Shown piece by piece: positions 1-64,000 of a DNA stretch of 64,000 bases. Below the pieces are notes generated by a model. The model was not told the origin of the DNA, did no database searches, and worked only from the letters and a program-made list of their open reading frames with translations. The translations under genes and the position numbers were made by a program. The stretch lies in contig NZ_JABBEA010000001.1 of NCBI RefSeq assembly GCF_012912005.1, forward strand, positions 62,001 to 126,000. Direction: 5' to 3'. The stretch is from Paenibacillus sp. SZ31 (GTDB lineage Bacteria; Bacillota; Bacilli; Paenibacillales; Paenibacillaceae). How positions within the stretch are numbered: the stretch's first letter is position 1; the number at the start of each line of letters is the position of its first letter.

Positions 1-1165
1 ACGTTTGTTGAATAACATCTGCATCTTCCGTTTTTTTGATATACACACCTTTGCCTTTGGAGGCATCCATAATCAATTGACAATGCATCGGTAGAGACTC
101 TTTGCGATTAGCCAGTATGATGGTGCATACATCAATCTCCTGAGCCGACTCCAGCAGCAGCGGAAGCAACGGTTCTTCTTCAATTAATTGCGTATCGGAG
201 AGAATCACAACGTAACACGGCGTTTGCACGCTTTTCTTGTAACGGTCTTCCTTATTGTTACGGCGCCGGTTCAACACGGAAAACAAGCTGTCCGCTAATT
301 GATGCGCACCGCTGTGCCTGTCGGCCATATAGCGTTGTCCCTGGTCTTCATCCCAGATATGGGGCATCCAGCGAAGCCAATCCCATTCCTTGCTGTCCTT
401 CTCTTCATAGAATACAGCAAGCTTGAGTTCATCTGGTGAATGCCGTACTGTCAGCTGTGAGATGATGACTCGCAGGGAAGCAAGAACTTCCTCCCGATCA
501 CCGACCAGTCCCATCACCTTTGATTGGAACAAAGGCAATGTAATGGAAGCATCCGGTACCGTCTGGAATTCAGCCGCAAGTTCATGAGCCGCTTCAATGA
601 GCTCATCCTTCTCATAGCCATCAATCCGCGGAACCTGAAGTTTGATTCGGAATGGAATCTCTCCCGTACCAATACGCACCTGAAGGAAATCATCGTCCTC
701 TGGTGAACGTTCCCACAAGGAACTGTTCCGGTTCTTCACCACTTGAAGACACACACCCGGATCACCATGAATTTCGTACAGGCTCTTTACTTGCTCCGCC
801 TGCGCTTCCTTCAATTCTTCCCGGTGTTTGTCGAGTTGAGCAAGGTACATGGTTTTGCGTTCTTCCAATTTTTTGCGATATGATTTCTTGTTGCTCAAAT
901 ACACGAAGAATGGAATGGTGTAAGAAGTAAGCATCATCATGACCGTCATCATCTGAAACATCATATAATTGCTGTTGTTCATTTTGCCGGTCATGTTGAT
1001 ATATACGTAGAAACCAATGCTGACCATAGTCATCATGATCGGCACAATAATGGATATCATGGAAAACGTGGGTTTGCTCGGTTCTGTTGGAGGCCTGAGT
1101 ATTTCGAGTCCCTCTTCCTTGAGAACCGGTGTCATTCTTGGAGAACGCTGATATAACACATTCAC
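1..1165 (-). CDS. essC: Type VII secretion ATPase EssC/YukB, N-terminal part (cut by window edge)
   Basis: This is the first 388 codons of an EssC-type protein, the membrane-bound FtsK/SpoIIIE-like motor of the WXG100 (type VII) secretion system. The start is a GTG at 1163-1165 behind AAAGGAGG. I translated it by eye. Two close hydrophobic segments (about residues 36-56 and 67-90) are followed by a charged cytoplasmic region with the EssC-like stretch around LWERSPEDDDFLQVRIGTG. The ATPase domains lie beyond the window edge. It sits directly downstream of an EsaB-like gene on the same strand, 52 bp apart, which supports the assignment. What is seen is the topology and motif; secretion function is inferred from the family. 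Confidence 0.85.
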   Translation of the reverse strand, partial: MNVLYQRSPRMTPVLKEEGLEILRPPTEPSKPTFSMISIIVPIMMTMVSIGFYVYINMTGKMNNSNYMMFQMMTVMMMLTSYTIPFFVYLSNKKSYRKKLEERKTMYLAQLDKHREELKEAQAEQVKSLYEIHGDPGVCLQVVKNRNSSLWERSPEDDDFLQVRIGTGEIPFRIKLQVPRIDGYEKDELIEAAHELAAEFQTVPDASITLPLFQSKVMGLVGDREEVLASLRVIISQLTVRHSPDELKLAVFYEEKDSKEWDWLRWMPHIWDEDQGQRYMADRHSGAHQLADSLFSVLNRRRNNKEDRYKKSVQTPCYVVILSDTQLIEEEPLLPLLLESAQEIDVCTIILANRKESLPMHCQLIMDASKGKGVYIKKTEDADVIQQT

Positions 1166-1217
1166 GAAGAGAAGACCTCCTTTAGTTCGTTCAATAGAAT
1201 GTATACGTTCAAAAGCC

Positions 1218-1538
1218 CTATTCGTTGCTGTCCTGCTGAAACAATGAACGTCTTCCATATACAGGCGCTTCTTCCGAAGTCGTTGAAAAAGCCCGCTGGA
1301 CACGGACGCAACTACCTTGTCGCAACCCTGTTTCCATTAACTGCTGCGTGTTCTGCGGAGAGAACCACAGACCTTCCGGAAACTTGGCCTCAAGGATGTA
1401 CTGAATGCCGTCTCCCGGTGCCTGTCCAAAAATCCGAACGCCGAGTAATGTCTTCAAATGTTCAATGGTACATTCGTCCGGAACCTCGATGTCGAACCAT
1501 TCGCCTTCCTCGCGGCCGGAATACACGGTTAGAATCAT
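1218..1538 (-). CDS. esaB: EsaB/YukD-family ubiquitin-like type VII secretion protein
   Basis: A 106-residue protein starting MILTVYSGREEGEWFD. It has the small ubiquitin-fold look of EsaB/YukD, which assists type VII secretion. The start at 1538 is preferred because GGGAGGG lies 6 bases upstream. An in-frame ATG five codons earlier (1553) overlaps that ribosome site and is less likely. The C-terminal 25 residues are polar and extend past the usual YukD length of about 80. It is followed by essC in the same direction. No WXG100 (EsxA) gene is visible upstream, where the next gene is on the opposite strand, so the locus is either arranged differently or continues beyond position 1. Confidence 0.75.
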   Translation of the reverse strand: MILTVYSGREEGEWFDIEVPDECTIEHLKTLLGVRIFGQAPGDGIQYILEAKFPEGLWFSPQNTQQLMETGLRQGSCVRVQRAFSTTSEEAPVYGRRSLFQQDSNE

Positions 1539-1553
1539 CTGAATCCCTCCCAT

Positions 1554-1959
1554 GGTCTCATATGTAAATTGTCCTAATGTCAGATTAAATCAAAAAAAAG
1601 AGAATGAATCGTTATATCAACCCTATTTTCTTACATAAACACCCTATTTGCAATGTGCCACCTGTAATTTTGTTACATATGACCCACGTATATATTAAAA
1701 TATCGTACATTCGACTCAGAACTTTCGTGGCAGTTATGCATTTAAAACTTGCGAGGATGCGAAACTTTTTGTTTTCATTCCATTTAAATGGTAATTAAGT
1801 TCCGTTTTTCAGGACTTTTATTCCTTCGCCCACAATCTAATTGTGAACACTTTTCAAACATTACCCACCTTTATGTTTTCATAAGCTGATTTTAAGGTAA
1901 TTTTAAGCATTGGTATTTAATATTACCTGTATGAAATAACAACCGTGAGGTGATTTCAA
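1554..1959. other. AT-rich intergenic region between divergent genes
   Basis: 406 bases without a supportable gene. It separates the type VII secretion genes (leftward) from a small rightward gene, so promoters for both are expected here. A short inverted repeat GGTAAT/ATTACC flanks a very AT-rich stretch at about 1892-1927, just before the rightward gene. I could not assign a convincing -35/-10 pair on either strand. Confidence 0.5.
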
Positions 1960-2199
1960 GTGAGAACCCTAATAACCTTTCAAAACAAATCAATCCCTGT
2001 ATATTTTAATCAAGAAAACAAACAACCTATGCAGAAGACATTAAGATTGCTTAGCAGTGCTCTGGAGCATAAAATTAGCAACGGTAAACGCGCACTCCAA
2101 AAATGTCTGCATTCTTTAATTAGTATTGAGATTGTCAATGGAGAAGCCATTCTCCACAGTCGCAGTGAAAATGACTCCCTTGCTCTATCGTTATATTAA
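1960..2199 (+). CDS. Small hypothetical protein, 79 residues
   Basis: Starts with GTG at 1960 behind GAGGTG with a 7-base spacer, and ends before a strong hairpin terminator at 2237-2335. Ribosome site, frame and terminator together make it a likely real gene. The product is basic in the middle, with HKISNGKRALQK, and has no signal peptide, membrane segment or Cys cluster. I do not recognise the family. It is divergent from the esaB/essC genes, so a link to secretion is only positional. Confidence 0.5.
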   Translation: MRTLITFQNKSIPVYFNQENKQPMQKTLRLLSSALEHKISNGKRALQKCLHSLISIEIVNGEAILHSRSENDSLALSLY

Positions 2200-2236
2200 A
2201 AGAAGTCCATTAAGCCGTGTTCATTACAAGACATGA

Positions 2237-2335
2237 AAAAGGAAGCTGTCGTTATTAAACTGTACCCCATAGAGAGACTTTTTTTAAAGTGTCTACTCTA
2301 TAGGGTACAGTTTATATAGACAAGCTTCCTTTTTT
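2237..2335 (+). terminator. Long hairpin terminator with IS-end-like arms
   Basis: Outer arms AAAAAGGAAGC and GCTTCCTTTTTT enclose inner arms TAAACTGTACCC (about 2257-2268) and GGGTACAGTTTA (2303-2314) and a T-rich loop. A-run on the left and T-run on the right would let it terminate both strands. The inner arms (ACTGTACCC.ATAGAG) look like inverted terminal repeats of an insertion sequence, so this may be a remnant or MITE that now acts as a terminator. Confidence 0.7.
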
Positions 2336-2384
2336 GAGGTGTATACACGTCAACAGTGGATCGCGGATCAATACCGGTCATCAC

Positions 2385-2537
2385 TCAATTCAGTTTGCTT
2401 AGGACATAGGCGGCATCATGCTCTTCCGCAATCTCGGCTTTACGAATACGAATAACAAACAGTCTAACCAAATTGGCACGTGTATGTTCTTCCTGACAGG
2501 TATTCAGCTTCCTCAGAATAAAGCGGTCAATGGACAT
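2385..2537 (-). CDS. Possible small protein, 50 residues, uncertain
   Basis: An open frame starting at ATG 2537 with AAAGGGG about 10 bases upstream encodes a charged peptide beginning MSIDRFILRKLNTCQEE and ending DAAYVLSKLN. Its composition looks protein-like. The frame stays open upstream to 2744 without a better start, so it could also be the tail of a decayed gene. No family recognised. It lies downstream of the aldehyde dehydrogenase on the same strand. Confidence 0.25.
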   Translation of the reverse strand: MSIDRFILRKLNTCQEEHTRANLVRLFVIRIRKAEIAEEHDAAYVLSKLN

Positions 2538-2753
2538 GAATTTTAAGGCCCCTTTGCCATTGGATTTACGGATCGGTTCTTCCGTGTATCCATAAATAAC
2601 CAGATAGAGACAGCCCCAAACAGATTTTTCACTCTCATGTGAAACAGTATTTTTGTGAGGTGTACAATTGTACAAAAAGCCCGTACCACCAAGCTGGAGA
2701 CGGACTTTCGCATGATTTGTCGATCTATCAGTAACCCGTTGCAATCATCCAAA

Positions 2754-2773
2754 AGTGACCCTGTTAATTCACT
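2754..2773 (-). terminator. Weak hairpin after the aldehyde dehydrogenase gene
   Basis: AGTGA/TCACT arms followed on the minus strand by TTTT. Placed 11 bases past the aldehyde dehydrogenase stop. Short stem, so modest support. Confidence 0.4.
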
Positions 2774-2783
2774 ATTTTTCGAC

Positions 2784-4259
2784 TTATAATACTCCAGGAT
2801 AATCCCGATACTGGTGCTGAATACTGATCCAACGCGTACGTGTAAACTTCTCAATCGCCCAATCACCGCCGAAGCGTCCAATTCCCGATGCTTTCTCACC
2901 GCCAAACATCACATGTGCTTCATCGTTCACAGACTGATCATTCACATGTACCATGCCAGACTCAATTCGCTGGGCAACCTTATATCCTCGATTCAGATCT
3001 GTGGTGAATACGGAACCACTAAGTCCATACGGAGTATTATTCGCCAAACGTACAGCTTCCTGTTCATCCTGCGCCTTCATGATTACTGCCACTGGACCAA
3101 ACAGTTCCTGCTGCACGATATCCTGTTCAGGTTTGACATCGGCAAGTACAGTAGGAGAAAGCACACTGCCTTTACTGGTCCCTCCGAGCAATAACCGCGC
3201 TCCTTCAGCTTTGGATTTGTTCACAAGCTCCAGCAATCGTTCTACCTCTTTTTCCCGAATGAGAGGACCCACCAGTGTTTTGGCATCCGCTGGATCACCT
3301 GCCTGCACATTCTTCGTTTTGGCAACAAATGAATCGACGAATTTGTCGTAAATATCGGCATGCACAATGATACGATTCAGAGCCATGCAGATCTGTCCCT
3401 GATGCAGAAACTTGCCAAAGATCGCAGCTTCGGCAGCACGTTCAATATCCGCATCTTCCAGCACAACCATGGCGTTATTACCGCCTAGCTCCAGTGCTGT
3501 TTCTTTCAAATGTTCACCCGCCAATTTACCGATCCCCTGTCCAACTTCTGTGGAACCCGTAAATGAAATCACTTTCGGAACCGGATGAGCGACAAAGTAA
3601 TCCCCGATCTCGCTGCCACTTCCAGCAACGACATTCAGTACGCCCTCAGGCAGACCAGCTTGTTCAAACAAATCGGCAATAAGCCAGCCTGCCGTAATCG
3701 GAGTGTCCGATGCTGGTTTAATAACCACACCATTGCCAAGAGCAATCGCCGGAGCTACGGATCGCAGGCATAGATGCAAAGGGAAATTCCATGGTCCGAT
3801 GACACCAATCACTCCCTTGGGTTCACGAACCACACGGTTCTCTTTGCCAGGAGTATTGGACGGGATAATCTCACCCTTCATCCGATAGGGAAAAGAGGCT
3901 GCTTCGTCCACAATGCGTTTGGCAGCTGCGAACTCCGCCTCCGTTTTGATGCGGGTACTCCCGGATTCCGTGATCAACAGCTGAATGATTTCCTCTTTCC
4001 GCTCTGCCATCAGGGAAGAAACTTTACGCAATACTTCTTCCTTCTCAGCGGGTAAAGACTTCGCCCATTCTATCGAATTTTTCTGAGCCGACTCATAAGC
4101 TTTATCTATGTCTTTCTTATTGGAAGAACGCCACGTGGCAATAACTTCTCCCGTATAAGGGTTGATATTCTCCATTGTTTTCTCGCCGGAGCCCTCTACC
4201 CATTGGCCATTAATATATTGTTTCGTCCATGTTGTATGTTCGGTGTCCATTAAAGTCAT
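2784..4259 (-). CDS. NAD(P)-dependent aldehyde dehydrogenase (benzaldehyde/vanillin-type, YfmT-like)
   Basis: A 491-residue aldehyde dehydrogenase of normal length that oxidises an aldehyde to its acid with NAD(P). Seen: cofactor-site GPWNF at 155-159 and Lys181, general-base Glu257 in ELGGNN, catalytic Cys291 in GQICMALNR, and the late EELFGP-like segment (QELFGPVAV). The closest family I recognise is the YfmT/benzaldehyde-vanillin dehydrogenase branch, but the substrate is not determined. The start at 4259 is chosen because AGGAGGC lies 9 bases upstream; an earlier in-frame ATG at 4280 lacks a ribosome site. It stands alone, with 175 bases to the next gene. Confidence 0.9.
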   Translation of the reverse strand: MTLMDTEHTTWTKQYINGQWVEGSGEKTMENINPYTGEVIATWRSSNKKDIDKAYESAQKNSIEWAKSLPAEKEEVLRKVSSLMAERKEEIIQLLITESGSTRIKTEAEFAAAKRIVDEAASFPYRMKGEIIPSNTPGKENRVVREPKGVIGVIGPWNFPLHLCLRSVAPAIALGNGVVIKPASDTPITAGWLIADLFEQAGLPEGVLNVVAGSGSEIGDYFVAHPVPKVISFTGSTEVGQGIGKLAGEHLKETALELGGNNAMVVLEDADIERAAEAAIFGKFLHQGQICMALNRIIVHADIYDKFVDSFVAKTKNVQAGDPADAKTLVGPLIREKEVERLLELVNKSKAEGARLLLGGTSKGSVLSPTVLADVKPEQDIVQQELFGPVAVIMKAQDEQEAVRLANNTPYGLSGSVFTTDLNRGYKVAQRIESGMVHVNDQSVNDEAHVMFGGEKASGIGRFGGDWAIEKFTRTRWISIQHQYRDYPGVL

Positions 4260-4434
4260 TGGAATACGCCTCCTGATCAAGTTTGAATGTCACACCTGCA
4301 ATACGGTGTAATACATCATTAACCTTGTACAGAATTACGCAAACGCGTAGACCTGAATTAACCTTCCATTCCCTAAGCTTAAGGAAACAACACCATCCAT
4401 ACTATTCTGCAACCTCCTGCACGTCATTCATCTG

Positions 4435-4968
4435 TCAGGCAGGCTTTTTGTCTCCAAAGAAGCTCATATCTTCCCATCCGTAGCCAACTTCAATCAAATC
4501 TTGACCAGCGATGCGGATGGACTGTGTATGGACTGGAGTACCTCCCATCTTCTCATAGAAGCGACAAGCTGAATTACGCTCCAAGGCCCATATGATCAAA
4601 CTTTTCATATTAAGGGTTCGCAGATGATTAACCACATGTGTAGCCATTCGCTGACCTAGACCCGTTTGTTGCACTTCCTTCAGCAAATATATGGCGTACA
4701 GCTCTCCATCATAAGCTAATTTGCCTTCACGCTCCTTACCCCCACAAGCAAATCCGACAATGTTCCCATCAGGCTGTTCAGCGACTACCAAGATCTGATC
4801 CTTTTCGCCAGAGCGAATATTCTTTTCCCACTGGGACAATCTTGATTCTGTAGTCAAATGATCCAAAAAATCGTCGGGCACAATTCCGCGATACGTTGTT
4901 TTCCAACTCTCTGTATGTACATGGGCTATTCCCTGCGCATCCCCTTCACGTGCCTGTCTGATCTGCAT
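4435..4968 (-). CDS. GNAT-family N-acetyltransferase
   Basis: A 177-residue GNAT fold protein: it begins MQIRQAREGDAQGIAHVHTESW, as many ribosomal-protein-like or small-molecule acetyltransferases do, and has the acetyl-CoA loop region TGLGQRMATHVVNHL and the late segment NSACRFYEKMGGTPV. It would transfer acetyl from acetyl-CoA to an amine, substrate unknown. The ATG at 4968 is preferred over a GTG at 4977. No strong ribosome site is seen for either. Monocistronic in appearance. Confidence 0.85.
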   Translation of the reverse strand: MQIRQAREGDAQGIAHVHTESWKTTYRGIVPDDFLDHLTTESRLSQWEKNIRSGEKDQILVVAEQPDGNIVGFACGGKEREGKLAYDGELYAIYLLKEVQQTGLGQRMATHVVNHLRTLNMKSLIIWALERNSACRFYEKMGGTPVHTQSIRIAGQDLIEVGYGWEDMSFFGDKKPA

Positions 4969-5072
4969 GGCTATCACTCGCTTTCTCTCGTAACTGCCGT
5001 AGCTTTACCATATTATATGTTCTTCTTTCTATAATTCCAAATTCATCCACTATGAACTACCTCTTATAAAGT

Positions 5073-5093
5073 AAAATCCGGCCCTACGGCCGG
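5073..5093 (-). terminator. Terminator of the L,D-transpeptidase gene
   Basis: Perfect 6-bp GC stem CCGGCC-gtag-GGCCGG followed by ATTTTAC on the minus strand. The left arm contains the last codons and the stop of the gene. Confidence 0.75.
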
Positions 5094-5422
5094 ATCGTTA
5101 CCCTCGTGCCTACAGATACCTTGGAAGACAGATCCAGTACATCCGAGTTGTACATGCGTATACAACCATGGGAGACGGATTTGCCAATAGACCAGGGCTC
5201 ATTGGTTCCGTGTATGCCATAATGGGGAGCAGACAGTCCCATCCAGAGCACGCCAAATGGCCCACCTGGATTCGATTGTTTGTTAATAATAGTGAACTCC
5301 CCGTTTGGAGTCTGCGTGAGCATCTTGCCGGTGGCCACAGGATAGCCCTTGATCACCTGATTGCCATCCAGAAGATATAACATATGGTCAGACAGATCGA
5401 CAATGATCCTATAATCTGGCAT
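5084..5422 (-). CDS. Minimal L,D-transpeptidase (YkuD/ErfK domain)
   Basis: At 112 residues this is only the YkuD catalytic domain. The signature is complete: His71 in HGTNEP and SHGCIRM with nucleophile Cys87. Family members make 3-3 cross-links in peptidoglycan, or modify spore peptidoglycan in Bacillus. Unlike B. subtilis YkuD there is no LysM domain, and no signal peptide is visible, so how it reaches the wall is unclear. CAGGAGGG stands 8 bases before the ATG. The terminator stem overlaps its last codons. Confidence 0.88.
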
Positions 5423-5478
5423 AATGACATCCCTCCTGACCTATCTTATGCAAGATAGCGGATGATGCCCGCCTGATT

Positions 5479-6624
5479 TCAGGCTTCCTCCCACTCTTTC
5501 ACACCACGAGAGTGTTTGGGTTTGCGACTACTGGCCGGTTTACTGGAAGCGGTACGCCTTCTGGATGCCACTTCTTCCTTGCGCTGCTGATATTGCAATT
5601 CCTTCTGCATTTTCAGATAATTATTCAGTCTTTTTTCATCCAATGAACCATCCTGTATGGCCTCTTTCACTGCACATCCAGCTTCCCGTGTATGACTGCA
5701 ATCCAGAAATCTGCACGTGCCCGCAAGTTCTTCAATTTCTCCAAATGCATGCGACAGCCCATCATTGCCCTCATCCCAGAGATTAAGCTCGCGCATTCCT
5801 GGAGTATCAATCAATACGGCTCCCTGTGGAAGTACAAACATCTCCCGGTGTGTTGTCGTATGTCTCCCACGGCTGTCTCCCTCGCGGACGGATTGCGTAA
5901 GCTGCACATCCTCACCCATCATCCAGTTCACCAGCGTAGACTTGCCACTGCCAGAAGATCCTGTCAGCGCAACAGTCAGCCCTGGCTGCAAATATCGTTC
6001 CAGCAAGGATTTCCCTTGACCCTCCACTGCAGATATCGCAAGCACTTCAACGCCTGGAGCAATCCCTTCTACACTTCGAATCTGTTCTTCCACATTGTTG
6101 CACAGATCACTTTTGCTCAGAACAATGACTGGCCTTACGCCACCATTCCAGGCCATCAGCACGTATCTTTCGAGCCTTCTAAGGTTGAAATCATGATTAA
6201 GTGCTGCAACGATCAGCAGTGTATCTACGTTTGCGGCGATTAATTGTTCCTTGGTCACCGGACCTGCCGCCTGTCTCGATACCCTGCTCCGACGGGGCAC
6301 CAGATTGTGAATAATTGCTTCTTCACCTGCCTGACCTGTAATGGCCACCCAATCTCCAACCGCTGGTGCCAAGCTGGTCTCCAGACTATCATGACGCATT
6401 CGGCCCGAAATTCTTCCCCAGCATTCGCCCTCTTCTGTAATCAAACGTTGCAGATGTCCATGGTCTGCGATAATTCTGGCTGGCTTTTTCTCCTGCTCTT
6501 CCATCCCTGTCTCTTGCCACAGTTCCTGCCACTTTGCTGACCAGCCGTACTTCTCAATATGGTTATCTAAAATAAATATCCCTCCCAAAATAAGTTGTTT
6601 ACTTCGTTCAAGCCGAGTGAACAA
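5479..6624 (-). CDS. rsgA: Ribosome small subunit-dependent GTPase RsgA (YjeQ/EngC family)
   Basis: A circularly permuted GTPase that checks late 30S maturation. Numbered from 6624: OB-fold region about 45-115, G4 LSKSDL at 169-174, G1 TGSSGSGKST at 221-230, G3 DTPG at 273-276, then a zinc site with Cys304, Cys309, His311 and Cys317. The last 40 residues are basic and low-complexity, fitting rRNA contact. The start is uncertain. A TTG at 6624 follows CCGGAGATGA directly. A much better ribosome site, GGGAGGG, lies at codons 13-16, and its best-spaced codon is ATT at 6571-6573, giving a start just before LDNHIEKYGW. An elaborate leader with two terminators lies upstream. Gene sits between the L,D-transpeptidase and an ArsR regulator. 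Confidence 0.9.
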   Translation of the reverse strand: MFTRLERSKQLILGGIFILDNHIEKYGWSAKWQELWQETGMEEQEKKPARIIADHGHLQRLITEEGECWGRISGRMRHDSLETSLAPAVGDWVAITGQAGEEAIIHNLVPRRSRVSRQAAGPVTKEQLIAANVDTLLIVAALNHDFNLRRLERYVLMAWNGGVRPVIVLSKSDLCNNVEEQIRSVEGIAPGVEVLAISAVEGQGKSLLERYLQPGLTVALTGSSGSGKSTLVNWMMGEDVQLTQSVREGDSRGRHTTTHREMFVLPQGAVLIDTPGMRELNLWDEGNDGLSHAFGEIEELAGTCRFLDCSHTREAGCAVKEAIQDGSLDEKRLNNYLKMQKELQYQQRKEEVASRRRTASSKPASSRKPKHSRGVKEWEEA

Positions 6625-6645
6625 TCATCTCCGGTTCAGATCAAA

Positions 6646-6678
6646 ACAAAAAAACCACGAGTAGAAATACACCCGCGG
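6646..6678 (-). terminator. Second terminator in the rsgA leader
   Basis: On the minus strand CCGCGGGTGTA pairs with TCTACTCGTGG (with G-U pairs) and is followed by TTTTTTTG. It lies about 20 bases before the first possible rsgA start, so it must be read through for rsgA expression from the upstream promoter. Confidence 0.7.
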
Positions 6679-6785
6679 CAATAAGTAGTTAGCCGAATTA
6701 AAGATCATCCCTCCTCGTAGATATACCGGACAGAATACTTAACCATCCGCTATAAGCAATTCAGGAACACCCTTTTACCGGCAAA

Positions 6786-6815
6786 CAAAAAAGCCACGGG
6801 TGCGTCACCCGTGGC
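6786..6815 (-). terminator. First terminator in the rsgA leader
   Basis: Perfect 10-bp GC-rich stem GCCACGGGTG/CACCCGTGGC with a 3-base loop, followed on the minus strand by TTTTTTG. It ends the short transcript carrying the 23-codon ORF at 6877-6948. Confidence 0.9.
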
Positions 6816-6876
6816 TTCATCTGAGCATGTGATACTTCACGTTACTAATGGATAATACTATCCAGCTAACGCAAAA

Positions 6877-6948
6877 TTACATGCTTTGATCCGTTCCGGA
6901 GACGCTGTTCATATTCAAATTAACGTATACTGCATTTAAGTTTGTCAT
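6877..6948 (-). CDS. Putative 23-residue leader peptide upstream of rsgA
   Basis: ATG at 6946-6948 with AGGGAGG 8 bases upstream, then 22 codons and TAA. The product starts MTNLNAVYVNLNM and ends SGTDQSM. It has its own promoter (6981-7010) and is followed 60 bases later by a perfect terminator, so it is a complete small transcription unit. Because further weak signals and a second terminator lead into rsgA, I read it as a leader peptide controlling readthrough. A free-standing small peptide gene is the alternative. I do not recognise the sequence. Confidence 0.6.
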   Translation of the reverse strand: MTNLNAVYVNLNMNSVSGTDQSM

Positions 6949-6980
6949 AAACAATCGCCTCCCTTGTAGAATTATCCATT

Positions 6981-7010
6981 ATGTTACACACTAAAGTTTG
7001 CTGTTGTCAA
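6981..7010 (-). promoter_or_regulatory. Sigma-A-type promoter for the small ORF / rsgA leader
   Basis: TTGACA (7005-7010), 18-base spacer, TAACAT (6981-6986), read on the minus strand. A 10-bp inverted repeat (6971-6980 with 6847-6856) flanks the small ORF. Confidence 0.65.
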
Positions 7011-7037
7011 GCCCAAATATATTTTACCATCCTTAAC

Positions 7038-7634
7038 TTATTTGACCTGATCCCAACGCGTCCACATTTCCTTCGGATTCAATTCATAGATCTCCTCTTC
7101 CCGATACATGAACTGATGCATGATAAATTCCCGCCGAATGGTGGCGAAATCTTCATGATACTTCTGTATAAATGTATTGATTTCTTTCTCTGTGTACTTC
7201 CGACCAAATTCAAGTTGCTCTACCAGATGACCAAGTACAATCAACTTTTTCTTGTATTGAGCCGGAATCTGACGCAGTCGTCCATCTTTGGAGAAAAAAT
7301 TTCTCATGACAGACGCTTTCAATGTTTCGTTCACATCACTCATATCCGTAACCTCCTCTCGATTAAAGATAAAATCAACCGAAGCCTGTGCATTTTCGCG
7401 GATAAACGAAGGATTGAGTGTGAAATACACTGTATTTTTCTCCCGTCTTTCCTTAATCAGCGCCGCCTCTCTCAGCTTGGATGCATGATGTGTCACGGTT
7501 GGCTGTGACAGATTCAGCCGCTCGGCAAGTGCCTGTCCGTGCAGTTCACCCTGTGCCAACAACAGCAGCATGCGAAGCCGGGTCGGGTCAGCCAACGCTT
7601 TATGATAAGCCACAATTTTCTCCAGCTGCATCAT
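7038..7634 (-). CDS. ArsR-family transcriptional regulator with C-terminal DUF2087
   Basis: 198 residues. The N-terminal half is an ArsR-type winged helix (LADPTRLRMLLLLAQGELHGQ, then the recognition-helix region LNLSQPTVTHHASKLREAALI). The C-terminal half, from about residue 105, matches DUF2087 (IPAQYKKKLIVLGHL, YTEKEINTFIQKYHEDFATIRREFI). No obvious Cys metal site is seen, so the inducer is unknown. The near-perfect palindrome at 7651-7670 lies just upstream and just past its own -10 box, which points to autorepression. It is divergent from ypdA, which could be a second target. Confidence 0.85.
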   Translation of the reverse strand: MMQLEKIVAYHKALADPTRLRMLLLLAQGELHGQALAERLNLSQPTVTHHASKLREAALIKERREKNTVYFTLNPSFIRENAQASVDFIFNREEVTDMSDVNETLKASVMRNFFSKDGRLRQIPAQYKKKLIVLGHLVEQLEFGRKYTEKEINTFIQKYHEDFATIRREFIMHQFMYREEEIYELNPKEMWTRWDQVK

Positions 7635-7650
7635 CGTTCATCTCGCTTTC

Positions 7651-7701
7651 AATTAGGTATATATCTAATTTGATATTAGTCTTTTCTTCTCTGCACGTCA
7701 A
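7651..7701 (-). promoter_or_regulatory. Promoter and palindromic operator of the ArsR-type regulator
   Basis: On the minus strand: TTGACG (7696-7701), 17-base spacer, TAATAT (7673-7678). Immediately downstream, AATTAGGTATATATCTAATT (7651-7670) is a 20-base palindrome with one mismatch per half, at the position where a bound ArsR dimer would block the promoter. It is 17 bases before the start codon. Confidence 0.7.
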
Positions 7702-7753
7702 TCCTTTTGATTCAAGGAAGCCTGTATGAGTTAAACTCACGCTTGAACTGGCA

Positions 7754-7782
7754 TTAACCCGTTATTTACGGTAGGATTATAT
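7754..7782 (+). promoter_or_regulatory. Possible ypdA promoter
   Basis: TTAACC, 17-base spacer, TTATAT, ending 26 bases before the ypdA start codon. Both boxes are imperfect. Confidence 0.45.
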
Positions 7783-7808
7783 TGCTTGAAATAAGGAGGA
7801 TTAAGAAC

Positions 7809-8807
7809 ATGGAAGATGTCATTATTATCGGCGGAGGCCCATGCGGTCTGTCTGCTGCCATTGAATGTGAGCGGCTGGGACTGTCCGCTGTGATTGTTGA
7901 GAAATACAATATCGTTCAATCTATTTATCTGTATCCAACCCATATGCAGTTTTTCAGCACAGCCCCGCTGCTTGAAATCGGAAACGTTCCGTTCAGCACA
8001 CCTAATGATAAACCGTTTCGTTATGAAGCACTTGCCTATTATCGCAGGGTAGCCGAACATTTTGGCCTGCGTGTTCATAACTATGAGGAAGCCCGTGAGA
8101 TCAAACGTAAAGATGATGGCACGTTTGAGGTACATACGCTCAATCGACGCGGGGAGGCCATCGTACATGTTGGACGTAATGTAGTTGTAGCTACTGGTTA
8201 TTTTGACCATCCTAACTATCTGGGCATCCCTGGAGAAGACAAAGATAAAGTAACCCACTACTTCCGGGAAGCCCACCCTTATACCCGTACGCGTGTTGCC
8301 ATTATTGGTGGAAGCAACTCCGCGGTGGACGCGGCTATGGAACTGGTTCGTGTCGGAGCACATATTGATATGGTTTATCGCGGTAGTGGTCTGTCAGAAC
8401 ACATCAAACCATGGGTACGTCCGCTATTCGAGAGCATGGTGACGAAAGGCCGTATCACACTGCATCTAGAATCACGCGTGAATGAAATATTGGATGATTC
8501 GATTCGTCTGATACACACGGATGGTTCCACAAGTGAACTGGATAACGACTTTGTTCTGGCCATGACCGGTTTCCGCCCGGATCGCCATCTGCTCGCTTCC
8601 GTAGGTGTAGAGATGTCCGATGATATGGATAAACCCGTGTATGATGCGCAAACGATGGAAAGCAGCGTACCTGGTATATACGTGGGCGGAGTCATCGCTT
8701 CGGGGCGTAATGCCAATGAGGTCTTTATTGAATCCGGACGCTGGCATGGAAGGTACATTGCGGAACATATCGTTAGCAGACAACGTGGACAGACTGAAGG
8801 GAAATGA
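7809..8807 (+). CDS. ypdA: YpdA-family bacillithiol disulfide reductase
   Basis: A 332-residue FAD-dependent pyridine nucleotide-disulfide oxidoreductase fold. FAD-binding GGGPCG at 8-13 includes the conserved Cys of this family (Cys12), and an NADPH-binding GGSNSA motif lies at 167-172. YpdA proteins reduce bacillithiol disulfide with NADPH, keeping the low-molecular-weight thiol pool reduced in the cytoplasm. The start at 7809 follows AAGGAGGA with a suitable spacer; an upstream in-frame ATG at 7782 overlaps that site. Its stop overlaps the next gene's start in ATGA, so the two are probably translated together. The ArsR-type regulator is divergent. Confidence 0.9.
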
Positions 8808-9256
8808 AGACCATGGACATGACTTCCCTGCTGTTGCTCGGATTTGCGGCCCTCGGCATTATCAGCAACAACACACCGGTGACCGTAGCGATGGTATTTC
8901 TGTTGTTGCTACGCGTCCTGAACCTGAATCAGGCATTTCCATGGCTTGAAAAATACGGACTTACACTGGGCATTATCATTCTGACCATTGGTGTGATGGC
9001 ACCTCTTGCCAGTGGCAAGATGAGTCTGCAGACGATCGGTGAGTCTTTCCTGCACTGGAAATCACTGCTCGCCATTGGCGTAGGATTACTGGTGGCATAT
9101 CTTGGAGGACGTGGCGCTACGCTGATGGGTACACAGCCAACTGTCGTTGCAGGGCTGTTAATCGGAACGGTACTTGGGGTTGCCCTGTTCAAGGGTGTAC
9201 CTGTGGGTCCATTGATTGCGGCGGGAATTTTATCATTGCTACTGGGTAAATCCTGA
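8804..9256 (+). CDS. DUF441/UPF0756 membrane protein (YtwI-like)
   Basis: 150 residues, almost entirely hydrophobic, with four or five membrane segments (for example [77 protein letters not shown]). It fits the DUF441 family, whose function is unknown. The ATG overlaps the ypdA stop by four bases (ATGA), so the pair forms one operon. Confidence 0.88.
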
Positions 9257-9448
9257 TCCAGGTTGTACGGGTGTAACCTGACATGCTCTGCAGATTGGCT
9301 GTATTTCCCACCGTTGTGTGATATACTTCTATTCATGCAAATTATGTACACGAGTCTACAGCAGAATAATCCATTTTGTGGTTATGCTGTTGCAGGAAAT
9401 TATAGATTCACTTTGCAACTATTAATGGCGCAGGAGGATTAAGGAACC

Positions 9449-9961
9449 ATGTCACGTCAGTTTATTACAGAAGCCGTGATGGTGGCCATTTACGGTCAAT
9501 TGCTAGCGCCGCCCGCGCCTGTTGAATATATTGTTCCTTATACCACCATCCTTGAGCTATATGAATTCCAGACCAGTCCTGATCCCATGATGGATAACCC
9601 GGCAGATGATCAGCATGTGAAATCCAAAATCAATGAAATGATTTCTTATTTCGAGGAACCGCTGAATAAGAAAAAAATAGAGCGTGCATTACTTGTTCCA
9701 TGGGCCAAAAGCCCCTCCATTTTATTTGGTGACCAAGTATCCATTGCCATTATCAATGCAATAGATACGGCACAGTACGGGGAATATTTCGATCCCATTG
9801 AGACCGAACTGCTGCTGACATCTCAGCGCCTGAGTATCCCGATTCTCACCGATCAGGTTGAACTGATCGCACGTATTATTGAATCGGAATCACCTGTACA
9901 GGTATTTGATATTGATGATTTTGATTTTGCGATGGATGATGAACCACTGGATCAGGTGTAA
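9449..9961 (+). CDS. Conserved hypothetical acidic protein, 170 residues
   Basis: Good start: AGGAGGA 11 bases before ATG 9449. The product begins MSRQFITEAVMVAIYGQLL and ends in an acidic tail (FDIDDFDFAMDDEPLDQ). Soluble, no signal peptide, no Cys. I recognise a Paenibacillus-type family of this form that is sometimes labelled ADP-heptose synthase, but I see no sugar-nucleotide-binding motif, so that name is unsupported. It stands alone between an intergenic region and a bidirectional terminator. Confidence 0.75.
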   Translation: MSRQFITEAVMVAIYGQLLAPPAPVEYIVPYTTILELYEFQTSPDPMMDNPADDQHVKSKINEMISYFEEPLNKKKIERALLVPWAKSPSILFGDQVSIAIINAIDTAQYGEYFDPIETELLLTSQRLSIPILTDQVELIARIIESESPVQVFDIDDFDFAMDDEPLDQV

Positions 9962-9992
9962 TTCATACATGGAGTGCACGGAAATCGGACAA

Positions 9993-10040
9993 AAAAATGA
10001 CCTCAGTACCCACTTTGTCGTGGATACCGAGGTCATTTTT
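9993..10040. terminator. Bidirectional terminator
   Basis: ATGACCTCAGTACCCA and TGGATACCGAGGTCAT form a long stem flanked by an A-run and a T-run. It serves the rightward hypothetical gene and the converging NUDIX gene. Confidence 0.85.
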
Positions 10041-10055
10041 GCGTCAACACTTATT

Positions 10056-10505
10056 TTATTCCGCAATATCCTGCGTTAACAGGATTCGGCTAATCTCATT
10101 CAGAGGTGGTAACGACTCCAGCGCAAAAAACTTCAGACCCGCATCACTATTTACACGTGATTCCACAAGGTCATCCTGAATGATCTGTGTCCGGAACAAG
10201 GCAATGACATAATACTCTTCATCTCCGCTCGAATGCACATACCGAAGATCAGGCCCTGAATACAGACCTTCCAGTGTCATGATATCAGTAGTCCAACCTG
10301 TCTCTTCCCATAGCTCCCGATGTGCGGCATCTTCAATGGCTTCACCCGGACGCATCTCACCGGCTGGCATACGCCAATGACCATGCTCAGCGTGCTGAAT
10401 CAGCAGCAATTCACCTTGTTCGTTCTCAGCCCGCACCGCCGCTTTTACAACAATATGAGAGCGTTTTGCGATATATTGGGCCAAATCTCGGGCTGGCAGA
10501 TTCAC
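10056..10505 (-). CDS. NUDIX hydrolase
   Basis: 149 residues with a complete Nudix box at about 49-71 (G-E-M-R-P-G-E ... RELWEETGW). Such enzymes cleave nucleoside diphosphates linked to another group; the substrate here is unknown. Start is GTG at 10505, with AGGAGGGG 8 bases upstream. The HesB-like gene lies 70 bases upstream on the same strand and may be co-transcribed. Confidence 0.9.
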   Translation of the reverse strand: MNLPARDLAQYIAKRSHIVVKAAVRAENEQGELLLIQHAEHGHWRMPAGEMRPGEAIEDAAHRELWEETGWTTDIMTLEGLYSGPDLRYVHSSGDEEYYVIALFRTQIIQDDLVESRVNSDAGLKFFALESLPPLNEISRILLTQDIAE

Positions 10506-10575
10506 TGCTTATCCCCTCCTCCTACTCGGAAGCCGGTGGCGACCTGTGATTCATCTATTGCTTTACAGACACACC

Positions 10576-10872
10576 CTATACTTCGGTATAACGATACTCG
10601 ATATCCTGACCTTCATCAACGATATCCACATGCAGTTGGTGCCCTTTCAGATACCAATAATCGTGATCTTCCATAAAGAATTGAATCCCCGACACTTCGG
10701 TTTGATCGGCAGGATGTCTTGGTTTCTCCACAGCAATGCCGAGCGAAAATCCAGGATGAAGACCTCCGCCAGAGCTATAACGGGCAAAAAATCGGATGCT
10801 GTCTCCCTCGTTCAAATTCAGTTCTTCCTTGTACCAGCGAGCAGCTTGATCGGATACATGTATGGTACTCAT
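10576..10872 (-). CDS. HesB/YneR-family protein lacking cysteines
   Basis: 98 residues matching the HesB-like/YneR family (IHVSDQAARWYKEEL, IRFFARYSSGGGLHPGFSLGI). Proper A-type iron-sulfur carriers have three conserved Cys; this protein has no Cys at all, as in the YneR branch, so a cluster-carrier role is unlikely. Function unknown. It is probably the first gene of a pair with the NUDIX hydrolase. Confidence 0.8.
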   Translation of the reverse strand: MSTIHVSDQAARWYKEELNLNEGDSIRFFARYSSGGGLHPGFSLGIAVEKPRHPADQTEVSGIQFFMEDHDYWYLKGHQLHVDIVDEGQDIEYRYTEV

Positions 10873-10977
10873 TTGGTGTCAGCTCCTTCTGTATATATAT
10901 GTTCCATCATATCTCTACAAGGACCTGAACACAAACCCCAGTGACCACATAAAGACAAAATAAGTTGTGAAAAATGT

Positions 10978-11007
10978 TTGACAGATTGTAAAAGCCGATG
11001 TTAAGAT
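10978..11007 (+). promoter_or_regulatory. Promoter of the BmrCD-type leader
   Basis: TTGACA at 10978-10983, 18-base spacer, TAAGAT at 11002-11007 (TTAAGA gives a 17-base spacer). It drives the leader ORF at 11065 and, if the attenuator is passed, the two ABC genes. Confidence 0.7.
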
Positions 11008-11064
11008 GCAAACATACGAGGTCTACATTGCATTTATTTCCAAAAAAAGAAAGGGTGATTACGG

Positions 11065-11145
11065 TGTTTAACAAACATATGATAGGTCAATTCAGCACAC
11101 AATTAAATACCGGAGTACACCCGAAATCATTATTCTGTTCATAAG
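11065..11145 (+). CDS. Putative 26-residue leader peptide of the ABC exporter operon (BmrB-like role)
   Basis: GTG start with AAAGGGTG 6 bases upstream, 26 codons, TAA stop. The product starts MFNKHMIGQFSTQLNTG and ends with LFCS. It lies between a clear promoter and a terminator just before the BmrC/BmrD-type genes. In B. subtilis the small bmrB ORF in the same position controls bmrCD by ribosome-mediated attenuation. The peptide is shorter here and I see no sequence match, so equivalence is inferred from layout. Confidence 0.65.
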
Positions 11146-11201
11146 TCGGCATGACAAAGCGTTCTTTCATTAGAACCTCTGTGATGTTTACTCACAATCG
11201 A

Positions 11202-11291
11202 ACTTATGTATGGTGGCGGCTCTGTTCTCGGAGCCATGCTGCCGTATGATTATATGAAGACATACCGCCTGCGTGCGGTATGTCTTTTTTT
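11202..11291 (+). terminator. Attenuator: terminator with competing hairpin before the ABC exporter
   Basis: The terminator is AGACATACCGC / GCGGTATGTCT (11258-11285) followed by seven T. A competing stem pairs GCCGTATG (11241-11248) with CATACCGC (11261-11268), which is the terminator left arm, so the two are mutually exclusive. A third hairpin GGCTC/GAGCC sits at about 11217-11234, and ACTTATG (11202-11208) can pair with CATAAGT (11141-11147) across the leader stop codon. Confidence 0.8.
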
Positions 11292-11358
11292 GTGGGTACA
11301 TTTCGGCATACATGAACGGAATCTGCATTTCACGGACATTGAAAGGAAGGGATAACAC

Positions 11359-13104
11359 TTGTTCTCTGTACTTAAAAACCTGGCCTGGTTCTTCCGGCTG
11401 GAACGCAAACGATACCTGACCGGTGTCATCTTGCTTATTCTGGTGGGCGTTGCCGAACTGCTGCCTCCCCGTCTTCTTGGCAATGCCATCGACGAGATTG
11501 TGCGCGGTTCCATTACAGGCGCCTCACTTACCCGTTATATCTTGCTTATTCTGGGAACGGTCATCATTATCTATCTGGTTACATACGTTTGGATGCACAA
11601 ACTGTTCGGTGGAGCCAATCTGGTGGAACGGCTGCTTCGTTCACGCTTCATGGACCACTTGTTACGGATGACTCCGCCCTTTTTTGAGAAAAACAGAACA
11701 GGAGATCTGATGGCTCGGGCCACCAATGATCTTCGTTCCATTGCTACTACAGCAGGCTTCGGCATGCTGACATTAACAGACTCTACGGCCTTTCTGGCCA
11801 CCGTATTGTTCGCGATGGGCTTCCTGGTCAGCTGGAAACTGACCCTGGCGGCAATCCTGCCTTTGCCTTTTATCGCCATTGCCATGATGATCTATGGTAA
11901 AGCTGTACATCAACGTTACACACTGGCACAGGATGCATTCGGAGATATGAATGACCAGGTGCTGGAATCCATCGCCGGTATTCGTGTCGTGCGTGCCTAT
12001 GTGCAGGAACGTCTGGATGAGAAACGGTTCGCCGATGTGACCGAAGATGTATATCGTAAAAACCTGGCTGTTGCCAGAATGGATGCCCTATTCGAACCCA
12101 CCATCCGACTCTTCGTTGGACTCAGTTATGTGATTGCACTTGCCTACGGCATATATCTTGTATTTCATAATGAAATTACCCTGGGGGATCTCGTATCGTT
12201 CAATATGTACCTGGGGATGATGATCTGGCCTATGTTCGCCATCGGCGAATTAATTAACCTGATGCAGCGCGGTAGCGCTTCACTTGATCGGGTCAACGAG
12301 ACTTTATCCGTAGAACCTGCCGTACAAGATGTGGAGCAACCTGCTCACGTTACGAATCCGGAAGAAATTGCGATGCAGGATGTTACCTTCCGTTACCCTA
12401 GCTCCACTGTCGACAATCTTAGTCATATCAGCTTTTCGCTGCGACGGGGTCAGACATTGGGTGTTGTGGGCCGTACAGGTAGTGGTAAGTCTACTTTGCT
12501 CAAACAACTGCTTCATGAATACCCTGCCGGTTCGGGCACATTAAGCATCTCTGGTCATCCGATTCAGGATATCGCCAAAGATGACTTGCACAGCTGGATC
12601 GGGTACGTACCACAGGAACAAGTCCTGTTCTCCAAATCAGTTCGTCAGAACATTCAATTCGGTAAGCATGGTGCCAGTGATGAAGTGATCATGGAAGCCA
12701 TTCGTACCGCCGCTTTTGACGGGGATCTGGGAACCTTATCGGATGGACTGGATACACTTGTTGGTGAAAAAGGAATCTCTCTGTCCGGTGGACAGAAACA
12801 GCGGGTATCGCTGGCGCGTGCCTTTATTGCTAACCCTGATATTCTGATCCTTGATGATGCCTTATCTGCGGTCGATGCACGTACTGAAGCTAAAATCATT
12901 GAAAATATTCGCAACAAACGCTCGGGTAAAACTACGCTGATCTCGACGCATCGCCTGTCCGCTATCGAACATGCTGACCGAATCATCGTACTGGAGCACG
13001 GGAAAATTACGGAAGAAGGTACTCACCAGGAACTGTTAGCCATGAACGGCTGGTACCGTGAACAGTATGAACGGCAACAGGTCGAGTCCAATTTGTCCAC
13101 GTAG
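11359..13104 (+). CDS. bmrC: ABC exporter half-transporter, BmrC/YheI type (degenerate ATP site)
   Basis: 581 residues: a six-helix exporter membrane domain (about 1-310) and an ATPase domain with Walker A GRTGSGKST at 371-379, signature LSGGQ at 475-479 and Walker B ILILDD at 495-500. The residue after the Walker B Asp is Asp, not the catalytic Glu, as in the degenerate subunit of heterodimeric exporters such as BmrC. It would pair with the next gene to pump drugs out of the membrane. TTG start behind AAGGAAGGG. Twelve bases separate it from the partner gene. Control by the upstream attenuator is inferred. Confidence 0.9.
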   Translation: MFSVLKNLAWFFRLERKRYLTGVILLILVGVAELLPPRLLGNAIDEIVRGSITGASLTRYILLILGTVIIIYLVTYVWMHKLFGGANLVERLLRSRFMDHLLRMTPPFFEKNRTGDLMARATNDLRSIATTAGFGMLTLTDSTAFLATVLFAMGFLVSWKLTLAAILPLPFIAIAMMIYGKAVHQRYTLAQDAFGDMNDQVLESIAGIRVVRAYVQERLDEKRFADVTEDVYRKNLAVARMDALFEPTIRLFVGLSYVIALAYGIYLVFHNEITLGDLVSFNMYLGMMIWPMFAIGELINLMQRGSASLDRVNETLSVEPAVQDVEQPAHVTNPEEIAMQDVTFRYPSSTVDNLSHISFSLRRGQTLGVVGRTGSGKSTLLKQLLHEYPAGSGTLSISGHPIQDIAKDDLHSWIGYVPQEQVLFSKSVRQNIQFGKHGASDEVIMEAIRTAAFDGDLGTLSDGLDTLVGEKGISLSGGQKQRVSLARAFIANPDILILDDALSAVDARTEAKIIENIRNKRSGKTTLISTHRLSAIEHADRIIVLEHGKITEEGTHQELLAMNGWYREQYERQQVESNLST

Positions 13105-13116
13105 GAGGTCAATTCA

Positions 13117-15207
13117 TTGAAGTCTAATACAGGCAAAAGGCTGCTTGATTACGCCTTAAAAGCCAAAGGAACATTTATCGCTGCATTAATTATGCTTACC
13201 ATTGGTGTTGCGGCCGAGCTCGCCGGGCCGTTCATCGCCAAATCCATGATCGACAATCATTTGCTCGCGATTGAGCAGCCTTTCTATGAGACAACAGCTT
13301 CGGATGAAGCCGCAGTCTACAACGGTAAGAACTACAAACGCGAAGGCTTGTTCGAACCAGATGAAAGCAAAGGTTCTGAAGTGCGAGTATTACAAGCAGG
13401 TAGAAGTTTTTATTTTGTAAACGAACCAGTCAGTGCACCTGACGGAGACCGCGTCTATGCGGATGGAACCCTCACGGTTACACGCGCAGGCGAAGTGACA
13501 GGACAATATGCGGCAGCACCCCTGTCCGCTGGTGAACTCTTTGCTTTTTACAAACCGGAGATGCCCAGCATCTATCAATTAATTATGTACTACATGATCT
13601 TCCTCGTGATCTCGGTCATTATGGAGTTCGGTAAAACATTCTGGCTACAGTCTTCAGCCAATAAAGTCATTCAAAGACTGCGTAACGATGTGTATGCCCA
13701 TATCCAACGACTACCGGTGCACTTTTTTGATAATCTGCCCGCAGGTAAAGTTGTATCTCGGGTCACAAACGATACAGAAGCCGTCAAGGATCTGTTCGTT
13801 GCTGTTCTTTCGAACTTTTTCTCAGGGATCATCACGATTATGGGTGTCTATGTCGCACTCTTCCTGCTTGATGTTCGCTTGGGTCTGATCTCATTATTCG
13901 TGGTGCCGATGCTCATTGCGTGGATTGTACTCTATCGCAAATTCGCCACTCGCTACAACACGATCATTCGGTCAAGGCTGAGTGAGATCAATGCGATCAT
14001 TAACGAGTCCATTCAGGGGATGTCCATTATCCGCGTATTCCGCCATCAGAAACAAACCAAGCAGGAATTCGAAGATCTGAATGATGACTATATGAAACAC
14101 CAGAACAAAATGCTTAACCTGAATGCCTTCACCTCACACAACCTGGTTAACGTATTACGGAATATCGCCTTTGCAGTTGTGCTGTGGTACTTCGGTTCTA
14201 GCGTGTTGGATGGCACAAGTATTATCTCACTGGGTGTTCTGTATGCCTTCGTCGATGTCCTGGGCCGCTTGTTCCAGCCGATTACCGGCATGGTGAATCA
14301 GCTAGCCAACCTGGACTCCTCCCTCGTATCCGCTGGTCGCGTCTTTGAGCTGATGGATGAAAAGGGAGAAGCCGTAACCGATGGCTCTATGCCAAGATAC
14401 AAAGGGAATGTTGTCTTCGATGATGTATCCTTTGCTTATAAAAAGGACTTCGTGCTCAACAATATCTCGTTTAAAGCATCGCAAGGTCAGACAGTCGCTC
14501 TGGTCGGTCATACCGGTTCCGGTAAAAGCTCGATCATCAACCTGCTGTTCCGGTTCTATGATCCGCAAAAAGGCAAGATCACGATCGACGGTCAGAACGT
14601 CAAGGATCTGCCCAAACAGTGGATTCGGGAGCACATGGGTATCGTACTGCAAGACCCGTATCTGTTCACAGGTACGATTGCTTCCAATGTTAGTCTCGGT
14701 GATGAGAAGATCTCCCGTGAACGTATTGAACAGGCGCTGCGGGATGTAGGAGCTGAACGTATACTGGCTCATCTCCCTCAAGGCTTTGACGAACCTGTCA
14801 TCGAAAAAGGAAGTACATTGTCTGCTGGGCAACGCCAATTGATCTCCTTTGCTCGGGCACTGGCGTTCGATCCCGCTATCCTCATTTTGGATGAAGCGAC
14901 AGCCAATATTGATACGGAAACAGAAGCTTTGATTCAGAACGCACTCGAAGTCCTCAAAAAAGGACGTACCACCTTCATCATTGCTCACCGTCTTTCCACT
15001 ATTCGTTCGGCAGATCAGATTCTGGTTCTGCATCGCGGGCGTATCGTTGAGCAAGGTGCACATGATGAACTGATGGAGCTTAAAGGCCGCTATTATAAGA
15101 TGTATCAGCTCCAGCAAGGTGCGCAAGCAGCAGCGGGTGCAACCAGCGAGAATCCGTCGGGCGAGATCATTCCAACCTCAACCTCCTTTGCCGGAGGCAA
15201 TGCATAA
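13117..15207 (+). CDS. bmrD: ABC exporter half-transporter, BmrD/YheH type (catalytic ATP site)
   Basis: 696 residues. Between membrane helix 1 and helix 2 (about 51-150) is a polar insert of about 100 residues, matching the extracytoplasmic domain that marks BmrD. The ATPase domain has Walker A GHTGSGKSS, signature LSAGQ and Walker B ILILDEAT with the catalytic Glu present, complementing the degenerate partner. TTG start at 13117 behind TAGGAGGTC. The C-terminal 30 residues are low-complexity. Probably a multidrug exporter with bmrC; the substrate is not visible in sequence. Confidence 0.9.
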   Translation: MKSNTGKRLLDYALKAKGTFIAALIMLTIGVAAELAGPFIAKSMIDNHLLAIEQPFYETTASDEAAVYNGKNYKREGLFEPDESKGSEVRVLQAGRSFYFVNEPVSAPDGDRVYADGTLTVTRAGEVTGQYAAAPLSAGELFAFYKPEMPSIYQLIMYYMIFLVISVIMEFGKTFWLQSSANKVIQRLRNDVYAHIQRLPVHFFDNLPAGKVVSRVTNDTEAVKDLFVAVLSNFFSGIITIMGVYVALFLLDVRLGLISLFVVPMLIAWIVLYRKFATRYNTIIRSRLSEINAIINESIQGMSIIRVFRHQKQTKQEFEDLNDDYMKHQNKMLNLNAFTSHNLVNVLRNIAFAVVLWYFGSSVLDGTSIISLGVLYAFVDVLGRLFQPITGMVNQLANLDSSLVSAGRVFELMDEKGEAVTDGSMPRYKGNVVFDDVSFAYKKDFVLNNISFKASQGQTVALVGHTGSGKSSIINLLFRFYDPQKGKITIDGQNVKDLPKQWIREHMGIVLQDPYLFTGTIASNVSLGDEKISRERIEQALRDVGAERILAHLPQGFDEPVIEKGSTLSAGQRQLISFARALAFDPAILILDEATANIDTETEALIQNALEVLKKGRTTFIIAHRLSTIRSADQILVLHRGRIVEQGAHDELMELKGRYYKMYQLQQGAQAAAGATSENPSGEIIPTSTSFAGGNA

Positions 15208-15273
15208 TATAGTTAATACAGAAATTCTTGTACTAAACTAATCAGAAATGATATGCGCTCAACAAGCAACACA

Positions 15274-15325
15274 AAAACCGATCTACACGGCTACCTTAGG
15301 GGTTTGCGGTGCAGATCGGTTTTTT
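15274..15325 (+). terminator. Terminator of the ABC exporter operon
   Basis: AACCGATCT and AGATCGGTT arms, extended by CAC/GTG, followed by TTTTTTATTTTT. Confidence 0.85.
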
Positions 15326-15371
15326 ATTTTTATCTGGAGCTATGCTCCGATACTGAGTATTTCGCCCAGAC

Positions 15372-15413
15372 AAAAAAACAATCCGCGCGCAACCTCACTG
15401 CTGCTGCGGATTG
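15372..15413 (-). terminator. Terminator of the ydcF-like gene
   Basis: CAATCCGC/GCGGATTG arms followed by T7 on the minus strand. The first arm lies within the last codons of the gene. Confidence 0.8.
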
Positions 15414-16021
15414 TCTATCCATCCTTTGATCGTATACCCCATGTACATCACGGTCTCTCTTGCGAGAAAAGGAAACTTGCTGCGCCAAGTTCGGTAAGCA
15501 GTTGTACGTGTCGGAGAGGGTACAGCATCCATACCCAGTCCAGCAGCCAGCTTCATGGCCCGTTTCATATGTAAAGGATCACTCACAATCGTATACGTTT
15601 CATAACCGGCCTGCTCACCTATTGGAATTGAATTGCTCAGATTCTCCTCGGTGATTCGAGATTCGGTCTCTACGCGAATGTCCGCTGGATCTACTCCTTG
15701 TGCAATGGCATACTTCCGACCAACTTCAGCTTCCGTATGCTCTCCATCATCACTTGACCCGCCTGTAAAAAGTAGGTTACGAACGGTACCCTGACGGTAT
15801 AATTCAATCCCATGTTCAATACGTTCACGAAATACAGGTGAAGGGTTATCTCCCTCCACGGCTGCACCCAGAATGATCGCTGCATCCGATATCCTGGACG
15901 AATCCTCATCCGTATATGCTGATATACGCACTGCCGTAACCACAGTCCATAGAATTCCAAGCAATACTATAGCTATAGCCGTGATTACAATCCAGCGTTT
16001 CGTTTTGCATTTACTTTTCAT
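15395..16021 (-). CDS. YdcF/SanA-family membrane protein (DUF218)
   Basis: 208 residues with one N-terminal membrane anchor (about 9-31) and a DUF218 domain: DAAIILGAAVEGDNPSPVFRERI, LLFTGGSSDDGEHTEAEV, RITEENLSNS and VSDPLHMKRA. Family members are envelope-related; their biochemical activity is not established. The ATG overlaps the stop of the upstream gene (ATGA), so the two are co-translated. Confidence 0.85.
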   Translation of the reverse strand: MKSKCKTKRWIVITAIAIVLLGILWTVVTAVRISAYTDEDSSRISDAAIILGAAVEGDNPSPVFRERIEHGIELYRQGTVRNLLFTGGSSDDGEHTEAEVGRKYAIAQGVDPADIRVETESRITEENLSNSIPIGEQAGYETYTIVSDPLHMKRAMKLAAGLGMDAVPSPTRTTAYRTWRSKFPFLARETVMYMGYTIKGWIDNPQQQ

Positions 16022-16563
16022 TCATCCTCTTCCAAAGCTCTTGCGTGCATGCTCTCGGCATGCATACGTTCCAGCGTTTGCAAAGCTGCTGCGGATTCGG
16101 CATCCAGACCAAGCTCTGCAATCCAGGCACCCGTATATTGCTGAAGACTGATCTCCAGCTCCTGAGCGCGGTCTTTGAAATCCTCCAATTCCTTAATCAT
16201 GCGTGATCGTCCTTCCGGACTGAACGTCTCATGGATTCGTTCCTTGAAGTAGTGATGTACGATACGATTACGTTGCTGCCACAATTCATTCAATTGGTGG
16301 GTCTCTTCCTCCGAAAAGGTGAAATGATGGCGTACCTCATGGATGAGTTGCCCCAATGAACTGCTCATCTTTCGTTCGTACAGATCTTCTAGATCCTCTT
16401 CAGACACGGCCTTGCCCTGAGACATTTTCATTAATAAAATCAGATTGACCAGCTGCTGTTCAAGCGCCTGACCGTAGTACACGGCCAATCCGTAATAGGC
16501 AAACAATTCCCTGGAGTGTTCGCTGTCCAGCATGTCACCATTCTGGATGTCTGTATTTTGCAT
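16018..16563 (-). CDS. Hypothetical helical protein with a HEPN-like RxxxxH motif
   Basis: 181 residues, strongly helical and acidic, with no signal or membrane segment. After the ELWQQ segment it has RNRIVHHYFKE, an R-x4-H arrangement like HEPN-domain proteins, and the preceding helices (GQALEQQLVNLILLMKM) fit that fold. HEPN proteins are often RNases or RNA/nucleotide-binding partners, but the motif is short and the assignment is tentative. It overlaps the ydcF-like gene by four bases and lies 99 bases after the ABC permease gene. Confidence 0.7.
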   Translation of the reverse strand: MQNTDIQNGDMLDSEHSRELFAYYGLAVYYGQALEQQLVNLILLMKMSQGKAVSEEDLEDLYERKMSSSLGQLIHEVRHHFTFSEEETHQLNELWQQRNRIVHHYFKERIHETFSPEGRSRMIKELEDFKDRAQELEISLQQYTGAWIAELGLDAESAAALQTLERMHAESMHARALEEDE

Positions 16564-16662
16564 ATGCGAGCGCCCCCTTCAACCGTACCATGTTATCCAT
16601 TCCATGTCCCTCTATCCTAACCAAACCAAGAGCAACATTCAAGTTATCGGGAAGCGCGGCTT

Positions 16663-17373
16663 CTAACTCCGTAAATCTCTTCTTCCGGACAGCCACACAT
16701 GGATGATTAGTAACCCCGATGCATAGAGCACAGTCCATAGCGTAACCGAAACAAAGGAGCTCATTTTTGATTCATCGAATAACATCATCTCACGAACCTG
16801 ATAAAAGGCTGGTGGCAGAATACGGCCAAGCCATTGTAACGAATCAGGTAAACGTTCACTTAAGGAACCCTGGATAAATGATAGTAATAGTACAATAATG
16901 AGGGCCGGCATACTACGACTGAGCATGGGAATGTATGATTTTTGAAAAAATACACCGATACCTAATCCCAGCAGTGATAGCCCCAGATGTCCTAACCAAG
17001 CCATCATCCACTCCTCACCTGTGGGTTGTCTATCGAACATTCCCGCGAACACGGGATACAGCACAGTGATTGCGGTGAGCATGAATTGCATTATCCAGGC
17101 ACAGATGAGTTGACTTGTTACAACCTTACGTCTGCTTCCTGCATGAAGGACAAGCAGTTGATACTGCCTCGCAGGTTCCGTATTCATCACCATTACTCCG
17201 AGCCAAGCAGATGCCAGAAATAACAGCATAGCCGTGACACTGTAACTGTCCGCAATAGGATTAGGTTTGTAGGAATAGATCAGCAACATGGTAATGATAT
17301 AAAAGATGACCGGTGCAAAATATTTCTGTGAGCGGATGTGATGCCTTAACAAATATCGCGTTAGACAGATCAT
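16663..17373 (-). CDS. ABC-2-type transporter membrane subunit
   Basis: 236 residues with about six hydrophobic segments (FAPVIFYIITMLLIYSY, VTAMLLFLASAWLGVMVM, FMLTAITVLYPVFAGMF, LGLSLLGLGIGVFF, ALIIVLLLSFIQ, SVTLWTVLYASGLLIIHVW). It would form the membrane part of an ABC transporter with the ATPase encoded just upstream; their genes overlap in ATGA (17370-17373). Substrate and direction unknown. Not a member of a family I can name more precisely. Confidence 0.8.
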   Translation of the reverse strand: MICLTRYLLRHHIRSQKYFAPVIFYIITMLLIYSYKPNPIADSYSVTAMLLFLASAWLGVMVMNTEPARQYQLLVLHAGSRRKVVTSQLICAWIMQFMLTAITVLYPVFAGMFDRQPTGEEWMMAWLGHLGLSLLGLGIGVFFQKSYIPMLSRSMPALIIVLLLSFIQGSLSERLPDSLQWLGRILPPAFYQVREMMLFDESKMSSFVSVTLWTVLYASGLLIIHVWLSGRRDLRS

Positions 17374-18425
17374 TGGGCTTCTCCCCCCGCATCTGCCATG
17401 AAAGAGCCTAAGCCCACAGATTCAATGACACCTCTACGACTCGAATATACAGCTGGATGTTGTCCTTCCAGCAGACTTTCCATATGTAATTGACTTTCTT
17501 CCTGTTGTACAGACACAACCGAACCTCCGGATGCCAGAATCATTCTAAGAACATCATCTGTTGATTTCTGAACCACTTTCCAATCCCACAACCAAGAATT
17601 TGATTTTTCCGAGCTTGTATTACGAACTAAAGACAGCACTCCCGATTGTTTTAAAATGGATGGATCGTTAGCCAAATCCTCTTCAGTTTCCGTCAGACTT
17701 TGAATATGTACAACTGGCTCGCCAGCTTGTAATAAATCCTCACGACTCCAGTAGCGGAGTACGCGACCTTTCTGCAATACCATCACTTGGTCTGCCAAAC
17801 GTTCAATAAGCAATGGTTCATGGCAAGCTGTAACGATGGATGTTCCTTCAACCTTCCATTGTCCCAATAAGGATACAATTGCCTCTTGAGCTGGGATATC
17901 CAAGCCTGACAACGGTTCATCCAGCAGCAAAAGACCACCCGGTCCAGGTAACAGGGCCTGAATCAAATTTACTTTTTGCAATGTGCCCTTGGATAATAAG
18001 GGTAACTTCTGATCGATCGCGGTATCCAGATATAAAAGTTCACTAAGTTCTCTAATCCGCTCACGCAGTATTTCGGGGCGGATTCCCCGAATCCGTCCCA
18101 TGTCCCACAAGTACTCTCCAGAGGTGAAAGGTAGCCGTGGCAGGCCATCTACTGCATACCCATCAGAACCCTTCATTGTGCGCTGGATCGATCCTGTATC
18201 AGGTAACAAACTGCCCGCCAACATTCGTAGCAACGTGCTTTTGCCAGAACCGTTTCTGCCAACAAGCACAGCACATTCGCCCTGCTTCACTTCCAGATTA
18301 ATTTGCTTCAGCACCTGAGCAGTACCTAATCGCTTGCTCACTTGTTGAAGTACTATACCTCGACCTGATGAGTCTAGTGTAGCTTGATCGGACTTCTTGA
18401 AAAAATTACGTGTACTCCATGTCAT
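17370..18425 (-). CDS. ABC transporter ATP-binding protein with C-terminal extension
   Basis: 351 residues. ATPase domain: Walker A GRNGSGKST, a divergent signature LSKGTLQKV, Walker B LLLLDEPLSGLD, switch His in ACHEP. After about residue 230 comes a tail of about 120 residues with no motif I recognise. Chosen start is ATG 18425; a GTG at 18434 overlapping the argS stop is possible. Being joined to argS this closely suggests that the transporter is read from the argS transcript and so falls under its T-box. Confidence 0.82.
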   Translation of the reverse strand: MTWSTRNFFKKSDQATLDSSGRGIVLQQVSKRLGTAQVLKQINLEVKQGECAVLVGRNGSGKSTLLRMLAGSLLPDTGSIQRTMKGSDGYAVDGLPRLPFTSGEYLWDMGRIRGIRPEILRERIRELSELLYLDTAIDQKLPLLSKGTLQKVNLIQALLPGPGGLLLLDEPLSGLDIPAQEAIVSLLGQWKVEGTSIVTACHEPLLIERLADQVMVLQKGRVLRYWSREDLLQAGEPVVHIQSLTETEEDLANDPSILKQSGVLSLVRNTSSEKSNSWLWDWKVVQKSTDDVLRMILASGGSVVSVQQEESQLHMESLLEGQHPAVYSSRRGVIESVGLGSFMADAGGEAQ

Positions 18426-18430
18426 TGGGA

Positions 18431-20170
18431 TCACATCCGTTCCGGAGCCTGCACACCAAGCAAATACAGACTGTGCGCGAGGCGTTCGGCAGTCCGTTCG
18501 GCCAAGGCCATCCGGAAAGATCTTACATCAGATGGCGCATCCGCAATCCGTTCGGCGTGATAGAAGCGGTTGAACGCTTGAGCGACATCTATTGTATATT
18601 TGGCAATGACCGAAGGCTCATTCCGATGAATTGCTTTTTCCAGATACTCGGGATAATCACCCAGCAGTTTCAGCAATGCCCAGGAGGTATCTCCGATACG
18701 GGATAGAGTGGTTACTTTGTCATTCTCATCATCCGCAAGGCTGGGGTTACTCAAAGGATTTTCATTTTCCACGCGGATCGCCTCTTCAGCTTTGGCAAGT
18801 ACACTTTGAATCCGAGCATGCGTATATTGCACATAAGGTCCGGTCTCCCCTTCAAAACTCACGGCATCTTCCAATGAGAAGTCCACATCGTTTAACCGAC
18901 TATTACGCAGATCACCGAAGACAATGGCACCTACACCAACCGCCTCAGCTACCTTCTGAGGGTTCTCCAGATTGGGGTTTTTCTCTTGAATAATCTGGAG
19001 TGCACGAGCAACTGCCTCATCCAACACTTCCTGCAAAAAGACGACTTTACCGCGACGGGTAGACATTTTCCGTCCCTCAAAACGCATTAATCCAAACGGG
19101 ATATGTTCACACTTCGCAAACCATTCATAACCCATCCGGGATAGGACCGCAAATACCTGCCGGAAATGTAACTTCTGCTCGCCTCCGACCACGTATAACA
19201 ACCGATCTGCCTTCATCACCTCATGACGATAGACCGCTGTAGCCAAATCCCGTGTAGGGTAGATTGTTGTGCCGTCTTTTTTGATAATGAGACACGGAGG
19301 CATGTTCTCGTCCTCCAGACGTACCACAAGTGCTCCATCACTCTCTTCAAGTAAACCTTTCACCTTAAGTTCTTCAACTACTGCACCCATCTTGTCATTG
19401 TAAAAGCTCTCCCCCAGCGTATGGTCGAATTGTACATTCAGACGTTCATACATCCGGTTGAATTCCTTCATGCTCACTTCCACAAAGAACGACCATAACC
19501 GCTGTGCTTCTTCATCCCCTTGCTCCAGCTTGCGGAACCAGTCCCGTGCCTCAATCTCCAGTGAAGGATCGTTCTCCGCCTCATCATGGAAGCGGACATA
19601 AAGCTCCAGGGACGTACGGATCGGGTCTGCCTGCAAGGCTTCCTCATTCCCCCACCGTTTGTACGCTGTGATCTGCTTGCCAAACTGGGTGCCCCAGTCT
19701 CCCAGATGATTCACACTTACAGAGTTATAACCTGCTTCGTTATACAACCGATACAGTGCTGCACCAATTACAGTAGAACGTAGATGCCCAATCCCGAAAG
19801 GTTTCGCGATGTTAGGGGAAGACATATCAATCACGACACGTGAACCTTGACCAAGTTGAAGCTTACCGAATGCGGTATTCCCCAGTTCTTTTAGCAGATT
19901 CGGCGCGAGCTGCTCCCGATTGAAACGGATATTTACATACGGCCCGGCGGGAGTCGCTTCAAGTCCTGCTTCCTGCAATCCGCTTGCGAGTTCGGTCGCA
20001 ATTACTGCCGGTGCTTTCTTCAATGACTTCGCTAATGCAAAACAAGGGAATGCCGCATCCCCCATCTCCGCCTGCGGTGGGACCTCCAGTAATCTCATAA
20101 CCTCTTTTTTATTCAATCCCGTTAAAGGGGCAATATCGGCCGCAGCCTGTTTCATCAACATATCGAACAC
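18431..20170 (-). CDS. argS: Arginyl-tRNA synthetase
   Basis: 579 residues, slightly longer than the usual 550-565. It charges tRNA-Arg. Seen: the N-terminal additional domain, SPNIAKPFGIGHLRS with the HIGH-equivalent GIGHL at 126-130, KMSTRRG of the KMSKS loop, and the C-terminal anticodon-binding domain (YTIDVAQAFNRFYHAERI). AAGGAGTG precedes the ATG. A T-box leader with an Arg-type specifier lies immediately upstream. The following ABC ATPase gene begins within a few bases of its stop. Confidence 0.95.
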   Translation of the reverse strand: MFDMLMKQAAADIAPLTGLNKKEVMRLLEVPPQAEMGDAAFPCFALAKSLKKAPAVIATELASGLQEAGLEATPAGPYVNIRFNREQLAPNLLKELGNTAFGKLQLGQGSRVVIDMSSPNIAKPFGIGHLRSTVIGAALYRLYNEAGYNSVSVNHLGDWGTQFGKQITAYKRWGNEEALQADPIRTSLELYVRFHDEAENDPSLEIEARDWFRKLEQGDEEAQRLWSFFVEVSMKEFNRMYERLNVQFDHTLGESFYNDKMGAVVEELKVKGLLEESDGALVVRLEDENMPPCLIIKKDGTTIYPTRDLATAVYRHEVMKADRLLYVVGGEQKLHFRQVFAVLSRMGYEWFAKCEHIPFGLMRFEGRKMSTRRGKVVFLQEVLDEAVARALQIIQEKNPNLENPQKVAEAVGVGAIVFGDLRNSRLNDVDFSLEDAVSFEGETGPYVQYTHARIQSVLAKAEEAIRVENENPLSNPSLADDENDKVTTLSRIGDTSWALLKLLGDYPEYLEKAIHRNEPSVIAKYTIDVAQAFNRFYHAERIADAPSDVRSFRMALAERTAERLAHSLYLLGVQAPERM

Positions 20171-20204
20171 TCCTTATCCATTCATTATTGGCTGAAAATA
20201 AACA

Positions 20205-20535
20205 CAAAAAAGCTCTCGTCTCTACATAAGAGACGAGAGCTGAATTAACAGTTCCCGCGGTACCACTCTAAGTGAACAGTTACTCCTGATGTGCATCAAC
20301 ATACATGCCAGTAGAACCTGCTCCGCTCGATGCGTATAACGGTCGCAAGCCGAGTTACCCTCAGACAGATATCGTACATCCACGATCAGGATGTATATAT
20401 CTTTTCGGATAACCATCTCACGGGTGCGTTTCACTCAGGTCATGTCATACCGGCTTCCACCTCTCCCGGCTCGCTGTCATGTATAGATCTGGCTACTCTC
20501 CCGATCATTGATATTCTTCGTTTCAATTCATTGCC
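20205..20535 (-). promoter_or_regulatory. T-box riboswitch, arginine type, controlling argS
   Basis: The minus strand carries the conserved T-box TGGTACCGCGG (20255-20265) before a perfect terminator stem AGCTCTCGTCTC/GAGACGAGAGCT (20211-20241) with a T6 tail. Upstream is a Stem I region with the AG-rich bulge motif (GCCGGGAGAGG). A plausible specifier is CGC (20426-20428) in AAACGCACC, an Arg codon followed by A, matching the downstream argS. Uncharged tRNA-Arg would bind and prevent termination. Confidence 0.92.
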
Positions 20536-20538
20536 ATC

Positions 20539-20567
20539 ATTATACATACCATGATCAGACTTGGCAA
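20539..20567 (-). promoter_or_regulatory. Promoter of the argS T-box transcript
   Basis: TTGCCA (20562-20567), 17-base spacer, TATAAT (20539-20544), on the minus strand directly before the T-box leader. Confidence 0.85.
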
Positions 20568-20575
20568 CCTGCATT

Positions 20576-20647
20576 AAAAATCCCCTACTGAAGGCAACAT
20601 GTAGGCACATCGTCTCAGATGCCTGTGTTCGTTGCTTTCCTTAGGGG
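20576..20647 (-). terminator. Long hairpin terminator after the Csp-like gene
   Basis: TCCCCTA ... TAGGGGA outer arms with a long internally paired stem (GCAAC/GTTGC, GGCA/TGCC) followed by TTTTTA on the minus strand. It ends transcription from the Cys-rich protein gene before the argS promoter. The stem is longer than most terminators. Confidence 0.7.
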
Positions 20648-20693
20648 ACCAACATATTATCCGTTTTAATTATATATTCCAGAGAAATGATAT

Positions 20694-21029
20694 TTACGCT
20701 ACGACTGCCATCAACCGGCAAGCTTCTGCACATCTGCGGCACGCCTCTGCACACGCTTGGCAATGACTATGCTGGTGTTTACCACACTCTGCGGCACAAG
20801 CTTCACAAGCTTTCACACACAATTCGCATATTTCGGCAATGAAATCACTTCCACGTGTCATCGCTTGTGCAGCAAAACTGCAAATCTCCGCACATTCCCG
20901 ATTCAAACGAATGCAATCACGCAGCATCGCCAGATCATATTCTTTCAAGCTCGATATGTAACATACGTTGCAAGCATTCATACACTCCAGGCAAGCATCG
21001 ATACATTGTTGATATTGTTGTTGTGTCAT
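20694..21029 (-). CDS. Four-helix-bundle, Cys-rich copper-binding protein (Csp/YhjQ-like, DUF326)
   Basis: 111 residues with Cys spaced at helix-facing intervals (CIDACLECMNACNVC, CIRLNRECAEIC, CELCVKACEACAAEC, CQACAEACRRCAEAC). This is the pattern of cytosolic copper-storage proteins, which bind many Cu(I) ions inside a four-helix bundle. No signal peptide is present, so it acts in the cytoplasm. The COG0523 metal GTPase gene lies 73 bases upstream in the same direction, giving a metal-handling pair. Confidence 0.9.
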   Translation of the reverse strand: MTQQQYQQCIDACLECMNACNVCYISSLKEYDLAMLRDCIRLNRECAEICSFAAQAMTRGSDFIAEICELCVKACEACAAECGKHQHSHCQACAEACRRCAEACRLMAVVA

Positions 21030-21102
21030 TTAAAGTTACCTCCCAGGCAAAGTTTGCTATGCTTCTTAATACCCAGTACCGAGGAACATTGAATCATCTA
21101 GC

Positions 21103-22221
21103 CTACTTTATCGCTTCCAATTCCAGTAATTGGTCACGAATGACAGTTTGGTCAAAATGTTCACCTATAAACACAGCCACATTAGGGACATCTCCCTGAG
21201 GTGTGATCTTCATATAATCCGATTCACGGTAAGCATACTGGAACCAGAAACGGCTCGCCGTGTCACTAAACGATAAAATGCCTTTTGCTCGATATACATC
21301 CCGTGGCAATGCGGATACAAATTTTTCAAACGCTTCGCTGTTCACCGGATGACTGAAATAATGTGTATACACCATGACATGTTCATGTGATGCATGAGGA
21401 GCGGAATGCTCATGAGAATGGTCATGAATATGGCTATGGGATGCGTCAGCATTCGGAGCATCATCTTGGACTGTATGATGTGCATGTTCATGTCCATGAC
21501 TGCATCCATGTGTTCCACAGGCTTCCGTATGCACATGATGCTCTTGTTGAGCATGCCTACCTGCTTCAGAAGCTGAATCATGGACGTGCACGTCTGCCCC
21601 GCTGCGAAGCAACAGATCCATCTCCACCTCACATTTAACCGTAGGAATTACAGGTGCGAAGCCATTCCATTTTTCCAAAAGCTGTTCCAGATCCTTCAGT
21701 TCCTGTACATTTACCCGATCTGTTTTGTTCAAGAGAAGCACAGACGCACAACGAATCTGCTCCTGCATCAGTTTGAAGGTCTGCCCCTTCTGCTCCTGGT
21801 ATAGACCAGATAGATGCGCTGCATCCACAACGGTAATGAGACTTTTCAGTTCCAATCGCATGTAGAGTGAAGTCTCTGTGACCGCATCCAGAATCTCCAT
21901 GGGGTTCGCCGCACCGGTTGCTTCTATGATGATCACATCCGGTGATTCCTCTTGAACGAGCTCAGCAAGTTGTAATCCCAAGTCGCCACGTACGGTACAA
22001 CAGATGCATCCACCTAACATCTCTGTCATTGGGACGGTGGAATCCACAATCTGACCATCCAGATTTACTTCGCCCAACTCATTCATGACCACTGCGGGAC
22101 GCAAACCCTGCTGTTGCCAATGTTTGATTAATTGAACAAGCAGTGTTGTTTTGCCACTTCCCAAAAAGCCTGACAGTATATATACAGGTATGGATTGTTC
22201 TTTTAAAATCGTTTCGTTCAT
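21103..22221 (-). CDS. COG0523/CobW-family GTPase with a His-rich metal-binding region
   Basis: 372 residues. GTPase motifs: GFLGSGKTT at 18-26, the metal-binding Cys motif GCICC at 71-75, and LNKTDRV. Between the GTPase domain and the C-terminal CobW domain (about 210-285) is a long His/Asp-rich linker with clusters such as CSHGHEHAHH and HSHIHDHSHEH. Family members deliver zinc (ZagA/YciC, ZNG1), cobalt or iron to target proteins, and His-rich linkers store or sense the metal. I found no clear Zur box upstream. It is followed by the Cys-rich copper-binding protein gene. Confidence 0.88.
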   Translation of the reverse strand: MNETILKEQSIPVYILSGFLGSGKTTLLVQLIKHWQQQGLRPAVVMNELGEVNLDGQIVDSTVPMTEMLGGCICCTVRGDLGLQLAELVQEESPDVIIIEATGAANPMEILDAVTETSLYMRLELKSLITVVDAAHLSGLYQEQKGQTFKLMQEQIRCASVLLLNKTDRVNVQELKDLEQLLEKWNGFAPVIPTVKCEVEMDLLLRSGADVHVHDSASEAGRHAQQEHHVHTEACGTHGCSHGHEHAHHTVQDDAPNADASHSHIHDHSHEHSAPHASHEHVMVYTHYFSHPVNSEAFEKFVSALPRDVYRAKGILSFSDTASRFWFQYAYRESDYMKITPQGDVPNVAVFIGEHFDQTVIRDQLLELEAIK

Positions 22222-22391
22222 CCTTAAACACCTCTCTAATTGTCCTTCTTGTAACCTAGTCTATCTATATCTAGCGAGTGTACACCATCCTGCATTCGTT
22301 GCGCAATAACGTTCAACTCTTCCCCAGTACATTGCCTGATTCTAACAGATGGTCTATGCTATGAGGACATGTTGATTGAAGGAGGAAGTTC

Positions 22392-22910
22392 ATGACCAAT
22401 TCTGTGGAACAACATCGCCAGGAGGCTCCAGACACGGTATCGTGCATGATTGTTACGGTGTCGGACACGCGCACCAAAGACACCGATACCAGTGGCCAGC
22501 TCATGCATCAGCTTCTGAATGAAGCGGGTTATCAGATTGTTGAATACATCATTACACCCGATGAAGCGGAGAACATTCGAAGCATCCTGCAAGATGCAGC
22601 CGTTCGTGATGATATCGAAGCCGTGCTACTCAGTGGCGGAACAGGGATTGCACCCCGAGATACGACCTACGAAGCGGTGTCCTCACTGCTCGACAAGGAA
22701 CTGCCGGGCTTCGGTGAGATCTTCCGTTTTCTAAGTTACACCGAGGATATCGGTTCCGCTGCCATCCTGAGCAGAGCCGTCGCCGGAACGATTGGACGCA
22801 CAGCCGTCTTCTCCATGCCGGGCTCCAAAGGAGCTGTCAAATTGGCCATGGAAAAACTCATTTTGCCTGAGCTACGGCATGTCATGCGTGAAATATATAA
22901 ACCCGTCTGA
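22392..22910 (+). CDS. moaB: Molybdenum cofactor biosynthesis protein MoaB/Mog family
   Basis: 172 residues with the MPT-binding fold: VTVSDTRTKDTDTSGQ near the N terminus, LLSGGTGIAPRD in the middle, and FSMPGSKGAVKLAM late. Members adenylate molybdopterin during cofactor synthesis. AAGGAGGA precedes the ATG. It is a single gene with its own terminator; no other moa or moe genes are in the window. Confidence 0.9.
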   Translation: MTNSVEQHRQEAPDTVSCMIVTVSDTRTKDTDTSGQLMHQLLNEAGYQIVEYIITPDEAENIRSILQDAAVRDDIEAVLLSGGTGIAPRDTTYEAVSSLLDKELPGFGEIFRFLSYTEDIGSAAILSRAVAGTIGRTAVFSMPGSKGAVKLAMEKLILPELRHVMREIYKPV

Positions 22911-22928
22911 AGAATCAGACGGGTTTTT
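22899..22928 (+). terminator. Terminator of moaB
   Basis: AAACCCGTCTGA/TCAGACGGGTTT stem with a 4-base loop and T-run. The left arm covers the last codons and the stop. Confidence 0.85.
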
Positions 22929-22987
22929 CGGGTTTATTTTCAGCTGTACGGTACGAATTGAAAGGTTTGGTGCCCTCCCATCTTCTC

Positions 22988-23542
22988 CTACCTTAATTGC
23001 TCCAACACATGTTGGAACACCTGCATAACGTCCTGCTCATACTCATCCTTTTCCCCACCAGAAGCCGTATACACCAGTGAAACGTAATCTTTGCTGCGAA
23101 TCGTTGTCCGGCCAAGCACATTCTCCAAGACAGACGCATCACCATTCTCACTATACATTTGTTTCATACCGGCATCCCGTGCTGCCTTATCACTGAAAAT
23201 ATGGACTTTCACGATGTGTCTGCCACTTCCATTCAACAAGTACATATAAGAGATCCCACCATGATTGTCATCGGCAGACATGTTATTCATCAGCTGGATG
23301 CCCTTTGCTTCAAAACTCTTACTGATCTCATTCACCAATGCACCGTTTAATCCATGTCCTTGACTCTGTGCCCGCACATTTCCTTCATTCGTCGCTTCAC
23401 GCGTATAGACCTTTCGCTCCTGTTCAATGGATGATGCTGAACAAGCCACCAGGGACCAGATACTCGTGATCAACATTGCACTTACTAGTACCGACTTGAT
23501 TGTTCTTCCAACCAGACTTCGCACCTGTCTACCAAACCACAT
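22988..23542 (-). CDS. Hypothetical lipoprotein
   Basis: 184 residues with a basic start, a hydrophobic stretch (VLVSAMLITSIWSLVAC) and a lipobox LVAC with Cys34, so it should be exported and lipid-anchored. The mature part is polar and unrecognised; the segment from about residue 100 (YLLNGSGRHIVKVHIFSDKAARDAGMKQM) looks like a small alpha/beta domain. Monocistronic, convergent with moaB. Confidence 0.75.
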   Translation of the reverse strand: MWFGRQVRSLVGRTIKSVLVSAMLITSIWSLVACSASSIEQERKVYTREATNEGNVRAQSQGHGLNGALVNEISKSFEAKGIQLMNNMSADDNHGGISYMYLLNGSGRHIVKVHIFSDKAARDAGMKQMYSENGDASVLENVLGRTTIRSKDYVSLVYTASGGEKDEYEQDVMQVFQHVLEQLR

Positions 23543-23616
23543 GCCAATCCTTCCTTTCCAGCCACAGGTACTGTGACCCTATCAGGTAGAATTAGCATGT
23601 CTAGGGACCAAGAATC

Positions 23617-24636
23617 TTATTCGGCTGGCAGATCTGATATCGTATGGACCACGGTACGACCTACTGCACCACCTTGGAGTATCGTCTCCAGCGTATGAGG
23701 CAACTGGTCTAAGCAAATTTCACGGATTCCCAGTTCCAACGCGCGCTCCGGTTTCCATTCTCCGCCGAGCAGTTTCCATACCCGTTCCCGACGTTCCATC
23801 GGACAATATACAGAATCTATACCAATAAGCTGGATACCACGTAAAATAAACGGAAGTACCGTAGATTCAAAAGCTGTGCCTCCGGTCAACCCGGATACCG
23901 CAACCGCACCTCCGTATTGAACCTGTTTCAATCGCTCCGCTAGTGCCGGGCCTCCTGTTGGATCAACCACTCCCGCCCATAACTGTTTCCCCATGGCTCC
24001 TTTAGCTGGAGCATCAGCTTCTTCACGAGTTATAACCTCTGATGCCCCTAAGTTTCGAAGCAATGGCTCTTCCTGCTCCTTCTTGCCTGTGCTGGCTGTT
24101 ACTTCGAAACCAAGCTTCGCCAAAATCGCAACTGCCATACTGCCAACGCCACCTGTTGCACCCGTAACCAGAACCTTGCCCATCTCCGGTGTGACTCCAG
24201 CCTGTAACAGCGCATCTACCGAAAGTGCAGCCGTAAATCCTGCGGTTCCAATCGCCATAGCTTCTTTCTCACTGAGACCCGGTGGCAGAGGCACCAGCCA
24301 CTCACTGCGCAGTCGAGCATACTCGCTGTACCCTCCGTAATGGGATACACCTGGTTCAAACCCTGTACTGATCACCCGATCTCCTGGTGCAAAACGTCCG
24401 CTTACCGATTCCTCTACCGTTCCTGCCAGATCGATGCCCGGTACCATCGGATATTCACGAACGACACCGCCCTTTTCAAGGGTAGCAAGTCCGTCTTTAT
24501 AATTGACACTGGAGTACTGCACCTGTATCGTTACATCTCCATTTGGTAGATCTTCCTTCTTCAGTTGCTCAATAGCAGCTTTGACACCGCCCTGTTCTTC
24601 TTTACGGACAACATATGCGTTAAAATGGTTTTTCAT
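23617..24636 (-). CDS. yhfP: YhdH/YhfP-family NADPH quinone oxidoreductase (acrylyl-CoA reductase-like)
   Basis: 339 residues, zinc-free medium-chain dehydrogenase. GroES-like half: SSVNYKDGLATLEKGGVVREYPMVPGIDLAG (reported as seen in two parts), then the nucleotide-binding LVTGATGGVGSMAVAILAKLG segment. YhdH/YhfP enzymes reduce acryloyl-CoA or quinone-like enones with NADPH. A single gene, with a good match along its whole length. Confidence 0.88.
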   Translation of the reverse strand: MKNHFNAYVVRKEEQGGVKAAIEQLKKEDLPNGDVTIQVQYSSVNYKDGLATLEKGGVVREYPMVPGIDLAGTVEESVSGRFAPGDRVISTGFEPGVSHYGGYSEYARLRSEWLVPLPPGLSEKEAMAIGTAGFTAALSVDALLQAGVTPEMGKVLVTGATGGVGSMAVAILAKLGFEVTASTGKKEQEEPLLRNLGASEVITREEADAPAKGAMGKQLWAGVVDPTGGPALAERLKQVQYGGAVAVSGLTGGTAFESTVLPFILRGIQLIGIDSVYCPMERRERVWKLLGGEWKPERALELGIREICLDQLPHTLETILQGGAVGRTVVHTISDLPAE

Positions 24637-24748
24637 CGATAGCCACTCCTTCTTCGACTTTCATATATTTTTTCATTAAGCACATGAATTGTTCGCATTC
24701 AGGCTTAATGGCTCCTTTTACCTGTGGAATTCTTCCTCATGTTAATGA

Positions 24749-25402
24749 TCAAGCTCTGTCTCTCCTTAGCGTCAACAGATAGATCAGTGGACCCACAATG
24801 GGGATGATGCCTACCGCTGCCCAAGCTGGTGAACGTCGACTCGCTTTAGCATCCCTGTATATCGCAATCATGGAAAGTAAGGTCAGTAGAACAAAATCAA
24901 TCGTCATGATATGTACAAAGGAAGATTGATTGAACGCGTCCATATATACATCCGGATGACCTTGTGTCACTGCATAGAAGGCTGTCCCCAGCGTCAACAG
25001 CAGAAGGACTACATGCGTCAGCTTGTAGGCTGTTACCCGTCCAATTCCCGACTCCCGCTGACGACCAAAATGTAAGCTTGCGTAACCTGAAGCTCTATGC
25101 GCAGATGATGACCACGCATAATAAGGAAGCAAGGCAAATGCACCCAGTCCAAAAGAAAACAAGACAAAAGGCCAAGCGGGTACACGGCCACTTCGTTCTT
25201 TCACAGATGTTCTTAACAGCATACAGGCATAAACTGCCGGGAAAATACCTAACCACGAAAATACAGTAAGCAACCAAGGCTCCTTGCTTTGCAATGTGAT
25301 CAGTTCTTTGAATATCGGATCACTTCCAGGTGACTGCCCCGGTGCCAACAACACTGCATAGGCAATAAAAGCGATCCAGACCAGTCCTAATATCCATCTC
25401 AT
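24749..25402 (-). CDS. Hypothetical multi-pass membrane protein
   Basis: 217 residues, starting MRWILGLVWIAFIAYAVLLAP at ATG 25402 behind AGGAGGTG. About six membrane segments, including FSWLGIFPAVYACMLL, FVLFSFGLGAFALLPYY, LTHVVLLLLTLGTAFYAV, IMTIDFVLLTLLSMIAIY and AAVGIIPIVGPLIYLLT. The last segment with two Pro resembles the C-terminal part of phospholipase-D-nuclease N-terminal-like membrane domains, but I cannot assign a family. Function unknown. Confidence 0.72.
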   Translation of the reverse strand: MRWILGLVWIAFIAYAVLLAPGQSPGSDPIFKELITLQSKEPWLLTVFSWLGIFPAVYACMLLRTSVKERSGRVPAWPFVLFSFGLGAFALLPYYAWSSSAHRASGYASLHFGRQRESGIGRVTAYKLTHVVLLLLTLGTAFYAVTQGHPDVYMDAFNQSSFVHIMTIDFVLLTLLSMIAIYRDAKASRRSPAWAAVGIIPIVGPLIYLLTLRRDRA

Positions 25403-25814
25403 GTCTGCACCTCCTCTTACTTTCATCCCCGGCAACTATGGGATTGAAACAATACTGGACACTCCGACCATTGCACAAGGGTAATTCTGAGAAGCAAACC
25501 AGTCTCAGTACCACGCAGTATTTGGCGCTTCCTGCGCTTTCCCGAGAAATAATTACTGCTTTTCCCCCTCTAAATACGTTCAAAAGTCTATTTTTGAACA
25601 ACCTCTTGAACTGAACAAGACAAATTCCAGTATAGCCTGCTACCTGGGCAGTCTGTCCATGAGATTTCTTACACTCCTGATTCACATCATCAGGATCATA
25701 TAAAAAAAAGTCTATCGACATACTTTCATAGAAGACAGACCGCATTTAGCTGAAGTTTTTCTTGCGATCATCGAATCGTTCAGCTCCGCTGAAAACGTAT
25801 AATCTATGATCTTC
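25403..25814. other. Gap without a supportable gene
   Basis: About 410 bases. An open minus-strand frame (25320-25745) overlaps the membrane protein start and has non-protein-like composition, so it is not called. A hairpin GTTCAAAA/TTTTGAAC lies at about 25578-25600. Promoters of the membrane protein gene are expected here but not identified. Confidence 0.5.
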
Positions 25815-25850
25815 AAAAAGGCATAACCAGTACTCCTCACTGGTTATGCC
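25815..25850 (-). terminator. Terminator of pncB
   Basis: Perfect 12-bp stem GGCATAACCAGT/ACTGGTTATGCC followed by TTTTT on the minus strand. Confidence 0.9.
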
Positions 25851-25873
25851 TCTCTGCATATTGTATGTGTGAA

Positions 25874-27328
25874 TTATTCCTCTGTGGATTTCACATGTTC
25901 CGCAATGAGCTTCTGCTTCATATTCCATGCCGCAGGGCTGATGTTCACACGATAGATCTCCGGGTTGAGCTTCCGTTGGTATTCAGGCCAGAATAGATTC
26001 ATCTGTTCCTTATGGTACGCCCGAATCTCATCTAAATTAGGCAGCTCATACACTTTGCGTCCGTTCACAAAGATCGGCTCCAGCATATTGACCGCTTCGT
26101 AGCGGGTAACGGTCTTTTTCAGATAAGGGTGTAGCGGGTTGAACAGCTTGAGCGGTCCACCCTGTAGCGGCTGTTCTTCCTCTGGATAGCAGATATAATC
26201 TGCAATCGCCTTGCCATGCTTCGGATCAATGATCCGGAACACTTCCTTTTTACCTGGAGTGGACACTTTTTCAGGATTGGCAGATATTTTGATCGTAGGC
26301 AGCATGGCACCGTCCACTTCACGCTCTACCAATTTGTATACTCCACCCAAAGATGGCTGGTCAGAGGCGGTAATCAACTGTGTGCCGACACCCCATGTAT
26401 CAATTCGAGCTCCCTGAGCCTTCAGGTTGAAAATCGTATTCTCATCCAAATCATTGGATGCTACAATTTTCACATAATCCAAGCCAGCCTCATCCAGCAT
26501 CTGACGTGCCTGAATCGACAAGTACGCAAGGTCACCACTGTCCAGACGAATCGCATTCATCTTTTTGCCTTGGCTCTCCAGCTTCTTGGCTGTCTTGATG
26601 GCGTGAGGTACGCCACTGTTCAACGTGTCAAAGGTATCGACCAGCAGCGTAACCTGATCAGGCAACACTTTAGCATACACGTCAAACGCTTCCTGCTCGC
26701 TCATAAAGCTCTGTACCCAGGAATGGGCATGTGTACCTGCTGTTGGAATCCCGAAGCGCTCTCCGGCCAGCATATTGGACGTTGCATGGAATCCTGCCAC
26801 ATATGACGCTCGTGCGCCCCAGATGGCAGCATCCGCTTCCTGTGCACGCCGCGTACCGAATTCGAGTAAGGTATCTTGTTGTGCTACCTGTTTGATCCGC
26901 GAAGCCTTGGTTGCAATCAACGTCTGATAATTCATGAAGTTAAGTATCGCCGTCTCCACCAATTGTGTCTCCATAATGGAGCCTTCTACCCGAATGAGCG
27001 GTTCGTCAGGGAAAACAATTGCACCTTCCTTCATCGAATGAATTGTCCCCAGAAATGAAAACTGGAGCAACTCTTCCAGAAAGACCGGATCGTAATTTTC
27101 CTCTTGTTTGGATAAAAATTTGATGTCGTCCATCGTAAACCGAAGCTGGCTGATATAGTTCACAATTCGTTCCAATCCGGCAAATACCGCATATCCATTG
27201 CCAAATGGAAGCTTACGGAAATAGGCTTCAAATACGGCCTTCCGCTTGTGTGTACCATTCACCCAATGGGCGTACATCATATTGATTTGATATTTATCCG
27301 TATGTAAAGCCAGGCTAGTCGTCTGCAT
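25874..27328 (-). CDS. pncB: Nicotinate phosphoribosyltransferase
   Basis: 484 residues. It converts nicotinate and PRPP to nicotinate mononucleotide in NAD salvage. Seen: the N-terminal ALHTDKYQINMMYAHW, catalytic-region GTHAHSWVQSF, and RLDSGDLAYLS for phosphoribosyl binding. Start ATG 27328 is preferred because GAGAGGATG lies upstream at workable spacing; the ATG three codons earlier overlaps that site. The nicotinamidase gene lies 196 bases upstream on the same strand, and a GGAGACTT/AAGTCTCC inverted repeat (27395-27448) sits between the two. Confidence 0.95.
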   Translation of the reverse strand: MQTTSLALHTDKYQINMMYAHWVNGTHKRKAVFEAYFRKLPFGNGYAVFAGLERIVNYISQLRFTMDDIKFLSKQEENYDPVFLEELLQFSFLGTIHSMKEGAIVFPDEPLIRVEGSIMETQLVETAILNFMNYQTLIATKASRIKQVAQQDTLLEFGTRRAQEADAAIWGARASYVAGFHATSNMLAGERFGIPTAGTHAHSWVQSFMSEQEAFDVYAKVLPDQVTLLVDTFDTLNSGVPHAIKTAKKLESQGKKMNAIRLDSGDLAYLSIQARQMLDEAGLDYVKIVASNDLDENTIFNLKAQGARIDTWGVGTQLITASDQPSLGGVYKLVEREVDGAMLPTIKISANPEKVSTPGKKEVFRIIDPKHGKAIADYICYPEEEQPLQGGPLKLFNPLHPYLKKTVTRYEAVNMLEPIFVNGRKVYELPNLDEIRAYHKEQMNLFWPEYQRKLNPEIYRVNISPAAWNMKQKLIAEHVKSTEE

Positions 27329-27524
27329 TTGTCTCATCCTCTCTGACTTCCGCTCGTGCCCTCAGATTTCACCTGTGGACACGGGTTAACATATGGAGAC
27401 TTATTCTTCATGATTCTGTTCATCCGTAATTAACAAAAACAAGTCTCCCGTACAACCCTATACACCATTCACCACATTCATCCGGTTCCTAACATTAGGT
27501 CACCAGACATGAATATTGATTAAA

Positions 27525-28082
27525 TCACGCCAAGACCGTCTCGCTTGCCTTAACCACCGAGGCACCAAGGCTGGAACGAAAATGTCCGAGCGCCCACTCA
27601 TGTCCTGCCGGATTGAAGCTGGCCACAGCATCTTCATATACCGTAATATGAAAACCTTTATTGTAAGCATCCACTGCCGTATGCAATACACAAATATCCG
27701 TACATACGCCAATGAGTGCAATATCTGTAATGCCACGTGCACGCAGTCTGAGTTCCAGATCTGTCCCACAGAATGCGCTGTACCTTGTCTTATCCATCCA
27801 CCGAATATCCGTTTTCCGTTCCTCCATCACTTGGGCAAGACGACCATACAACTGTCTTCCCTCTGTATTTCGGATGTTATGAGGTGGGAAAAGCGCAGTC
27901 TCCGGGTGATACGGGTCATTCTCTTCGTGCAGATCCACAGCCATGATTACCTCATGTTTGTTCTTACAATAGGCCTCGGTTACAGCTGCAATCGTCTCTT
28001 CGATCTCTACTGCAGGCTGACCTACAGGCAAAGAACCTGTCACAAAATCCTGCGTAAAATCAATGACAATCAGTGCTTTCAT
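27525..28082 (-). CDS. pncA: Nicotinamidase (isochorismatase-like cysteine hydrolase)
   Basis: 185 residues; hydrolyses nicotinamide to nicotinate, feeding PncB. Catalytic Asp in MKALIVIDFTQDFV, metal-site residues DLHEENDPYHPET, catalytic Lys in DKTRYSAF, and nucleophile Cys in GVCTDICVLHTA. Start ATG 28082 has AAGGGAG upstream. It follows the NrtR-like NUDIX gene by 68 bases and probably shares its promoter. Confidence 0.92.
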   Translation of the reverse strand: MKALIVIDFTQDFVTGSLPVGQPAVEIEETIAAVTEAYCKNKHEVIMAVDLHEENDPYHPETALFPPHNIRNTEGRQLYGRLAQVMEERKTDIRWMDKTRYSAFCGTDLELRLRARGITDIALIGVCTDICVLHTAVDAYNKGFHITVYEDAVASFNPAGHEWALGHFRSSLGASVVKASETVLA

Positions 28083-28150
28083 CGTCAACACTCCCTTAGC
28101 CAAGAAATAGTTGATCCTGATTCAATTCAGATTGACACACCTACACATTA

Positions 28151-28954
28151 TTACGTATAGATGGATAGGCGTGGTACGAGTTCTGTAAAACGATATAGCT
28201 GCGCCGGACGCTGCGAGTACTGGTTGGAACTCACCAGGTTCCCCTCTTCATCCCGTACTTCTTCCACAATGCCTTTGCGACTGCGGGTAGATGTAATCTT
28301 GCGAATGAAGTTTGGTTCTTCAAAATCCGGTACAACACTTTGAATAACCTGATATAATTCACTTAATGTAAAATCACGTGGCAGGAACTGACGGGCAATC
28401 GTCGTTTCCAGCATCTGCTGTTGAATACGTCGATAAGCATCTTCGATGATTGTTCTGTGATCAAAGGCCAGTTCCAGTTCTTGCAGTGCCTCCTGAATCG
28501 TGAACAACCCAACATCCTCAGCATCATCTGCCGCTTGGCGTTGATCTAGCATCCATTCTTCTACAAGCGCGAAAAATGCATGAGAGATAATCCAGCCCCT
28601 CGGGTCACGACCCGGCTGACTGTATACATTCAAGTACTCCAGATGCCCACCGTCCACACCTGTCTCTTCCATCAGTTCTCGCTTAGCTGCACCGTAGATG
28701 GACTCGTTCTCCTGACAGAATCCACCCGGTAACGCCCATCTACCGGCAAAAGGCCAGCCTTTGCGCTTGATCAGCATCACTTTCAGTTCCCGAATGGGAA
28801 GTGTCTTCGTCACCGTCTTGCGCTCCCGCTTGGTCAAGGTGAACATAACGATATCCGCAGGAACACCATCGGGTGTACGATATTTCTTGGAACTATAGGC
28901 ACGTGCTGCCTGTTCGTCGCTCTCTGCATTGAAGTGTTCGTAGTTTTCGCTCAT
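28151..28954 (-). CDS. NUDIX protein with C-terminal winged helix, NrtR-like regulator of NAD metabolism
   Basis: 267 residues: a NUDIX domain with an intact box (GGFCQENE ... RELMEETGV), then a C-terminal domain beginning RDFTLSELYQVIQSVV and NFIRKI, typical of NrtR-type winged helices. NrtR proteins bind ADP-ribose-like compounds and repress NAD salvage genes, which fits pncA and pncB just downstream. An intact Nudix box means it could also be an active ADP-ribose pyrophosphatase. Start ATG 28954, or a GTG at 28963. A palindrome covers its promoter. Confidence 0.82.
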   Translation of the reverse strand: MSENYEHFNAESDEQAARAYSSKKYRTPDGVPADIVMFTLTKRERKTVTKTLPIRELKVMLIKRKGWPFAGRWALPGGFCQENESIYGAAKRELMEETGVDGGHLEYLNVYSQPGRDPRGWIISHAFFALVEEWMLDQRQAADDAEDVGLFTIQEALQELELAFDHRTIIEDAYRRIQQQMLETTIARQFLPRDFTLSELYQVIQSVVPDFEEPNFIRKITSTRSRKGIVEEVRDEEGNLVSSNQYSQRPAQLYRFTELVPRLSIYT

Positions 28955-28988
28955 GGGCACCACCGACTATTTTCATTTTGATAATTTC

Positions 28989-29016
28989 ATTATGACATAA
29001 TAATATCTTTTGTCAA
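28989..29016 (-). promoter_or_regulatory. Promoter and candidate operator of the NAD salvage genes
   Basis: TTGACA (29011-29016), 16-base spacer, CATAAT (28989-28994) on the minus strand. The perfect palindrome ATTATGACATAAT (28989-29001) covers the -10 box and is a candidate repressor site. It does not occur before pncB. Confidence 0.6.
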
Positions 29017-29032
29017 CTACGGGATTCCTGCG

Positions 29033-29437
29033 TTATGTTCTTGGACGTGCTATACGGAATGTCGCCGTAGCCATGCATCCCAACGTGCCCGACGCATCAC
29101 GTACTTCCGATTGAGTCGTAACACTGCGTCCAGCCTGATGCAGTACCGTAGCTGTCACCGTTAATTCCCCTAGTTTCATGGGTGCGAGAAAATGAACGTT
29201 CAGATTTGTTGTCACACAGCCATCTACTTCCATTGCTGCTGTTGCGACCATACCCATCGCCTGGTCCATCAGTGAAGTCAATACACCCCCATGAATAATC
29301 CCCATGGAGTTCGTATGATGTTCACCTGCTGTCAGCGCGATCTGCACTTCTTTGCCGTCTCCTTTAATATAACGACAGCCGAGAAAGCCCCAGAACCGTC
29401 CGTCTCCGTCTTCCACCATTTTGTCCAAAATACTCAT
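29033..29437 (-). CDS. PaaI-family acyl-CoA thioesterase (hotdog fold)
   Basis: 134 residues with the hotdog signature HTNSMGIIHGGVLTSLMDQAMG, where His-Gly-Gly and the Asp nearby form the usual active site, and TTNLNVHFLAPMK. It should hydrolyse acyl- or aryl-CoA thioesters; substrate unknown. Monocistronic between the NUDIX gene promoter and ricA. Confidence 0.87.
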   Translation of the reverse strand: MSILDKMVEDGDGRFWGFLGCRYIKGDGKEVQIALTAGEHHTNSMGIIHGGVLTSLMDQAMGMVATAAMEVDGCVTTNLNVHFLAPMKLGELTVTATVLHQAGRSVTTQSEVRDASGTLGCMATATFRIARPRT

Positions 29438-29610
29438 TATTCATTTCTCCTTTATTGCACTGTACGTATCAAGCTCTTGATGTCATGTGCCTTTATCATT
29501 AAAAATCAGCGCGCCACACAAAATAACCCCACAGCGTGGAGCTTTGCTTGGAAGTATATTCCGAGTACTTGGCGATAGCCACCCCATGTTAACGATAATA
29601 ATGTAATGTC

Positions 29611-29637
29611 AAAAAAGGCGCGGACTGCGTCCGCACC
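29611..29637 (-). terminator. Terminator of the ricA gene
   Basis: GGCGCGGAC/GTCCGC-CC stem with a 3-base loop, followed by TTTTTT on the minus strand, 11 bases past the ricA stop. Confidence 0.82.
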
Positions 29638-29647
29638 CTTCCGTCAT

Positions 29648-30097
29648 TTAACCGCAACTGGTCGGAGGTGAATCCGTTCCAGCCTCCACGTTCACTTTTT
29701 CGGAAACCGTATCCCGGATTACAGAGATCACAAGCTGAAGCAAGTAGTTGATATCGCTTTGGCTCTGCTGGAATTCCGTAACCAATGGAATACTGTCCAG
29801 TTCGCTTTGCAGATCGTCAATTTCCTGTTCAATTTTGCTGACCATCTCCACATTTTTGAAGCTTTCAAAAGCAACGATCTCTTTTTGTTTCTTCTTGATG
29901 GTTGTAATCAATTGCTGGATGCGCTCATGATCACGAATTTTGGTTTCAGCCTGTTGAAACTGTCTAACTTCCTCACTCGTTCCGAGCATATCAGCCAATT
30001 CTTTGGCTTTTCCCATAATGTCGTCGCGTATGACCAGATTGCGCGTATCGTAGGTAGGCATTCCATAATGGTTGTACTGCACTTCTTCCTGCGCCAC
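29648..30097 (-). CDS. ricA: RicA/YmcA-family regulator (YlbF-like)
   Basis: 149 residues, mainly a helical DUF964/YlbF-type domain: KAKELADMLGTSEEVRQF, IRDHERIQQLITTIKKKQKEIV and SIPLVTEFQQSQSDINYLLQLV. In B. subtilis RicA (YmcA) works with RicF (YlbF) and RicT (YaaT) with RNase Y on mRNA maturation and in biofilm and sporulation control. Position next to miaB matches ymcB-ymcA. B. subtilis RicA takes part in iron-sulfur cluster binding through several Cys; here only one Cys is present, next to the last residue. Confidence 0.88.
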   Translation of the reverse strand: MAQEEVQYNHYGMPTYDTRNLVIRDDIMGKAKELADMLGTSEEVRQFQQAETKIRDHERIQQLITTIKKKQKEIVAFESFKNVEMVSKIEQEIDDLQSELDSIPLVTEFQQSQSDINYLLQLVISVIRDTVSEKVNVEAGTDSPPTSCG

Positions 30098-30142
30098 TGA
30101 AATCGCTCCATTCTATGAGATGATATAAGATGAAACTCACTG

Positions 30143-30332
30143 TTGCACTAAGTTCAGTCGACTGCTGAGTGACCGCTGCGGTGTCGGATCGTTCTTTTGA
30201 TCGCTGTTGTCTCCGAATTTTTTCGATTGAGATTGTTCAAGGTTAAAATTCGGAGACAAAGGCGAACGCTTCGCTTCTACAGAATCGATTCCGTCACCTT
30301 CGCTACGCTCGGCGTAACCCCGCTAAGTGCAA
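30143..30332. repeat. Probable dispersed repeat element (MITE-like)
   Basis: A 190-base non-coding block with near-identical inverted ends TTGCACTAAG (30143-30152) and CTAAGTGCAA (30323-30332). Inside is a perfect 15-bp inverted repeat TTGTCTCCGAATTTT (30207-30221) / AAAATTCGGAGACAA (30245-30259), and further short palindromes. It lies between miaB and ricA, and contains no ORF of note. Multi-copy status cannot be seen from one window. Confidence 0.55.
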
Positions 30333-30362
30333 AAAATCATTCATCTTATTTGTGTGTGTGTA

Positions 30363-31919
30363 TTACTGATTGGCAGCTACCGGCTCAGAGAGCAGGTTGC
30401 CCCGAATATAAAAAGTCATCGGATCGGTGATTTCCACTTGTACGAAAGTACCGATCAAATCTTTGGGTCCTTCAAAATGCACCAGCTTGTTGCTGCGCGT
30501 TCGTCCTGCCAGAACTTCGGAATTCCGTTTGCTCTCGCCTTCAACGAGTACTTCAACGATTTTGCCGCGTTGCTCTTCATTGCTTCGATGGCTGTATTCG
30601 TTGATGGTTTCATTCAAGCGCTTCAAACGTTCCTTCTTCACTTCCATCGGTACGTTATCCTCCATCACCGCAGCAGGCGTACCTTCACGCGGGGAATAGA
30701 TAAAGGTATAAGCAAAATCATACCCTACTTCACGAACAAGGGAAAGTGTATCTTCAAATTGTTCTTCCGTTTCCCCAGGGAAACCAACAATAATATCCGT
30801 TGTCAAAACGACTTCCGGAATGGCCGTTTTAATTTTTCCAGCCAGGTTCAAATAGTGTTCCCGGCTATACTTGCGGCTCATACGCTTGAGTACTTCCGAA
30901 CTGCCAGACTGCACCGGAAGATGGATATGCTCCACCAGGTTTCCGCCCTTGGCCAACACTTCAATCAAGCGATCATCAAAGTCACGTGGGTGACTGGTTG
31001 TAAAACGTACTCGCGGAATATCGATTTGGCGGATGGCATCCATTAAATCACCAAAGCTGTAGTTCAGGTCGATGAAATCTTTGCCGTACGCATTCACATT
31101 TTGACCAAGCAGGGTGATTTCCTTGAAACCCTGGCGTGCCAAATCCCGTACTTCGGCAATGACATCTTCTGGACGACGGCTGCGTTCTTTGCCCCGTGTG
31201 AACGGAACGATGCAATATGTACAAAACTTGTCGCAGCCATACATAATGTTTACCCAACCGCGCATACCCTCACGTTTCTTCGGCAGGTTCTCAATAATAT
31301 CGCCTTCCTTGGACCATACTTCAACAACCATTTCTTTGTTGAATAGTGCTTCCTGGATCAGATGTGGCAACCGGTGCACATTATGTGTACCGAAGATCAT
31401 ATCCACAAATCCATGCTTCTGCATGATCCGGTTGACGACGCCTTCCTCCTGGGACATACACCCGCATACGCCAAGTAACAACCCCGGACGTTCGAGTTTT
31501 AGCGTTTTCAGGTGACCAAGCTCACCAAACACCTTATCTTCCGCATTTTCCCGTATGGCACACGTATTGAGCAGAATAATATCAGCCTCTTTGCGATCCT
31601 CTGTAGCCTGATATCCCATAGACTCAAGCAGACCTTTGATGGTCTCCGAGTCATGCTCGTTCATCTGACATCCATACGTATATACAATATAATGTTTGCC
31701 TTTCCCTATGTTTTTCAGTTCATCGGGAACGGCATTTTCGTAAAGCACCTGGACGTCTTCCTTGCCCCGCTGTTTCTCCTGACGATGATTGGGTTCCGAT
31801 TTGATGTTAATCTCACGGCCCCGGATTCTTATCTTTTTGCTGAATTCATCTTGCGAAATTACTTTGGCATCGGAGAAATCAAAATATTGGGAGTAATCCT
31901 TTTTTGAGTCTTTAGCCAT
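30363..31919 (-). CDS. miaB: tRNA-2-methylthio-N6-dimethylallyladenosine synthase
   Basis: 518 residues. Radical-SAM methylthiotransferase that adds a methylthio group to i6A37 of tRNA. N-terminal UPF0004 domain with three cluster Cys ([34 protein letters not shown]), radical-SAM motif CDKFCTYC, and a C-terminal TRAM domain ([11 protein letters not shown] onwards). An N-terminal extension of about 70 polar residues is normal for Firmicute MiaB. It is followed by the repeat element and ricA. Confidence 0.96.
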
Positions 31920-32022
31920 TTCCTTCGGTCACTCCTTACAGCCTCTATTAATAAAAAATCGTTCATTCATCCCTGTTCCACATGAATTTGTCGCTTGGAA
32001 CAGCAAAAGAGCATTACAGCAA

Positions 32023-32031
32023 ATTATAGCA
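32023..32031 (-). promoter_or_regulatory. Possible extended -10 promoter of miaB
   Basis: TGCTATAAT on the minus strand is a consensus -10 with the extended TGn. No good -35 is seen at 17 bases. It lies about 105 bases before the miaB start. The rest of the 31920-32232 gap holds only the pduL terminator. Confidence 0.45.
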
Positions 32032-32120
32032 TGAATTGGGCCGTAGTTCCACATCCAAACCACATGCGCCTTCGTCTAATCCGAAACCTGCAAGGCTCAG
32101 AAGAACTCTCCAAAAACAAA

Positions 32121-32183
32121 TAAAAAACCTGAGCCTTGCCATCAGGGTTGGAATTAACCGACCTCGTTGGCTGTGCTCAGGTT
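32121..32183 (-). terminator. Terminator of pduL
   Basis: AAACCTGAGC/GCTCAGGTTT arms around a 40-base internally structured loop, followed by T6 on the minus strand. Confidence 0.75.
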
Positions 32184-32232
32184 TATACGTTATTCAGACC
32201 GCGTAATTCGCGGCTGAAGGCTGTTCATGTTA

Positions 32233-32805
32233 TTAGTCGATGATTTCAGCAGTGTCGCCATTACGAGCGCCAGCAGCGTTAGCTTCATCTGTATCAATAT
32301 GCATGTCCAGTGCGAAAGAATCGGATACACGAGCCAGTACATTTTCCAGTACCAGACCACGATCTCCGCTCAAGCGAACTTTCAGCAATTGTTTGTCCTC
32401 GATACCCCATTTAGCAGCATCAGAAGTATGGAAGTGGATGTGACGAGCAGCAACGATAACACCTTTATCAATTGTTACTTCGCCAGCAGGTCCTTTAATC
32501 GTGATTCCCGGTGTGCCTTCAATGCTTCCGGATTCACGTACAGGTGCTTTAACACCAATGGCAAATGAATCTGTCATGGAGATCTCCAGTTGCGTTTCAG
32601 GGCGAACAGGTCCAAGGATACGCACTTTATCAAACTGTCCTTTCGAACCAATTACCGCTACAGTTTCGTTAGCAGCGTATTGGCCAGGCTGGGACAGAGC
32701 TTTAAATTCAGTCAGTTCATAACCTTTACCAAACAAAATTTCAACGTGCTCTTGGGATACATGAATGTGACGGGCAGATACGCCCACAGGTACTGTTTTA
32801 CTCAT
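32233..32805 (-). CDS. pduL: Phosphate propanoyltransferase PduL
   Basis: 190 residues with both halves of the PduL fold: VPVGVSARHIHVSQEHVEIL near the start and VIVAARHIHFHTSDAAKWG in the middle; the two ARHIH motifs carry zinc ligands. It exchanges CoA and phosphate on acetyl or propionyl groups. Start ATG 32805 has GGAGTG upstream. No microcompartment shell or other pdu/eut genes are nearby, and no encapsulation peptide is visible at the N terminus, so it is probably a cytosolic phosphotransacylase. Confidence 0.92.
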   Translation of the reverse strand: MSKTVPVGVSARHIHVSQEHVEILFGKGYELTEFKALSQPGQYAANETVAVIGSKGQFDKVRILGPVRPETQLEISMTDSFAIGVKAPVRESGSIEGTPGITIKGPAGEVTIDKGVIVAARHIHFHTSDAAKWGIEDKQLLKVRLSGDRGLVLENVLARVSDSFALDMHIDTDEANAAGARNGDTAEIID

Positions 32806-32998
32806 CGTAAATTTCACTCCTTGTTTATCTATGGCCTGTACTCAGGCTCTTAACAATCCAATGGTATTATACCCCTTTTTGGAGTGAAATGAAAACGAAC
32901 TGGTGAAAATTCATGAAATACACATATTTCACCATCATTTCCCGCCTTTATTTGGAAAAATTCATTATAACCTTTCAGTCACACACAGCACTTCACTA

Positions 32999-33991
32999 TT
33001 ACAAGGAAGCCCCATTCATCTGCGGATTGCTCTCTGGCAAGTGTTCCCCCAGATAACTCATGGCATGCCCCCACAACCAGCCACGTACCAATTGTTCATC
33101 ATAATGTTTGAGCAGGATTTCCGTCAGTCTCGGGTAATGCCCTGCATGTTCGAGTCCCTCAATGTACGATGAAATTCCATCAAAATCAGACCCCATCATC
33201 AGATGATGCTGCCCGCCGAGAGAACAGATCTGCTCGATATGAGGTAGCAGGTCTTCTATATGCACTTCCCCTTCCTGTTTAACAAACCAAGGGACAAACG
33301 TTAGTCCGATCCGCCCTTCTCGGGCAATGATGGCCTGAATCTGATCATCTTTCAGATTACGCACATGCGGACATACGGTATAGCTGTTGGAATGGGAAGC
33401 AATAAAAGGACGTTCACTCAAGTCAGTCAGTTCCCAGAAACCTTTTTCCGTCAGATGTGACACATCTAACAGCATCCCGATTTCGTTACACCGACGCACC
33501 AGTTCCTTTCCCTTCTCGGTCAGACCCGCTCCACGCTTCTCCATAATTCCATCAGCCGCCCAATTGGAATAGTTCCACGTAAGTCCAACAATTCGAACGC
33601 CCATCTGATAACATAACTCCAGATAGAACAGGTTGCCTTCCAGACCGTCTACACCCTCCAGTGTGATTAATCCCCACGGACCCTCTATTTGCCCCACCTG
33701 AGCCACCTGTTCGCGCCATAACAACGTCTGTGTGCCGTCAGGCAGCTTCTGGCTTCTCTCTACACGCTTACGATAGATCTCCAATTGCCCCATCACATGT
33801 TCAAACTTGCCACTGCCAAGTACTTCAGGCAAGTAGATGGCGAAAGCCTGCAAGCCTACTTTACCGTCTTTCAAGCGTTGCAAATTCACATCCAGTTGTG
33901 GAGCATCTTCGAATGAAAGAGCAGGCTGCATCAATATTTTGCTCAGTGCATCACAGTGTAAATCAGCTACACGCCAATCCGACAAGGACAT
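32999..33991 (-). CDS. Membrane dipeptidase-family (M19) zinc dipeptidase
   Basis: 330 residues. Amidohydrolase fold: VADLHCD near the start (His and Asp metal ligands), GLITLEGVDGLEG with bridging Glu, LLDVSHLTEKGFWEL, FIASHSNSY and MMGSDFDGI. Family members cleave dipeptides, often with a D-residue. No signal peptide, so it is cytoplasmic. In B. subtilis tdh and kbl lie between spoVS and miaB; this gene and pduL occupy that place here. Confidence 0.9.
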   Translation of the reverse strand: MSLSDWRVADLHCDALSKILMQPALSFEDAPQLDVNLQRLKDGKVGLQAFAIYLPEVLGSGKFEHVMGQLEIYRKRVERSQKLPDGTQTLLWREQVAQVGQIEGPWGLITLEGVDGLEGNLFYLELCYQMGVRIVGLTWNYSNWAADGIMEKRGAGLTEKGKELVRRCNEIGMLLDVSHLTEKGFWELTDLSERPFIASHSNSYTVCPHVRNLKDDQIQAIIAREGRIGLTFVPWFVKQEGEVHIEDLLPHIEQICSLGGQHHLMMGSDFDGISSYIEGLEHAGHYPRLTEILLKHYDEQLVRGWLWGHAMSYLGEHLPESNPQMNGASL

Positions 33992-34030
33992 CGTTAACCC
34001 TCCTTTTATATTTTGTTACAAAAAAAACGC

Positions 34031-34063
34031 AAAAAAACCTGTCTACATCATCGTAAACAGGTT
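34031..34063 (-). terminator. Terminator of spoVS
   Basis: AACCTGT/ACAGGTT arms with T7 on the minus strand, 19 bases past the stop. Confidence 0.75.
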
Positions 34064-34081
34064 CAATGCATACTGCATGTA

Positions 34082-34342
34082 TTATCTGGGCTCCACAATC
34101 AGCTTAATGGCCGTTCGGTCCTCGCCGTCGATCACAATGTCTGTAAAAGCTGGAATACAAATCAGGTCAACTCCGCTTGGTGCTACAAATCCCCGGGCTA
34201 TTGCTACCGCTTTGATGGCTTGGTTCAGTGCTCCCGCTCCAATTGCCTGCAGTTCAGCATTTCCACGTTCACGAAGAACCCCTGCAAGAGCGCCGGCTAC
34301 AGAATTAGGATTGGACTTTGCTGAAACTTTTAATACATCCAT
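34082..34342 (-). CDS. spoVS: Stage V sporulation protein S
   Basis: 86 residues, the standard SpoVS length, starting MDVLKVSAKSNPNSVAGALA at ATG 34342 behind AGGGAGGT. An Alba-like small protein needed in B. subtilis for normal progress of spore coat assembly and septation. The sequence is highly conserved throughout. A sigma-H-type promoter precedes it, in agreement with the known control in B. subtilis. Confidence 0.96.
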   Translation of the reverse strand: MDVLKVSAKSNPNSVAGALAGVLRERGNAELQAIGAGALNQAIKAVAIARGFVAPSGVDLICIPAFTDIVIDGEDRTAIKLIVEPR

Positions 34343-34394
34343 GGTAAGTACCTCCCTGGGAATGTTGAAAGTTTGTTTCCACTTACTAGATGTT

Positions 34395-34421
34395 ATTCGC
34401 GGGAGGCAAAAAAATTCCTTC
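34395..34421 (-). promoter_or_regulatory. Sigma-H-type promoter of spoVS
   Basis: On the minus strand GAAGGAATT (34413-34421) matches the sigma-H -35 RnAGGAwww and GAAT (34395-34398) the -10, with 14 bases between. It lies about 50 bases before the start codon. Confidence 0.6.
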
Positions 34422-34459
34422 TTTTTAGACGGGTTTCCCTGCAAAATGGGACAATACCC

Positions 34460-35254
34460 CTATTCCATGCGCCACTCGTCCTCCATCAGACGAATTTTTT
34501 CGATGCGTGTTGCCGCACCTGTGGCTTCATCAATTTCTACTAAGACACCATGGAAATGCCATTTACCGTCATCCACAACGAAACGTACAGGGAGCTGGGT
34601 GTAGAACTTACGTAGTACGGCCTCACGCTCCATGCCCAATATGCCGTCACGCGGCCCTACCATGCCCGCATCCGTCAAGTAAGCCGTTCCTCCAGGCAAA
34701 ATCCGATCATCGTTACTTTGTACATGCGTATGTGTACCTACAACGAGCGACGCACGTCCATCCAGATGCCATCCCATGGCAATCTTTTCTGACGTCGCTT
34801 CGGCATGCATATCGACCAAAATACATTTATAGTCCTGGCGTAGCTCGTCTACAATCTCATCAGCCACACGGAATGGACAATCCAGGGCAGGCAAGAACGT
34901 TCTTCCTTGCAGATTGACAATCGCTAGCTCTTTTCCTTCACCTTTGACAACCGTGTATCCTCGTCCGGGTGTTCCTGGTGGAAAGTTCGCTGGACGAATC
35001 ATGCGCGGCTCATCATCTATAAAATCAAAAATATCCTTATTGTCCCAGGTATGATTACCAAGTGTAATACCATGTACACCCCAGTTGAAAAACTCATTCG
35101 CGATTGCACCGGTAATTCCGCGACCCGCTGCCGCATTTTCACCATTTACAATGACCACATGTGGCTTATACTTCGATTTCAGGTACGGTAAATTTTCCTT
35201 TAATGCTTTACGTCCCACGTTGCCTACAATGTCACCAATAAACAAAACTTTCAT
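34460..35254 (-). CDS. ymdB: YmdB-family metallophosphoesterase
   Basis: 264 residues, TIGR00282 family. Metal-binding motifs in order: MKVLFIGDIVG, VNGENAAAGRG, LGNHTWDNKD, VDMHAEATSEK and GTHTHVQSND. In B. subtilis YmdB is a cAMP phosphodiesterase affecting biofilm and motility gene expression. Same neighbours as in B. subtilis: rny upstream, spoVS downstream. Confidence 0.94.
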   Translation of the reverse strand: MKVLFIGDIVGNVGRKALKENLPYLKSKYKPHVVIVNGENAAAGRGITGAIANEFFNWGVHGITLGNHTWDNKDIFDFIDDEPRMIRPANFPPGTPGRGYTVVKGEGKELAIVNLQGRTFLPALDCPFRVADEIVDELRQDYKCILVDMHAEATSEKIAMGWHLDGRASLVVGTHTHVQSNDDRILPGGTAYLTDAGMVGPRDGILGMEREAVLRKFYTQLPVRFVVDDGKWHFHGVLVEIDEATGAATRIEKIRLMEDEWRME

Positions 35255-35380
35255 TGATTACTGCCTCCTCAATTCCTGCAAAGTCCTCTTACTTCGAATG
35301 TTGAACCTTTGCAGGACTCTATCTCATGCTCCATAATTTGTTAGTTTGTACAAAAAGCCTTTTAACAGGCTATCAACAGG

Positions 35381-35409
35381 AAAAGTGGCCCACTACTGCG
35401 GCCACTTTT
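35381..35409. terminator. Terminator of rny
   Basis: Perfect AAAAGTGGCC/GGCCACTTTT 10-bp stem with a 9-base loop. A- and T-runs on both sides; serves rny on the minus strand. Confidence 0.85.
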
Positions 35410-35419
35410 CCGTTTTGCT

Positions 35420-36961
35420 CTATTTTGCGTATTCAACCGCACGGGTTTCCCGGATGACGGTGACTTTGATGTGACCCGGATAGTCGAGTTCATTCTCAAT
35501 CATCTTCGTGATGTCACGGGCTAAGCGGAAGGCTTCAGCATCATCGATCTTCTCAGGCTGTACCATAACGCGAACTTCGCGTCCGGCCTGAATGGCGTAC
35601 GATTTCTCGACACCTTCGAAGGATTCTGAGATCTCTTCCAGCTTCTCCAGTCGTTTGATATACGTTTCCAGCGTTTCGCGGCGTGCGCCTGGTCTTGCTG
35701 CGGAGAGCGCATCTGCTGCGCCAACCAACATGGCAATGACCGAAGTCGCTTCGCAATCTCCGTGATGGGACGCGATACTGTTGATTACAACCGGATGTTC
35801 TTTGTATTTCTTCGCCAGTTCCACGCCAATTTCGACGTGTGATCCTTCCACTTCGTGATCCAGCGCTTTACCGATGTCATGCAATAGACCTGCACGTCTT
35901 GCCAGAGTTACGTCTTCTCCGAGTTCGCCAGCCATCAGTCCAGCCAGATAAGCGACTTCCATGGAATGTTTCAAGACGTTCTGACCGTAACTTGTACGGA
36001 ACTTCAACCGGCCCAAAATTTTGATCAGATCCGGATGCAGACCATGCACGCCCACTTCAAAGGTAGCTTGCTCACCGTATTCACGGATGCGCTCATCCAC
36101 TTCTTTGCGGGATTTCTCAACCATCTCTTCAATCCGTGCCGGGTGAATACGTCCATCAGCCACCAGTTTCTCCAGGGCAGTACGGGCGATTTCACGGCGA
36201 ATCGGGTCAAAGCCCGACAGAATAACAGCTTCTGGCGTATCATCGATAATGAGGTCAATCCCTGTAAGGGTTTCAAGCGCACGGATGTTACGTCCTTCAC
36301 GACCGATAATCCGGCCTTTCATTTCTTCATTTGGCAGGGTAACAACAGATACCGTTGTTTCCGCTACGTGGTCAGCCGCACAACGTTGGATGGCGAGTGT
36401 AATAATCTCGCGGGACTTTTTGTCCGCTTCTTCCTTCGCTTGTTGTTCAATGTCCTTGATCATTTGAGCCGTCTCATGACGAACTTCCTGTTCTACGTTG
36501 GACAGTATGATACTGCGTGCGTCTTCCATAGTGAGGTTGGATATACGTTCCAGCTCCGTCACCTGGTTTTTGTAGATCATTTCGATCTGCTGCTGTGTCT
36601 CATCAATTCGTTTCTCTTTGTTAGCCACTTGATCTTCTTTACGTTCGAGTGATTCCAATTTTTTATCCAGCGACTCTTCTTTTTGCAACAATCGTCTTTC
36701 TTGTCGTTGAATTTCGTTCCGACGTTCACGAGTGTCTTTTTCAGCTTCAGCACGAATGCGATGGATTTCATCCTTCGCTTCCAGCACCGTTTCTTTCTTC
36801 AGTGCTTCTGCCTCTTTCTTCGCGTTCTCCACGATTTGTACGGCAGCTTGTTCCGCACTAGAGATTTTAGCCTCTGCAAGAGATTTGCGAATAAAATATC
36901 CTACTCCGAACCCAATGATTAGCGCGGCCACAACGAGAGCGATCATGATTGCAGGTTCCAT
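35420..36961 (-). CDS. rny: Ribonuclease Y
   Basis: 513 residues. Membrane-anchored endoribonuclease that starts decay of most mRNAs. N-terminal anchor [20 protein letters not shown], long coiled coil (about 30-200), KH domain with [15 protein letters not shown], and HD domain with HDIGKALD and ASHHGD. Start ATG 36961 follows AGGAGG by 8 bases; a GTG inside that ribosome site is discarded. RicA, encoded further along, is a partner of RNase Y in Bacillus. Confidence 0.97.
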
Positions 36962-37271
36962 ACTGTTCACCTCCTCGTTGGTTCCTCCAAGGCATTCCTT
37001 GGGTCAATTTGCAGTTTTCAAACCTTACATATGTTTGGGAATAACGAATACTCACGGCGATCCCCCGCCGATTTTCATTTCACATGTACATGTTTCCACG
37101 TACTATTCACTGTTTCCAGCGAACCCATAATTAAGAATGGTATAAATCTCAAGAAACCGAAACCGCTTTTTTGGAAGGAAAAAGGGTTGTCCATTTCTTA
37201 CAGACTCATGTCCATTTTAGTATTTGACGAAAGAAATTGTCAAGAGAATGCAGTATAGAGACTCTACTCTG
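36962..37271. other. rny upstream region
   Basis: 310 bases between recX and rny. It contains a possible minus-strand promoter TTGACA (37239-37244) with TAAAAT (37214-37219), but the spacer of 19 is long. A CGGCG/CGCCG hairpin lies at about 37054-37069 in the resulting leader of about 250 bases. No gene seen. Confidence 0.45.
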
Positions 37272-38009
37272 CTAATCCCATAACAACGCTTCGTCATCTT
37301 CAGGGTCTCCAGCCTCATCTTCTTCAATTAAACAATTCACGACCCGGCGCACCATATCCATTGAAAAACCACGTCTCATTAGGAAGGGAAGCGTTTTATT
37401 TTTCTTCTCTTTGACGTCCCCTTTGACCTGATTCCACTTTTTGCGTCCGGCGCTCAGAGCAGTCTCAAATTCCGCATCTGTACTAATACCTTCTAGTGCC
37501 TCAACAATGAGATCATTGGCAATGCCCTTTTGACGCAGCTCTTGCCTTATCCACAGTTTTCCCTTCCGCTTGCCCTCCATACGCTGTCTTGTCCATTCCT
37601 TCGCAAATAGATCGTCATCCACCAGGTTCTCCTGCTCAAGCCGATCTAGCGTCTCTTCAATCAAAGGTGCAGCAAACTCCTTCTGACGAAGTTTCTGACT
37701 TAGCTCATGACGCGTACGCGGTTTATGCTCCAAAAAGCGCAGAGACTGTGCATACGTCCGCTGTCGCTCGTCAGCTAAAATGATTTCTTCAAGATCCTTT
37801 TTCATGAACGTATTGCCTTGCGTCATCCTGTATTTAATCATCACATCTTCAAGAACCGTAATGGAGTGGATGCCAAAAGTGATTCGATAACGAGCTTGCC
37901 TGCTCTTCGTTCGTTCTACACGTGTAATAATAAGTTCTTCGTTGTCCGGAAATTGGGATAGGCCATCCTGTTCTGCTTCTTCATATAAATCCTCGTCATG
38001 TTGATCCAT
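37272..38009 (-). CDS. recX: Recombination regulator RecX
   Basis: 245 residues with three-helix RecX repeats: SLRFLEHKPRTRHELSQKL, TLDRLEQENLVDDDLFAKEW, LWIRQELRQKGIANDLI and LPFLMRRGFSMDMVRRVV. It binds RecA filaments and limits or tunes recombinase activity. It lies downstream of recA in the same direction, separated by a terminator and a perfect hairpin. Acidic N and C termini. Confidence 0.92.
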   Translation of the reverse strand: MDQHDEDLYEEAEQDGLSQFPDNEELIITRVERTKSRQARYRITFGIHSITVLEDVMIKYRMTQGNTFMKKDLEEIILADERQRTYAQSLRFLEHKPRTRHELSQKLRQKEFAAPLIEETLDRLEQENLVDDDLFAKEWTRQRMEGKRKGKLWIRQELRQKGIANDLIVEALEGISTDAEFETALSAGRKKWNQVKGDVKEKKNKTLPFLMRRGFSMDMVRRVVNCLIEEDEAGDPEDDEALLWD

Positions 38010-38086
38010 TCAGGTCTCCCCTTTCATAACATTTTCATTTTGACTACACTAAGCGCATCTTCACAGAAGACAGCAAATGCTAATAC

Positions 38087-38111
38087 AAAAGGCCGGGAAC
38101 TCAGCCCGACC
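38087..38111 (-). terminator. Terminator between recA and recX
   Basis: GGTCGGG/CCCGGCC-type stem with a 7-base loop, followed by TTTTG on the minus strand. Confidence 0.65.
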
Positions 38112-38145
38112 TTTATCTCTACACTTACCGCTGACAGTCAGCGTG

Positions 38146-38181
38146 CTAACAGCCCCTGTCCATTGGGACAGGGGCTGTTAG
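38146..38181. repeat. Perfect 16-bp inverted repeat between recA and recX
   Basis: CTAACAGCCCCTGTCC and GGACAGGGGCTGTTAG separated by ATTG. No T-run on either side, so not an ordinary terminator. A second short palindrome GCTGACAGTCAGC (38130-38142) is adjacent. Confidence 0.85.
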
Positions 38182-38303
38182 ACAACGAGAGCACTCCCAC
38201 CATAATCTCTTATCCAGATCGAGCCAAGCTCAATCAGACAAGTTTACGGAGTCCAGAGGGCAACACCCTCGGGTACCTCCCTGTAAGGGAGGAATCAGGA
38301 GGA

Positions 38304-39368
38304 TTACTCGTTGATTTCAAACAATTCTTGTTCTTCTGCTGCTTCTTTTTGTTGCTCTTCACTAGTTGGCGCAGGGACTGCAGTAACCAAGTTACTGGCT
38401 ACACGAATTTTTTGTTCAATGATGTCAGCAATATCTTTATGCTCTTTCATGAACTGCTTCGCGTTCTCACGGCCTTGTCCTAAACGCTCGCCTTCGTAGG
38501 AGTACCATGCACCACTTTTATTAACGATGTCCAGCTCTGTCCCAATGTCAATGATACTGCCTTCTCTCGAGATACCCTCGCCATACATGATATCCACTTC
38601 CGCTTGTTTAAACGGAGGTGCCACTTTGTTTTTAACAACTTTAATACGAGTACGGTTACCAATCATGTCATTGCCTGATTTGATACTCTCAATACGACGC
38701 ACATCCAGACGTACTGTGGAATAAAACTTCAGAGCACGACCACCAGGTGTTGTTTCCGGGTTACCAAACATAACGCCGACTTTCTCACGAAGCTGGTTAA
38801 TGAAGATTGCGATTGTTTTGGATTTGCTGATTGCACCAGACAGTTTACGCAGCGCCTGAGACATCAAACGCGCTTGCAAACCAACGTGTGAATCACCCAT
38901 TTCGCCTTCAATCTCTGCTTTTGGAACCAATGCGGCTACAGAGTCAATAACGACGATATCTACTGCACCACTGCGTACAAGAGCTTCTGCAATTTCCAGC
39001 CCTTGCTCACCCGTATCTGGCTGAGACAGAAGCAATTCATCAATATTAACACCCAATTTGCTTGCGTATTGTGGGTCAAGAGCATGCTCGGCATCGATAA
39101 ATGCAGCTTGTCCACCCGCTCTTTGTACTTCAGCGATAGCATGCAATGCTACGGTTGTTTTACCAGAGGATTCAGGTCCATATATTTCAACAATACGGCC
39201 TTTAGGCAAGCCGCCTGTTCCTAATGCAATATCCAAAGCCAAGGAACCACTGGGAATAATTTCCACGTTCATATGAGTGGACTCACCCAGTTTCATGATG
39301 GATCCTTTACCAAATTGCTTCTCTATTTGACGGAGCGCCATATCAAGCGCGGCACGACGGTCTGACAA
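38304..39368 (-). CDS. recA: Recombinase RecA
   Basis: 354 residues. Strand-exchange protein and co-protease for LexA. Walker [10 protein letters not shown] at 64-72, DNA-binding loop region, [20 protein letters not shown], and an acidic C-terminal tail. The start is taken as TTG 39368 ([19 protein letters not shown], as in other RecA), about 9 bases after AAAGGGTG; a GTG three codons earlier lies too close to that site. A sigma-A promoter and a LexA-like box are upstream. Confidence 0.98.
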
Positions 39369-39399
39369 TAAGCTCACACCCTTTACTGTTTATAAGATA

Positions 39400-39428
39400 A
39401 TGATACCTTGTTTTAACACGTTTGCCAA
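39400..39428 (-). promoter_or_regulatory. recA promoter
   Basis: TTGGCA (39423-39428), 17-base spacer, TATCAT (39400-39405) on the minus strand, 31 bases before the start codon. Confidence 0.75.
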
Positions 39429-39437
39429 GCTTTTTTT

Positions 39438-39451
39438 CGAACATACATTCG
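39438..39451. promoter_or_regulatory. LexA/DinR SOS box upstream of recA
   Basis: CGAACATACATTCG matches the Bacillus SOS box CGAAC-N4-GTTCG with one mismatch. It lies 9 bases upstream of the recA -35 box. Confidence 0.75.
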
Positions 39452-39506
39452 TTTTTTTTTATAAAGGGCGAGGCGCCTCTTCCTCTAAGAAACTTTCCAT
39501 TAAACA

Positions 39507-39553
39507 GAAAAAAGAACCGTAAACAAGGCTGTACAGCCTAATTCTACGGTTCT
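39507..39553 (-). terminator. Terminator of cinA
   Basis: AGAACCGTA/TACGGTTCT arms with an inner AGGCTGTACAGCCT hairpin, followed by T6 on the minus strand. It separates the pgsA-cinA unit from recA. Confidence 0.8.
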
Positions 39554-39612
39554 TCCGTCTTCCTTAATTATACTTGCTTGGAACTATAAATGCAATCCAA
39601 GTGGTTAACTAA

Positions 39613-40869
39613 TCAATCCATTGCCACAAGTTTTTGCCATAAGCGATAGAGAATCGCTTTAGCTGAACGAATGCGAACCGTCTCGCGATTACCATTGATG
39701 CGCAGCTCATGAATTTCCGTTTCTTTTCCACGTTCAGCAAGAGCAATAAAGACAAGTCCAGGTGGCTTGCGTTCTGAATATCCCGGTCCAGCTACACCGG
39801 TAACGGCCAGGCCAAAGTCAGCATCGCCAATCATGCGGATCTGTTCGGCAAGCACTTTTGCAACCTCCGGACTTACTGCCCCAGGTGCATCTTCACCTTC
39901 CAGATAATCATGAGGCACATTCAGCAGCTTTTCTTTAATTTCATTGGAGTAACACACAATGCCACCTTTAAGCATCGACGCACTTCCGGGTACAGAAGTC
40001 AGACTTTGCATGACAAGCCCTCCTGTACAGCTCTCAGCAGCGCTAAGCGTCAGACCCATGTCAGACATCATAGTTACAATTGTGTACTCTATAGGCACAT
40101 CCTCGTTCGCGTAGAGATGTTCTGTCAAACGCTCCCGAATCTGGACCTCCATCGCATCCAGCTTCAGCTTCGCCTCTCCCTCACTGGCGGCCTTGGTGGA
40201 GACACGTACTGTAACTTCACCTTCGCTCGCGTAAGGAGCAATCGTAGGGTCTGTCTGCGCGTCAATCAGATCCAGAAGTCGATCTTCCAGAGCAGATTCA
40301 CCAATACCTGCGAATTTGAGCATTCGGGAATAGATCGGCATTTCTTCTGTGAGTACATGCTGGAACAGCCAAGGCTTGACTTCCTGTTCAAACATTGGAA
40401 TCAGCTCTTTAGGTGGTCCAGGCATCACAACATAATATTTATCATTGTCAGAGATCGCATTTCCTGCCGCAAGACCTGTTTCATTGGCCAGAGGTGTCCC
40501 GCCATCAATAACGATCGCCTGACGTCGGTTATTCTCTGTCATATCGACATTACGATCTCTGAAAAAGCTCTCGATTTTGTCCATAGCCATTCGATCGATA
40601 TGCAATTTCCGGTTAAGAACAGCTGCAAGCGCATCCTTGGTCAGATCATCTTGGGTAGGCCCAATGCCGCCGGAGAATAAAATAACGTCTGCGCGGCCCT
40701 GCGCAATGCGAATGGCTTCACTGAGCCGATTCAGGTTATCCCCAACCACCGTTTGGAAATATACATCGATCCCCATCGCAGCCAATTCACGGGATAGGTA
40801 TCTGGCATTGGTATTGACGATTTGTCCAAGCAGTAGCTCTGTGCCAACTGCAATGATTTCTGCCTTCAT
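39613..40869 (-). CDS. cinA: Competence/damage-inducible protein CinA
   Basis: 418 residues. N-terminal molybdopterin-binding-like domain (MKAEIIAVGTELLLGQIVNT, LFSGGIGPTQDDLT) and C-terminal NMN amidohydrolase-like domain (LSAAESCTGGLV, VTGVAGPGYSERKPPGLVF). CinA-family proteins hydrolyse NMN or ADP-ribose; in competent bacteria cinA is expressed with recA. Start ATG 40869 has AAGGAGGA 6 bases upstream. Position between pgsA and recA is the usual one. Confidence 0.95.
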   Translation of the reverse strand: MKAEIIAVGTELLLGQIVNTNARYLSRELAAMGIDVYFQTVVGDNLNRLSEAIRIAQGRADVILFSGGIGPTQDDLTKDALAAVLNRKLHIDRMAMDKIESFFRDRNVDMTENNRRQAIVIDGGTPLANETGLAAGNAISDNDKYYVVMPGPPKELIPMFEQEVKPWLFQHVLTEEMPIYSRMLKFAGIGESALEDRLLDLIDAQTDPTIAPYASEGEVTVRVSTKAASEGEAKLKLDAMEVQIRERLTEHLYANEDVPIEYTIVTMMSDMGLTLSAAESCTGGLVMQSLTSVPGSASMLKGGIVCYSNEIKEKLLNVPHDYLEGEDAPGAVSPEVAKVLAEQIRMIGDADFGLAVTGVAGPGYSERKPPGLVFIALAERGKETEIHELRINGNRETVRIRSAKAILYRLWQKLVAMD

Positions 40870-40978
40870 TGAGCATCCTCCTTGTACACATGGTGAGTGA
40901 TCAAAGGGCAATAGGATAAATTCCTATTGCCCCTGACCCAATGCTTCCTTCATGATTACCCATTTTATCAACAAATAA

Positions 40979-41566
40979 TTATGCTTTTGTTAAATGAAGC
41001 AGGTTTTTGTTTTTGATAAAGTAATCGATACCCGACCAGATGGTAATAAGCGCTGCTGCCCATACCGCGATAATATCGACGTGAATACCCGTGTATGAAA
41101 ACGGGAAATTGTTCAACAGCAACAGCACAATCGCCACAATCTGCACTACCGTTTTCAGCTTACCCCACGCACTGGCGGCAACAACCGAACCATCCAGCAA
41201 TGCAATTTGACGCAAGCCGGTGACTGCAAACTCACGACTAATAATAACAACTGCAATCCAGGAATCCAGCTTGCCCATCTCCACAAGCGAGATCAATACT
41301 GCAGTAACTAACAGCTTGTCTGCGAGTGGATCGAGCAGTTTCCCCAGATTGGTAACCATGTTATTTTTCCGCGCAAGATATCCATCAATTCCATCTGTGC
41401 TTGCGGCGATGATAAAAATAACAGCAGCAATCAGTTGATTATACGGAAGCGAAAAGCTTCCAAGCTGAAGCGGCTCTGGATAAAATGGAAAATCCACGAG
41501 CAGGAACACCATCAAAAAAGGGATTAAGCAAATTCGTGCAAGCGTAATCCGGTTGGGTAAATTCAC
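40979..41566 (-). CDS. pgsA: CDP-diacylglycerol-glycerol-3-phosphate 3-phosphatidyltransferase
   Basis: 195 residues, membrane enzyme making phosphatidylglycerol phosphate. The CDP-alcohol phosphotransferase motif D-G-x2-A-R-x8-G-x3-D-x3-D is complete (DGYLARKNN ... GKLLDPLAD). Several membrane helices. GTG start at 41566 follows GGAGGGCG by 6 bases. A strong promoter lies about 260 bases upstream. Confidence 0.95.
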   Translation of the reverse strand: MNLPNRITLARICLIPFLMVFLLVDFPFYPEPLQLGSFSLPYNQLIAAVIFIIAASTDGIDGYLARKNNMVTNLGKLLDPLADKLLVTAVLISLVEMGKLDSWIAVVIISREFAVTGLRQIALLDGSVVAASAWGKLKTVVQIVAIVLLLLNNFPFSYTGIHVDIIAVWAAALITIWSGIDYFIKNKNLLHLTKA

Positions 41567-41829
41567 AAGACGCCCTCCCTCATATCCTCCATTACTCCAA
41601 ACATTCATCATAATCCCGTTATCATCATCCGGAACATGAAATGTACAGTTTCAATGTCAATCCAAATGAACATGATCCCACTATGTAGAAACGCAAAAAA
41701 TAAAGTCAACCGCTCAAAAGCAAAACCGCTTTAAACGTTCCGGTGACTTCCAAAAGATGTACTGCTTTTCACAAAGTCAGCAAACGATGAGGACTGGACT
41801 TGATGCATGACTGCCAGCAATGCACACTT
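41567..41829 (-). other. Long 5' leader of pgsA
   Basis: About 255 transcribed but untranslated bases if the promoter at 41830-41858 is used. Contains two direct copies of GCGGTT around TTGCTTTTGA, followed by a T-rich run (on the minus strand). No known riboswitch recognised and no leader ORF with a good ribosome site. Confidence 0.4.
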
Positions 41830-41858
41830 AGTATAATATACGCCCAATAACGTGTCAA
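41830..41858 (-). promoter_or_regulatory. Strong sigma-A promoter for pgsA-cinA
   Basis: TTGACA (41853-41858), 17-base spacer, TATACT (41830-41835) on the minus strand. Confidence 0.8.
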
Positions 41859-41887
41859 AAAAACACTTTCATTACGAAAAGGCCATA

Positions 41888-42379
41888 TTACTTGAAATTT
41901 GTATATTGCAAATCCAGAGGCAGGTTAGCACCGTTTAGCAGCTGCATGACTGCTTGCAAATCATTTTTACTCTTACCAGTTACCCGCAGCTGGTCTCCCT
42001 GAATCTGACTCTTCACTTTCATCTTGGAGTCCCGAATCAGGATATTGATTTTCTTGGCGATGTCCTGATCAATGCCCTGTTTGAAATTCAAACGCTGACG
42101 GACTGTACCAGAAGACGCTGGCTCTACTTTGGCATAATCAATGTTTTTCAATGGTAGACCACGCTTCGCCATTTTGGATTGCAGCACATCAATGACAGCC
42201 TTGAGTTTGGTCTCATCATCAGATACGATCGTTAACGCATCCTTATCCAGTTTCAGACTGCTCTTGCTGCCCTTGAAGTCATAACGAGTGCCAATTTCCT
42301 TCTCGGTTTGTGTAACGGCATTTGTCAGTTCTTGCAAGTCCATTTTGGACACGATATCAAATGAATTTTCTGAACTCAA
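41888..42379 (-). CDS. yajQ: YajQ-family nucleotide-binding protein
   Basis: 163 residues, the exact family length, beginning SSENSFDIVSKMDLQELTNA. TTG start at 42379 behind AAAGGGTG; an open frame continues upstream to 42577 but the family start fits here. YajQ proteins bind nucleotides, and some bind cyclic di-GMP. It is separated from the small membrane protein gene by a terminator, so it is transcribed separately. Confidence 0.93.
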   Translation of the reverse strand: MSSENSFDIVSKMDLQELTNAVTQTEKEIGTRYDFKGSKSSLKLDKDALTIVSDDETKLKAVIDVLQSKMAKRGLPLKNIDYAKVEPASSGTVRQRLNFKQGIDQDIAKKINILIRDSKMKVKSQIQGDQLRVTGKSKNDLQAVMQLLNGANLPLDLQYTNFK

Positions 42380-42474
42380 ACCAGTCACCCTTTCAGTTAA
42401 TCGTATGTTCTGTAACATTATAGAGGATACCTTAAGCAAAAGTCTAATTTCAAGACATGTTGTACAAAGAAAAA

Positions 42475-42516
42475 AGCATTTTTGACCTCCACATGAAGTG
42501 GCTGCCAAAAATGCTT
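42475..42516 (-). terminator. Terminator after the rodZ-associated small gene
   Basis: AGCATTTTTGG/CAAAAATGCT arms with an inner CCAC/GTGG hairpin, followed by TTTTTTC on the minus strand. Confidence 0.8.
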
Positions 42517-42533
42517 GCTGGTCCAGCTTCCAA

Positions 42534-42698
42534 CTAGTAGCGGCTGCGGTTGGGTTGTCTGAACATATCGAGCACACCCAGAATCACATGTGCAAGTCCA
42601 AAACCCAATATTCCGTAACCCCAAGCACTTGGAGTCAGGTAATAACCCAGGAGGCTGACAATGATCCCTAAACCGGTTACGATCCAGCTGACTGTCAT
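42534..42698 (-). CDS. Small two-helix membrane protein
   Basis: 54 residues from ATG 42698, which has GAGGTGG 6 bases upstream. Two hydrophobic segments (SWIVTGLGIIVSLLGYYL and GYGILGFGLAHVILGVLDMF) and a basic C terminus RQPNRSRY. Not recognised. Probably co-transcribed with rodZ, 74 bases upstream. Confidence 0.65.
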   Translation of the reverse strand: MTVSWIVTGLGIIVSLLGYYLTPSAWGYGILGFGLAHVILGVLDMFRQPNRSRY

Positions 42699-42771
42699 AG
42701 CCATCCACCTCACTTCACCAAAAGTTAACTGCAAGTTAAGACAACGTTATTGTCTCCTGCGGTTGACCCGG

Positions 42772-43818
42772 TTATTCGCTACCAGTGTTACCTTCTGTAC
42801 TGTCCGTTGATCCATTTTCAACGCCTGTGGATGAAGCAGTACTGCCACTGTCTTCACCAAGCTGCAGACGGATCCGATTGGTCGCTTTGCCATCCGTTAC
42901 AACTTGCCCACCCACCTCAATCGTGGTCGCAGCAGCGTAACCGGACTTAATGTACATGCCTGCACTATCCAGCTCAAAGGTAAAGCTGTCGCCTTCGGCA
43001 GTATTACCATACTCCAGTTTCTCTCCGCTAGAGTTTTCACCTTTGTAAACTTCCAGCCAGCTATGGCCTGTTGCTTTAATCGTAACCGTTACGGGCTGGC
43101 CTGCACTTCCGTTAACTTTAAAGTTCGTAATATTTCCTGATTTCCCATCTTCTGCAACCGTTACAGTAGAAGATGAATTATCGACAGGTGGTTCTGGTTC
43201 TTCCTCAGTTCCATCTGTCTGTCCATCCGTTTGACCGTCTGTCTGTCCTTCTGTGTCCGTACCGCCACCGTTACCACCAGCGTCCCCTTCACCAGTACCT
43301 TCAGTGCCTGAATCCGTCGCAGGAGGGTTAGACGCCTGTCCGTTGTCGGCAGGTTGATCCGGTTTATCCTCAGGCTGTTCCTGACTGTCAGTAATTTTGA
43401 CCGAATCCAGCCCCGGATTATCTGCAGGATCATCCTTGTTCAACACAACGTATGCATACAATAAAACGACAATCAGAATCGGGAAGGTCCACATCAGTGC
43501 GACAGACATCCATCGATTACTACGTTCAACCGGACGGCTGGAACGCTTCTGAATAACCGGTTCCATCGTTGCTTCCGCCTCTTCTGCCGGTACGTCTTTT
43601 TTATGTCCCTCCAGCAGCTCATCAGGGTTCAGTCCCACAGTCTCCGCATAGGTTTTAATGAATGCACGCACATAGAAGCTGCCCGGCAGCACTTTGTAGT
43701 CTCCTGCTTCTATGGCCTCCAGATACCTCTTGCGAATTTTTGTCATTTCCTGTACATCGTCAAGACTCATCCCTTTTTGCAGCCGGGCCTCTCTTAACTG
43801 CTGACCCAGTTCAGACAT
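42772..43818 (-). CDS. rodZ: RodZ-like cell-shape protein (helix-turn-helix plus DUF4115)
   Basis: 348 residues. N-terminal cytoplasmic HTH (about 1-70: LGQQLREARLQKGMSLDDVQ, KRYLEAIEAGDYKVLPG), one membrane helix (about 108-127), then a long Pro/Gly/Thr/Asp-rich linker containing three tandem TDGQ units, and a C-terminal DUF4115 beta domain (VTIKATGHSWLEVYKGENSSG). RodZ links MreB to the envelope in elongating rods. Position before pgsA matches ymfM of B. subtilis. Confidence 0.9.
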   Translation of the reverse strand: MSELGQQLREARLQKGMSLDDVQEMTKIRKRYLEAIEAGDYKVLPGSFYVRAFIKTYAETVGLNPDELLEGHKKDVPAEEAEATMEPVIQKRSSRPVERSNRWMSVALMWTFPILIVVLLYAYVVLNKDDPADNPGLDSVKITDSQEQPEDKPDQPADNGQASNPPATDSGTEGTGEGDAGGNGGGTDTEGQTDGQTDGQTDGTEEEPEPPVDNSSSTVTVAEDGKSGNITNFKVNGSAGQPVTVTIKATGHSWLEVYKGENSSGEKLEYGNTAEGDSFTFELDSAGMYIKSGYAAATTIEVGGQVVTDGKATNRIRLQLGEDSGSTASSTGVENGSTDSTEGNTGSE

Positions 43819-43884
43819 GCCATCTCCTCCTTATGTTTATCTCTTGAGTTGTTACTAATCTATTCCATGATTCCGTACGGTTCC

Positions 43885-44652
43885 TTACAATTCGTCGGTG
43901 TAGCTAGCCGTAAACGTATCATAAATAATTTCTTCATTCGGAATGTTACGCAATTCAATAATAATATCAAAATCATTAAAATCATATTCGGATTCCTGTA
44001 CAAAAATATCCGGATGTTCAATAACTTTGGTGCTAGGCATGGACATAATATCCTGCAACAGGTTGTAATGCCGCTCACTGGAACGAATCGTACTTACAAT
44101 TCCGTCAATGATGAAGACATTGTTCGGGTTCAATTCGTCTTCGGACATTTGACTCCTTATCGTCTGACGAAGAAGTGTGGAGGAAACAAACGTCCATCTC
44201 TTCATTGCACATACGCTGCCCGCAATAATAGACTCCGTTTTGCCAACACGAGGCATTCCGCGCAAACCGATGACCTGATTACCTTCCCTCTTAAATACTT
44301 CACCCAAAAAGTCCACAAGTAACCCAAGTTCATCTCGTGTAAAACGAAATGTCTTGCGATCATCTGAGTCACGGTCAATGTATCTGCCATGACGCACGGC
44401 CAAAATATCCACCAATTTAGGTTGACGCAAAGCCGATACGGTGATGCTGTTTACTTTGCCAAGCATTTCACCAAGCAAACGGATTTTTTCATCATCATCC
44501 GATTCAAGCAGCATGCCTCGAGTTTTGCCTTCAACACCGTTAATGGTCAATATATTCACTTCAAGCATCCCCAGCATAGAGGCAATATCGCCTAACAAAC
44601 CGGGTCTGTTCTTATGTATTTTATATTCCATGTACCATTGTTTAGATTCCAT
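43885..44652 (-). CDS. ymfK: YmfK-family protein (DUF3388) with ACT-like and P-loop-like parts
   Basis: 255 residues from ATG 44652 behind GGGGTG. The N-terminal part resembles an ACT domain (YKIHKNRPGLLGDIASMLGMLEVN in pieces), and a P-loop-like GLRGMPRVGKTES follows at about 140. Function unknown; the family is conserved in the ymfF-rodZ gene block of Bacillales. The assignment rests on sequence character and synteny. Confidence 0.85.
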   Translation of the reverse strand: MESKQWYMEYKIHKNRPGLLGDIASMLGMLEVNILTINGVEGKTRGMLLESDDDEKIRLLGEMLGKVNSITVSALRQPKLVDILAVRHGRYIDRDSDDRKTFRFTRDELGLLVDFLGEVFKREGNQVIGLRGMPRVGKTESIIAGSVCAMKRWTFVSSTLLRQTIRSQMSEDELNPNNVFIIDGIVSTIRSSERHYNLLQDIMSMPSTKVIEHPDIFVQESEYDFNDFDIIIELRNIPNEEIIYDTFTASYTDEL

Positions 44653-44813
44653 TTCAACACCCCGTAATGCATTATTCCACATTATTCGACAGCAACAGAA
44701 CGTGTCCACTGGACAACAATCTGAGACATCTTCTAAAAATGGGTCACGTTAATGATATATAAAATGAAAATGAATTACAAGAACAGCTCTGTAATCCGTT
44801 TGTAATCATTAGA

Positions 44814-44838
44814 GAAAAGCCCCCTTGCGGGAGCTCTT
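44814..44838 (-). terminator. Terminator of ymfJ
   Basis: GAGCTCCCGCAAGGGGGCTTTTC on the minus strand: short GC stem with T4, just past the ymfJ stop. Confidence 0.6.
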
Positions 44839-44849
44839 CATCTGAAATC

Positions 44850-45113
44850 TTATGCGTTTTGTTTGGCCAATTTGACCATCAGGCACGCAATCGTACGACG
44901 CTCATCTGCATCGCCGACATCCCATAATTCTTTCAATGCCCGGTTGGAATGGTTCGCCGGATCGACTTTCTCATCGAGGAAGTCACCGATTTCATACGCA
45001 AGTTTGTTGATGGTATCTTCACTCATCCCCATCTTCTCCGCTTGCAGTACGCGGTCACCCAGGAACTTCTTCCATGTGTCAAAACTGGAGAGCACTGTTT
45101 TTTCTGTTGACAT
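44850..45113 (-). CDS. ymfJ: YmfJ-family protein (DUF3243)
   Basis: 87 residues, soluble and helical: FDTWKKFLGDRVLQAEKMGMSEDTINKLAYEIGDFLDEKVDP (seen in continuous frame). Matches DUF3243, of unknown function. AGGAGGA precedes the ATG. Gene order ymfI-ymfJ-ymfK is as in B. subtilis. Confidence 0.9.
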   Translation of the reverse strand: MSTEKTVLSSFDTWKKFLGDRVLQAEKMGMSEDTINKLAYEIGDFLDEKVDPANHSNRALKELWDVGDADERRTIACLMVKLAKQNA

Positions 45114-45275
45114 GATAAATCCTCCTTAGCTGTCGCATGAGATTTAAAATCAACAGTTGTAATATGTGCTTTCGAGACATTTTATATACGAGCATTTTGA
45201 AAATAATTGAGAGACGGTTTCTTCTAAGCAATCTTCACCTGTTTCGTCCACAACCAGTCAAGTTTTCTTGCTGTT

Positions 45276-46025
45276 TTACGTTAACCATCCACCATTTGGA
45301 CTGATGATCTGGCCATTGATATAACCCGATTCAGGGAGGGCCAGAAAATAAACCAGTGATGAGATTTCATCAGGTTGTGCAAGTCTTCCCGCCGGGATTT
45401 CCTCTTCCAGCATCTTCAGTTCACTTTGATCCAGATGGTTCAACATGGATGTCTGAACTGCGCCAGGAGCCACAGCATTCACCGTTACTCCAGAAGGTGC
45501 CAGTTCTTTAGCAAGGGCCTTGGTGAATGCATTTACCCCGCCCTTTGTTGTGGAATACAACACCTCACAAGAGGCACCAGACAGGCCCCAGATCGACGAC
45601 ACATTAATGATTCGGCCATACCTTTGGGAGATCATGTGAGGCATCATTTCCTGTGTACACATAAACGTACCTTTCAGGTTAATCGCCATCACTTCGTCCC
45701 AGATCTCCTCTGTAACATCAGACAACATTCCATAGTGCGAGATTCCTGCGTTGTTTACAAGGATATCTGGCATGAGATTGTGTGACTCCAGCTTCTCACG
45801 CATACGTTCAATCTGTTCCCGGCTGCGAAGATCCGCAGACACGGTCATGATCTTGCCACTGCCCTGTTCCATGCATCGTCGGGCCGCTTCATTTGCTGCT
45901 TCATGCGATTTCATATAGTGTATTACAACATTCATCCCGACTCTGGCGAAACGTTCTGCGATAGCCGCTCCGATGCCACCGCTTGCTCCAGTAACCAGTA
46001 CAGTCATTTCCCCGATTGCCTTCAA
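45276..46025 (-). CDS. ymfI: YmfI-type short-chain reductase (elongation factor P modification candidate)
   Basis: 249 residues. Rossmann SDR: TGASGGIGAAIA, NNAGISHYG, catalytic Ser in NVSSIWG and Y-x3-K in YSTTKGG. In B. subtilis YmfI reduces 5-aminopentanone to 5-aminopentanol on EF-P Lys32; it was earlier annotated as a 3-oxoacyl-ACP reductase. Synteny supports the YmfI reading. Start is taken as TTG 46025 with GAGAGGGG upstream; the ATG at 46046 has no ribosome site. Confidence 0.87.
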   Translation of the reverse strand: MKAIGEMTVLVTGASGGIGAAIAERFARVGMNVVIHYMKSHEAANEAARRCMEQGSGKIMTVSADLRSREQIERMREKLESHNLMPDILVNNAGISHYGMLSDVTEEIWDEVMAINLKGTFMCTQEMMPHMISQRYGRIINVSSIWGLSGASCEVLYSTTKGGVNAFTKALAKELAPSGVTVNAVAPGAVQTSMLNHLDQSELKMLEEEIPAGRLAQPDEISSLVYFLALPESGYINGQIISPNGGWLT

Positions 46026-46047
46026 TTGTCCTGTTCCCCTCTCCATA

Positions 46048-47328
46048 TCAAGGACTCACGACTAGCGATACAGCCAGTTGATCCCAACGAATATGCTCTC
46101 TCAGTCTGAGATTCACATCTTCCAGTGTAATCGATTCATAGAGCGGAAGCATATTGAAGAAATCACCGCCACGGAATTGCTGACGTGTAAATTCATGTGC
46201 AATGTTCTCCGGAGAATTGAGCATACGCAAATATCCGCCTATTTTCTTTTTACGTGAACGTTCGAAATCCGTAGAATCAAACCCTTTTTGCACAATAGCA
46301 TCCACTTCTTCACGTACGCGCGCGAGCAGTTGATCCGGGTCTTTCGTATCACCACCAATGGCTGAAAACGCGTATTGCGGCGAACTGTTATACTCATGTC
46401 CAAAGCTGTCCGAGATCAGGTCTTCATCGTAGAGCTTTTGAAATAGCCGCGTGCTTGAGCCGAACAGAAGATCCATCATCAACTGCGTTGTCGTATCTCG
46501 CCGTAACAGTTTTTCTCCAGTGAGTCCAACGTCCGTCTCTTTAAATCCAAATAAACATTTGGGCAGGGAAACCGCCAGTTTCGCTTCCCTTCTAGCTTCT
46601 CCTACGTGCTCAGGCTCCTGTTCAAAGAAGCGTTGAATACTCCCCTGTGGCTTATAATCCTTCTGTTCCTGGTTCGAACGAACCATATCAATGACTTGCT
46701 GTGGGTCTACACCACCCACCACGAACAAGAGCATATTGCTCGGGTGATAAAAGGAGTTATAGCAGGAATACAGCGTTTCCTTCGTGATCGTACTGATGGA
46801 TTCCACCGTTCCTGCGATATCAATATGCACAGGATGTTTCTGATACATGGCTTCGATCAGTCCAAAATAAACACGCCAATCCGGATTATCAGCATACATG
46901 TTAATTTCCTGTCCAATAATGCCTTTTTCCTTTTCCACATTTTGATCCGTGAAGTAAGGATTTTGCACAAAGTCGACTAATGTTTGTATATTTTCATTCA
47001 CATATTCGGTCGCCGAAAACAAATAAACCGTCTGATCAAAGCTCGTAAAGGCGTTAGCTGAGGCACCATGAGACGCAAACGTCGCAAAAATATCGCCCGT
47101 TGGTTCTTCGAACATTTTATGCTCCAGAAAATGCGCAATCCCATCCGGGACCTTCACTTCTTCCTGCCCTTCAACCTGAAAATGATTATCCACCGATCCA
47201 TACTTGGTTGCAAACGTTGCATACGTTTTCTGGAATCCCGGTTTAGGCAAAATATAGACATGCAGTCCGTTATCCATCACTTCGTAATATAGTGTCTCCT
47301 GCAAATGTTCATACCGAATGCTCTCCAC
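46048..47328 (-). CDS. ymfH: M16-family zinc peptidase YmfH
   Basis: 426 residues. Pitrilysin-type peptidase with inverted zinc motif HFLEH (66-70) and the distal Glu in KEKGIIGQEINMY. In two-gene M16 systems this subunit is catalytic and the partner ymfF, three bases upstream, is the inactive half. Substrate unknown. Confidence 0.9.
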   Translation of the reverse strand: MESIRYEHLQETLYYEVMDNGLHVYILPKPGFQKTYATFATKYGSVDNHFQVEGQEEVKVPDGIAHFLEHKMFEEPTGDIFATFASHGASANAFTSFDQTVYLFSATEYVNENIQTLVDFVQNPYFTDQNVEKEKGIIGQEINMYADNPDWRVYFGLIEAMYQKHPVHIDIAGTVESISTITKETLYSCYNSFYHPSNMLLFVVGGVDPQQVIDMVRSNQEQKDYKPQGSIQRFFEQEPEHVGEARREAKLAVSLPKCLFGFKETDVGLTGEKLLRRDTTTQLMMDLLFGSSTRLFQKLYDEDLISDSFGHEYNSSPQYAFSAIGGDTKDPDQLLARVREEVDAIVQKGFDSTDFERSRKKKIGGYLRMLNSPENIAHEFTRQQFRGGDFFNMLPLYESITLEDVNLRLREHIRWDQLAVSLVVSP

Positions 47329-47331
47329 CGA

Positions 47332-48612
47332 TTATTCCTCCTTCTCGTCCCGCAAGAAATAAATCGTATCCAGACGGAATTGTTCTGCCGCCTCACGAAC
47401 ATCTTCCTTGCTAATGTGTTCTACCTGAGCCAACAGTTCTTCAGCCGTTCTCTCTTTGCCAGATAACTGCCGATTGAAGTCATAAGCGATCATTTCAAAG
47501 GCAGAATCCTGCATTTCCTTAAGCAGGTTACGAATCATCGCTTTGGTTTGGGACATTTCCAGATCACTGATGGTTCCACTTTTCATTTCTTCCAGCTGTT
47601 GTTTGATGATGGTGACAGCCTTCTCATAGTTGGGGATTTCAATCCCGGATTGAATCGTCGCAATGCCCTTATGTCCGTCATAGCGCGAAGACGCGTAATA
47701 CGCCAGGCTTTCTTTTTCACGCACATTCACAAACAGCTTGGAATGCGGATACCCGCCGAGAATCCCGTTGTACATTAGTGCTGCTGCATACTGAGGATCT
47801 CCATAGGTGATCGATGTGCGAAGTCCCATATTAAGTTTTCCCTGACCCACATTCAGTCGCTCAACTACAGTCTCTACTTCCTTGTCTCCTCGAACCGCTG
47901 CCTGTGTCTGGTAATCAGAAGAAGATGTTCGATCCACATTGAAATGACGCTGAACGAGGTTCTCAACCTCCTCCAGTGTCGTATCACCCACCACATACAG
48001 ATCCATACTCGCCTGCTGTAACCACTCTTGATAAGATGCAGTCAGTGTGTCAGGCTCAATCCCAGGCAGATCCTTGCGCTCTCCCAGTGGGTGAAGACGA
48101 TACGGCTCGTTCTTGCACATTTCCTCAATACTGCGTTCAGCGGCATAGCGCATTTTATCATTCACGATCGACTCCAGCTTTTTCCGAACCGTCTCTCGCT
48201 CTGCTTGTACATAAGACGTCCTGAAATGTCCATTTTCCTGTGCAGGTCGGGTAAGAACCTCTCCAAGGAAGGCAAATGAACGATCCAGCAGCTGCTCATC
48301 CCCTCCAACGAAGGAATCATTAATGGTATCCATACGGAACTGTACAATCTGGTAATCCCCGCGTTTATACACGTCAAAACCAAAACCGGCTCCATACAGA
48401 TGTTCCAGTTGTTCACGAAATTGCGTTGTTTCCGGATAGGACTCCGTGCCGCGCCGCAGAACAAATGGTGTCAGCGCTACTTTGGTTACCGTATCTTCCC
48501 GCAAAGGAACTCCTGCATATAGCGATATAGCGAACGTTTTGAAACGTTTGGTCGGAAGCACATGTATACGAAACTCTCTCTTGCTGCCTCGTTCGAATCC
48601 TGATGTATTCAA
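47332..48612 (-). CDS. ymfF: M16-family peptidase-like protein YmfF (non-catalytic half)
   Basis: 426 residues. The zinc motif HxxEH is absent: the corresponding place reads FVLRRGTESYP. The R/Y region typical of the non-catalytic half is present (LGGYPHSKLFVNVREKESLAYYASSRY in frame). Ends three bases before ymfH starts, so the pair is probably made together as a heterodimer. Confidence 0.9.
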   Translation of the reverse strand: MNTSGFERGSKREFRIHVLPTKRFKTFAISLYAGVPLREDTVTKVALTPFVLRRGTESYPETTQFREQLEHLYGAGFGFDVYKRGDYQIVQFRMDTINDSFVGGDEQLLDRSFAFLGEVLTRPAQENGHFRTSYVQAERETVRKKLESIVNDKMRYAAERSIEEMCKNEPYRLHPLGERKDLPGIEPDTLTASYQEWLQQASMDLYVVGDTTLEEVENLVQRHFNVDRTSSSDYQTQAAVRGDKEVETVVERLNVGQGKLNMGLRTSITYGDPQYAAALMYNGILGGYPHSKLFVNVREKESLAYYASSRYDGHKGIATIQSGIEIPNYEKAVTIIKQQLEEMKSGTISDLEMSQTKAMIRNLLKEMQDSAFEMIAYDFNRQLSGKERTAEELLAQVEHISKEDVREAAEQFRLDTIYFLRDEKEE

Positions 48613-48699
48613 ATGTCAAAACCCCTTTACGGCGTCATTTATCGTGTACTTATGTTCAAGCTTAAACGTAACAACCATTTTAACCCAATCAAAAGGCAA

Positions 48700-48732
48700 G
48701 AAGCAACCGAAGTCACGCCTTCTGGTTGCTTC
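48700..48732 (-). terminator. Hairpin after sleB
   Basis: GAAGCAACC/GGTTGCTTC stem with a 15-base loop. The following minus-strand T content is modest (TTGCCTTTTG). Confidence 0.6.
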
Positions 48733-48740
48733 CAACATCA

Positions 48741-49571
48741 TCACATACAAAAAATATGCTGACCGATTGTTTTCACCTGTGGACGGGTCCAAATCCATTT
48801 GGATGTTGCTGTCTTCGGATTAAAATAATAGAGGCATCCGCCCGACGGGTCCCAGCCATTCAATGCTTGTTCAACTGCTTTTTTGGCTTGTGCGTTCGGT
48901 TCCAGGTATATCTGTCCGTCCGCTACAGCCGTAAATGCACCTGGCTGAAAGATTACGCCAGAGGGCGTACTTGGAAAACTTGGTGAATTTACGCGATTCA
49001 GAATTACTGCTGCTACTGCAACTTGACCTTCAAACGGTTCCCCCCGGGCCTCACCATAGACTGCGTTAGCCATAATTTTGAGTTCATTCTCCGAGAGACC
49101 AAGTGCATTAGCAGACCCCATATTATCCTGCTCTTTGTCTGCTGTGTTGTTGCTGCTGCCCCCACCCCCACCTGAGGATTCCTTATGAAGTGGCGGTTCT
49201 GTTGGAGACCATTTGGTTGAAGCATTGTACAGCTTGAGCTTGGTTTCCGATCCAACCACACCGTCTGCCTTCATGCCAAACTCGGATTGAAACCATTTAA
49301 CGGATTTCAGCGTGCTGCTGCCAAAATTACTGTCGATTTTACCATTGTAAAACCCCAGGTACTTCAGACGCCCCTGAAGCTCATATACATCCTGACCGTA
49401 ACTTCCATATTTCACTGTACTGCTGCTAAACGTAGGCAAGGCCTTTTCTTCTACCTGTGGTGTATGTTCGGTTGAACTTTCAGTTGCTGTATTCCCAGGA
49501 AGCAAATAACGAATTCCCAATGCGGATATCAGCAAAATAGCAGTGAAAAGCCATAGATTCATTTTTCGCAT
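48741..49571 (-). CDS. sleB: Spore cortex-lytic enzyme SleB-like
   Basis: 276 residues. N-terminal signal/anchor (LWLFTAILLISALGIRYLL), a peptidoglycan-binding domain (YGQDVYELQGRLKYLGFYNGKID, GVVGSETKLKLY), a Gly/Ser linker, and a Hydrolase_2 catalytic domain (ANAVYGEARGEPFEGQVAVAAVILNR with catalytic Glu). SleB is a lytic transglycosylase acting on muramic-lactam cortex during germination. A sigma-G-type promoter is upstream, fitting forespore expression. ypeB, the usual partner, is not adjacent. Confidence 0.9.
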   Translation of the reverse strand: MRKMNLWLFTAILLISALGIRYLLPGNTATESSTEHTPQVEEKALPTFSSSTVKYGSYGQDVYELQGRLKYLGFYNGKIDSNFGSSTLKSVKWFQSEFGMKADGVVGSETKLKLYNASTKWSPTEPPLHKESSGGGGGSSNNTADKEQDNMGSANALGLSENELKIMANAVYGEARGEPFEGQVAVAAVILNRVNSPSFPSTPSGVIFQPGAFTAVADGQIYLEPNAQAKKAVEQALNGWDPSGGCLYYFNPKTATSKWIWTRPQVKTIGQHIFCM

Positions 49572-49619
49572 CGACTGTGCTCTACCTTTCTCTTGTGGGA
49601 TTAACAGAATCGCTAAGGT

Positions 49620-49650
49620 TATTATGACAAGCCTGCTTGCTTCCTATGCA
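49620..49650 (-). promoter_or_regulatory. Sigma-G-type promoter of sleB
   Basis: TGCATA (49645-49650), 18-base spacer, CATAATA (49620-49626) on the minus strand, one mismatch each to TGAATA and CATACTA. It lies about 50 bases before the start codon. Confidence 0.6.
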
Positions 49651-49705
49651 CCAAAACATCCGATCTTTGGAGTAGATGGCAAAACTTCAGTCCGATGGGT
49701 AAGCA

Positions 49706-49735
49706 AAAAGCCCTCAACCAATAAGGTTGAGGGCT
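49706..49735 (-). terminator. Terminator of spoIIIE/ftsK
   Basis: Perfect GCCCTCAACC/GGTTGAGGGC stem with a 5-base loop and TTTTT on the minus strand. Confidence 0.88.
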
Positions 49736-49769
49736 TAAACGAATCGTTGTAACCATGTTACATGTTACA

Positions 49770-52508
49770 CTACGAGCTTATTTTATTCTGCTGATACTGT
49801 TCAAGTGAAACCAGTACTTCCCTTGGTTTGCTACCCTCGTAAGGACCAATAACGCCCCGGGTTTCCATGGAGTCAATCAAACGTGCGGCACGGGTGTATC
49901 CTACTCGCATTCGACGTTGTAGCAGAGAAACAGACGCTTGCTTGGCCTCCAGAATAATCTGTACTGCCTTTTCGTATAACTCATCCTGTACTTCATCTTC
50001 AGCCTGGATAGAGTCGTCCACCTCAGGTACAAGGGACTCATCATACTGCGCTTCACCTTGACCACGTACGTAGTTTACAATATTCTCGACTTCTTCATCG
50101 CTCATAAATGCACCTTGTACACGAACCGGTTTTGATGCGCCCATTGGCATGAACAACATGTCTCCACGGCCCAACAGTTTCTCAGCCCCACCCATATCCA
50201 GAATCGTTCGGGAATCGACTTGGGAGGATACGCCGAAGGCAATCCGGGAAGGAATGTTAGCCTTGATTACCCCGGTAATAACGTCAACGGAAGGACGTTG
50301 TGTGGCAATAATCAAGTGGATGCCGGCTGCACGAGCCATCTGGGCAAGCCGCGCAATCGCATCTTCCACATCTCCGGCTGCAACCATCATGAGATCTGCA
50401 AGCTCGTCCACAATAACAACGATATACGGTAGAACAGCCGCAGGATTATCTTTCATCAGATTGTTGTAGCCTTCAACGTTCCGCGTACCGGATTTGGAGA
50501 ATAGTTCATATCTTTTCTCCATCTCAACCACGATCTTTTTGAGCGCAAGTGATGCTCGTTTGGGATCTGTTACTACCGGTGCCATCAGATGAGGAATTCC
50601 GTTATATACGTTCAACTCAACCATCTTGGGATCGACCATCAAGAACTTCACTTCATCCGGCTTCGCTTTGTACAATATGCTGGTAATAATTCCGTTGATA
50701 CATACCGACTTACCGGAACCTGTAGCACCTGCGACCAGCAAATGGGGCATACGAGCCAAGTTACCAATGATCGTCTGTCCGGAGATATCTCGGCCAAATG
50801 CAATGGTCACTTTGGATTCTGCATCCTGGAACGTTGCTGTCTCCATTACTTCACGCATCGTTACAACCGACACCTCGCCATTAGGTACCTCGATACCTAT
50901 AGCGGACTTCCCGGGAATCGGCGCTTCCATCCGGATATCTTTTGCCGCCAGAGCCAACGCGATATCATCCGTTAGACTGACAATCCTGCTGACTTTGACA
51001 CCAATATCAGGCTGAATTTCATACCTTGTAACGGCAGGGCCCCGGACCACTTCAAGCACTTTGGCACGAACACCGAAACTCTCCAGTGTAGCTTCCAGCT
51101 TGCGTGCTGTCTGCATATAATCCTTCTGGTCACCCGCCTTGCCCCCATTGTTTGGCTTGGCAAGGAGACGGAATGATGGCAGCTTGTACGGCTTAGGAGG
51201 TGGTGGTGGTGGTTTCACCGGTTGTGTGTCCTGCCCTTCAGGAGTTAAAGTATCTGTTCCCTGCATTACATCATTAGGTACTTCTTCTCCACTCTGAATC
51301 TCATCCACAGCATTCATCCCGTTTGTACACGCATCGGATGCAGACCACTCCGTCTCTACCAGTTCATCCGTTATTTTAATGGCATGCTCGCCCTGTTGTA
51401 CTACGTTTGGATCGGCCAGATTATCCGGGAAAGGATACGCATCGTCCAGATCATCTTCAATGCTTGCCTCTTCTGTTCTGACGTGCTCGAAAAAGTCTCG
51501 AATGATCGGCGCTGAGTTAGGTTTAGCCTGAACGGGAACATGTGATGAAGCGGATTTATTCGCTACGTCTTCGGTTGCATCCTGCCAAGCATCTGGACGG
51601 TGATCTTGTTCGGCGCGGTATACAATCTGTTCTGTTTCTGCCGAATCCGCCTGATCGATTTCACGTCCTGATTTCGCCTGTTCCCGGTCAGCTCCCCATT
51701 TTCCAAACAATTGGAAGAATATTGGTGCTTTTCGTTTAGGCAGATGCTGTTCCTCTAATTCATCCTCATACTCGTCTTCATCATCTTCAACAGGGACAGG
51801 TACCACTTTACGGGTATTCCCTTTCTTCCTGGCATCAGGAGCTGAAGCAGAACGTGCAGAGGACCTCGACTCCAATTTTTTGTACATTGAACTCCCGGCA
51901 TCCCAGACCTTCGTTCGAAATATTCGAATCAGATCCACATAAGAAAGATTCGTAATCAGCATAAAGCTGATGACAAACATTACGATCATAATTAGTCTTG
52001 CCCCAAGGCTACCGAACAGCCACAGGAACAGGGCAAATTGCCCAGCCCCGAGATAACCACCGCTGATATCCTTGTTAAGCATGGAGTCCCTCTCACCTGG
52101 CGCAGCAGGGGTTAGCAACTCGGTTTGCATATCATTATGTACCTGTGTAATCACAGCACCAGGCTCAAGCGCACCCACCGGAATGAGCTTCTGGTGCATT
52201 GCAGAGACGGTACTCATCAGGGTTAAAGCAAAGACCAGCAAAACAAGTCCTGTCTTGCGCGTGGTCCAGCCACTCGGCCATTTCCGGTGAATCATCACCA
52301 TGAGACCATAATAAATACCAACAAGTGGAATCGCAAAATAAAACTTACCAAGCATCAGTCCGAACATCTTGGAAAGCGAACGTCCAACGGTGGCTTCACC
52401 CGATAATGCAATAACAGCAAGGGTAATCAGCACAATTCCGTAAATTTCATATTTTAAAACGCCACTAAAACCAGCGCCCTTTTTTTTCCTCTTTTTTCTT
52501 CTGGCCAA
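49770..52508 (-). CDS. spoIIIE: DNA translocase SpoIIIE/FtsK
   Basis: 912 residues. Four N-terminal membrane helices (about 20-190), a long acidic variable linker (about 215-450, including a Pro run), then the motor: alpha domain, Walker [10 protein letters not shown], Walker [15 protein letters not shown], and the C-terminal gamma winged helix ([18 protein letters not shown]). It pumps chromosomal DNA through the division or sporulation septum. TTG start behind GGGGGTGA. In synteny it is spoIIIE of B. subtilis. Confidence 0.95.
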
Positions 52509-52598
52509 AATCAGGTCACCCCCAGAAGAATATTATACCATACAAATATAGTCCGTACATATGTTCTTTTTCTGCTCAATTTGTCTGAATTCGTCGCG

Positions 52599-52829
52599 TT
52601 ATGCTGATCCCAAGTTACCTGAAAGCGGAATGGTCGAACCCGGCATATTGGCAGGATTGAGATAGGCTTCAAGCGGACAATCCAGTAAACGCACAATAAC
52701 GGCTTCATTGTCATTCACAGGCCTCACTTGCATTAACAAACCATTCATCTTGATCTCCCTCGTATCTTCGCCCTCTTTCCACATTCCCGACCAGAGTTGT
52801 TCAGGAGGCATCACGGTGTATAGTGTCAT
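52599..52829 (-). CDS. ylzJ: YlzJ-like small protein
   Basis: 76 residues: [17 protein letters not shown], then [19 protein letters not shown]. Matches the YlzJ family of unknown function. Its ATG overlaps the tepA stop (ATGA), and it lies between tepA and spoIIIE as in B. subtilis. Confidence 0.85.
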
Positions 52830-53599
52830 TGTGTATAACCTCCCGCCTGCAGGGTTTGTCTCTTGTCTCCTATGAGCTGATTTAACTGAGCAATAGCCTG
52901 TCCAATTCCACCCACTGCATCCATCAATCCATGTTTCACTGCATCTGCACTTCCTACAGCTGTACCAATATCCCGATTCAACTCGCCTGTCTTAAACATC
53001 AATTCTTTGAACATCTCTTCAGAGATATTCGAATGAGAAGTCACGAATCGAACAACCCGTTCCTGCATTTTCTCCATATACTCAAACGTCTGAGGTACAC
53101 CAATGACAAGGCCGTTCATACGGATGGGATGGATCGTCATCGTTGCACTTCCGGCAATCAAGGAATACGTTGAAGCTACCGCAATCGGTACTCCAATGCT
53201 ATGCCCTCCACCAATGACCACAGTCACCGTAGGTTTGCTCAGGGAAGCAATCATCTCTGCAATGGCCAGACCCGCTTCTACATCTCCACCTACCGTGTTC
53301 AAAATGATCAGAATACCTTCAATACGCTGATTCTGTTCTGCAGCCACTAGCTGTGGAATGATATGCTCATACTTTGTTGTTTTATTTTGTGGTGGCAAAA
53401 TTAAATGCCCTTCCACCTGTCCGATGATCGTCATACAGAAGATGTTCGATTCGCCTGCTGGCGACTGTGTCTGCCCAAATTGCTGAATAGTCTCCGTCAC
53501 GGGAGAGATATCCTTGTCCTCTTGTATCGGGATCTCCGGTGCTTCAACCTCCGGCTGATTAGATCTTGATGCCTGCTTGCCATTCATACGTTCATTCAT
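52826..53599 (-). CDS. tepA: ClpP-like serine protease TepA/YmfB
   Basis: 257 residues. Clp-protease fold with the nucleophile Ser in [13 protein letters not shown] and the oxyanion-type [14 protein letters not shown] segment; a His in [13 protein letters not shown] is a likely triad member. TepA is associated with protein translocation and with degradation of small acid-soluble spore proteins in B. subtilis. Start ATG 53599 is preferred over 53626 because AAGGGGAT precedes it. No signal peptide. Confidence 0.88.
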
Positions 53600-53719
53600 T
53601 TCATTAATCCCCTTCTCCAGAAACATTTAATGTATTTCCTTAGTATGGGGATTTTTCCAAGCGCCTTATACCCATTACATCAAATTGCTTCACATTGTGG
53701 CGATCTCCCTGAAAAACGC

Positions 53720-53774
53720 AAAAAAAGCCCCTTCTCTACGAGGAACCGTCCAATATTACTCGTAGAGAAGGGGC
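53720..53774 (-). terminator. Terminator of rnjB
   Basis: Perfect 16-bp stem GCCCCTTCTCTACGAG/CTCGTAGAGAAGGGGC followed by T7 on the minus strand. Confidence 0.9.
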
Positions 53775-53812
53775 GACTGTGTGCCTGAATATATGTTTTT
53801 GTTTAGCCTATT

Positions 53813-55492
53813 TTAAACTTCCATAATGATTGGCAAAATCATCGGTCTACGACGAGTTTGCTCATACAGGAAGCGTCCCAGTGCATCTTTAACATTCGTT
53901 TTGAGTGAAGCCCACTCGTTAACGTTCTCACTCATCAACTTCTGCAATGTGCTGCTAACGATCCGGTTGGCCTCATCCAGTAGTCCTTCCGATTCGCGTA
54001 CATACACAAATCCGCGAGAGATGATGTCAGGACCGGAAACAATTTTTCCATCCTGTTTGCTCAGTGTTACCACGACAACGAGGATACCATCTTGTGACAG
54101 CAATTTACGGTCACGAAGTACAATGTTACCCACATCGCCTACACCCAAGCCGTCGATCAACACATTACCTGCAGTAACTTTTCCTGCTCTACGCGCTGCT
54201 CCACCTTGAATTTCAATCACTTCACCGATATCCGTGATGAAAATGTTCTCAGGTTCTACACCTACAGATTCAGCAAGAACCGCGTGGCGACGCTGCATAC
54301 GGAATTCACCGTGAATCGGCAAGAAGAATTTCGGCTTCATCAGGTTGAGCATCAGTTTGAGCTCTTCCTGGCTACCGTGACCAGATACGTGAACGCCACT
54401 GTTAGCACCGCTGTAATGCACGTTAGCGCCCAGACGGAACAGTTCATCAATCGTACGGCCTACATATTTCTCATTACCCGGAACCGGTGTTGCTGCGATA
54501 ATGACAGTGTCTCCTGGCAGGATGTCCACTTTACGGTGCGTGGAACGAGCCATACGTGTCAGTGCTGACATTGGTTCGCCTTGGCTTCCTGTGCAGAGAA
54601 TCACGACACGATCAGCAGCCATCTTGCCTACTTCTTCGGGTTCAATGATCATGCCGTCTGGAATCTCAAGGTAACCCAGTTCCGAAGCAATACCGACAAC
54701 ATTGACCATGCTGCGTCCGATAACTGCAACTTTACGTCCAGTTACTTCCGCTGCGTTGATTACCTGTTGGATACGGTGTACGTTGGAAGCAAATGTAGCT
54801 ACAACAACGCGTTGACTTGCTTTACGGAAGATATCTTCCAGAACGATACCCACATTTTTCTCCGATGGTGTGAATCCAGGTTTCTCAGCATTCGTACTGT
54901 CGGACAACAGCGCAAGTACGCCATTCGTTCCGATCTGTGCCATACGCTGAAGATCTGCATATTGACCATTGACTGGAGTGTGGTCAAATTTGAAGTCACC
55001 TGTGTGAACAACTGCACCTTCCGGTGTTTCGACACATACACCAACGGAATCCGGAATACTATGGTTAGTAGCGAAGAACGATGCTTTCAATGCAGTTCCA
55101 AGTTGAATCTCGGAATCCGCATCAATCAGAATACGTTTTGTTTCACCCAGCAAGTTCGCTTCTTTCAGCTTGTTTTCTACAAGTCCAAGCGTAAGTCTTG
55201 TTCCGTATACAGGAACATTCAGATGTTTGAGAACATATGGCAGACCACCAATGTGATCCTCATGTCCGTGAGTAAGGATAATTCCTCTTACTTTGTCACG
55301 GTTCTCAGTCAGGTAAGAAATGTCAGGGATGACAATATCAATACCAAGCATATCTTCTTCAGGGAATTTAAGACCAGCATCTACGACTACAATGTCGTTA
55401 GCGTATTGGATGACGTACATATTTTTACCAATCTCGCCTACGCCGCCCAATGCAAAAATCATCAGTTTATCGTTATTATTTTTCTTAGACAA
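53813..55492 (-). CDS. rnjB: Ribonuclease J
   Basis: 559 residues. Beta-CASP metallo-beta-lactamase ribonuclease with 5'-exonuclease and endonuclease activity. Motif 2 HGHEDHIGG, later HTGDFKFD, beta-CASP motifs, and HVSGHGSQEELKLMLN before the C-terminal domain. By position (between dapA and tepA) it corresponds to B. subtilis rnjB (RNase J2). All metal-ligand His/Asp of motif 2 are intact, so it may be active in its own right. A 260-base leader precedes it. Confidence 0.93.
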   Translation of the reverse strand: MSKKNNNDKLMIFALGGVGEIGKNMYVIQYANDIVVVDAGLKFPEEDMLGIDIVIPDISYLTENRDKVRGIILTHGHEDHIGGLPYVLKHLNVPVYGTRLTLGLVENKLKEANLLGETKRILIDADSEIQLGTALKASFFATNHSIPDSVGVCVETPEGAVVHTGDFKFDHTPVNGQYADLQRMAQIGTNGVLALLSDSTNAEKPGFTPSEKNVGIVLEDIFRKASQRVVVATFASNVHRIQQVINAAEVTGRKVAVIGRSMVNVVGIASELGYLEIPDGMIIEPEEVGKMAADRVVILCTGSQGEPMSALTRMARSTHRKVDILPGDTVIIAATPVPGNEKYVGRTIDELFRLGANVHYSGANSGVHVSGHGSQEELKLMLNLMKPKFFLPIHGEFRMQRRHAVLAESVGVEPENIFITDIGEVIEIQGGAARRAGKVTAGNVLIDGLGVGDVGNIVLRDRKLLSQDGILVVVVTLSKQDGKIVSGPDIISRGFVYVRESEGLLDEANRIVSSTLQKLMSENVNEWASLKTNVKDALGRFLYEQTRRRPMILPIIMEV

Positions 55493-55780
55493 ATGAATCT
55501 AAACCTCCTATGGTAGTTGGACGTCGTACCTTATTATTTATTGTAAGTTAAGAAAAGTAGTCCATACATTACATACCCACCTATCGGGATGAATGTAAAA
55601 GAACACCTTTATTCACGATATCTGGAAGAAGTTCTTCGAAGTTATTCCCTTTTACCAACAAGTTGGATTTGAAATTCCCTCTTAGCCGTTCCTTCCTTTT
55701 TCACCGCAAAGCTACACCACGAAACGATGTCGCTTTCAATTTCAAAAAAATACCGCACCCAGTCACTTGACATCATTATA
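55493..55780 (-). promoter_or_regulatory. rnjB promoter and long leader
   Basis: A consensus TATAAT on the minus strand (55775-55780) with a T-rich -35 (TTGTTT at 18 bases) lies about 280 bases before the rnjB start, giving a long leader with no recognised riboswitch. AGGAGG precedes the start codon. Confidence 0.5.
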
Positions 55781-55873
55781 CATGATTAAAAACAAAAAAA
55801 ACAAGTCACTCTCTCGTTAACCTGTAGGTTTCCCCTTAGCAATGAAAAAGAAACCTCACATTACTCGTCAAAA

Positions 55874-55911
55874 AAAGAACCGCAACCTCAAATAAGAGGA
55901 GCGGTTCTTTT
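55874..55911. terminator. Terminator of dapA
   Basis: AAAGAACCGC-ACCTC/GAGG-GCGGTTCTTT stem with T-run on both strands. It separates the dap genes from rnjB. Confidence 0.85.
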
Positions 55912-55969
55912 GCTGATCTGATGGAAATTCTCATGATTAATAAAATAGTTCCATATGCAACCTAAATGA

Positions 55970-56848
55970 TTACAAATTAAGCAGACCTTTGATATAGACC
56001 TGCTCCTCTTCCGTTGGCGGAATAAGGGGCAAGCGTACAGATCCAACGTTCAAACCACGCAATGTCAGCGCATATTTCACCGCTACCGGGTTTGGTAGAG
56101 GTTGTGGACACTCAAACAGACCTTTAAACACCGGGAACAGCTGCTGATGAATCTGAGCAGCTTGAACAGGCGCACCGCCATAGAAGGCATCGATCATTTT
56201 CTTCATTTCTGCCCCTACGACATGACTCGCTACGCTGACGATCCCATGGGCACCAACTGCAATCGCTGGCAAGCCTGAAGCATCATCACCGGAATACACT
56301 CTAAAGTGCTCCGGAGCACTTGCTGCAATCAGCGTAACCTGCTCCATAGACGCACATTCCTTCGTGGCTACGATGTTAGGAATCTGGGCCAGACGAAGTG
56401 TTGTAGCGGCCGACAGACTGGTTACTGTACGCCCAGGCACGTTGTAGAGCATAACAGGCAGCTTGGTTGAGCCCGCAATGGCTTCAAAATGTTTGAAGAG
56501 ACCTTCTTGACTCGGTTTGTTGTAATACGGAACAACCAGCAATATGCCATCCACTCCGGCACGTTCAGCTTCCTGTGTCAAATGGATGGAATGTGCCGTG
56601 TTGTTGCTTCCCGTACCGGCTATAATTTTGCACCGACCGGCCGCATGTTTCACTGCAAATTCGAATAATTGAACTTTCTCAGTATCACTAAGTGTTGGAG
56701 ACTCCCCTGTTGTTCCGGAAACCACGAGCGTCTCCGACTTTTGATCTACAATCAAATAGTCGATTAGACGTGCCGTTTCCTCCCAATGAATCTCTCCTTG
56801 TTCATTGAACGGAGTGACCATTGCTGTAATCAATCTTCCAAAGTCCAA
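55970..56848 (-). CDS. dapA: 4-hydroxy-tetrahydrodipicolinate synthase
   Basis: 292 residues. Condenses pyruvate with aspartate semialdehyde, the first step committed to lysine and dipicolinate. TIM barrel with GTTGESPTL, LYNVPGRT (catalytic Tyr) and ATKECASMEQ (Schiff-base Lys). It follows dapG by 47 bases on the same strand, and supplies the substrate for the spoVF dipicolinate synthase encoded upstream. Confidence 0.96.
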   Translation of the reverse strand: MDFGRLITAMVTPFNEQGEIHWEETARLIDYLIVDQKSETLVVSGTTGESPTLSDTEKVQLFEFAVKHAAGRCKIIAGTGSNNTAHSIHLTQEAERAGVDGILLVVPYYNKPSQEGLFKHFEAIAGSTKLPVMLYNVPGRTVTSLSAATTLRLAQIPNIVATKECASMEQVTLIAASAPEHFRVYSGDDASGLPAIAVGAHGIVSVASHVVGAEMKKMIDAFYGGAPVQAAQIHQQLFPVFKGLFECPQPLPNPVAVKYALTLRGLNVGSVRLPLIPPTEEEQVYIKGLLNL

Positions 56849-56895
56849 TTCGATTCCTCCTTCAAAACAGGTTTGGCTCCTCGAACTTCAGTTGC

Positions 56896-58116
56896 TTACA
56901 AATGAAGTTCGAATGAGGCGTGAAGTGCCCTCAGGGCCTGAACCATATCTTCTTTTTTTACGAGTACCCAGATCGTTGTATTCGAATCTGCCGATTGCAG
57001 GATCTGAATGTCTGCCAGTGTCAAGGACTCGACGATGCGAGCCATAATTCCAGGTACACCATTAATGCCTCCGCCAATGACGGAAACTTTGGCACAACCG
57101 GACAGGCTTTGTGGCTTGAGACCTATCTCCTGTAATACATGTATGGCTTTCTCGGAATCACTGTCAAAAACTGTATAGACAACTCCCGAGGGGGTAACAT
57201 TAATAAAATCAACGCTGATTGAATTCTCGGCCATGGTTTTGAATACTTTTAGTTGCAATCGATCTGCACCACCAGGTACATCCACCGTAATTTGCGTTAC
57301 ATTGCTCACATAGGCGATACCTGTTACATAACGGTCAACAATGCCTGTCTGCACATCCTGAAATCCTTCCGGATGCGTAACCAGCGTTCCTTCCGTGTCT
57401 GCAAAAGTAGATCTTACCCGTACAGGTATCTGGGATTGCATCGCAATCTCGACCGCACGTGGATGGATTACCTTGGCCCCGTGGTGGGCCATGTTACAGA
57501 TCTCTGCATAACTCACAACAGTCAGTGGACGCGCATCCTCAACAATCCGTGGATCGGCCGTGAGAATCCCGTTCACATCTGTGTAGATATCCACCATTTC
57601 GGCACGTAATGCTGCACCGAGAGCTGTTGCAGACGTATCACTTCCCCCACGACCCAGTGTCGTGAAGTCTCCGTTCTCCGTCTGACCTTGGAATCCGGTT
57701 ACAATAACGACCCGGCCAAGCTGAAGCTGCTCCAACACACGAACAGGACGGACATCCAATATCCGGGCATTCCCGAAATTGTCGTCCGTCACAAAACCTG
57801 CTTGTGCACCGGTCAGCACTGTAGTTGGAATGCCTTCATGTTCGAGCAAACTGCTCAAAGTCGTCGCAGATATGATTTCACCACAGCACAGCAGTAAATC
57901 CTTTTCGCGTGCGGATAGTGCGTTTCCGTTCTGTGCAGCCCAGTCCAGCAACGTATCAGTCGCATATGGCTCGCCGCGGCGCCCCATCGCAGACACCACG
58001 ATGACCAGACTCAATCCTGCCTCAAGTTCACGTTTAACGTGACGGAGCACATGCTCTCTCGCCTGAACAGTGGAGAGAGACGTGCCTCCGAATTTCTGTA
58101 CCATGATACGCATCTT
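56896..58116 (-). CDS. dapG: Aspartate kinase I (DapG)
   Basis: 406 residues. Kinase domain with MVQKFGGTSLSTVQ and TTLGRGGSDTSATALGAAL, then two C-terminal ACT domains. DapG is the meso-diaminopimelate-sensitive aspartokinase linked to sporulation in B. subtilis. Start ATG 58116 follows TGGAGGAA. It forms a unit with dapA. asd is not between it and spoVFB. Confidence 0.94.
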   Translation of the reverse strand, partial: KMRIMVQKFGGTSLSTVQAREHVLRHVKRELEAGLSLVIVVSAMGRRGEPYATDTLLDWAAQNGNALSAREKDLLLCCGEIISATTLSSLLEHEGIPTTVLTGAQAGFVTDDNFGNARILDVRPVRVLEQLQLGRVVIVTGFQGQTENGDFTTLGRGGSDTSATALGAALRAEMVDIYTDVNGILTADPRIVEDARPLTVVSYAEICNMAHHGAKVIHPRAVEIAMQSQIPVRVRSTFADTEGTLVTHPEGFQDVQTGIVDRYVTGIAYVSNVTQITVDVPGGADRLQLKVFKTMAENSISVDFINVTPSGVVYTVFDSDSEKAIHVLQEIGLKPQSLSGCAKVSVIGGGINGVPGIMARIVESLTLADIQILQSADSNTTIWVLVKKEDMVQALRALHASFELHL

Positions 58117-58495
58117 TATTCCTCCATTTGTGTACGCAAGAAGACTGGACACGGGTCAAATCAACAAATGGATCACTCTAGGGAGCGTTCTGATGCGATA
58201 ATTTCAGCAATTTATACGGCATTCCATGCCGCTCCTTGTTTTTTTTGAAATTGTCTTGGACAATCGCAAATCAAAGGTCGCGGTTGTTATCGAGATCATG
58301 ACGCATACATTCACAATAGACCTCTCCCGCTTGCTTAACCTTTACTGTCGGCAAGCAGGAATGCCCTTATAGACAGGAACGTGGACACAAGCAGCTGTTC
58401 AAGCCAGCATATCGTCCCCCATGATTTTCTTTGTCTCTCAAACCCCTTATTCATTTCTCCAAGCGCATAAACGTTGTCACCCTGTCATTGTTCCA
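58117..58495. other. Gap between dapG and spoVFB, place of asd in B. subtilis
   Basis: About 380 bases with no open frame that I can support. It contains a CGGCAT/ATGCCG hairpin (about 58218-58232) facing a plus-strand T8 run, and no trace of an aspartate-semialdehyde dehydrogenase sequence that I can read. No riboswitch recognised; the dapG promoter should lie here. Confidence 0.5.
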
Positions 58496-59092
58496 TCAAG
58501 CCTGTGAAGAACGCTCCACAATCATCGGCTGAAGCTGTTTGCCCTCAAGCGCACTCCAGCAAGCCTCTGGAATCAATTCCATTTTGGCGACTAACGAGTT
58601 TGGTTTTTTCACTGGATCGTCCTGCCCAAATGGCACAAAATACAAATATTTGGCCACGAGCAATTTGGCGATATTCGCAGCATTTAAGCCCAGACCGTCA
58701 TTCGTGGAAATGGCGAGCACGAGCGGACGCTGATTGCGCATCTGCGCTTTGGCTGCCATCAGCACTGGACTGTCGGTCATCGCATTAGCCAGCTTGCTTG
58801 TGGTATTCCCTGTGCATGGAGCAATAACCAGCACATCAAGCAGCTTGGAAGGCCCTAATGGCTCCGCTTCAACAATTGTAGAAATGATATCATTACCTGT
58901 TATATCTTTCAACTGTTTTTGCCAATTTTGCGCCGTACCGAAGCGTGTATCCGTCGTCAGCACCGAATTGGAAATAATCGGAATGACGTTGGCGCCTTCA
59001 GCCACGAAGCGGCTAATTACCGGCATAACCTCTTCAAACGTACAATGAGAACCCGTAATTGCATAACCTACCGTTTTTCCCTGCCAGTTCAT
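58496..59092 (-). CDS. spoVFB: Dipicolinate synthase subunit B
   Basis: 198 residues, flavoprotein (UbiX/Dfp-like) fold: VGYAITGSHCTFEEVMPVI, NSVLTTDTRFG, VIAPCTGNTTSKLANAMTD and VLAISTNDGLGLNAANIAKL. With SpoVFA it oxidises dihydrodipicolinate to dipicolinic acid in the mother cell, the spore-core chelator. Its ATG overlaps the spoVFA stop, so the subunits are co-translated. Confidence 0.95.
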   Translation of the reverse strand: MNWQGKTVGYAITGSHCTFEEVMPVISRFVAEGANVIPIISNSVLTTDTRFGTAQNWQKQLKDITGNDIISTIVEAEPLGPSKLLDVLVIAPCTGNTTSKLANAMTDSPVLMAAKAQMRNQRPLVLAISTNDGLGLNAANIAKLLVAKYLYFVPFGQDDPVKKPNSLVAKMELIPEACWSALEGKQLQPMIVERSSQA

Positions 59093-59988
59093 GATTTAAC
59101 CTCCCGTGCGTTCTGTTCTTCCAAAAGCAAACGGATCAACGCGTCGGCAATAATGCCGCCAGCCGTTTTTGGAGCAACAATGCCGGGGAGGCCAGGCGCA
59201 AGTAGCGCTTTGATACCGCGTTTGTCGGCATACCTGAAATCACAGCCGCCAGGAGCGGATGCGAGGTCGATAATGACAGCCTTTTGCGGCATTCTGGACA
59301 GGATTTGTGCTGTGATTATCATAGTCGGTATCGTATTAAAAAGCAAGTCAACTTCCCCGGTTTGAGCGGCCAAATCCGTTGTCATGAAAGGCTTCCAGCC
59401 CATTATAGTCGCGCGAGCAACATCCTCTTCCCGCCTGATCCCTACCCGTACATTTGCCCCAAGTCCCTGCAGTGTTTTGGCCATTGTGAACCCTGTTCGA
59501 CCGATGCCAAGCACGATGCATTCCGAACCATGGATTGTGAAGTCCGTCTCCCGAATAGCTATGGCGATGGCTCCCTCAGCTGTTGGAATAGAGTTGTAAA
59601 GTGCAATATCATCACGATCAAGTACTTCAACAAGTCTCAGCCCGTTATCTAGACAAAGTTCACGCAGAAACGGCTTCGCCATACCTGTGAACACAATGCA
59701 ATGCTCCGGCAATGCTGCAACATGTTCCTTTTTCAAATAGATCGGCGTGTCACTGAACGAAGTGCTTACTTTTCCCTGATCATCGCAACCGACGACAGGC
59801 AGTACCAGTACATCTGCCGAAGCAAACACTTCGTCCTCCAGTTCCTGGTGTTCGATACCCGGAATGGAACGCTCCATTTTATCGAAACCCACTACACTTA
59901 CCGTTGCATCCAGCTCAGCGCACTTTTGAATGACTTCAAGCTGCCGCGCATCTCCGCCCAGGACTACAATCCGGACTCCGGTCAGCAT
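59089..59988 (-). CDS. spoVFA: Dipicolinate synthase subunit A
   Basis: 299 residues, close to the 297 of B. subtilis. N-terminal domain MLTGVRIVVLGGDARQLEVI and a Rossmann NADP-binding part (IVLGIGRTGFTMAKTLQGLGA in frame). Start ATG 59988 has AAAGGAGTG about 9 bases upstream; an open frame reaching to 60201 has no support. A sigma-K-type promoter lies 34-62 bases upstream. Confidence 0.94.
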   Translation of the reverse strand: MLTGVRIVVLGGDARQLEVIQKCAELDATVSVVGFDKMERSIPGIEHQELEDEVFASADVLVLPVVGCDDQGKVSTSFSDTPIYLKKEHVAALPEHCIVFTGMAKPFLRELCLDNGLRLVEVLDRDDIALYNSIPTAEGAIAIAIRETDFTIHGSECIVLGIGRTGFTMAKTLQGLGANVRVGIRREEDVARATIMGWKPFMTTDLAAQTGEVDLLFNTIPTMIITAQILSRMPQKAVIIDLASAPGGCDFRYADKRGIKALLAPGLPGIVAPKTAGGIIADALIRLLLEEQNAREVKS

Positions 59989-60021
59989 CGGGACGTCACT
60001 CCTTTCACCACATGTATGCCT

Positions 60022-60050
60022 TATCGTATGCAGGGGCCCACAGCGGGGTG
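60022..60050 (-). promoter_or_regulatory. Sigma-K-type promoter of the spoVF operon
   Basis: CACC (60047-60050), 16-base spacer, CATACGATA (60022-60030) on the minus strand. This fits the sigma-K pattern AC-N16/17-CATAnnnTA exactly, and spoVF is sigma-K-dependent in B. subtilis. Confidence 0.75.
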
Positions 60051-60089
60051 AAAACAATAATTTCACTACACTGTCCGTTTCTCGAATGC

Positions 60090-60121
60090 AAAAAAGAGCC
60101 GCCCCCGTTAGGGACGACTCT
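60090..60121 (-). terminator. Terminator of dut
   Basis: AGAGTCGTCCC/GGGGGCGGCTCT-type stem (with G-U pairs) and T6 on the minus strand, 25 bases past the dut stop. Confidence 0.8.
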
Positions 60122-60145
60122 AAAGAATGGATATATTTACGCTGA

Positions 60146-60592
60146 TTATTTCCCGGTATGACCGAATCCGCCTTCGCCACGTACCGTTTCCGAAAGTTCA
60201 TTCACTTCCGTCAATTCAACCGCAGGCACGGTTTGAAAGACGATCTGTGCGATGCGCTCTCCCCGTACAATCGTGAACGGTTCTTGACCGAGATTAATCA
60301 ACAGCACTTTAACTTCTCCGCGATAATCCGCATCGATAGTACCCGGCGTGTTGAGACAGGTAATTCCATGTTTGAAAGCCAGTCCGCTCCGAGGACGGAT
60401 CTGAGCTTCCAATCCAGCTGGCATTGCCATCGCAAGTCCAGTTGGAATCAGCGTACGCTGACCCGGTTGCAGGACAACGTCTTCCTGAAGTGCAGCTACT
60501 ACATCAAAGCCGGATGCCAGCTCCGACATTTTTTGTGGCAACTTAATATCTTCATTGCCCGGCAGTTTCTGTATTTGAACGTAATGCAACAA
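60146..60592 (-). CDS. dut: dUTP diphosphatase
   Basis: 148 residues, trimeric dUTPase with all five motifs: [42 protein letters not shown] and the C-terminal [11 protein letters not shown]. Hydrolyses dUTP to dUMP, keeping uracil out of DNA. Start taken as TTG 60592, with GAAGGG 6 bases upstream; another TTG follows directly and an ATG at 60598 overlaps the ribosome site. The start lies inside the end of the M16 gene, suggesting coupled translation. ymxH is found near here in B. subtilis but not in this window. Confidence 0.94.
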
Positions 60593-61835
60593 AATCATCC
60601 CTTCTCAATCCAGCAATCGTCTTATCTGAAGCGCCAACCATAGCAAGTGCAAACGGCTCGGCAAACATCAGATCAAGTACCGCGTTAATATCGTCCATCG
60701 TCACTTGCTCAATCTTGGTGATCATCTCATCCAGCGTATGATGTCTTCCAAGCATCAGCTCGTTTTTACCCAGACGATTCATACGACTGCCTGTGCTTTC
60801 CAAGCTAAGAATCAGGCTACCCTTCAGCTGTTCTTTTCCTTTACGAAGTTCATCTTCGGACAAGCCATTTACAGCCAGGTCGCGCAGAACCTCTTTGGTC
60901 AGGTCAAGCACTTCTTTTGTCTGTTTCGGTGCTGTACCCGCGTATATCGTGAAAAGTCCACTGTCCGCATGAGAGCTATGATAGGAATACACGGAGTACG
61001 CAAGACCCCGTTTCTCACGAATTTCCTGGAACAGTCTGGAGCTCATGCCTCCACCAATGGCGTTATTCAGAACAACCATAGCGAATTGAAGCGGATCTCC
61101 GATTTTACAGCCTGGGAACGAGATACAGATATGATTCTGTTCCGTTTTCTTTTTATGGAAGAGCTGTCCGCTTTGGAATGCCGGCATCGTAACTGCTTCC
61201 GTTACTCCATTTACATCAAAAGCACCAAAATGCTTCTCCATCAGATCGATTACACTGTCATCAATATTACCTGCGATACTAATGACCGTGTTCTCAATTG
61301 TGTAATGCTCCTTCATATATGCACGCAGATGGCTTGAATCCATCGCTTTGAGGCGTTCTTCCGTACCCAGAATAGGGTATGCGAGTGGATGCTCACCATA
61401 TGCGGCCAAGGCCATCAGATCATGAACCATATCATCTGGCGTATCTTCATACATCGAGATTTCTTCCAGAATGACGTTTTTCTCCTTGATCAATTCACCA
61501 TCATCCATTTTGGAGCGGAAAAACATATCGGACAATACATCCACCGCAATCGGCAAATGTTCATCCAACACTTTAGCATAATAACATGTGTATTCTTTGG
61601 AAGTGAACGCATTCACGTTACCACCGATCGCATCAAACTGCTCCGCAATTGCCTTCGCATCATAACGATCCGTTCCTTTGAACAACATGTGCTCAATAAA
61701 ATGTGATACTCCGTTACTCGCAGGTTGCTCATTGCGCGAACCTGTCTTGACCCATATTCCGAAAGACACAGAACGGCAGGTCGGTATCTGTTCCATGACA
61801 ACTCTGAGGCCATTGCCCAGCTGAATTTTTTTCAT
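60552..61835 (-). CDS. mlpA: M16-family zinc peptidase MlpA/YmxG
   Basis: 427 residues. Mitochondrial-processing-peptidase-like: zinc motif HFIEH at 45-49, distal Glu in [15 protein letters not shown], and the R/Y region in [21 protein letters not shown] catalytically complete subunit; in B. subtilis it lies beside ylxY and pnpA, as here. Its 3' end overlaps the dut start by about 40 bases. Confidence 0.93.
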
Positions 61836-61934
61836 GGTTGGCCCTCCTACATCTCTATAATTGCCTTGATCTCAACCTTGAAATTGAAATCGACATTTGG
61901 TTCCAACTTTTTGATATTAACAAAAAAACAACGT

Positions 61935-62930
61935 TCACTCAACCGCAGATGCAATTACACGTTCCGAAGACAACGTCTCACTTACGGTTCCGAGCACCAA
62001 ACCTTTGGCCCGTATAGAATGAATCATACCCTTTAAAGCACCGGAAGAAGCAGCGGTAGGGTGCATTAAAACTAATGTACCGGCCTCAGTATTTTTCGCA
62101 ATTTTAGCGACAACGGCATCTGAGCTTGGTTTACGCCAATCCACCGTATCCACTGTCCATAACACGGTTTGCAGCCCCATGGATGAAGCAATGTCTACGG
62201 TCTTTTGATTAAAATCACCGGAAGGCGGGGCAAACCAACGATTATCCACACCGAGTGTTTTATGGAGCAGATCCTGGGTTTTGCTAATTTCCAGCTTGGC
62301 CCTCTCTGCGCTCAATCGACTCATGTTAGGGTGAGAATACGCATGATTGGACAACTCATGCCCACGCTTCTGAATTTCTTTGGCCAGTTCAAGGTTTTTG
62401 CTTAACCAGCTTCCATCCAGAAAAAAAGTGGCCTTCACTTTCTCGGCATCGAGCGTATCCAGCATCGGTATAATAAATTCATTCCCCCAGGCAACATTAA
62501 TCATAAAAGAAACCATCGGTTTGCTCGCATTCCCACGATAGATCGGATGTGCCCCCAGATCCTTAAGCTGAATCTCCGGCTGAATCTGACGATAGACGTA
62601 TGCTATCTTGGTATTCAATGTTCCACTCAGTGCCTTACGGTATGTCGCTTCCACATCAATCTCCATGCCATTATATCCAGGAATGGCTTTCCATACCCGA
62701 TCCACCCTGGCATTCACTGGAGCAATTTTCGTTTCAGCCGCTTTATCCCGAATCGCTGATAACAGCGCATCTTCTCCAGTTGCTTCCTTGAACATGTCAA
62801 AAGCATTCTGCGTACCTGGCCCATCACGGATCTCCGTAATGTATGTACGTACACTGCCAACTTGTCCGATCAATATGACCGCAGTCACACCCGCCAGAAC
62901 AGCCGCCAGTTTTTTGGATTGGTTTCCCAC
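61935..62930 (-). CDS. ylxY: YlxY-type polysaccharide deacetylase-like protein
   Basis: 331 residues with an N-terminal signal/anchor (LAAVLAGVTAVILIGQVG) and a NodB-type fold from about residue 140. The first motif, normally TFDDGP, reads SFMINVAWG, so both metal/catalytic Asp are lost, while the second motif SNHAYSHPN keeps its two His. This pattern is usual for the YlxY branch and suggests changed or lost deacetylase activity. Exported, probably sporulation-linked. Between pnp and mlpA as in B. subtilis. Confidence 0.9.
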   Translation of the reverse strand: MGNQSKKLAAVLAGVTAVILIGQVGSVRTYITEIRDGPGTQNAFDMFKEATGEDALLSAIRDKAAETKIAPVNARVDRVWKAIPGYNGMEIDVEATYRKALSGTLNTKIAYVYRQIQPEIQLKDLGAHPIYRGNASKPMVSFMINVAWGNEFIIPMLDTLDAEKVKATFFLDGSWLSKNLELAKEIQKRGHELSNHAYSHPNMSRLSAERAKLEISKTQDLLHKTLGVDNRWFAPPSGDFNQKTVDIASSMGLQTVLWTVDTVDWRKPSSDAVVAKIAKNTEAGTLVLMHPTAASSGALKGMIHSIRAKGLVLGTVSETLSSERVIASAVE

Positions 62931-63032
62931 AGCTCCATCCTCCCGCCGTCTTTGTCCCCATCATATGAGGACAAGGGCGAAAATATGAATAGAAAGCCAT
63001 GATTTCATCCTTGCTTTACGTATTTAAACGTT

Positions 63033-63065
63033 AAAAAAAGAGCCAGAAATTCACATTCTGTCTCT
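63033..63065 (-). terminator. Terminator of pnp
   Basis: AGAGACAGAA/TTCTGGCTCT-type stem followed by T7 on the minus strand. Confidence 0.8.
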
Positions 63066-63105
63066 TCATTCAATCTATCCATTTATAACCTGTCGCTTCG
63101 GTATC

Positions 63106-64000
63106 CTAGGATTGAGCCGGAGCTTCAGCAGTCAAAACTGCTTTACGGGACAAGTTGATTCGACCTTGTGGGTCAATTTCCGTTACTTTTACCGTAATGG
63201 AATCACCGATAGCTACAACATCTTCCACTTTGGCAACACGTTCAGTTGACAGTTGTGAGATGTGTACCAGACCTTCTTTGTTCGGAAGCACTTCAACGAA
63301 AGCACCGAATTTCTCAACACGTTTTACTTTACCGACATAAATCTCGCCGACTAGTACTTCACGCACAATACCTTCGATGATCGATTTAGCTTTATCATTC
63401 ATTTCCTGGTTGGAAGAAGCGATAAAGACACGTCCATCCTGTTCAATATCAATTTTAACACCGGTTTCTTCGATGATTTTATTGATAATTTTACCACCTG
63501 CACCGATCACATCACGGATTTTGTCCGGATTGATATGCATCGTTGTAATTTTAGGCGCATATTGTGATAACTGCTCACGTGGAGTTTTCAAAATCTCGTT
63601 CATTTTGCCCAAAATGTGCATACGACCTTCTTTGGCTTGCGCCAATGCATCAGACAAAATTTGACGATTAATACCAGCAATTTTGATGTCCATTTGAATT
63701 GCGGTTACACCTTCTGGTGTTCCTGCTACCTTGAAGTCCATGTCACCCAGGTGATCTTCCATACCCTGAATATCACTCAGAATGGATACATGATCACCAT
63801 CTTTGATCAGACCCATAGCCACACCTGCAACCGGAGCTTTGATTGGAACACCTGCATCCATCATAGCTAAAGTGCTGGCACAGATACTAGCCTGAGATGA
63901 TGAGCCGTTGGATTCCAGAACTTCAGATACCAAACGAATCGTGTATGGGAAATCCGTTTCGGAAGGGATTACTTTGGAAAGAGCACGTTCACCCAAAGCA
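63106..64000 (-). CDS. pnp: Polyribonucleotide nucleotidyltransferase (PNPase), C-terminal part
   Basis: The last 298 codons or so of PNPase; the start is beyond the window. Seen: end of the second RNase PH domain ([21 protein letters not shown] in frame, with metal-binding [10 protein letters not shown]), KH domain ([20 protein letters not shown] in frame) and S1 domain ([29 protein letters not shown]). A phosphorolytic 3'-5' exoribonuclease of the RNA degradation machinery. The acidic/basic tail is short. Confidence 0.96.

Follow-up and report, generated by a model that had tools for sequence, protein, structure and literature searches.

Leader open reading frames (ORFs) that report drug-slowed translation are known from the whiB7 and erm genes, and we propose the same for the leader described here, although those leaders belong to other genes and differ from it in fold and in the order of segments. 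The closest described system is the bmrB-bmrCD attenuator of Bacillus subtilis, a type that also comprises growth-phase control by AbrB. According to the main text of Reilman et al. (2014; PMC4191407), lincomycin raises readthrough into bmrCD and the terminator is required for this response. Lincomycin, erythromycin, and chloramphenicol all induce, and induction needs both translation of bmrB and access of the drug to the ribosome. The same text gives bmrB as a 162-bp, 53-residue ORF with a GTG start that has the terminator inside it and ends 119 bp before bmrC. It predicts an anti-antiterminator, an antiterminator, and a terminator, leaves the anti-antiterminator without a clear function, names, in the sections considered, no helix with the Shine-Dalgarno (SD) sequence or inside the early ORF, and also describes the erm and cat-86 leaders.

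Two further systems share parts of this logic. In the vmlR leader of B. subtilis, as described in part of PMC9226507, a uORF lies within the anti-antiterminator; a drug-stalled ribosome opens this structure and the antiterminator forms. In the toiL-topAI leader of Escherichia coli, as described in part of PMC12121999, a uORF senses several classes of ribosome-targeting drugs, as we propose for the present leader, and the sensor is pairing along the ORF, not one codon. In this work, we analysed a 64,000-nucleotide stretch of Paenibacillus sp. SZ31 DNA (hereafter the window) that contains an exporter operon preceded by a leader ORF. This leader is likely a ribosome-mediated transcription attenuator of bmrCD, orthologous to that of B. 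subtilis and composed of five mutually exclusive helices.

The bmrCD locus and its leader

The best PDB sequence matches of the two exporter genes were YheI and YheH, over nearly their full length. The first product is 61% identical to BmrC of the genome taken as B. subtilis 168, and its Walker B motif reads LDD instead of LDE, a feature that is also present in B. subtilis BmrC and that we take to be a mark of this protein. The YheH match to the second product is colinear across the N-terminal insert. The initial annotation had assigned the pair to BmrC/BmrD by these same two marks, and the assignment is borne out. A BmrC protein was found in 74 of the 75 genomes of the genus and in 243 of the 245 genomes of the family. 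In one genome, bmrC is split over two frames (G078:C10:129013-130754; matches 1-277 and 276-581), which may reflect a frameshift or a sequencing error. Another record, L089, is titled Neobacillus mesonae and has a Paenibacillus-type bmrCD locus at 80% identity; its name looks wrong.

The features of the leader are listed in Table 1. The promoter is the only plus-strand match within 10880-11420, and the leaders of relatives align at it. The 26-codon ORF has its own SD, GAAAGGGTGA. A GC hairpin (hairpin P) and the antiterminator pair GCCGTATG/CATACCGC are both present; the latter is short in the window, with 5 pairs and 2 more beyond a mismatch. The antiterminator shares an arm with the intrinsic terminator, and shuffles of the region gave an expectation of 0.3 terminators. 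A scan of the window and the leader against Rfam (E up to 1) returned nothing usable in the leader, and an NCBIfam search with the 26-residue leader peptide gave no match. All of these parts had been listed in the initial annotation and were recovered, and the GC hairpin reaches further than had been noticed. A separate promoter between 11291 and 11359, named there as evidence against attenuation, was looked for and none was found. That list of parts was without the switch itself, namely, the two helices in which the ORF takes part, A:B and B:C.

Table 1. Features of the bmrCD leader and the genes downstream, in window positions (SD, Shine-Dalgarno sequence).
Feature	Positions	Strand	Basis
Promoter TTGACA-18-TAAGAT, TG before the second hexamer (TG-extended)	10978-11007	+	promoter match
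Segment A, SD and start codon of the leader ORF; partner B	11053-11071	+	
Leader ORF, 26 codons, GTG start at 11064, TAA stop, peptide MFNKHMIGQFSTQLNTGVHPKSLFCS	11064-11144	+	
Segment B, conserved strand within the ORF (TTAAATACCGGAGTACACCC); partner A or C	11103-11122	+	
Stop-codon stem CATAAGT/ACTTATG with inner hairpin, clade-specific	11140-11209	+	
Segment C, 5' arm of hairpin P, complementary to B	11211-11225	+	
Hairpin P (C:D), 17 pairs, anti-antiterminator	11208-11247	+	folding
End of segment D, antiterminator strand GCCGTATG; partner 11261-11268 (terminator 5' arm)	11241-11248	+	
Intrinsic terminator, 13-pair stem followed by T run	11256-11287	+	
bmrC orthologue, TTG start, ABC exporter half, LDD for LDE at Walker B	11359-13104	+	
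bmrD orthologue, ABC exporter half, N-terminal extracytoplasmic insert	13117-15207	+	

Two observations lie beside these features. Many Paenibacillus leaders have, at the same place, the sequence found at the transcript 5' end of the window (11013-11020, CATACGAG). This sequence could form pairs with CGTATG, the antiterminator strand; it may be promoter-proximal sequence or an additional switch strand. Elsewhere in the window, a T-box leader on the minus strand (20226-20517) scored 94.5, barely above the Rfam gathering score of 93.

A conserved strand within the leader ORF and its partners

A search with the leader DNA found matches in 56 of the 75 genus genomes; these covered most of the query in 48 genomes and part of it in 8. 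Upstream sequences were gathered from the genus set, 80 named loci, and 60 family genomes hand-picked across identity levels; the 192 sequences comprised 167 distinct ones, and three more remained unlocated. A script called an SD-led leader ORF in 160 of the 167 and missed it in L109, L190, L191, and L200. Four loci from two genera have no leader, and another open frame runs to bmrC instead: this frame has 183-185 codons and comes to at most 11 nt from bmrC in L186, L187, and L188, and has 182 codons and stops 14 nt short in L189, where the leader ORF called by the script is spurious.

Most of the 80 named loci share, at the nucleotide level, a conserved stretch within the ORF that resembles CAAYTRAATACCGRAGCARCCC. 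The 16-base core of this strand (segment B) was matched at no fewer than 11 places in 130 loci, and the SD and start codon were recognisable in 126 of these. Of the 126, 124 have an ORF that continues without a stop across the core; for the other two (L116 and L129), the script chose the wrong start codon, and the usual GTG ORF is open there as well. Among representatives of the diversity, the frame is open in 38 of 38, compared with 12 expected from shuffles, and the core lies 33-72 nt past the start codon and 17-62 nt ahead of the stop. By contrast, the frame in which the core is read varies (frame 0 in 108 loci, 1 in 13, and 2 in 3; n = 124). Because the three frame-2 loci owe their frame to a one-base deletion within the motif and retain some of the peptide, the firm cases of a frame shift are the 13 frame-1 loci. 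Close relatives can differ in frame with the nucleotides kept (L097 and L100; L204 and L205), which indicates that the RNA is conserved rather than the peptide. A comparison across relatives, as the initial annotation had proposed, thus finds covarying stems and an open frame through B conserved, but neither the leader peptide nor its frame.

Segment B is complementary to segment A. When transcripts that stop before C are folded, the SD/start region engages 7.5 of the 12 core bases of B, compared with 1.0 of 12 when the 5' part is shuffled, and this pairing exceeds the shuffled mean in 38 of 40 representatives. The A:B duplex is stronger with the sequence's own partner (-16.2 kcal/mol) than with swapped partners (-13.2 kcal/mol; 56 sequences), a difference reached by 0 of 20000 permutations. 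The same count, 0 of 20000, was obtained for the subset of 37 representatives of the motif-bearing family set, followed by 22 of 20000 for 11 distant-genus sequences and 106 of 20000 for 8 Bacillus sequences. In register, 85.1% of cells are paired, compared with 37-48% after sliding, and the covariation score was reached by none of 500 shuffles. Taken one by one, just 25 of the 56 sequences beat 95% of their ORF shuffles. For set A2, 12 of the 80 named loci were excluded by list and L109 for having no scripted ORF, leaving 67, of which 49 were used together with the window; L145 was excluded from set A1. When the whole genome of the window was searched with a covariance model of A:B, this locus was the single match (E = 5.1e-10). 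Among 11 other genomes, 9 were matched at E up to 1, B. subtilis and G229 being unmatched; the best match lies directly 5' of bmrC in 8 genomes, and two additional weak hits at other places (E = 0.235 and 0.759) are probably due to chance.

The second partner of B is C. With a fixed 12-nt strand, the B:C duplex has -12.6 kcal/mol with its own partner, -10.2 kcal/mol with swapped partners, and -9.1 kcal/mol with shuffled ones (40 representatives; 0 of 20000 permutations); a duplex scan over the whole ORF gave long mixed duplexes. The own partner was better than the mean swap in 34 of the 40, the other six being no better with their own C. For this test, 33 of the 160 sequences were left out for a weak motif or no terminator, and L205, whose terminator is probably miscalled, was kept. 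A plain alignment of 80 rows, in which some blocks are out of register, has 71.3% of B:C cells paired, compared with 35-51% after sliding. The covariation score was reached by 1 of 500 shuffles, and two of the five measures (two-sided pairs and pair types) were no higher than in shuffles. Unselective searches in the distant genera and Bacillus were weak (496 of 20000 together; 9095 and 2367 apart), as was a further such test in these groups (2862 of 20000); the close similarity of B between the compared relatives is probably part of the reason.

The remaining helices follow downstream. Hairpin P, in which D pairs with C and the antiterminator strand is locked up, has a register that varies by clade, and a pair count across relatives is therefore not given. 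For the antiterminator (D:T5), 76.9% of cells are paired, compared with at most 47% after sliding. One column pair, A-U in 56 sequences and G-C in 22, is its sole two-sided change, and its pair types and two-sided pairs are not above shuffles. The terminator is paired in 97.7% of cells over 80 sequences, with 9 of 12 pairs altered on both sides.

Within the window's own clade, 29 of 47 loci have the stem across the stop codon with at least 6 pairs, and paired changes distinguish three forms of it. Among the 40 diverse representatives it occurs in 5, compared with 9% by chance. The stem described in the initial annotation thus holds within the clade and was rejected as a general part of the leader; it may be an extension of the B:C structure.

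Proposed circuit and alternative readings

The five helices form a chain in which neighbours share a strand: A:B, B:C, C:D (P), D:T5 (antiterminator), and T5:T3 (terminator). Since the helices alternate, A:B favours termination and its loss favours readthrough. Judged by the usual footprint, a ribosome within roughly the first eight codons would sit over A without occupying B, and behind one at the stop codon A and B could pair. With no ribosome, A:B would hold B, P would form, and the antiterminator strand would be locked, giving termination. A ribosome that has moved past B would allow A:B to close behind it, with P forming and the operon OFF. A drug-stalled ribosome on about the first eight codons, in contrast, would cover A and leave B free to take C as C leaves the polymerase; P would be blocked, D:T5 would form, and transcription would read through into bmrCD. 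The leader would then be ON for early stalls and OFF for normal or absent translation. That translation and a drug-bound ribosome are required is carried over by analogy from B. subtilis, as presented in the main text of PMC4191407. The proposal of a BmrB-type attenuator read by the ribosome, made in the initial annotation, is consistent with the true BmrC/BmrD genes downstream, the SD-led leader ORF, and the alternative helices.

Equilibrium folding of the window did not reveal the switch: P dominates in all three states (A free, A covered, B masked), joined at full length by the terminator, and B:C stays at 0.0-0.1. At the point where C has only just emerged and A is occupied by a ribosome, B:C has 6.4 pairs in the window and 6.9 on average in 35 of the 40 representatives, compared with 0.0 and 3.6 in bare RNA; in the window, B:C is lost once more RNA emerges. 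With A covered, B:C is favoured over P by a median of 1.9 kcal/mol, with a median barrier of 15.9 kcal/mol, in the 29 of 34 representatives forming B:C (34 of the 40 were used here). Exclusions from these two sets were made for a weak motif, an absent terminator, or similar grounds. The window is at the weak end, with P favoured over B:C by 5.6 kcal/mol and a barrier of 8.4 kcal/mol. Antiterminator pairs barely differ between the two modelled states (8.5 and 7.6). As the switch is not seen at equilibrium, control would have to be kinetic.

Other readings of the leader were weighed against this circuit. One is that a specific leader peptide (QLNTG..P) stalls drug-bound ribosomes, as in erm and cat leaders. 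In its favour, 41 of 79 named leaders contain LNTG or LNTE, although the count is 17 of 40 among diverse representatives. Such a nascent-peptide sensor is nevertheless improbable. The frame of B differs in 16 of 124 loci, close relatives included, with the nucleotides kept, the peptide is without similarity to that of B. subtilis, and the conserved letters are explained by complementarity between A and B. The window leader has neither the conserved peptide nor the fixed frame of the erm/cat type. The paired changes in the stop-codon stem of the window's clade would suit a model in which a ribosome at or near the stop opens this stem and thereby frees the antiterminator, but the stem is missing in most other species, most of which have B:C and the terminator all the same, and it may merely extend the B:C structure. 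We regard this model as quite improbable.

Strongly covarying RNA together with a leader peptide that is not conserved would also be seen in a riboswitch or a protein-binding leader with the ORF uninvolved. This reading is made highly improbable by the SD-led ORF that stays open through B far more often than shuffles predict, as well as by the requirement for translation in B. subtilis reported in the main text of PMC4191407. A leader ORF and a terminator are likewise the parts of an amino-acid attenuator that counts charged tRNA; here, however, the leaders listed share no codon run (short His or Ser runs occur in single leaders) and exporter genes lie downstream, which leaves such an attenuator scarcely conceivable.

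The Bacillus subtilis leader and three-helix forms

The attenuator of B. subtilis, in the main text of PMC4191407, resembles that of the window in its orthologous exporter, leader ORF, antiterminator, anti-antiterminator, and terminator, and A:B and B:C are found in the B. subtilis sequence as well. In L274, B pairs with the SD (by folding) and with C (-17.2 kcal/mol), and the close relative L268 represents the B. subtilis type of A:B in the swap test above. The predicted anti-antiterminator, antiterminator, and terminator of that text most likely correspond to C:D, D:T5, and T. The two descriptions differ in the ORF: the published bmrB is a 53-residue GTG frame through the terminator, whereas the conserved ORF is SD-led, has 23 codons, and ends before the terminator. 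In L274, where the annotated ORF is at 666-827, an SD-led ATG ORF of 23 codons (MPRNLRVYQTVSYWRGKPFVLFS) lies 16 nt upstream in another frame. All 20 Bacillus upstream regions retrieved have such an SD-led ATG ORF; in three, it was chosen manually because the script had missed or misplaced it. The annotated BmrB frame keeps its GTG in 6 of the 20 and is open beyond the first terminator T run in 4.

Published constructs bear on both ORFs. In the main text of PMC4191407, the no-start construct has lower expression and no induction, as A:B predicts. This construct also had four 5' UTR changes against other starts or ribosome sites, and it therefore fits either ORF. An in-frame fusion to the annotated frame fluoresced from a plasmid but not from the chromosome; the plasmid result speaks for some translation of the annotated BmrB frame and against the 23-codon reading.

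The leader peptide of the window aligns with neither B. subtilis frame, and the Bacillus leader peptides differ among themselves, so likeness to BmrB is not a defining feature. The initial annotation was right that the peptide is unlike BmrB, but this is no sign of a separate sensor, given that the peptide is not conserved. Its suggestion of an independently evolved sensor is not upheld, as the RNA circuit is common to B. subtilis and other Bacillus; the peptide alone differs from B. subtilis because the peptide is not what is conserved. Many Bacillus regions (L265-L284) have, by eye, a second small ORF with a KEKLEGG-like tail between the terminator and bmrC, just 5' of the bmrC ribosome site.

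In the distant genera and some Bacillus, the hairpin met by B is itself a terminator with a T run. The duplex of B with the terminator 5' arm has -14.3 kcal/mol with its own partner and -11.6 kcal/mol with swapped ones (6 of 20000; 17 sequences); in 6 of the 17, the own duplex is at least as stable as the 5% level for shuffled B. This test considered just the A-paired strand and the terminator arm, so its outcome depends on a chosen strand; L279 was excluded for having no terminator, and in L276 and L277 the second terminator was probably taken. Because B pairs directly with the terminator 5' arm, the sign is fixed and free B means antitermination. With A:B, B:T1, and T1, the number of helices is three, again odd, and the sign is the same as with five.

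As described in part of PMC9226507, vmlR has the same logic as this three-helix form, and the three-helix order fits the distant genera. The window is not of this type, having two extra helices (B:C and C:D). The vmlR leader in that source further differs from the window in its tripeptide uORF, single-stranded SD, and extra hairpin that sequesters the SD of vmlR; its target is an ABCF gene rather than an exporter, and its chain is two helices shorter. The toiL-topAI leader, in the part of PMC12121999 considered, is unlike the window in acting on downstream initiation and Rho, with no intrinsic terminator chain.

On balance, we favour the view that the bmrCD sensor across Bacilli is a frame-independent RNA strand within the ORF, complementary to the ORF's own SD and start and firing on early stalls only. 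It would work in a three- or five-helix circuit, the two helices being gained or lost together with the logic kept, and annotated BmrB would be in the wrong frame, the real leader having 23 codons. The literature searched, including the sections of PMC4191407 considered here, contained neither the A:B and B:C helices nor the 23-codon ORF. Relative to that literature, what is new is the circuit up to the ribosome, its independence of frame, its occurrence with either three or five helices, and the probable misassignment of the BmrB frame. If correct, this view would explain the need for translation, the site of the ribosome stall, and the purpose of the anti-antiterminator, and would place a studied B. 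subtilis leader peptide in the wrong frame. It would also mean that the logic of a sensor can persist while peptide, frame, and helix number change; as these vary, searches by peptide or by a fixed RNA family would miss relatives.

A class-wide look at 20 genomes gave an SD-led ORF with A:B at a shuffle p of 0.05 or below in 8 (L294, L295, L298, L303, L305, L306, L307, and L308), with the exporter start poorly located in several; in the other 12, A:B was weaker or the leader was not found. This result serves as a lead only. In L305-L308, from other families of the class, short SD-led ORFs precede BmrCD-like genes and pair with their own SD at -14.9 to -20.1 kcal/mol.
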